Positions 1 to 26,272 of a stretch of DNA of 26,272 bases are shown here, one piece after another (positions within the stretch are counted from its first letter, which is position 1; each line of letters begins with the position of its first letter). This stretch comes from a virus. The notes under the pieces are model-generated. The model did not search any database, was not told the DNA's origin, and worked only from the letters and a program-made list of their open reading frames with translations. Made by a program: the position numbers and the translations under genes. The DNA lies in the IMG/VR virus record IMGVR_UViG_3300024518_002138, positions 1 through 26,272 of that record; one strand, written 5' to 3'.

Positions 1-906
1 ACCGGCTTTTTCATATTCTTGGGTTAACTGTTCATATTGTCCTACTAAATTTTGATATTCAGCAATAGTTTCAGGAGAAGAATTAGAATCTAATTTTCCT
101 TCATCATTAGTCAAAGCTTTTAATTGTGATTCTATAGTTTTAACTTTCCCAGCAAACTCTTCATCTTGTTTTTTAAAACTTTCTATATTTTTTTCATAAT
201 CTTCTTTTTGAAAATCTATTCCTTTAGAAATTAATTTTAAAGACTCAGTAGCTTCTTTAACACTTTTAAATTCTCCAGCGCTGTTGGGCATTATATTTTT
301 TATGTGAGTAGGAACATCATTAATAAAGTCTTGAGCCGTTTGTTTTCGCGCATCATATTGAGCTTGAACTAAAGCATTAGCTATTTCTTCACTATTTTCT
401 TCATTTAATGGAACAATACCTGCAGAACCTTCATTTAAAAATTGTTCATACTGCTTAAATTTTTCATCACCTAAATACTCTTCAATTGGTATAGGCTCAT
501 TGGTAGTACCACCAGCACCATATCCAAATGTTTGAGAAGGAACAGGTTTAGTAGGTATATTTGCAAGATCAAAATAAGTATTTTGAAAAAAAGAATCTGT
601 ATCTTTTGGGTCTACGTTTTTTAATTTTTTTTGTAATTCCAAATAATAGCCTTGAGCTTCATTTATTTTTTCCTCTTCTTGTTTTTCTACTTCTCTTTTT
701 CTTACAGCTCCTCTAATACTAGTTTTCTTAGATTTATTTTCCGTTTCATTTTTATTAACAGGAGATACTACTTCAGGTGTTGGTTCGTCTTTTTCAATCT
801 TAGTAATATTATATTTAGAAATATAATCTTCAAGGGACATATCCGTTTTAGAAGCTGCCTCTTCTACTTGAGCTAAAGTATATTGTGTGCCGTTATATTC
901 AAACAT
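1..906 (-). CDS. Large virion/ejection-type protein, N-terminal 302 residues (truncated by window edge)
   Basis: Reading the minus strand from an ATG at 906 gives 302 codons without a stop to base 1, so the 3' end lies outside the window. The protein begins MFEYNGTQYTLAQVEEAA. From memory, this 'short peptide then YTLxxVxxAA' opening is common at the start of very large internal virion proteins of marine podoviruses. The rest is strongly charged and Lys/Glu/Gln-rich, with long predicted helices and probable coiled coil over residues ~215-300. No catalytic motif falls in the visible part. It follows two other cargo-like genes at a 21-nt gap. The leader is A/T-rich (TAATTAAATTAAACACTTAGT) with no Shine-Dalgarno site. 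Its role as an ejected or capsid-cargo protein is inferred from position and composition. A lytic transglycosylase or other domain could sit in the missing part. Confidence 0.75.
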   Translation of the reverse strand, partial: MFEYNGTQYTLAQVEEAASKTDMSLEDYISKYNITKIEKDEPTPEVVSPVNKNETENKSKKTSIRGAVRKREVEKQEEEKINEAQGYYLELQKKLKNVDPKDTDSFFQNTYFDLANIPTKPVPSQTFGYGAGGTTNEPIPIEEYLGDEKFKQYEQFLNEGSAGIVPLNEENSEEIANALVQAQYDARKQTAQDFINDVPTHIKNIMPNSAGEFKSVKEATESLKLISKGIDFQKEDYEKNIESFKKQDEEFAGKVKTIESQLKALTNDEGKLDSNSSPETIAEYQNLVGQYEQLTQEYEKAG

Positions 907-927
907 ACTAAGTGTTTAATTTAATTA

Positions 928-2472
928 CTACTCATCCGGATTTAGTAAAAAATAAGGAATATTACTACCGGTATTAGGATCTATTCTCTTTTGCTGCATT
1001 CTCCAGTCTAATTTCAACTTTTTACCATACTGTGTGTCACCAGCATATAATTCCATTATTCTATTTTCCCATTGGTATTTTCCACCCACAGCATCTCCTG
1101 CAGCACCTGGAATTCCTTCTCCGGTTTTAGTACCTAAATAATAAACAGTTTCCTTTGGAGGATCTTGTGTTAAATCTATCTCTGTAACGGTATTATTTTT
1201 TTCATTATATTTAATTTCTTGATCTCCCGGATTTAAGATATTTTGAACATGTTCTACTTGTTTTTTTATAGGAAGTTTTATTACTTTGTTTATATCTTCT
1301 ACAGTAACTTTATTACCACCTGAACCAGAACCTGCGCCTGAACCAGGGGGTTTAGTTTGTTTCATGCTTTTACCCATCCTTACTTTAGTAACAAGAGGTA
1401 AAGCTGTTAATAATAACCCCTGTCTTACAGCTTGTAAAGACTTTTGATCTAATCTAGTTCCTTGAGCATTACCTACTTTTAAGTCTTCTCCTATCCCTTG
1501 TTCTTTCATTATTTTTTCTTTAATGTTTTTAGGAAGACTATCGTAAAAACCTTCAGCATCATAATAATCACTTGCGTAAGCATTTGCAATAGGATTTAAT
1601 TGTGGAGTTAATTGTTGTGCTACTTTTTTCATATCAGTAAGAAAAACCTCTCGCATCATACCATTCCCTTCATCTATATAATCTGCAGTGGGAACAAAAT
1701 TACCCTCAATCATTTGCCCGGTTAAATATTGATCAGCTACTTTACCTGTTTTTTCATTTACAAGTTTTAACTTATTGTATAAAACATCTTTTATAGATTT
1801 TGTATACTCTGGTATAGTACCCGGATCATAAGCAAAAAATATATCGGCCTTCGTTTCACTTGGTTTTTCTAACCTCGGACCTTCATGTCTTACTGCCCAA
1901 TCACCATCTTTATCTATAAACCACGTCATATTACCAGGGTTTCTACCAGCTGTTATGGCTATTTTTTTAGCCCATTCTAAAGCTTCAGGATTACTTAAAT
2001 TTAAATTACCTTCCGTGTTAAGAGCTCCTTGAGCATCTTCATTAAAAGTAGATAAAGCATCATTCATTAGTTGTACTGCTCCCGCTCCCGCACTTAATCT
2101 TTGTTTAAATACACCAACTTCATTTAAAAGTGCTCTTTGCTCTTCAGGAGTTGAAGCTTGTCTAGCACGCCCTGCATAATCTCCCATTACATTTATTTGT
2201 TCCATAAACATAGATGCTAATTGAGGATTATTATTACCAGCTTTTTTTAATTGATCTAAATATTCATCTTGCTGTTTCATTGTCCAATCCATCGTCCATT
2301 GAATCTGTTCATTAGCAGCTTTTTGTCTTGCTGTTTCTTGATCTATTTTTTTCTGAGCACGCGCAGCGCCAGCTGCAGTAATTTTATTTATAGCACTTAT
2401 ATAAATCTGATCTGCTTCGTTATCGATAACTGTTAAAGGACTTCTATATGTTCCCCCACTTACTACTGGCAT
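928..2472 (-). CDS. Putative internal virion / capsid cargo protein (514 aa)
   Basis: I recognise no enzyme domain. The N-terminal ~150 residues are helical and rich in Ala, Gln and Lys (for example TARQKAANEQIQWTMDWTMK), as in internal virion proteins of podoviruses. A Gly/Ser linker (PPGSGAGSGSGG, about residues 373-384) separates the N-terminal ~370 residues from a C-terminal ~125-residue part that ends in a Lys/Arg-rich stretch and PYFLLNPDE. There is no signal peptide or convincing membrane segment. The gene lies 23 nt downstream of the 257-aa cargo-like gene and 21 nt upstream of the large truncated gene, so all three are probably co-transcribed. The leader is purely A/T, with no Shine-Dalgarno site. 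The function is inferred from neighbourhood and composition; a tail or hub role is not excluded. Confidence 0.6.
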   Translation of the reverse strand: MPVVSGGTYRSPLTVIDNEADQIYISAINKITAAGAARAQKKIDQETARQKAANEQIQWTMDWTMKQQDEYLDQLKKAGNNNPQLASMFMEQINVMGDYAGRARQASTPEEQRALLNEVGVFKQRLSAGAGAVQLMNDALSTFNEDAQGALNTEGNLNLSNPEALEWAKKIAITAGRNPGNMTWFIDKDGDWAVRHEGPRLEKPSETKADIFFAYDPGTIPEYTKSIKDVLYNKLKLVNEKTGKVADQYLTGQMIEGNFVPTADYIDEGNGMMREVFLTDMKKVAQQLTPQLNPIANAYASDYYDAEGFYDSLPKNIKEKIMKEQGIGEDLKVGNAQGTRLDQKSLQAVRQGLLLTALPLVTKVRMGKSMKQTKPPGSGAGSGSGGNKVTVEDINKVIKLPIKKQVEHVQNILNPGDQEIKYNEKNNTVTEIDLTQDPPKETVYYLGTKTGEGIPGAAGDAVGGKYQWENRIMELYAGDTQYGKKLKLDWRMQQKRIDPNTGSNIPYFLLNPDE

Positions 2473-2495
2473 ATTATATATTTTTTAAAATTAAT

Positions 2496-3269
2496 TTATG
2501 AAGGACTACTGGACCCTGTACCTCCCGCATTCCATTCATCAGCTATACTACCTACAGCGGTACTAAGTTCTCCTACAGCTCCAATTCCTTCTGTTATGTA
2601 ACCTGCTTTAGTTGCTCTAGCGGCGGCAGCTTTTTGTTCTTGTCCTGTAAGTTGAGCTTGAACTCGATCCATTTGAGCAATTTCTCTATCTTCTGTTGCC
2701 TCAAATTCATATCTTCTTCCAGCAACTTCTGCTTGTTGAATTCTACCAGCTTCACCATATTGACCCTTTTGTACTCTTACAGCTTCGTTCATTTTTGCAG
2801 ATTGTAAATTTATTTCTCCTTGAGCTCTCATTTTTTCATTTTGAGCCTCTTGTTGTTCAATACTCGAACTAATACCTCTTTTACTTTGAAGAGCTGCTTG
2901 AGCTAAAGCTGTAGCTCCACCTGCAGACGCTCCACTAGCTTGTAAAGCATCAAGAGTATTAGCTAATGCAATATCTGCTTCTTCAGCTTGAAACTCCGCA
3001 GCTTGAGTTGCAACTGATAAATTATTATAAGGATTAGAAAGCTCATCACTTACATCATATATCATATCTGATAAACTAGTTACATTATCAAATGGATTTA
3101 TAATTTCTTGTCTAGAATCTTCTAAACCTTCTAATTTTTTTTCTAATGTTTTTGCTTTACGATTTGCTCTTCGTTGTCGTTTATTAGCGCTGACTGCTCC
3201 ATGTACCGCTTTACCAACTGATGCTAACGCGCTTACACCGGTAAATATTGTTGCTGCTGCTACTGCCAT
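2496..3269 (-). CDS. Putative internal virion / cargo protein, Ala-Gln-rich with N-terminal hydrophobic helix (257 aa)
   Basis: The first ~22 residues are hydrophobic and small (MAVAAATIFTGVSALASVGK), followed by a basic stretch (KRQRRANRKAKTLEKK). A long Ala/Gln/Glu-rich helical region runs from about 90 to 225 and includes SGASAGGATALAQAALQSKR. This arrangement resembles the small ejected internal virion proteins of podoviruses: an amphipathic or membrane-active head with a helical body. The SVATQAAEFQAE..DIALANTLDALQASGASAGG segment is one I recall from uncultured marine phage proteins of unknown function. The start is the ATG one nucleotide after the stop of the acetyltransferase-like gene (TAA-C-ATG), which suggests translational coupling. 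The leader is AAATAAATTAA, with no Shine-Dalgarno site. An ejection or cargo role is inferred. Confidence 0.6.
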   Translation of the reverse strand: MAVAAATIFTGVSALASVGKAVHGAVSANKRQRRANRKAKTLEKKLEGLEDSRQEIINPFDNVTSLSDMIYDVSDELSNPYNNLSVATQAAEFQAEEADIALANTLDALQASGASAGGATALAQAALQSKRGISSSIEQQEAQNEKMRAQGEINLQSAKMNEAVRVQKGQYGEAGRIQQAEVAGRRYEFEATEDREIAQMDRVQAQLTGQEQKAAAARATKAGYITEGIGAVGELSTAVGSIADEWNAGGTGSSSPS

Positions 3270-3270
3270 G

Positions 3271-3681
3271 TTAATTTATTTTTTTTATTATTTCATATGA
3301 AGGATCTTTGTCAACTAACCAATTTAATTTTTTATGGATATTTATCAAAGATTTATTTCTACCTATTGAGAACATATATTTTTTATTATTATTTTTACAA
3401 AATATTTCAGCTGAAGAAACTAAAGTTTCTATTGCTTTTTTTTTATCTTTTTCTTTGTATTCAGGATTTGATACAATCCATTCTAATAAAACAGCAGTTG
3501 AGTTTGTAAAATACAAAAACCCAGCTACAATAGGAATATTATTTTTTTCTACCATTAATCCACTAGTAGCATTACCCGGTAAAAAATCTTGTGCAGGAGT
3601 ATTCCATTTAGGCCAAGATTCCCACCAAGATACTAATGTATCCCAATCATTTTCTGTAAGTTTACGAATGTTGAATTTCAT
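3271..3681 (-). CDS. GNAT-family N-acetyltransferase-like protein (136 aa)
   Basis: The small protein has a GNAT-like layout: an N-terminal beta strand and helix (FNIRKLTENDWDTLVSWW, residues 3-20), a central beta pair GLMVEKNNIPIVAGFLYFT (41-59), then VLLEWIVSNPEYK (64-76). It ends with a helix and strand holding YMFSIGRNKSLINIHKKLNW (102-121), the usual C-terminal helix of the fold. GNAT enzymes transfer an acetyl group from acetyl-CoA to an amine; the acceptor cannot be told here. The canonical Q/RxxGxG/A acetyl-CoA loop is not obvious, so activity is uncertain. Similar proteins occur inside virion modules of marine phages (recollection). It sits between the muzzle-type genes and the cargo genes, so a virion modification role is possible but unproven. 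The leader is AAAATTAAATTAA. Confidence 0.62.
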   Translation of the reverse strand: MKFNIRKLTENDWDTLVSWWESWPKWNTPAQDFLPGNATSGLMVEKNNIPIVAGFLYFTNSTAVLLEWIVSNPEYKEKDKKKAIETLVSSAEIFCKNNNKKYMFSIGRNKSLINIHKKLNWLVDKDPSYEIIKKIN

Positions 3682-3737
3682 TTAATTTAATTTTAATACT
3701 TTGTCTATAGTTTTTATAACTTTTTTGTTTGATAATT

Positions 3738-5219
3738 TTAATATGCGGATTCGACATAATCCGTGGAAGCTGCAAATAATTCTTTCATTCCTCCTGGATC
3801 TGTTAATGTATCAGTAGATATTTTAACTGTTGCATAATAACCTTTAATACCTGTCATTTTATCACCCCAGATAACTTCTCCTGGAGCCGCTACACTATTA
3901 TTAACTAAATTAGCCATATATTTATTTTCTTTTCTATCAAATCCAGCTCTATTAATAGGTGGTATTAAAGCCGTGGTATTTTGTGTAACGGGACTATTGT
4001 TTAAATTAACATATTGATTTCCATAATTGTCATATGCACCTTCATTATAGCTATAAATAGAAGTAATTGTATCGCTGGTATTAGTTGTGGCATATCCTTC
4101 AAAATCTGTATTAACTGCCCCTATACCTGTTAAATCAGAAACAAAACTATTTACTTCCCATCCATTACTTCCTTCATAATTTATTGTTTTAAAAACTTTA
4201 GAGGTACTTACACTAGGATTAAATACAAATTCAACAGAAGCATCGTTTTGTACTCCATAAAAATTACATCTCGGTTGAGTTGAAATATAATGTTGATATA
4301 AACTAGCGCTGTCATTTGCATTAGGAGTTGAAGGGCCAGTAGTATAAAATTTATTCTTTAAACTAAGCATCATGCCGGGTTTATACGAATATAAACTTGT
4401 CCAACCTTGTACAGTTTCATCAAAAGATAATGTTTTATATGGTACAGTAGAAGATTCTGGTTGAATAGATAAAACATATTGTTTATTATATATATCCCAT
4501 CCCCCGGTTAATTTACCTTCTCCCATAGTTCCAAATTGATCTCTAAAAAAATCAATCATACCATAATTTGATATCTCAGTAAGACCATCTTGTGATAATC
4601 TCATTACTGCATTTCTATCTTTATCAGTAAAATATTTTCTTCTACCATAAACTGCAAAACTTTCAGGATTTTTACTAATACCAAAATTACCAACATAAGC
4701 TTGTACTTGACCTATAACGTTAGGACCAGAAGTAACAGTTGCATTACCTTCAGCAGAATAAATAGCATCTTTATCAATTAAAGCTCTACTTACTTTTTTC
4801 TCTTGAAAAATAATTAAATTGGTATCTTCCGCATATAGTCTTTGTATACTTCCGTTTGCTGGATCAACACTCTTTATTATATCTTCTCCCACTGAAAATA
4901 CATTAGTGTCATTAATACCAGTTCTAGCATTAAATATACCCGAATAAATCATTGAGTTAATTCTAATAGAAGATTGAGGATTATCTTCTACTAAAAAAGC
5001 TTTAACCCCTTGTCCTACATATGTATTATTATATCCTCCTCTAATTCTAGCTTCTTCTATAGCCCAATCTTGTTCGTTATCAGGGTTATTAGTTATAGCA
5101 GGGTATGTAAGATCTCCCTTAGATCCATTCCAAGCTGCCGGAGCTGGATTGGTTCCATCATTTAAAGTCTTTCTTAATATGAAACTATTAAAAAATTTTA
5201 CTTCAATTGTTGCTCCCAT
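3738..5219 (-). CDS. Tail stabilization/muzzle-related structural protein (493 aa), possible C-terminal part of a split muzzle
   Basis: The protein is beta-rich, Asn/Thr/Tyr-rich and low in Cys, with no enzyme motif. Residues ~193-222 (GRRKYFTDKDRNAVMRLS followed by DGLTEISNYGM) and the C-terminal KMTGIKGYYATVKISTD segment are patterns I associate with the C-terminal half of the large 'stabilization' proteins of crAss-like phages. In other phages these patterns may be on the same chain as the start found in the 1833-aa upstream gene. Here they are on a separate gene 34 nt downstream. The start ATG at 5219 follows an A/T-rich leader with no Shine-Dalgarno site. It probably forms part of the tail muzzle or a ring together with the 1833-aa protein. 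The family link is inference. Confidence 0.62.
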   Translation of the reverse strand: MGATIEVKFFNSFILRKTLNDGTNPAPAAWNGSKGDLTYPAITNNPDNEQDWAIEEARIRGGYNNTYVGQGVKAFLVEDNPQSSIRINSMIYSGIFNARTGINDTNVFSVGEDIIKSVDPANGSIQRLYAEDTNLIIFQEKKVSRALIDKDAIYSAEGNATVTSGPNVIGQVQAYVGNFGISKNPESFAVYGRRKYFTDKDRNAVMRLSQDGLTEISNYGMIDFFRDQFGTMGEGKLTGGWDIYNKQYVLSIQPESSTVPYKTLSFDETVQGWTSLYSYKPGMMLSLKNKFYTTGPSTPNANDSASLYQHYISTQPRCNFYGVQNDASVEFVFNPSVSTSKVFKTINYEGSNGWEVNSFVSDLTGIGAVNTDFEGYATTNTSDTITSIYSYNEGAYDNYGNQYVNLNNSPVTQNTTALIPPINRAGFDRKENKYMANLVNNSVAAPGEVIWGDKMTGIKGYYATVKISTDTLTDPGGMKELFAASTDYVESAY

Positions 5220-5253
5220 AATTTATAATTGCATATTTATTTATATTATTACC

Positions 5254-8200
5254 CTATTGAACACACGGTGCTCCGTTAAATGTACCTTCTATAGTCCACC
5301 AATAATTTTTAAATGCAGAAGAACCACCTACTAAACTAGGCCCATCTATACGAATAAAAACTTGTCCACCTAGAGAAGATTCATTTATTAACCTTGCTGT
5401 GCCTCCTGATAAATTAGCACTAGCTATAATTTCATAACATGAAGGTTCTTTTACCGTCATATTCCCTACAGAAGCCATTGTAGTAGCTGACCCATCAGCA
5501 GGCGCACTATTTGTTAGTCTATCCCAAAGTCCTTGTAGATTACAAGTACCATCCAAAATATCGGGCGTAAACAGTGAAGAAAAACTAGCCCCAACAATTT
5601 TAATCCAATTACTTCCACCCACCACAGCAAGAGATCCAAATCTATATGAATTAGCCGGTGAAGTAGTACAATCATTTGCATTATTTCCTCCTGTATTAGG
5701 ATCTATATTTCCAACACAAGGTTCCGCTGTTCTAATTATCTTTTTACCTAAATTATCAAATTGAGCAGTCCATCTACTATTTATTTGGGTCATCTGTTGA
5801 CCAATAATAGTTGTAGATCCACCAGGACAACTAGGACAAGTCCAAATTGGTGGGCCATTTCTTGTAGAGCTGTTTTCATTACCGTACTTAACGTTTAATT
5901 TACCTGAGTTCACGCCTGTATATCCATACCATTTGTCAACCCCTCCAGGAGACCACGCACTAGTTAATTGAGGATCATCATAAAATTGAGATACATATTT
6001 AAAACCCCATTCCCTAGCATAAACAGTTTGATCTATTCCTGCGCTAGCAGCTTCTTCTCTACTGTCTTGAGCCGCTGTAACTCTATAAGCAAACGAAGCC
6101 GGTGGCGTCATATTAGATCCACTTCCGTTATAATAATTACTAGAAAGCTGAGTAGGATGATAAAAATCACCAAAACTTAAATAAACTCTTTGGTTCTGTT
6201 GTGCTTCTGTATATAAGTTATAAGGAGCTTCCGGAATAGAACCTGATCCAATTCTAAGCGTTGGTATACGAGGATTGGTTATAACGGTAGAACCTCTAGG
6301 GGAAATATTATTTCCATATGGATATCTTGTAATTAATCTATATTCTCCAAATTTATCTAGGGCATCAGTTGGCGCATTACCACTCGGATCTCTATAAGCT
6401 TGATTTCTCCCTATCACAAATAATTTTCTTCCTGTAGAAATAAGTTGCGGATTTCCTGCAGCTTCTATTGCGTCCATCCAAGATTCAAATGAATCAGCTT
6501 TAGCTGGATTTGGAGCACTTTCATTACTTCCTTCTTGAGTTATAGCAGCACTTAATTTATCTTTTATTCCTGTAGAATAAAAAGCAGTAGGAGGATCAGA
6601 GGCCAATGAACTTCCGCCAAAAATTACTGAACTACCTGTAGATGTTCTCCAATAAGTATTAGCTTGAGCCCCTCCAAATTTTATAACATTACCTTCTATA
6701 TCAGTAGCGTCTTCCCAAGTAAAACTAGAATTTTCTCTATATTGTAAATATGTAGGCCATATAACTCCAGGTTGATCTACAGGAATTCCTCCATAATTTC
6801 CTAAATCATAATCAATTAAAATATAAGCACTTCCCCCAGGTTGAGCTATTGTACCCGGCGTGATACCTTCTGGACTAGCTATAGGACCTGTAGTAGTGTT
6901 ATCTGGTCTTCCGAGTGTTACCGCAGTTCCTAAACCAGAATTAGAATCACTCATAGAGATATTCATATTTCTATTAGAGTTAACCCAACTCCATCCACTT
7001 TCCGCGGATGCACTATTATAACTAGGTAAATTACTACCCACGTCTAATCCACCAACAGGCTTTCTATTGATAGGTATAGAATTTATATCACTAGTAACGG
7101 GATTAGTACTGGGATTAGCCCAATAAAAACCAGAAGATTCAGAAGCCTGATTAATACACATGTTCTTAACACTGCCAAAACTATCATTTAATGCAAACGT
7201 TTTATATCCTAAATTTCCGGTTACATCCGGTGCGCATGTACCAATTGGATCTCCTCCTGCTCCACCACTGTTACTTATAGTAGTATCTACTGTACCCGCG
7301 TCTGTGAGAGCTATTGTTAAGGCAACTGGAGTAGTTAAAGCATTAGAAGGATCTGTTACAACGCCAGTAGTAGAATCTATAATTAATTCAGGTATTCCAT
7401 TGTCTGGATCTAAGGGATCTTGAGAGGTAATACTCCAACTTAAATCTTCTTGATTTTTACTATTATTTTGACTTCCATTAATTCCTTCAAAACTATATAC
7501 AGGTGAAACACCTGGCTCTACAACAATCCCATCTGAGGGGCATATTATAGAAGGTGCAACATTTAATAATTTTTCAGTTAAAGCTATTTGTGTTATAATA
7601 CCTTGTTGAGTACCAGCATCATTGTTTTGAACATTAAAATTAAATGTAAATGAATCTTCTATATATGAATTAGGACCATAATAAAAGAATGTGTTATTAG
7701 AAATTGATATTTTATAAGTATCAGGAGTTCCACTACCCGCAGTTCTAGTTAAGGTGAATTTACTTGTAACATCTTCACCATTACCATTTACTACCCAAAA
7801 TCCTGAAGTTAAATCAATTTCACTGTCCATAACAGCAACTTTTACACCACTGGGATCTTCAGTATAAGGAAAAAATGGAACAGATGTATATGTTCCATTA
7901 GAATAACTAGCAGTTATAAAATCTCCTGGAGTTACATCTTCTGCAAGGTTAAATGTCCATTTACTATTTTGAATACTTAAATGATCTCCAGTTGTAAAAT
8001 TTTTAATACCTCCGCTTCCAGCTTTGATTGCTTCATTTAATTCTGCAATAGTACCTGTAGAAGATGTTTCCCAATATATATCTATTTTAGATTCTACGGG
8101 TTCAGTTTCATAAACCGACAACCAAGTATTTACTAGTGTTGTGTCTGAAGCTGGTGCTATAGAACCAATTTCATTTCCACTTAATGCTATTCTAGCCATA

Positions 8201-10755
8201 GAGGGATTAGAAATTGTTTGATATATAGATCCGTATTTTACATTAGTAGTATTATCAAATAAACTATTTTGTTCTGATATAGTGGAAACTGTATCTGAAA
8301 GAGCAATTCTTGTTGCTGCATTAACTGGATCAAATTGATAATTGTTAATAGGTTGGGCAATTTGCCCTGGGGCAACTCTACCAAATAACTGTACAGAGCT
8401 TCTAAATTGTTTTTGCTCTGGTCCTACCTCTGTTAAATCTCTAGGAACTTTATTTATATTATCATTTAATAAAGTAATATAAGAAACGCTTTGTGCTACA
8501 TCTGGATCAGCAGCAACAGGAGGGTAGAAATTCATTATCCCAGGTAGATAAACATTATAATATTCTTGTTCTGTTTGCTTAACCACTATTTTGTAAGAGT
8601 ACCATCCTAACGGATTATATTCTGTAACTGTAGAATCTCCATTATATAAACCAGGCCAACCTGTAGTTAAGTTGTGTGGGACATTTTCTTTTATAGGTGT
8701 ATTAAATAATACTTTTATAGAATCTCCTAACCATTTCTGTATTAAATTTTGAGTCTTAGTTGCGCTCGACACTTTATTATAAGGAAAATATATAGTATCA
8801 CCAACTAAAGTTAAATCATCATCACCTGTTGCTTGCGTACTAACTGATGATAAAATAGTAGTAGAACTTCTACCATATCGATCGGATAAAACAACACCTA
8901 TCTGATAATTTCTATTCTGCTTTACAGTGTGCATCGGGTATTCTCGAGATACTGTTCTTTCTATAGGTCTAGGAATTGTAGGATCATCAGCAGCAAATTC
9001 TTCATATTTATCCGATACAGCTACATTATAATCTAATGTTTCAGGTGGTGTATGTTTATTTTGAAAATTACCATAAACAAGTCTATTACTAATTATTTCT
9101 TGAGTAAATGCTCTAACTGGAGCTTTATCATATACTCTAGTAATTTCACTATTTGGAAGAGTTTTATATGGTTTATTTCCTTGATAATTATATTCTATAG
9201 TGGTTTCGGTATCAAATCTTTCATATCCCTGTTCTCCTACTCTAGGAATTGTATCCACAACTCTAATAGCTAATCCATCTGATTCTTTATATAGAATTTC
9301 TATTTCAGCTATTTTTAATTCATTAAATAAATTTTTTGCTTCTATTCCATTATTATCTTTATCTAAAGGTAAAGGAATTTGTAAAAATATATTATTAACT
9401 TTATTTTCCATAAATCCAACTACAGTACTTCGATAAGTAGCTTGCTCATCTGTTGTCATACTCACAGGTGTAGTTTCACCTAAAAAATAACCATCTTGTT
9501 TAGGTATAAAAGCAGCTTGAGTGAATGGTGCCATTATAGAATAATTACCTCCTTCAAATTTAAATCTATAACTAAATCTAACAAATTTATCTTCTAAAAA
9601 ATCAGGATCTCCATTGAATTTTGGGTTATAATTTGGATTAGTTGTAAGCCCGGGATAATCTTCATCATAATCACCTCCTGGATTCATAGGAGAACTAGCA
9701 TTCTCCATACTTGTAACCCAATTATCATTTCCAAGACTACCTAAAGTTATTGGGTTTAAATTTTGATTAAAATAAATAATAGTACCAGGCGCTATATCTT
9801 GAGCTAAGTTAACTGGGGTTTCTACTCCAGGTAAAGCTGTTCTATCACATAAAGCTATCTCATTTCCATTAGAAAAACTTTGTAAAGCTGTATTTACGGG
9901 AATAGGAGCGGGTGATATTGCTGCTCCAGTAGCGTCTACAGCTGTAACTAATGACCCTATTAATGTTTTTTCAATATCTAATTCTTTTGCTAAACCAAAT
10001 CTATCAGCTGCCTCTAATAAAATTGCGTTTTGACCGGCTTTGTTTTTTATATTTGCAGGGTCTACAACTACAACTGCGGAACCTCCATTTGGCCATACAG
10101 GAACAATATTGTTATTCCAAGAAAAAGTGCTACTTACAGTTGGGTCTACAACAAAAGCTCCTTGTCTTCGTTGATAAAGTTCTATAGGTTGAAAAGGTGC
10201 ATATGTAGCTACAGTAATTTGATCCTCTGAAATATAATAATCAGGTGAAAAAGTAATAGCACTTTGTACATTTATTTTTCGTGGTTGATTTCTGTTATCT
10301 GTCCAGAATAGAATTCCCTCTAATAAATTAATAGATGTAACAGGATGAGTGGTAGAAAAATTTAAAAAAGATCCAGTAGCTAAGATAGTTGATTCTCTAC
10401 TAGCTGTATTATATAAATATATATAATTATTAGCTGAAGTAGAATAATTAAGCAATTGGACGTTGTAATCCCCTGAAGCTGTTTCTGTATAATCAGTTAA
10501 AAATATATAAATATTATTATTAACCTCATCTGTATATAAACCAATAGTAGTTAAATCACAATTACATCCACTTTTAGTTTTTAGATCTACTAATTCAGTA
10601 TTACCTAAAACATTTTCTAACGCTCCAACGTCGGCACCCTCTGATTTACTTACTTGTATATTAAACCCTTCACGATATTCTCCTCGAGGAAGCAATCTTG
10701 CATCGAGGTCTTTATTCATTTTAGACTTAATAAAAGAATTTTTAGCTTCTGCCAT
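5254..10755 (-). CDS. Giant tail stabilization / muzzle-type protein (1833 aa)
   Basis: This is the largest gene in the window. It starts AEAKNSFIKSKMNKDLDARLL, then PRGEYREGFNIQVSKSEG and DVGALENVLGN, the hallmark opening of the stabilization/muzzle proteins of crAss-like podoviruses as I remember them. Residues ~535-650 (VRAFTQEIISNRLVYGNFQN, VVLSDRYGRSS) and ~740-920 (NPLGWYSYKIVVKQTEQEYY, PRDLTEVGPEQKQFRSSVQL, VYETEPVESKIDIYWETSS) belong to the conserved body. Residues beyond ~930 look different: a candidate Ig/cadherin-like beta domain (~1065-1170, beginning VAPSIICPSDG), long Ser/Gly/Asn-rich stretches, a CPSCPGG motif near ~1650 and a C-terminal beta segment ending GAPCVQ. Such variable C-terminal parts often contact host or fibre. 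It lies 5 nt after the 407-aa ring-type gene. No Shine-Dalgarno site. Confidence 0.75.
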   Translation of the reverse strand: MAEAKNSFIKSKMNKDLDARLLPRGEYREGFNIQVSKSEGADVGALENVLGNTELVDLKTKSGCNCDLTTIGLYTDEVNNNIYIFLTDYTETASGDYNVQLLNYSTSANNYIYLYNTASRESTILATGSFLNFSTTHPVTSINLLEGILFWTDNRNQPRKINVQSAITFSPDYYISEDQITVATYAPFQPIELYQRRQGAFVVDPTVSSTFSWNNNIVPVWPNGGSAVVVVDPANIKNKAGQNAILLEAADRFGLAKELDIEKTLIGSLVTAVDATGAAISPAPIPVNTALQSFSNGNEIALCDRTALPGVETPVNLAQDIAPGTIIYFNQNLNPITLGSLGNDNWVTSMENASSPMNPGGDYDEDYPGLTTNPNYNPKFNGDPDFLEDKFVRFSYRFKFEGGNYSIMAPFTQAAFIPKQDGYFLGETTPVSMTTDEQATYRSTVVGFMENKVNNIFLQIPLPLDKDNNGIEAKNLFNELKIAEIEILYKESDGLAIRVVDTIPRVGEQGYERFDTETTIEYNYQGNKPYKTLPNSEITRVYDKAPVRAFTQEIISNRLVYGNFQNKHTPPETLDYNVAVSDKYEEFAADDPTIPRPIERTVSREYPMHTVKQNRNYQIGVVLSDRYGRSSTTILSSVSTQATGDDDLTLVGDTIYFPYNKVSSATKTQNLIQKWLGDSIKVLFNTPIKENVPHNLTTGWPGLYNGDSTVTEYNPLGWYSYKIVVKQTEQEYYNVYLPGIMNFYPPVAADPDVAQSVSYITLLNDNINKVPRDLTEVGPEQKQFRSSVQLFGRVAPGQIAQPINNYQFDPVNAATRIALSDTVSTISEQNSLFDNTTNVKYGSIYQTISNPSMARIALSGNEIGSIAPASDTTLVNTWLSVYETEPVESKIDIYWETSSTGTIAELNEAIKAGSGGIKNFTTGDHLSIQNSKWTFNLAEDVTPGDFITASYSNGTYTSVPFFPYTEDPSGVKVAVMDSEIDLTSGFWVVNGNGEDVTSKFTLTRTAGSGTPDTYKISISNNTFFYYGPNSYIEDSFTFNFNVQNNDAGTQQGIITQIALTEKLLNVAPSIICPSDGIVVEPGVSPVYSFEGINGSQNNSKNQEDLSWSITSQDPLDPDNGIPELIIDSTTGVVTDPSNALTTPVALTIALTDAGTVDTTISNSGGAGGDPIGTCAPDVTGNLGYKTFALNDSFGSVKNMCINQASESSGFYWANPSTNPVTSDINSIPINRKPVGGLDVGSNLPSYNSASAESGWSWVNSNRNMNISMSDSNSGLGTAVTLGRPDNTTTGPIASPEGITPGTIAQPGGSAYILIDYDLGNYGGIPVDQPGVIWPTYLQYRENSSFTWEDATDIEGNVIKFGGAQANTYWRTSTGSSVIFGGSSLASDPPTAFYSTGIKDKLSAAITQEGSNESAPNPAKADSFESWMDAIEAAGNPQLISTGRKLFVIGRNQAYRDPSGNAPTDALDKFGEYRLITRYPYGNNISPRGSTVITNPRIPTLRIGSGSIPEAPYNLYTEAQQNQRVYLSFGDFYHPTQLSSNYYNGSGSNMTPPASFAYRVTAAQDSREEAASAGIDQTVYAREWGFKYVSQFYDDPQLTSAWSPGGVDKWYGYTGVNSGKLNVKYGNENSSTRNGPPIWTCPSCPGGSTTIIGQQMTQINSRWTAQFDNLGKKIIRTAEPCVGNIDPNTGGNNANDCTTSPANSYRFGSLAVVGGSNWIKIVGASFSSLFTPDILDGTCNLQGLWDRLTNSAPADGSATTMASVGNMTVKEPSCYEIIASANLSGGTARLINESSLGGQVFIRIDGPSLVGGSSAFKNYWWTIEGTFNGAPCVQ

Positions 10756-10760
10756 TTATA

Positions 10761-11984
10761 TTAATTTTTAAGCCATTTAGATTTACCTCTCATAATCTGA
10801 ACAAACTCATTAGATTTTATGTTAGATAATCTTATTTTTGCGTTGCGTAATTTAGCACTTTTTTCTCTTCTTAATCGTTGAACTACATATTCTGGTTGAT
10901 TTATTCGACTAGCTAAAATAGCATGACTTAGATAAGCATAAACTGCTTCTTCAGCTAATTTAGGAACTTTCATATCTTTTTCATATCCTAAACCATCAGA
11001 TATATATTCTAAAACTATTATTTTATCTTTTAAATCACTTGAAAACCCAAACGTTCCATTTCTTTCATTAATAGTAAACCAACCATTAATTTGAGAAGTT
11101 TCAGGTTGCATACCATATCTTTGACCATAACCATAAAACCAATTACCATACCAACCATATAATCCATCGGCTATTAATCTTCCTGTTATATCATCTCTTA
11201 TCTCTTGTAATAATTCTGTATTTTGACTATCCCAACGTTCTTCTGTAATAGATGTACCGGTTAAATTTTGACCTAAATTATCTTGAGTAGGAATACCTTC
11301 TGAATCTTGAATAGGTTTAGTATAAGGGTTTGTTGTTAATGTTGTCGGATAAATTATATGTGTTATACCCACGTCATCAACCCATGAAAGATTTACGTAA
11401 TTTACGTAATCTTGAGGTATTGGTACACTTAAATGATAAGGAATAGTTAGTTCTTGAGACTTAATACTTTTTAGTGTATCATAGCTAAATTCTTGTAAAG
11501 CTCTTTTAGTGTGAAAAATAATATCTGTTTTTTTAACACTAGGAATCAATTTCCCTTCTCCTACATAGGCAACTAAAAAATTGTTAACAAGATCTTCTAC
11601 TTTTATATATGAATAGCTGTTATAATTTTCTTGTGTAACCTTTCCATATGCATTTTTATCTCCAAATTGCCCACCAGTATCTGTTAATAATTGAATAACT
11701 ATATATGTACCAGTTGATTGTGCGGGTAAAGTAAAAATGTTATTTAATACACTATAAGTAGTTGTATATTCAGTGAAAGTACCTGGATTACCCGTTAAAC
11801 TAGTATAAAGTCTAAAATTATTTGTATTATAATTTTCCGATGCTGGATCATAACTTCCAAAAGTTATATCTGTATTAAAAGTAGCTGTAAAAGTAGTTTG
11901 ATCCGCTGTTGCCACAAATATTTGAGCTCCTGCATAATACTGTGAATTTGTTTCGGTAATTAATCCTCCATTAGGTTGTCCCAT
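10761..11984 (-). CDS. Tail-tubular/ring-type connector protein (407 aa)
   Basis: The ~130 N-terminal residues are beta-rich (ATADQTTFTATFNTDITFG and following). A helical and beta body follows with KLIPSVKKTDIIFHTKRALQ around residues 145-165, and LSVPIPQDYVNYVNLSWVDD around 190-210. This 'helix, then IP.DYVNYV.LSWVD' arrangement is a signature I associate with a ring/tail-tubular protein of crAss-like podoviruses that joins the portal to the tail. The C-terminus is basic and helical (YVVQRLRREKSAKLRNAKIR). It follows the 258-aa gene by 6 nt and precedes the muzzle gene by 5 nt, matching the expected order portal, capsid, rings, muzzle. Which ring protein it is cannot be decided from the sequence alone. 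Confidence 0.68.
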   Translation of the reverse strand: MGQPNGGLITETNSQYYAGAQIFVATADQTTFTATFNTDITFGSYDPASENYNTNNFRLYTSLTGNPGTFTEYTTTYSVLNNIFTLPAQSTGTYIVIQLLTDTGGQFGDKNAYGKVTQENYNSYSYIKVEDLVNNFLVAYVGEGKLIPSVKKTDIIFHTKRALQEFSYDTLKSIKSQELTIPYHLSVPIPQDYVNYVNLSWVDDVGITHIIYPTTLTTNPYTKPIQDSEGIPTQDNLGQNLTGTSITEERWDSQNTELLQEIRDDITGRLIADGLYGWYGNWFYGYGQRYGMQPETSQINGWFTINERNGTFGFSSDLKDKIIVLEYISDGLGYEKDMKVPKLAEEAVYAYLSHAILASRINQPEYVVQRLRREKSAKLRNAKIRLSNIKSNEFVQIMRGKSKWLKN

Positions 11985-11990
11985 AATCTA

Positions 11991-12767
11991 TTAAATTTTT
12001 TCGTTTTGTTCATTTATAGCAACTTGCTGAGATGCATCTTGTACTATTTGAGGATCTTCAATTATAATACCAGCATATTTTAAAATTTGTAAAATAACGT
12101 TGGTTTGTTCTGAAACATGTAATTCAAAATTTAACGATCCAGATGGAGAAGTTGCTTCATTATATAGATTAGAATTATACACATATTGGCCCAATGAACC
12201 AACATTAAATCCCCAAATAGGATTATTAGGTTTTTTTATAAAATCTACTTGAATATCTCCTTGAGTGGCTATTGTAATAGGTTTTACAAACAACTTATTA
12301 TCTTCATATAAATATACGGGAAAAGTTTTAGAAGGTTTTGTAAGGAGAGATTTATTTACATGATAAAATTCATGCCTATCAAGTCTTTGGAGTTCGACTT
12401 CATTGTTATATAAAACAGTACCTAATCTATAGAAGGTAACGGCATTTCCATATGAATCGAGTGTTGGTAATGCCCAATAAACTAAAGTAGAATTAGTTGC
12501 TGATATAGTTTCACTTATATAACTAGCATTCCCAAAAGTTTTAAATATAGCTATTTTTTCATCAAGATTTTTTACCCTATCTGCATAATCAGTATCAGTC
12601 TGTGGTCTTCTTATTTGTTGGTTTAAATCTTCAAAATATTTTTCAAAAATTTCTAATTGAACTTGAGCTCCTATATTGTTAAACTCAGTTGGTGTTATAT
12701 AACCTCTTTGTTCTTTATTCAAAATAAGTAAAACAGTTTGATATACCGTATTTACGTTTATAGCCAT
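11991..12767 (-). CDS. Ring / head-tail connector-type structural protein (258 aa)
   Basis: It opens with NTVYQTVLLILNKEQRGYIT (residues 6-25), then EFNNIGAQVQLEIFEKYFEDLNQ. I recall this pattern at the start of connector (ring) proteins of crAss-like and related marine podoviruses. The N-terminal ~75 residues are helical. The middle is beta-rich (VYWALPTLDSYGNAVTFYRLG), and the C-terminus returns to helix, ending with Gln/Asn-rich QVAINEQNEK. There is no membrane segment or catalytic motif. It is the first gene after the hairpin terminator that follows the 274-aa gene, so it opens the tail-connector gene cluster. The leader is A/T-rich (CTTTATTTTAATACTACAACACAA) and overlaps the terminator T-tract. 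Confidence 0.65.
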   Translation of the reverse strand: MAINVNTVYQTVLLILNKEQRGYITPTEFNNIGAQVQLEIFEKYFEDLNQQIRRPQTDTDYADRVKNLDEKIAIFKTFGNASYISETISATNSTLVYWALPTLDSYGNAVTFYRLGTVLYNNEVELQRLDRHEFYHVNKSLLTKPSKTFPVYLYEDNKLFVKPITIATQGDIQVDFIKKPNNPIWGFNVGSLGQYVYNSNLYNEATSPSGSLNFELHVSEQTNVILQILKYAGIIIEDPQIVQDASQQVAINEQNEKI

Positions 12768-12784
12768 TTGTGTTGTAGTATTAA

Positions 12785-12814
12785 AATAAAGGAGACCCTA
12801 GAGTCTCCCTTATT
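12785..12814 (-). terminator. Rho-independent-type terminator after the 274-aa gene
   Basis: Six perfect base pairs, GGAGAC (12791-12796) with GTCTCC (12803-12808), enclose a 6-base loop. Flanking AATAA/TTATT (12785-12789 and 12810-12814) can extend the stem across one A-C mismatch. On the minus strand the stem is followed by TTTATTTT, the usual T-tract. It begins about 10-15 nt after the stop of the 274-aa gene. The A/T arms also give T-rich DNA on the other strand, but no plus-strand gene exists that it could serve. Confidence 0.7.
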
Positions 12815-12822
12815 AATTTATG

Positions 12823-13647
12823 TTAAGAAAGTTTTTTCTCTATTGATTTGAAGATATCTAAACCTTCATCTGTCTTAAAAAATTGAGCCATAGCTGAATA
12901 CGGGTGTTCATCGAAAGGAACAGTCATAAGTTTCTTTTGATTAGATGCCCACATAAATGTTCTTTGATCTGAACTTAATTTTATAATTCCAGCTTCTGTA
13001 GCTTTTATTGCAAAATTTCGTAATTGTACATTTTCATCATTTGCTAAATCTAAAAATAGTTTTGAATTCTTTTTAGCAAACATTAATAAATCTCTTTTAA
13101 TTTCTTTAGAACTCATCTCAGATACCTTAGATCCCAGTTCTACCCGTAATATAGCCTCGGCTTGATCAATATCAATATTTCTAGCCATATTTAAAGCATC
13201 AATTTCTAATTCTAAATCTATTAATTCATCTTGAGCTTGTACAACTTCATCTACTTCTCTATATCTTGATTCTTTTAATGGGTGATATAAAGATAATATT
13301 TTTTGTAATGCTTCTTTTTCTTTTTTTACTAATAAAGCTCCGTCTCTAAAAACAATATGTCCTAAAGTCGCTTCTCCTTTTTGTTCATCTTTAAAGGGAG
13401 AATTTTGATTAGTTGCATATCTAATTTCTCGTTGCTCTCTAGTTTTAGGATCATACCACAAAAGTGCGTGACGAGCAGTATGTCGAGATGGAATTTTATA
13501 TGTTAAAGGTGTTTTATCACCTGTTAAAAGATAAGTTCTATCTTTTACCTCCCAATTATCTTTAATAGTTATTTTTTCTTTTTTTGGTTGTATAACCTGT
13601 GTAGGTTCTTCTAAAACAACCTCTTCATTTTTTATTTTTTTTGTCAT
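12823..13647 (-). CDS. Conserved phage protein of unknown function downstream of the capsid gene (274 aa)
   Basis: I recognise it as a recurrent marine-phage protein without a known function. The N-terminal ~35 residues are charged and probably disordered. Residues ~37-115 form a beta-rich unit with ALLWYDPKTREQREIRYATN and GHIVFRDGALLVKKEKEALQ. The C-terminal ~150 residues are helical, with EIDALNMARNIDIDQAEAIL, then EMSSKEIKRDLLMFAKKN and LRNFAIKATEAGIIKLSSDQ. The last part could be a small winged-helix-like or LEM/SAP-like domain, but I cannot decide. It sits alone between a strong stem-loop after the capsid gene and a terminator, so its expression is probably set apart from both neighbours. 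A capsid auxiliary or head-completion role would fit the position. Confidence 0.7.
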   Translation of the reverse strand: MTKKIKNEEVVLEEPTQVIQPKKEKITIKDNWEVKDRTYLLTGDKTPLTYKIPSRHTARHALLWYDPKTREQREIRYATNQNSPFKDEQKGEATLGHIVFRDGALLVKKEKEALQKILSLYHPLKESRYREVDEVVQAQDELIDLELEIDALNMARNIDIDQAEAILRVELGSKVSEMSSKEIKRDLLMFAKKNSKLFLDLANDENVQLRNFAIKATEAGIIKLSSDQRTFMWASNQKKLMTVPFDEHPYSAMAQFFKTDEGLDIFKSIEKKLS

Positions 13648-13672
13648 GATATAATATAATTAAATAGTTAAA

Positions 13673-13713
13673 GTAAAGGTAGGGACATCTTATTTAAGAT
13701 GCCCCATCTTTAC
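13673..13713 (-). terminator. Long stem-loop after the major capsid gene (terminator or mRNA-stabilising hairpin)
   Basis: GTAAAGGT (13673-13680) pairs with ATCTTTAC (13706-13713), with one G-T wobble. GGG (13682-13684) pairs with CCC (13702-13704). CATCTT (13686-13691) pairs with AAGATG (13696-13701) around an ATTT tetraloop. This gives about 17 pairs interrupted only by an A-C mismatch and a bulged A. On the minus strand it starts 7 nt after the capsid stop and is followed by TTTAACTATTTAATTATATTA, a moderate T-tract. It may terminate most transcripts after the capsid gene, or cap the 3' end of an abundant capsid mRNA with partial read-through into the 274-aa gene. Confidence 0.72.
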
Positions 13714-13719
13714 AAAGTA

Positions 13720-15171
13720 TTAAATACCTTTGAATAATACAAAGTTATTAGCAGCTTGAGTTACAAGACATCTTTCTGAAAGGAAGTTTACTTCCATTGC
13801 ATCCAGATTAGAAGTATAAGCACCTCCAGCTGATCCAGTTAACCAAGACTTCATACGTCTGTCTTCTGTTTGCGAAGCTCTATATCTAACGTGTAAGAAT
13901 GGTCGTCTGATGTTAGTACCTAAAATTTGATCATAAACTGTTGAAGTACCTGCTGGTATTAAAACACCTTCAATTGATTGAGTACCATCAATAGCACCTC
14001 TTGTAGAAGCATCATTTAAGTATTTCCAATCAGTTTTATAAAAGTCATAAGATCCTCTTCTGAAACCGCTAAATCCAAGATTTAAAGCCATTTCTTCTGA
14101 GTTTTCAAATAACCCATAAGCAGTGCCACCAGAACCGCCCGCAGAGATTTGAGATAACATGTTATCAAATTCTAACGCAGTTGATCTTTGTAAGAATAAC
14201 ATATTTTCTTCAATAGCTCCTTGAGTGTCAAGGTTCTTAAGTATTTCATCAAAGTCATCTATACCAGATGCTCCGGCAAAACCAACTTCAACATTTCCTC
14301 TTGAACTAATAGCTGCAAAAAGCCCTTCAGTGCCCTTAAATCCTGAATTAGCTGCATTATTTCCAGCAGCCGCAACAGCGATCTCACCTTCAACACATAC
14401 CATTTCTAGGTAATCTTCAAATCTTAATCTTGTTTCAGATTCAGCTTTTAAATACCATAAGTATCCAGTAGTACCGTCTTCAGTTGCAACTTCAACCCAA
14501 CCAATTTGAGCCATATCAGAACCATTTATTGTGTAAACGTTTCTGATGATGATTGGTGAATTGTTATATTGCTGAAAAGAAGGAGTAATAGTTACTTGTG
14601 GTTGATTAGCATTCGCTAAAGCTAAAGCACCTGCACCAGCATTAGCTGTAGCAGCACCTTTAACAAATTCTGAACCATAAACAAAGATTTTTACAGTTGT
14701 TCCCAGACCACTAAGATCTGTAGTTAAATATGGAGCAACAGTCACTGCACCTGTACCGGTGTTTGACGCTGTTACAACACATTTAGCTTCGTTTCCAGTG
14801 CTATCTAAAACAACTATAGTTTGACCCGGAGAAATTACATTTCTTGTAACCCCTGGAGCTGTTGCAGCTGGAACCGTAATAATAGAAGGATTTGCTTGAT
14901 CGTTAACACATCCGTCATATGCAATATGTAACCTATTTTGCTCTGACCAAACAACTTGATCTGAAGTCAGAGGCATCTCAGCGCCTACCATACGTAAAAA
15001 ACCTGATAGAGTTCTATTTCCATATCTCTCTACTTCTTGTTCATATATTTCTGGTAGATATTGCTGAGCAAAATCATTATTACCATCTGTAAAAGATAGG
15101 TAATTACTGGCTAATAGCTGCTGATTAGGAGCAGGAACTATTGAACCAAATTGTGGAGTTAATACACCCAT
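13720..15171 (-). CDS. Major capsid protein, HK97-fold type (483 aa)
   Basis: Position and composition identify it as the capsid protein. It lies downstream of terminase, portal and a scaffold-like gene; it has 483 residues, near the size of crAss-like capsid proteins; and it is rich in Ala, Gly, Asn and Thr, with few Cys. It begins GVLTPQFGSIVPAPNQQLLA and then NDFAQQYLPEIYEQEVERYG, a helical N-arm. It has a beta-rich insertion around residues 90-220 with ALANANQPQVTITPSFQQ. Near the C-terminus are FLHVRYRASQTEDRRMKSWL and NFVLFKGI. HK97 fold assignment is inferred from context; no short motif proves it. The leader is AATTAAAAATAAATAAAAATT directly before ATG, a typical strong Bacteroidota-style leader without Shine-Dalgarno site. 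A long stem-loop follows the stop. Confidence 0.8.
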   Translation of the reverse strand: MGVLTPQFGSIVPAPNQQLLASNYLSFTDGNNDFAQQYLPEIYEQEVERYGNRTLSGFLRMVGAEMPLTSDQVVWSEQNRLHIAYDGCVNDQANPSIITVPAATAPGVTRNVISPGQTIVVLDSTGNEAKCVVTASNTGTGAVTVAPYLTTDLSGLGTTVKIFVYGSEFVKGAATANAGAGALALANANQPQVTITPSFQQYNNSPIIIRNVYTINGSDMAQIGWVEVATEDGTTGYLWYLKAESETRLRFEDYLEMVCVEGEIAVAAAGNNAANSGFKGTEGLFAAISSRGNVEVGFAGASGIDDFDEILKNLDTQGAIEENMLFLQRSTALEFDNMLSQISAGGSGGTAYGLFENSEEMALNLGFSGFRRGSYDFYKTDWKYLNDASTRGAIDGTQSIEGVLIPAGTSTVYDQILGTNIRRPFLHVRYRASQTEDRRMKSWLTGSAGGAYTSNLDAMEVNFLSERCLVTQAANNFVLFKGI

Positions 15172-15186
15172 AATTTTTATTTATTT

Positions 15187-16470
15187 TTAATTAAACGTTT
15201 TCTTTTTTATTTTCAATTTTGAAGAATCAAACCCACTAATTGCTTTTACTTTTAATCCACCTACAAATATCTCTCCTGAAGCTGTTTTACGAGGTTCAGT
15301 ATTAATATTTTTAGATTTTGCTAATTGATCCTTAATAGCATCGGTTTTACCTTGCTCATAAAAATGATTAGCAATAGTATCAACATTTCGTGCTGCAAAT
15401 AAAGCTTTATGGTAGCCTCTAGTGTCTTCTACTTCTCCTTTATCGTTTAAGAACTTCTTAATAAAGTTAGAAATATCTCCTTGAGCTTCTGCCACAGATG
15501 AAGGATCTTTTACTCCATATCTAAATTTTTTATCTCCTAATTTAAAATCAAAACCTTTGAAGTCTTCGTTAAGAAGGTTTTTAGTATTAGATACAAATCT
15601 TTCATGCCTAGCTTTACTAGCTACTTGATTTTCGTTATAGCGATTGAAAAAGTCTGTTGCTTTTTGTTGTTCTTGAGTTACTCCGGGTCTCAACTTGATT
15701 TCCGCATAATAATCTTTCTTAAGTCCATCTAAAAACATTTGAGCTTTAACTATCTCTTCTTTGTGAGCAAGTTTTTTCTTTTTTATATCTCGCTCTTCAT
15801 CCACCTCTTCATCATACTTAAAAGAATCTTCAATAATAAAGTTTCTTTCTTCCGCATTCAAATGAGGCTTAGATTGTTTGTAATATTCATGAAGTAATGC
15901 TTCATCGCTTACATTGCTATAATCAGCATTTAAACGGGCATAATCTTCAACGGTTCCTCCCGTCTCTTCCATGAATTTTACTAAATTTTCTATATTTTCA
16001 GGAAGTTTTTGTGTTTCTCCTTCCTGTTGTATTTCTTCTTGTTTCTGTGAGGTAGTGGTAGTTTCAGAGCTTCTATCCACTCCTGTCTCGTTAGTATTAT
16101 CTTCTTCATTAGTAATTTCTTGTATTGGGGAATCAGATTCTACTTCTTCGTCGGTCTCCCGTATTTCTTTAACCACTTCTTCGCTGTCTCCACTGTCTTT
16201 TTGTTCTTCGATAGGAGCATCGCCCACATTTGTCTTTGGTGTAGGAACGGCATCTTTTTCTTCTTTTTTAGGTTTACTTAAATCTACTTTTATTAAATCA
16301 GGTACTAATTTTTCATCACCTAATTGTTTAGGTTTAGTAACTTTTTTAATTTTAAAACTACCCTCTTCTTGAGGAGGTTTTTCTTTTGTAGATTCAACTG
16401 TTTCTTTAGCCTCTTCTACAGTTTCTAATACTTTTTCTTTTATTGTTGCGTTTTCTTCTTTTTTTGACAT
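15187..16470 (-). CDS. Acidic scaffold-like head morphogenesis protein (427 aa)
   Basis: Residues ~1-165 are extremely charged and low in complexity, with runs of Glu, Lys, Thr and Ser (for example KVLETVEEAKETVESTKEKP), so they are probably disordered. The middle (~195-330) is predicted to be helical, including FIIEDSFKYDEEVDEERDIK. The C-terminus is basic (SSKLKIKKKTFN), as in scaffolds that bind capsid protein with a positive tail. It lies directly upstream of the capsid gene (15 nt gap) and after the portal gene, the classic scaffold position. No protease motif is seen, so a protease-scaffold fusion is unlikely. The function rests on composition and position. Confidence 0.65.
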   Translation of the reverse strand: MSKKEENATIKEKVLETVEEAKETVESTKEKPPQEEGSFKIKKVTKPKQLGDEKLVPDLIKVDLSKPKKEEKDAVPTPKTNVGDAPIEEQKDSGDSEEVVKEIRETDEEVESDSPIQEITNEEDNTNETGVDRSSETTTTSQKQEEIQQEGETQKLPENIENLVKFMEETGGTVEDYARLNADYSNVSDEALLHEYYKQSKPHLNAEERNFIIEDSFKYDEEVDEERDIKKKKLAHKEEIVKAQMFLDGLKKDYYAEIKLRPGVTQEQQKATDFFNRYNENQVASKARHERFVSNTKNLLNEDFKGFDFKLGDKKFRYGVKDPSSVAEAQGDISNFIKKFLNDKGEVEDTRGYHKALFAARNVDTIANHFYEQGKTDAIKDQLAKSKNINTEPRKTASGEIFVGGLKVKAISGFDSSKLKIKKKTFN

Positions 16471-16501
16471 AATATAATAATATAAAATTAATAATAAATT
16501 T

Positions 16502-18919
16502 TTATCTTGGATTAAATTGTTCTAATCCAAAACCACCTAATGTATCATTACCTGATGATTCAAAATCTTTTGGTAATAAATCATTTTGTCTTTGATTTAT
16601 AAGTTCACTTTCTTGTGTACCTTGTATACGTATTCTTTTATCTTTACGATCTTCTATAGATGCTTCTTTTTGTTGCTGAGCTTGAGATTGCATTTGCGTT
16701 AACTGCATATTATATCTAAATTCTTCAGCCATTAATTGTTTTTTAATTAAAGCTTCTTGTTCCATTCTTTGAATTTCAAATTGAGATTTAGCTTGTTCAA
16801 TTTTAACTTCAGTGTCTGCAAGTGCTTGATTTTTTTGAACTTCCGCCATAGCAGCTTTTTCTGCAGATTCAGCATTAGCTTGAGCCTGTGCTTGTATATT
16901 CTCTAATTGTTGAGCTCTTTCTTTTTCTTGTTTTTCTTTTTGTCTAAATTTAAGCATTTGATTAGCAAGCTTAATATTCCTTACTTCTCTTATATCTATT
17001 GCATCTTCTAATCCAATATTACCTGCTTGTAAAGCTATTTGTATATTTTGTTCTAAATTAGCTTGTTCTTCTTCATCTGGTTCTAATTCTAAAAATATAC
17101 CAAAATCATGTAAAGAAAGTTTTTCTATTTCTTCTAATGTAGAAATATTAAACCCATTAATACTACTTATTAAAGATTGTTTTGTTGTTGGGAATTGTAA
17201 CATATCACCAACTCTTAGACTAATATTTTCACAAATTCTTACTGTTAAATACATAAGAGATTGTAATACATGCCTTGTTGCTGTATTGGAGTTGGCAGCA
17301 GCTAATTTCTGTAACCCTACTAATGAATCTTTTGCTGGTGTGCTACCATCTCTAGCCTCATTTAATCCAGTAACATCACGAATCATTTGTAAATAATAAT
17401 TATATGTTTGAATCATTGACTGAATTTTAGCCATTCCATTAGAGGTTTGTAATTCTTGTACTGGTACTTTACCACGATTTATTTCCCCATCTTGAGTTAA
17501 AGATCTACCTACTATACTACCAGTTTGAAAATACATATTTAAAGCTTCAGAAGGATTATAATTTGTACCATTACCTAAATCTACTTCTGCTAATCCATCT
17601 ACATCTAAATATACCCCATCAGGTACCATTCTAGACAAAACTTGTTGTAATTTTAAATGTGTTAATTGAATCATATCAGCAAAACCAATAGTTTTACTTA
17701 CAATTGAATTAATTCTTCCTTGATACATTCTAGGTGCGCTAATAACATAATTCATATTAACTTTAGTAGTATCACCATATGGTCTAGTCATATTTTCACT
17801 TAATTCCCATTTAAGTAAATTATTACCTAAACCTAAAACTTTAGCGCCACAATATAAAACTTCAATTGATCTTGATATTCTTTCAAAATTATCATTTGGT
17901 GGAGGATTAAAAGTATCAGGTTTTTCTAATGTTTTTTCTAAACCTTGTTCAGTTTGTTTTATTTTAAATACTTGATCTTGGTAAGTTTTATATTCAAAAA
18001 ATAAAACTTGAACTTGATCTTTAGTTTCTTGACCCCACCATGTGTTATCCACATAAGAATTTTTTCCTGGATATTTTTGTATTTTTTCTAATTCAGCATC
18101 TGTAAGTTCAGGAAATTGTCTTTTTAATTCTGATAAAGACATATTTTTAACTTCACCAACATAATATATATCCTCAAAATTTGGATCATCTGTATATGAA
18201 TAAACAATATTTGCGGGATTTACGTAATCTATAGTAACTCCTTCAGATAAGTTAAAATTTGTTTTTACACATCCAATACCTAAAACAGTTAAATCATATG
18301 ATAACTGTTTTTTTGTTTGTTCATATTTATTATAATCTAAAATATTATTAATAACTTCTTCTTCGGCTATTTCAACACTTTGTTTAAAGTTTAATTGTAA
18401 ATATAAGTCTAATTCTTCTGTTGTTCCAGGTAAATCATCTGGACTTGCTGAAGCAAATAAATTAGCATTAGGGCCTAATTGTGCTTGTAAACCCTTTATC
18501 ATTTCTTTATTTTCTATGTCTCTTATAGCATTTTGCGCAAACTCTGTTTTATTTTTTATTGCAAAAGGATCTTGAGCAAAAGATTTAATATCATATCCTT
18601 TTTCAGTCATTCCATTAACAACTATATCTACAAATTTAGATAATATAGGAACTGGTTTCCAATCTAAATTAAGATAAGATAAATCCCCATTAACAGCAAG
18701 TTCATCTTTATATTTTTGAACAGGTTGTTCTCCTCTAGCATATAATCTTAATCGATTGAAGTTTTGAAAATTACTTATAAAACGATTTTGTCCACTAGAA
18801 TTTCTAAACCATTCATGCTCAATAGCTTGTGCCACTTGTAATCCGTACTCTCTAGATTTTTTCTCTTCTTCAGGTACCACCTGATCAGGGAAAGAACTGT
18901 TATAGTTAATCTTAACCAT
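16502..18919 (-). CDS. Portal protein (805 aa)
   Basis: The portal forms the ring at the capsid vertex through which DNA is packaged and released. The gene follows the terminase gene with no gap (TAG-ATG) and precedes the scaffold-like and capsid genes. The length of 805 aa matches crAss-like portals, which are larger than most podovirus portals. The N-terminal part has YLNLDWKPVPILSKFVDIVV (residues 82-101), which I recall from this portal family. The body carries NQ-rich helices, and MNYVISAPRMYQGRINSIV (~residues 390-410) is in the expected wing/stem region. After ELEPDEEEQ (~residue 614) there is a long Gln/Ala/Glu coiled coil (~650-760), consistent with a barrel or crown. The leader is A/T-rich. 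Confidence 0.82.
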   Translation of the reverse strand: MVKINYNSSFPDQVVPEEEKKSREYGLQVAQAIEHEWFRNSSGQNRFISNFQNFNRLRLYARGEQPVQKYKDELAVNGDLSYLNLDWKPVPILSKFVDIVVNGMTEKGYDIKSFAQDPFAIKNKTEFAQNAIRDIENKEMIKGLQAQLGPNANLFASASPDDLPGTTEELDLYLQLNFKQSVEIAEEEVINNILDYNKYEQTKKQLSYDLTVLGIGCVKTNFNLSEGVTIDYVNPANIVYSYTDDPNFEDIYYVGEVKNMSLSELKRQFPELTDAELEKIQKYPGKNSYVDNTWWGQETKDQVQVLFFEYKTYQDQVFKIKQTEQGLEKTLEKPDTFNPPPNDNFERISRSIEVLYCGAKVLGLGNNLLKWELSENMTRPYGDTTKVNMNYVISAPRMYQGRINSIVSKTIGFADMIQLTHLKLQQVLSRMVPDGVYLDVDGLAEVDLGNGTNYNPSEALNMYFQTGSIVGRSLTQDGEINRGKVPVQELQTSNGMAKIQSMIQTYNYYLQMIRDVTGLNEARDGSTPAKDSLVGLQKLAAANSNTATRHVLQSLMYLTVRICENISLRVGDMLQFPTTKQSLISSINGFNISTLEEIEKLSLHDFGIFLELEPDEEEQANLEQNIQIALQAGNIGLEDAIDIREVRNIKLANQMLKFRQKEKQEKERAQQLENIQAQAQANAESAEKAAMAEVQKNQALADTEVKIEQAKSQFEIQRMEQEALIKKQLMAEEFRYNMQLTQMQSQAQQQKEASIEDRKDKRIRIQGTQESELINQRQNDLLPKDFESSGNDTLGGFGLEQFNPR

Positions 18920-21142
18920 CTAATTTAGTATTTTTGAATTAACCCCTTTGTTATCATATTTTTTAAAACCTAAAGGTACTGTTGTTATTTTTCTATCTGC
19001 AATTGGTTTATATCTATTTTTATTACAAGCCATAATAGCTAAACCAGAACTTATTGAGGCATCATGTAATGTTCTATTATTAATATTAAATTTAGCCCAA
19101 TCTTCTAATGTTTTTTGAAAATACATATCTCCATAATTATCACCATTGTAACCTATAAAATTTTCTATATAATCCTCAATAGCCGCGGCATGCGCTTGTT
19201 TTATATCTTCACTTGAATTAGGTATTCCACCTATTTCTCTTTCTGTTACAGATAATTTATTATAAATTTTATCAGGTCTATTCATCGAATATCCTCTGTA
19301 TCCTCTTCGTTTAAGATAATATAATAATCTAGGTTTATTATTTTCTGCTAGTATAGGCATACCATAAAAAACTAAAGCCATTAATACTTCTTCAAAAAAT
19401 ATTTCAGCAGTTTGTGGTCGTGCTATATATTCTAAAAAAAATGTATTAGGAGGAACATCCTCCATTGTGAATTTAGTTAAACCATGTAAAGAACCTTTTG
19501 AACCTCTACCATCTACTGTTCCTGAAATATCATATGGATCACATCCAAATGATCCACAATCTGAATTTGCGGGGTATTTAATACCATTTTTAACTAAATA
19601 TCTATTTTGTAAATTAATTGGAGGAACCCAAGAGATAAAGAATCTTCCATTATTATTAGGTACAAACAATACTCTAGTATCTTTAATCCCATCTTCCCAT
19701 TGAAAATTACCTTGAGTAATAACATTTGTATTTCTTAAATCCTCATTATAATCAATTTGTTCGTAAATTTTTGTTAAATTAAATAAAGATTCTTTAGTTT
19801 CATCTCTAAAAGCGTGTTTTTCAGTTCTAGGAAATTGACGATAAAATTCATTTAAACTATCTTGATCATTCTTTAATCCTTCGACTTCATTCTCCCAATG
19901 GGAAATAACTCCGATTTCAATTTGTGATCCATCAATCCCAGCGACGGCTTTTTTTGGAGTTTCGAATACAGGTATTCCATAAGTATTAAGGTACCCTTCG
20001 TAGTTCCATTCCATAGGTATGAACAAACTATATAATCCTGAATTAGTCTGTCCGTTGCGGTTTCTTTTTGTAACATCTGATGCATCATATAATTTTTTAA
20101 AATTATTTCCTCCTTTATCTAATGCATTAGAGGTAGATCCCATCATACATTTTCCTACTATTCTACTACCTAATCTTAATGTTGTTTTCGTGACCCTCCA
20201 GTTGTTAAGGATGTTGTCGGGCCTCTCCCATTTCCCCGATTCATCGTGGGCAAGGAGTTGTAATTTCTCCCCATCATACGAGTTGTCCCCGGTGTTCTTC
20301 CAGTCGATCGTTGTGTCCAATCCTTGTATCTCTTCAACTTTGGTATTCTCATCCAATTTTTTTCTGGTAAGTTTCGAGGCAGGGACTCTGTAGGCAAGCT
20401 CTGTCTTGGGCCTGTCCATACCGTCTTGTATCGGTTTGAAGAAAAATGGGTAGTTAACTGATATTGGTACCACCTTATCTGTAAACATCTTCTTCGCATC
20501 TGCTCCAGTTTTAGATAATATCCCATATCTAGAGTCGCTAGAGATGGTTGCTTGATGTACCAATTCCGATGACGCCATGAAGGAGAAACCAGACCGTCTA
20601 TTCTTAAGGTAGCACATTCCATAACATCTATTGTCCACTTTACAGGCTTCCCAGAAAATGAAGAATAATCTATTGGATTCCCTAAATTCTGCTGACCCAA
20701 CATCAATCTTGGTCCACTGCAGGTACATATAATGAGAACCAGTGATATAAATAGGGTTACCTTTATTATAAAACCAAAAACCTTCTTCACGTCTTTTAAA
20801 TTCTTCATCAATATAATCATACCATTTATTTTTAAAATCAAGAGAACGATCATTCCAATCAAAAACTGTTTTTAGTCTAGATAATTCTTTTGGATAACTA
20901 AAAACTTCCCAATATTGATTGTCCTTATTATTATCTCTTTTATATACTATTTTTTCTGGTGGTAAAGCTATTTTTAAACCTTGAATTTCATATATTTCCC
21001 CTATTTCCCCACTTTTGCTAATAACTATAACATCATGTTCTTTATCATAACCTTGTTTCCATTTTTTATATCTATTATTTCTTTTTATTATTTTAGATTT
21101 AATATGGTCAGGTAAAATTTTGTATAAAGTTTGTGTATACAT
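18920..21142 (-). CDS. terL: Terminase large subunit (740 aa)
   Basis: This is the ATPase and nuclease that pumps DNA into the capsid and cuts it. The ATPase domain has a viral deviant Walker A, KNRRSGFS (residues 180-187), a Walker B with catalytic acid, LQLLAHDESG (294-303, D300 and E301), and a coupling motif around KCMMGSTSNA (331-340). The C-terminal RNase H-like nuclease carries likely metal ligands D535 (FGCDPYD), E600 (PILAEN) and D694 (TLHDASISSGLA). Length and motif order are complete. It starts with ATG overlapping the stop of the 90-aa gene by one base (TAATG) and abuts the portal gene. Roughly residues 138-318 are encoded by DNA much richer in G+C than the rest of the gene, suggesting recombination. 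Confidence 0.9.
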   Translation of the reverse strand: MYTQTLYKILPDHIKSKIIKRNNRYKKWKQGYDKEHDVIVISKSGEIGEIYEIQGLKIALPPEKIVYKRDNNKDNQYWEVFSYPKELSRLKTVFDWNDRSLDFKNKWYDYIDEEFKRREEGFWFYNKGNPIYITGSHYMYLQWTKIDVGSAEFRESNRLFFIFWEACKVDNRCYGMCYLKNRRSGFSFMASSELVHQATISSDSRYGILSKTGADAKKMFTDKVVPISVNYPFFFKPIQDGMDRPKTELAYRVPASKLTRKKLDENTKVEEIQGLDTTIDWKNTGDNSYDGEKLQLLAHDESGKWERPDNILNNWRVTKTTLRLGSRIVGKCMMGSTSNALDKGGNNFKKLYDASDVTKRNRNGQTNSGLYSLFIPMEWNYEGYLNTYGIPVFETPKKAVAGIDGSQIEIGVISHWENEVEGLKNDQDSLNEFYRQFPRTEKHAFRDETKESLFNLTKIYEQIDYNEDLRNTNVITQGNFQWEDGIKDTRVLFVPNNNGRFFISWVPPINLQNRYLVKNGIKYPANSDCGSFGCDPYDISGTVDGRGSKGSLHGLTKFTMEDVPPNTFFLEYIARPQTAEIFFEEVLMALVFYGMPILAENNKPRLLYYLKRRGYRGYSMNRPDKIYNKLSVTEREIGGIPNSSEDIKQAHAAAIEDYIENFIGYNGDNYGDMYFQKTLEDWAKFNINNRTLHDASISSGLAIMACNKNRYKPIADRKITTVPLGFKKYDNKGVNSKILN
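20190..20730 (-). other. GC-richer block within the terminase ATPase region
   Basis: Counts on four sampled 60-base lines inside the block give about 52, 47, 45 and 40% G+C (20221-20280, 20281-20340, 20401-20460 and 20581-20640). A line outside it (19321-19380) gives about 27%. The reading frame of the terminase is intact across the block and its Walker motifs lie inside it. Boundaries are approximate. The change shows at silent positions as well, so protein conservation alone does not explain it. Gene conversion or recombination with a higher-GC relative is the simplest reading; a chimeric assembly is the alternative. Confidence 0.7.
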
Positions 21143-21414
21143 TATTTAGATCTTCCTTCTGCGAACCCTTTAAAGTTATTTCCGCGATTTTCTTCTTTAA
21201 TTTCCTTTAACATATTTTCTTCCTCTTCTATACGAGTAAGTATTTCAAAGGCATCAAAAATAGCTAATTTCTTAGTGGCAGCTGCATTTTTTAATCTATC
21301 TGCAGAAACATCGTCTTCTGAATCTACAATTTTTTCTTTAGCAACTTTAATTAGTTCTTCAACTGCTTTTTGCCCAGCTTGGATTATACTCTGTTTGGTT
21401 TGTTTTGTGTTCAT
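21142..21414 (-). CDS. Small acidic/helical protein upstream of the terminase; candidate small terminase subunit (90 aa)
   Basis: The protein is all-helical in appearance: an N-terminal Gln/Lys-rich helix, then DVSADRLKNAAATKKLAIFD (residues 35-54), AFEILTRIEEEENMLKEIK and a basic tail FKGFAEGRSK. I remember near-identical segments next to marine phage terminases, always without a named function. Its position immediately before the large terminase, with TAATG overlap and likely translational coupling, makes it a candidate small terminase subunit. No DNA-binding helix-turn-helix is evident, and 90 residues is short for that role. Its start lies 56 nt inside the preceding GroES-like gene, an unusually long overlap; no later in-frame start removes it without losing conserved-looking residues. 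Confidence 0.7.
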   Translation of the reverse strand: MNTKQTKQSIIQAGQKAVEELIKVAKEKIVDSEDDVSADRLKNAAATKKLAIFDAFEILTRIEEEENMLKEIKEENRGNNFKGFAEGRSK

Positions 21415-21949
21415 ATTTAATTACAATATCATTTGATTCCATACAATATAAAAGTTCATTATTAATTATAAACTCAAACTCTCGCATGGGTTTAAACCCT
21501 ACTATATCACCTGGAGTGATTTCAAGCGTTTCTAATGAACTATTACCATATTTTAGTATACCTTTATTCTTTATTATTTTTTTACCTTCTAATAACGGTT
21601 TTACAAAACAATAATTTTCATGAGTATTCCACTTATTATTTTTATAATACATATAAATTTGAGAAGGAAAAGCAAAATATAAATCATCTTTAAAATATTT
21701 ACTACTATTTACAGACTTACCTTGCATATTATAATATCTTCTAAATAAATTATGATGAACTATAATTTTATCACCTTTTATTATATTCGTTTTATAATTA
21801 AGTGGAATTGATACAACTTCAGCTTCTCTATTTATAAATTTATGATTAGATATACTAGAATTTATTATTAATTCTTTATTTTCAATATTAATCGTATTTT
21901 TATATCTTTCACCAATAGGTGTTATAATAAATTGATATAAACTATTCAT
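21359..21949 (-). CDS. GroES-like co-chaperonin candidate (196 aa)
   Basis: Two segments look like the GroES beta-barrel. Residues ~41-75 have REAEVVSIPL, NIIKGDKIIVHHNLFRR, the 'xGxVVxVP...I..GD.VIV.H' pattern. Residues ~140-180 have LEITPGDIVGFKP and EFEFIINNELLYCMESNDIV, the last two strands of the fold. The length is twice that of a cellular GroES, and a ~60-residue insertion lies between the halves. Phage co-chaperonins such as T4 gp31 help host GroEL fold the capsid protein, which would suit a gene just upstream of the head genes. The start directly abuts the stop of the 76-aa gene (TAA-ATG). Homology is inferred from pattern; the mobile loop is not clear. Confidence 0.5.
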   Translation of the reverse strand: MNSLYQFIITPIGERYKNTINIENKELIINSSISNHKFINREAEVVSIPLNYKTNIIKGDKIIVHHNLFRRYYNMQGKSVNSSKYFKDDLYFAFPSQIYMYYKNNKWNTHENYCFVKPLLEGKKIIKNKGILKYGNSSLETLEITPGDIVGFKPMREFEFIINNELLYCMESNDIVIKYEHKTNQTEYNPSWAKSS

Positions 21950-22180
21950 TTAATATTCTAAATCATATTCTACAGATATTGCCATTTGAGAATTAAATTT
22001 CTTCCACGGTAATACTTCATCTTCTTTTTTTATAAATATATTATAAGATTGTTCTTCTTCATCAAATAAAATATGAGATATAGTATGACCACCATATACT
22101 AATTGCCCAATAGCATAATGCATAGCATCATTTTTATAATCAGAACCAATACTGATTTTTCTTATAACTTTACTACTCAC
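21950..22180 (-). CDS. Conserved hypothetical small protein (76 aa), GTG start
   Basis: The protein is beta-rich: KVIRKISIGSDYKNDAMHYA, then GQLVYGGHTISHILFDEEEQ and YNIFIKKEDEVLPWKKF. I recall this sequence type from marine phage contigs but know no function. It starts with GTG at 22180, overlapping the end of the 105-aa gene by 8 nt, and its stop touches the ATG of the GroES-like gene, so three genes are tightly coupled. No domain or membrane segment is visible. A later ATG at residue 19 would remove the conserved-looking N-terminal strand, so the GTG start is preferred. Confidence 0.7.
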   Translation of the reverse strand: MSSKVIRKISIGSDYKNDAMHYAIGQLVYGGHTISHILFDEEEQSYNIFIKKEDEVLPWKKFNSQMAISVEYDLEY

Positions 22181-22490
22181 TTTCTTTTTTTTCTTCCTTT
22201 TTATCTTCTATCAAAGTATAACTACCATCTTCAAGACTAATATTTATACCACCATATTGTTTTTCAAGTTCTTTTTTAAAAGTTTCAGTATCTTCTACAA
22301 TACCTGCATATTTATGTAGTAAACCATGCTTTTGTGTTTCTATAAATCCTATTTCTTTAAGATATTTAGTTATATCTTCTTGTTGTTGTTTTATAGTAGA
22401 TAATTGTTCAGCAGTAATTTTTCCTGTAACTTGTTTAGCTTTTTCATCACAAGATGAACATCCTTCTTTTTTTGTATCTTCTTTTGCCAT
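22173..22490 (-). CDS. Small CxxC-containing charged protein (105 aa)
   Basis: An N-terminal CSSC (C11, C14) sits in a Lys-rich context, then TGKITAEQLSTIKQQQEDIT (a coiled-coil-like helix), a middle part YLKEIGFIETQKHGLLHKYA and a Glu/Lys-rich tail EDKKEEKKESE. The single CxxC could bind metal with a second chain, or act as a redox site; nothing decides. The helix start resembles the linker proteins seen near phage head genes (recollection only). It precedes a gene with an overlapping GTG start. The leader is TATTAATTAAATTAAATTAACTCAA, with no Shine-Dalgarno site. Confidence 0.7.
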   Translation of the reverse strand: MAKEDTKKEGCSSCDEKAKQVTGKITAEQLSTIKQQQEDITKYLKEIGFIETQKHGLLHKYAGIVEDTETFKKELEKQYGGINISLEDGSYTLIEDKKEEKKESE

Positions 22491-22520
22491 TTGAGTTAAT
22501 TTAATTTAATTAATAATTGT

Positions 22521-23231
22521 TTAATATAATGCAACCATTTCAGATGCAGTAGTTGTTGTATCGTTAGTATATACTTTTCTTACCAACATATTTAAAGTTG
22601 TTCCAACTGGAACTCCTTTTACTAATACTGTTTGATTTGCTGGAGAAGCTGAAAACTCTAATTTTATATCACCAGCACCACCTACATATAATCCAAAACC
22701 ATCATAACCAGGTTCTGCGTCATATACAGCATTAGTTCCAGCGTCAGCACCCGTTGTTGGTGCTTGAAAATCCGTACCTGCTAAAGCTATTGATAATGTG
22801 CCAGTTATATCAGTTTGACCAAAAGCTGTATTTAAATCTGAAGCACTAAAAACTACAGTTTGTGCTATTATAGCCATATTTGGTCCTGCTCCTGGATTAG
22901 TTGGAGCTCCTATAGTTGCTCCTTGATTCAATCCATTTGGTCTTGTTTGTACTACTCTTACGTTTGTTATAGCACCAGTAGCATCAGTTTCGATAGTATA
23001 ATACGCTCCCCATTGTTTGTTTTGAGTATTACTTGCTGAACCTAAAAAAGTACCTCCAGAAGCAAAAGCTACAACGGTTTGAGCACTTGCAGCTATATTT
23101 GCTGTAGTATCTGTAAATTGTGCTGAAGGTATTCCAGCTGAACTAGCTCCAGGAGCTCTCAATGTAGCAACTGTTTCAATAGATACAGCATGGGTAGCAG
23201 CATCAGTTAAATTTTTTTGATATATTCCCAT
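22521..23231 (-). CDS. Ala/Thr-rich candidate structural (decoration-type) protein (236 aa)
   Basis: The sequence is low in charge and Cys, rich in Ala, Thr, Gly and Asn, and beta-rich in appearance. It has GIYQKNLTDAATHAVSIETV at the start and GTTLNMLVRKVYTNDTTTTA, then SEMVALY at the C-terminus. The 'GTTLNxxVRKVYTxxTTxxxxVALY' ending is reminiscent of small phage capsid decoration proteins, but this is a recollection. It follows the holin-like gene by 8 nt. Its composition is close to that of the 131-aa protein at 24491-24886, and both are good candidates for abundant virion surface proteins. No enzymatic domain is seen. Confidence 0.65.
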   Translation of the reverse strand: MGIYQKNLTDAATHAVSIETVATLRAPGASSAGIPSAQFTDTTANIAASAQTVVAFASGGTFLGSASNTQNKQWGAYYTIETDATGAITNVRVVQTRPNGLNQGATIGAPTNPGAGPNMAIIAQTVVFSASDLNTAFGQTDITGTLSIALAGTDFQAPTTGADAGTNAVYDAEPGYDGFGLYVGGAGDIKLEFSASPANQTVLVKGVPVGTTLNMLVRKVYTNDTTTTASEMVALY

Positions 23232-23239
23232 TTTTTTAT

Positions 23240-23659
23240 TTATTTATGTTTATTGTTTCCGAATACTTTTTCAACTCCACGAGAACCGAAATAACCTCCG
23301 ATAACAATGGATAGAAGTCCAGTAATAGATTCTAAAGGATAGTGTAAATACCATCCTATAACGTAACTAATTGTTAAAAATATTAAAGTTAACGGACGAA
23401 CATTAGCAGCAAGCCATGCTCCTGATCGAGCATCTGCAACCCATCGCCTTGTTGTTCCATCAATTTCAGCTCTTTCTATTGTTAGTTTTTGTAAAGCAAC
23501 TTCTTTATCTTCATTAGATAAATCTTTATTACCTGTTATTAATTCTGAAATAACGTTACCTGGTAATATTGCATCTCCAACAATACCTAAGATACTTGGT
23601 GCTTTTTGAATAAGGAATTTTCCTACACCAGTATCTTTAAAAGCTTTTTTTTTACTCAC
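23240..23659 (-). CDS. 3-TM holin-like protein (139 aa), GTG start
   Basis: Hydrophobic stretches lie at residues ~15-34 (FLIQKAPSILGIVGDAILPG), ~88-106 (RPLTLIFLTISYVIGWYLH) and ~111-126 (SITGLLSIVIGGYFGSRG). Between them lies DARSGAWLAANVRPL, which with the C-terminal YFGSRGVEK resembles the 'holin of 3 TM' family that includes gene-transfer-agent and marine-phage holins. The role would be to permeabilise the inner membrane at lysis. The start is GTG, overlapping the TGA of the preceding gene (GTGA, 4 nt). No endolysin lies in the window. A membrane role other than lysis is possible. Confidence 0.72.
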   Translation of the reverse strand: MSKKKAFKDTGVGKFLIQKAPSILGIVGDAILPGNVISELITGNKDLSNEDKEVALQKLTIERAEIDGTTRRWVADARSGAWLAANVRPLTLIFLTISYVIGWYLHYPLESITGLLSIVIGGYFGSRGVEKVFGNNKHK

Positions 23660-23991
23660 TTACCTGCTTTTTTATGCCAAGGTTTTACATCCTCTGGTTT
23701 TACAAATTCTTGATGACCAGTTCTAGTATTAGTCCATTGGTTAGTAGCTTGTTTTCCACTTCCACGACCACCAGTTACTGTTACTCCATCTAATTTTATC
23801 TTTTTAATTTTTACTTTATTTTTTTTTTCATCTTCTAGATGAAAAGGGCTTTTACCTAAATGTCCACCTCTACCAATTCCTTTTTCGTCGTGTGAAATTG
23901 GATCATATTTAATTTCAGGATTACCTCCTAAATTATTCATATGTTTAATAATTGAGTGTACTTGACCTACTGATTTATTTCCTTTTCCCAT
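23656..23991 (-). CDS. Basic hypothetical protein (111 aa)
   Basis: Lys, Gly and His are abundant and no hydrophobic core is obvious: SVGQVHSIIKHMNNLGGNPE, then GIGRGGHLGKSPFHLEDEKK, KIKKIKLDGVTVTGG and PEDVKPWHKKAG. I recognise no family. It may be a nucleic-acid- or virion-binding protein, judging only by charge. It ends in a TGA that overlaps the GTG start of the holin-like gene, so the two are translationally coupled. It starts one nt after the zincin-like gene's stop. Confidence 0.65.
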   Translation of the reverse strand: MGKGNKSVGQVHSIIKHMNNLGGNPEIKYDPISHDEKGIGRGGHLGKSPFHLEDEKKNKVKIKKIKLDGVTVTGGRGSGKQATNQWTNTRTGHQEFVKPEDVKPWHKKAGK

Positions 23992-23992
23992 T

Positions 23993-24319
23993 TTATGTAT
24001 TTTTATATGCTCGTTTTTCCCAAGTTAAAGCCGAATTACCTTCTTTCATTTTAGATCTTGGATGACACTCCCATTTATCTGTAGGAGTTTTACGTGTATA
24101 TACATATTTATCATCATAATCTAAAATACCCATTTTTATATCATTTATATGATAATCTTCATGAGCAATTACTTCTTCTCGTTGCTTAGGGTTTTTTATA
24201 TTTTTGTTTATTAATATGTTTCCATTTCTATCAGCTTTTCCAAGGACACCTTCTTCCATTTCAACTTCATGAATTGGAGCTGTTGTTTTATATGGAGGTT
24301 CACCTAATTTAAAAGCCAT
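23993..24319 (-). CDS. HExxH zincin-like metallopeptidase candidate (108 aa)
   Basis: Residues 53-57 are HEDYH, a fit to the HExxH zinc-binding motif, preceded by a helix (KQREEVIAHEDYHINDI). A Glu in LTWEKRAYK (E101) is placed where the third ligand of gluzincins could be. The N-terminal half is beta-rich (EEGVLGKADRNGNILINKN). I recall similar short 'VLMHE..H..D.K.G' and W-E-K-E-A/R proteins near marine phage head genes, so the motif is probably not chance. A substrate is unknown; prohead maturation or host-wall penetration are options. The start ATG overlaps the TAA of the 53-aa gene by one base. Confidence 0.6.
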   Translation of the reverse strand: MAFKLGEPPYKTTAPIHEVEMEEGVLGKADRNGNILINKNIKNPKQREEVIAHEDYHINDIKMGILDYDDKYVYTRKTPTDKWECHPRSKMKEGNSALTWEKRAYKNT

Positions 24320-24480
24320 TATGATTTAGTTGAATATGGAAACATTTTATTTAATGCATCTTTTCTTTGTTGACATCCACAAGGAATATTAAGACCTTCG
24401 GAGACAGAATCAACGATGGTCTTAATACCTGTTTTTGTAGTAAACTTTTCAATAGAATCGCCTAATCCTTGTGATTTCAT
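24319..24480 (-). CDS. Small Cys-motif protein (53 aa)
   Basis: The frame reads from ATG at 24480 to TAA at 24319-24321, 53 codons, and fills the gap between two larger genes. It shows GDSIEKFTTKTGIKTIVD, then IPCGCQQRKDALNKMFPY. The CGC (C34, C36) next to a basic QQRK and the FPY ending look like a short conserved motif; I recall this from marine phage contigs as a small protein of unknown function. Its stop overlaps the zincin-like start (TAATG) and its start lies 10 nt after the 131-aa gene. That tight packing and the conserved-looking motif are why I call it as a real gene. Confidence 0.72.
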   Translation of the reverse strand: MKSQGLGDSIEKFTTKTGIKTIVDSVSEGLNIPCGCQQRKDALNKMFPYSTKS

Positions 24481-24490
24481 CAACTAATTA

Positions 24491-24886
24491 TTATGCCCAA
24501 GTAGCTCCGCTAAAATACATTTGTACTGGAGTAGCTGCTTGATCTTTAGGTAAACTTACAGTAGATTTAACTCCACCTGGGTTAGCTGTCAGTGCTCTTA
24601 AAACTGCGTCATAAATTGTGTTTGCATTACCACTTGTAAGTGTTGGATTGGTAGTTGCAACCATATCAGCGTGTACTGCAAAAGTGACTGTTTTAGGGTT
24701 AGTAGCATTTGGTGTTCCAATAGCAGATTGCTTAAAACTTACTATTAATGTTTTAGCATTTTGCCCTGTAGCACCTGTAGCTGCAATTTTTGCGATGTCA
24801 TCAACATTTATTAATACATCATAATCTGGACCAAAAGGTTGACCTGCATTAATATTTACTTGATGAAAATTTATAAATTTTGCCAT
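24491..24886 (-). CDS. Ala/Thr-rich candidate structural (decoration-type) protein (131 aa)
   Basis: The protein is neutral, Ala/Thr/Asn-rich and has no Cys. It contains FINFHQVNINAGQPFGPDYD, then LINVDDIAKIAATGATGQNA, TFAVHADMVATTNPTLT and TIYDAVLRALTANPGGVKS. It looks beta-rich with one helix near the C-terminus. No enzyme motif is present. The upstream leader is unusually A/C-rich (CAA repeats), as expected for an unstructured, efficiently translated mRNA start, so high expression is plausible. It heads a tight run of small genes through the holin. Role as decoration or head fibre component is inferred only from composition and position. Confidence 0.6.
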   Translation of the reverse strand: MAKFINFHQVNINAGQPFGPDYDVLINVDDIAKIAATGATGQNAKTLIVSFKQSAIGTPNATNPKTVTFAVHADMVATTNPTLTSGNANTIYDAVLRALTANPGGVKSTVSLPKDQAATPVQMYFSGATWA

Positions 24887-24955
24887 TTTGTTTTTGTTTT
24901 TGTTGTTGTTAATGTTTGTGTTTGGTTAGATTTATACAGTTCTATTCTGTTTACG
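24887..24955 (-). promoter_or_regulatory. Intergenic leader with A/C-rich CAA repeats; possible promoter region
   Basis: This is the second-longest gap in the window (69 nt; 13648-13719 is 72 nt). On the minus strand it reads ...TGTATAAATC..., then CAAACACAAACATT, then AACAACAACAAAAACAAAAA up to the ATG at 24886. The A/C-only stretch cannot fold, so it would keep the start codon open. TATAAAT (about 24930-24936) could be a -10-like box, but no Bacteroidota-type TAnnTTTG or clear -35 element was found, so the promoter is only possible. Confidence 0.35.
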
Positions 24956-26152
24956 TTACGGATATATATTATCTATATCTTTCTGAACTATTTTATTCTT
25001 GTTTTGATTCTTCTTCAAACCCTTTTTTGTAGTATTGATTTTTCCACCTACAGAATTTGGATCAACCACAGTAGCTTCATTTTTTAATAAGTTTTGAGCA
25101 GAGGCTGTTTTTGCATTCATTGTAGCTGAACCTCCAGCCGCTCGTGCCTGTGCATTACGTTGATCATGAGCTCCGAAGTTTGGATCTTGATTAAACTTAG
25201 CTTTATCTCCATAGTATTGTCCACCAATTTCATTTTTTCTAAGATTATGCCCTTCGTGATCTTTCATTCTATGTCTTAATTTATTTGCTCTTTTTGTAAA
25301 ATAAGCTCCTTTTTCTCTTGCTTTTCCAGCTATATTTTTCTGTCGTCCTACTCCTAAACCTTCAGTATCAGATTCTCTAACTATATTACCTTGAGCATCT
25401 CTTTCTTTTAAAGTTTCTCCTGCTGAAGCATAATGACCAAGAGCTTTAATATCCATTTTATGCGCTCTTGCTTCTTTACGAGTAGCTCCTAAAGATAAAG
25501 CTTTTTTCTTTTGAGCTCTAGCATAAGCATTTAATTCTTTTTTACCTAATTGTCCAACTACTTCTTTATCTAAAACTTCTCCTGAAAATCCTTCCCCCTT
25601 TTCATATGCTTGTATATAACCTTTAGAAGAAGACTGAGTTGATTCAGGTTTTGAAAGTTCTGAGATATCTCCAGATGCGGTTATGTCTTTGTATGTCCCA
25701 GGCTGTGATTTAACCTCCAAAACCTTTTCTTTCTTGATTCCACCACCACTACTTATAGTCTCATTACCATTTCTAGCATCTTTATCTGAAGCAAATTCTG
25801 ATGCATAATCTTCCCTACTTTTCCATACACCGCTATCTCTATAACTACCTAATTGCCATTTAGCAAATTTTGTATAATCTGATTGGCTTTCTCCTTCAGG
25901 ACTTAATCCTTTATCTTTAGCAATTTTATATGCTTGAGTATATGATCTTCCAGAATCTAGTTTACCTTGAGTACCACTATCAGGATCTGTATAGTGAGTA
26001 TACTTATCTGTTGTTTCATCTTTATCACCGCGTAATGGATCTAATGTACCATTTTGATGTAAAGGTGGCTTATCTATATATAATACATCGTTAGTTTCTG
26101 TTTGTTGTAAAGGATGCCCTATACCTTTTCTATAAAATGGTTGTTCTTTCAT
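24956..26152 (-). CDS. Basic, Lys-rich hypothetical virion-type protein (398 aa)
   Basis: I recognise no domain. The N-terminal ~100 residues are polar with Asp/Gly/Pro/Tyr (FYRKGIGHPLQQTETNDVLY), probably partly disordered. Residues ~200-300 are helical and strongly basic (ARAQKKKALSLGATRKEARA), and the C-terminus continues basic (KKGLKKNQNKNKIVQKDIDN). Such positively charged proteins are often packaged with DNA or bind membranes. The start ATG lies 1 nt after the stop of the truncated upstream gene (TAA-A-ATG). Cargo or structural function is a guess from charge and context. Confidence 0.55.
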   Translation of the reverse strand: MKEQPFYRKGIGHPLQQTETNDVLYIDKPPLHQNGTLDPLRGDKDETTDKYTHYTDPDSGTQGKLDSGRSYTQAYKIAKDKGLSPEGESQSDYTKFAKWQLGSYRDSGVWKSREDYASEFASDKDARNGNETISSGGGIKKEKVLEVKSQPGTYKDITASGDISELSKPESTQSSSKGYIQAYEKGEGFSGEVLDKEVVGQLGKKELNAYARAQKKKALSLGATRKEARAHKMDIKALGHYASAGETLKERDAQGNIVRESDTEGLGVGRQKNIAGKAREKGAYFTKRANKLRHRMKDHEGHNLRKNEIGGQYYGDKAKFNQDPNFGAHDQRNAQARAAGGSATMNAKTASAQNLLKNEATVVDPNSVGGKINTTKKGLKKNQNKNKIVQKDIDNIYP

Positions 26153-26153
26153 T

Positions 26154-26272
26154 TTAGTGGTGTTTTTTATCGTATTTCATATCTCCAGCTAATTTAGATA
26201 TATGTTTTTCATCTGCTGTCATGTCAATATCACTATGTCCATGCTTATCATCCCAAAGAACATCTCTTTTAA
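26154..26272 (-). CDS. Truncated hypothetical protein, C-terminal 39 residues (runs off right edge)
   Basis: An open frame on the minus strand enters from the right edge and ends in TAA at 26154-26156. The visible tail includes DVLWDDKHGHSDIDMTADEK, then HISKLAGDMKYDKKHH. It is charged and His-rich at the end. The next gene starts 1 nt later, consistent with an operon. The rest of the gene is outside the window, so no family can be assigned. Confidence 0.6.
   Translation of the reverse strand, partial: KRDVLWDDKHGHSDIDMTADEKHISKLAGDMKYDKKHH

Follow-up and report, generated by a model that had tools for sequence, protein, structure and literature searches.

The muzzle is the gate and the cell-contact end of the crassvirus tail, and its known form, the structure of which has been solved, is a single chain. 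In a 26,272-base virus sequence from IMG/VR, probably a fragment and here called the window, two adjacent genes appear to share such a protein between them, which raises the question of whether they encode one muzzle in two pieces. A preliminary description of this locus had left two alternatives, namely that the family normally consists of two genes, or that this lineage split the protein while adding a large variable C-terminal region to the first chain. As stated there, the two ORFs encode 1833 and 493 amino acids (here chain 1 and chain 2) and are separated by 34 nt; both are located on the minus strand. The motif NKDLD.RLLP.GEYRE is present in the 1833-aa protein, and the patterns YFTDKDRNAVMRLS and MTGIKGYYATVKISTD are present in the 493-aa protein. 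The two genes are placed in different reading frames, and each has its own start and its own stop codon, TAG for chain 1 and TAA for chain 2.

Table 1. Features of the two-gene muzzle locus and its neighbours in the window.
Feature	Position	Strand	Evidence
Chain 1, 1833 aa: N-terminal part of the muzzle and C-terminal extension	5254..10755	-	ORF, phrog_14478 profile
Chain 2, 493 aa: remaining part of the muzzle	3738..5219	-	ORF, phrog_14478, gp44/phi38:1 profiles, Foldseek
A/T-rich intergenic leader, 34 nt, with in-frame stops before the chain-2 ATG	5220..5253	-	
Last motif in common with single-chain muzzles, chain 1 residues 882-897 (YETEPVESKIDIYWET region)	8065..8112	-	Motif search and motif HMM
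C-terminal extension of chain 1, 936 aa past the last shared motif	5257..8064	-	Motif position
Most variable end of chain 1, residues 1701-1833	5257..5655	-	Identity blocks
Pfam crAss_MUZ_C in chain 2, residues 317-438	3906..4271	-	PF25729, E 4.6e-11, above cut-off
Virion structural protein, 407 aa, immediately upstream; position of the crassvirus ring-protein gene	10761..11984	-	phrog_13977, E 1e-36
Protein of 136 aa immediately downstream of chain 2; slot of phi38:1 gp098	3271..3681	-	phrog_17252, E 7e-31

Two genes match complementary parts of one muzzle family

HMM searches of the kind that the preliminary description had proposed assign both chains to the crassvirus-type tail muzzle family, represented by phrog_14478 (1474 aa), of which they match complementary parts. 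The match of chain 1 begins at the N-terminus (E 5e-52, best stretch 2-179), and that of chain 2 covers positions 943-1261 (E 1e-47). Chain 2 also contains the Pfam domain crAss_MUZ_C, with a score of 43.4 bits against a curated cut-off of 27. The scan of chain 1 of the window against Pfam gave no match, and crAss_MUZ was recognized in another one of the 28 chain-1 members scanned. Neither chain had a match to PDB sequences in phmmer searches, and the chain-2 profile matched only two caspases in PDB (E 0.11 and 0.23), so family profiles and fold comparisons were needed.

Profiles built from 28 chain-1 and 28 chain-2 sequences, including those of the window, matched the muzzle protein gp44 of crAss001 at residues 1-152 (chain 1, E 1e-6) and 1034-1291 (chain 2, E 1e-7). 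As controls, six other crAss001 proteins gave E-values of 0.09-0.67, and gp44 sequences that had been shuffled (20 in number) gave 0.01-0.88. Against three single-chain muzzles of flavophages, the E-values were 7e-55 for chain 1 and 7e-47 for chain 2. The cultured homologs from phi38:1 (Cellulophaga), elemoF (Flavobacterium) and Gundel (Tenacibaculum), which are placed outside the order Crassvirales in their own records, are colinear with both chains, but are encoded by a single gene of 1324-1493 aa rather than by two. In the profile alignment, chain 1 residues 1 to ~820 map to residues 1-495 of the phi38:1 protein, chain 2 maps from residue ~859 to the end of that protein, and chain 2 is well aligned with gp44 from residue ~1003. 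By content, chain 1 contains the start of the ring-joining/propeller region and an Ig-like and crass-type region, and chain 2 contains the end of the IG2 domain, the later propeller blades and the C-terminal ring-joining domain.

The flanking genes are the same as in phi38:1, where gp098 is the downstream neighbour of the single muzzle gene, and the two genes of the window occupy the slot of that gene, between a ring-type protein and a small structural protein. The order of the 407-aa gene and the muzzle matches that in phi38:1 and that of gp43-gp44 in crAss001, and judging from this position the 407-aa protein would be the ring protein. The portal and the terminase match their own PHROGs and are located, like other virion genes, upstream of the two chains. 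A GroES-type co-chaperonin gene (phrog_13932, 21359-21949), which overlaps a 90-aa ORF (21142-21414), is found upstream of the terminase gene.

Predicted fold and position of the cut

The comparison of predicted structures with the solved tail, also proposed in the preliminary description, succeeded for an intact relative and gave a poor model for chain 2. Modelled alone with AlphaFold, chain 2 reached a pLDDT of 50, which may be due to a shallow alignment, and the top Foldseek matches of this model were 7qol_P and 7qok_A (E 7e-8, TM 0.28). The protein of locus L181, an intact single-chain relative of 1166 aa, was modelled with confidence (pLDDT 85, pTM 0.75), and the best match of its model in PDB was the crAss001 muzzle (Foldseek E 2.4e-38; 7qol_P, Z 33.3 over 728 residues at 4.6 Å). 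WD40 propellers match the same model from residue ~31 to 972. With L181 standing in for the pair of chains in the window, the models thus predict a muzzle fold. The nozzle-type tail proteins of P22, T7 and SU10 have the propeller and ring-joining parts in common with the L181 model (Z 18-24), but they matched as single chains, unlike the two chains of the window. For T7, the passages on structural comparison in PMC10172136 limit the correspondence to the ring-joining and propeller domains.

In the sections of that paper concerned with gp44 (PDB 7qok, 7qol; PMC10172136), the protein is one chain of 1371 aa in which IG2 is inserted in propeller blade 3 and itself has insertions at 453-904 and 940-1012, the latter being its G-H insertion, and the gate loop is located in blade 4. 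It has both family and fold in common with the chains of the window and with L181, and its gene is likewise placed after that of the ring protein. It differs from the muzzle of the window, which is cut at about the second IG2 insertion and has an extension of 936 aa added. The cut, here called site A, lies where the single-chain proteins have a short loop that is flanked by a conserved motif on either side (residues ~690-703 in L181), and the extension of chain 1 occupies the place of this loop. The counterpart in L181 of the YETEPVESKIDIYWET region is FETIP...FFEA at residues 666-681. Placed by eye, site A would correspond to the G-H loop of IG2 near gp44 residue 940; the first of the two motifs was not found in a pattern search of gp44, and the confidence of the profile alignment at residues 952-1002 is 2.9 of 9, which makes this position approximate.

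Muzzles of relatives are cut at three sites

To place the locus in the context of its relatives, we surveyed the best 80 loci from each of three viral-contig scans with domain HMMs, so that the counts given below describe these best loci rather than frequencies in nature. The site was assigned according to where the match to the C-terminal domain ends or begins in the ORFs, and site A was called whenever the N-terminal and C-terminal parts fell in different ORFs. Among these loci, 160 resemble the window (site A), in 12 the cut is close to profile position 260 and the second ORF measures 243-264 aa (site B), in 35 the cut is around position 384-420 and the second ORF measures 107-177 aa (site C), and 21 have a single chain, while four further loci, two of which are crassviruses, had no N-terminal part in view. 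These numbers include at least four contigs that are present under two locus names (L162/L221, L160/L227, L109/L229, L163/L235) and phi38:1, which makes up two of the single-chain loci (L081, L166), and the class is unsafe for one site-B and three site-C loci in which the chain-1 ORF runs off the contig. In the L181 model, site B is located late in the propeller, between the strands 912-920 and 926-934, and site C is located after the propeller, in the C-terminal domain. Cutting of the muzzle is recurrent and occurs at three sites, which the preliminary description had not foreseen.

The detached end was found as a downstream ORF in nine of the 12 site-B loci and in 27 of the 35 site-C loci. 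In the other 11, the ORFs run off the contig (L191, L204, L232, L240), at most 304 nt of the contig is left (L184, L193, L245), or no second piece was found in the remaining 0.8-2.6 kb (L196, L228, L230, L237). Frame errors may explain L216 (634 and 1470 aa) and the chain-1 fragments in L072, L169 and L233. A split at yet another place in the Maribacter phage Panino (L084:8022-8133), annotated as two genes, was not counted, since the frame changes within ~110 nt and a frameshift or a sequencing error is the likelier cause.

A two-chain muzzle like that of the window is also present in a cultured phage, as gp114 and gp115 of Cellulophaga phage phi18:3, although here the cut is at site B, ~260 profile positions later than in the window. 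The HMM match of gp114 (1612 aa) extends to profile position 260, and that of gp115 (241 aa) covers positions 265-470. According to the record notes, both annotations rest on experimental MS/MS proteomics, and this support concerns the site-B relative alone. The same pair is annotated by similarity in phi13:2 and phi46:3. The protein gp115 (L255:7352-8077) is phrog_18548, which is listed as having unknown function; it matches residues 930-1165 at the end of the intact L181 protein and is the detached C-terminal part of the muzzle. No cultured phage with a cut at site A was found among eight regions inspected of 87 matching phage records. The muzzle and its fold were already known, and it is the two-chain form and its recurrence at sites B and C that appear to be new; a literature search among open-licence papers found no title or passage on a split or two-polypeptide muzzle, propeller or nozzle.

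Extensions and inserted genes at the cut

At site A, chain 1 continues for 260-991 aa past the last shared motif in 156 of the 160 loci and for 55 aa in L188 (157 measured). At the same place, the next motif follows after 8-28 aa in the single chains (13 of 21 loci measured, elemoF not being among them), 22-40 aa in the site-B chains (7 of 12 measured) and 8-162 aa in the site-C chains (27 of 35 measured). The extension is also the part in which chain 1 varies the most. Compared to four close relatives, the identity of chain 1 of the window declines from 84% at residues 1-100 to 26% at residues 1701-1800, and it is 26-29% over residues 1701-1833, as opposed to 76-90% in the blocks of chain 2, which is the more conserved of the two chains. 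Based on its variability and position, the extension is probably a module for contact with the host surface. None of the 28 chain-1 members scanned contained an adhesin domain. As regards a diversity-generating element behind the variable end, the direct repeats in a repeat scan of the window do not exceed 46 nt.

Chain 1 also extends beyond its own cut at site B, by 194-966 aa in the 12 loci (one of which runs off the contig), and at site C by 142-1211 aa in 13 of the 35 loci (two off the contig). In another 19 site-C loci, chain 1 ends 19-58 aa after the cut. For the 14 of these in which the second piece was found, it is preceded by 957 nt or more (up to 3.4 kb) of other sequence, while in ten site-C loci with an extension of at least 247 aa and a second piece, the distance is at most 28 nt in seven and 293-1195 nt in three. 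Extensions and inserted genes thus look like alternatives at site C. Homologs of the L236 extension are encoded as proteins of their own between the two halves in L207 (E 8e-20), L176 (E 1e-14) and L199 (E 6e-12). Two of four such in-between proteins scanned contain a Cadherin or Big_9 domain above the cut-off, and the other two have weak matches. Of three chain-1 proteins scanned, the site-B proteins of L189 and L198 carry a He_PIG Ig-like domain in their extensions, and the site-C protein of L202 contains crAss_MUZ_C alone. In phage ctfjg026, a gene annotated as a putative glycosidase is located between the halves at site B. Similar ORFs of ~300 aa (MKYICAQPA.QYFGWQ) are located between the halves in one site-B and one site-C phage (L206:10509-11408, L225:12702-13607), as if a cassette had moved between the cut sites.

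The same data bear on another explanation, in which the two genes arose by ordinary gene fission without consequence. A stop with a new start would have been tolerated, and neutral drift at the free end would have produced an extension that has no function in host contact. Drift would produce the strong divergence seen between the extensions of close relatives, and the short closed ends of chain 1 in the 19 site-C loci indicate that a long extension is not required by the cut. However, drift does not readily explain why the extensions have stayed open over such lengths in 156 of the 160 site-A loci, or why blocks over residues 1001-1600 retain 25-39% identity (23-27 relatives). Nor does it account for the other sequence that precedes the second piece in the 14 short-ended site-C loci, for the homology between the L236 extension and separate proteins, or for the Ig-like and cadherin-like domains in extensions and in-between proteins. 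We consider drift alone unlikely, but it should be kept in mind.

Phylogeny and the direction of change

A phylogeny was inferred from 154 non-redundant sequences, from which those more than 80% (site A) or 93% (other classes) identical to a retained sequence had been removed. In this tree, 89 of the 91 site-A sequences form one clade with an SH-aLRT support of 100, and the remaining two, L188 and L216 with its possible frame error, fall in the site-C group. A more careful phylogeny of 54 selected sequences, rooted with Gundel by choice, recovered 12 of 13 site-A sequences as one clade with 100/100 support, and again L188 was placed outside. The sister group consists of the site-C sequences, six single-chain sequences and L188. 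The site-B sequences are interleaved with single chains, and well supported branches force at least three changes. Cutting, or cutting together with some fusion back, has thus happened several times. The trees do not distinguish a cut from a fusion, and at sites B and C the change may have gone in either direction.

It could be argued that the two-gene state is ancestral and that the single-chain phages represent later fusions, as the site-B, site-C and single-chain sequences are interleaved in the trees and counts of changes are blind to gain versus loss. Against this, all 13 crassvirus muzzles counted are single ORFs of 1338-2031 aa (14 regions inspected of 75 records that match gp44), and the cultured phi38:1, elemoF and Gundel have single ORFs as well. 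The 14th region, from a Bohxovirus, contains only small ORFs at the muzzle and was left out of the count; presumably this phage reads stop codons differently. When the larger tree is rooted with two crassviruses, the single-chain Gundel branches off first, although this root has a support of only 67 and very long branches, and is weak. Moreover, the three cuts are made at different places and one ancestral cut cannot account for all of them, and each fusion back would also require the removal of an extension. We find an ancestral split improbable, and the single chain is likely, although not proven, to be the older state.

Of the two alternatives in the preliminary description, the second agrees best with these results, in that the lineage has a two-gene muzzle in which the first chain has a large variable C-terminal region. 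A two-gene arrangement in most relatives, which that description would have taken as a refutation, is what the near relatives show, each of the 80 having an ORF of its own for chain 2, whereas the wider family has single ORFs. As the split is common to the whole clade, two genes are the norm among the near relatives.

A conserved gene boundary

The 80 near relatives are the best 80 loci of an IMG/VR scan and include a contig that begins inside chain 1 (L007), one with chain 1 in two ORFs (L072) and three with chain-2 ORFs that run off the contig (L050, L057, L069). Chain 2 is its own ORF also in nine of nine contigs from GTDB, a separate collection, and the N-terminal part was found upstream in six of these. 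In five of the nine (L250, L251, L252, L253, L254), chain 2 is longer by 80-200 aa, which are added around profile position 237-263, close to the site-B cut. Of 159 site-A loci (L216 being omitted from both counts), 152 have a gap of 3-60 nt between the chains, and in 154 the frame of chain 2 contains a stop codon that lies either inside the gap or where chain 1 terminates. In the 80 relatives and the window, all three relative frames of the two chains occur (22, 31 and 28 loci), and chain 1 ends with TAA in 65 loci, TAG in 14 and TGA in two, with L072 measured from its first chain-1 fragment. The cut is thus a true gene boundary, which is kept across a large clade. Codon reassignment was rejected, as the 22 listed genes of the window end with TAA (16), TAG (4) and TGA (2). 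No single polypeptide covers the muzzle from the ring-joining start to the end, as in the canonical one-chain form, and with two cistrons and no sign of read-through the muzzle of the window is classed as a two-chain form. Four site-A loci (L107, L122, L141, L144) have an extra ORF between the chains; small ORFs in two of these (L107:9610-9999, L122:9495-9974) have a YKLYLVGG stretch in common.

The motif AAGTRATAATA occurs 111 times in the site-A loci, of which 78 occurrences are just before the ATG of chain 2, two are at other gene starts and 31 are elsewhere, and the window has a diverged form of it. This leader may act as a signal for the translation or expression of chain 2. The conserved start of chain 2, with a leader that is rare at other genes, would also agree with a 493-aa protein that had become an independent tail protein and no longer completes the muzzle fold. 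This is very improbable, however, given that chain 2 matches the parts that follow the cut in the single-chain relatives and is more conserved than chain 1. The adjacent and ordered genes, nearly always at most 60 nt apart, might suggest a mechanism that joins the products again, such as a programmed frameshift, read-through, the splicing of an intron or a split intein. This is hardly credible in view of the use of all three frames and all three stop codons, the stops in the frame of chain 2, the 34-nt gap that is too small for an intron, and the result that no intein family in Pfam matched either chain of the window (E up to 1) or the 28 chain-1 members (E up to 0.01).

Implications for the muzzle and its probable host contact

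We consider it probable that a single muzzle subunit of the crassvirus type is encoded by the two genes in the form of two co-folding polypeptides, and that the cut frees a variable end for contact with the host, where the co-folding and the host contact are what we infer. Chain 1 would contribute the first blades, the first Ig domain, most of the second Ig domain and the distal domain. Chain 2, with the end of IG2, the later blades including the gate blade, and the ring-joining domain, would fold onto it non-covalently, such that each of the six muzzle subunits per tail would be a 1:1 heterodimer. The cut would leave the C-terminus of chain 1 free to project near the tail tip, where its extension of 260-990 aa, with a very variable end, would probably touch the host. 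Relatives seem to have made similar use of the loops at sites B and C, and site C also houses whole genes between the halves. The gate loop is located in blade 4, which would be part of chain 2, so that a variable outer chain would be coupled to a conserved gate chain.

A broader reading, for and against which we see an even balance, is that the muzzles of short-tailed phages of Bacteroidota have been cut repeatedly at three loops, the G-H loop of the Ig domain, a late hairpin of the propeller and the ring-joining domain, and thereby provided with exchangeable surface-binding modules and a non-covalent gate latch of two chains. The modules would be carried either on a C-terminus of the first chain that the cut has set free or by whole genes for which the cut makes room. 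The conserved second chain might then snap the gated propeller shut, and the distal part of the latch would be an exchangeable host-range cassette, which some phages could have as a chain-1 extension and others as a gene of its own.

These results suggest that a large clade of uncultured phages builds the muzzle from two chains. With annotation by best hits, there is a risk that the second chain is labelled as unknown or as a separate structural protein. The cut muzzle accounts for phrog_18548, and the assembly of the gate could be tested in the cultured phi18:3. More generally, the cut sites reveal loops that tolerate both a break and an added domain, and they hint at where the host-contact parts of the muzzle may be located.
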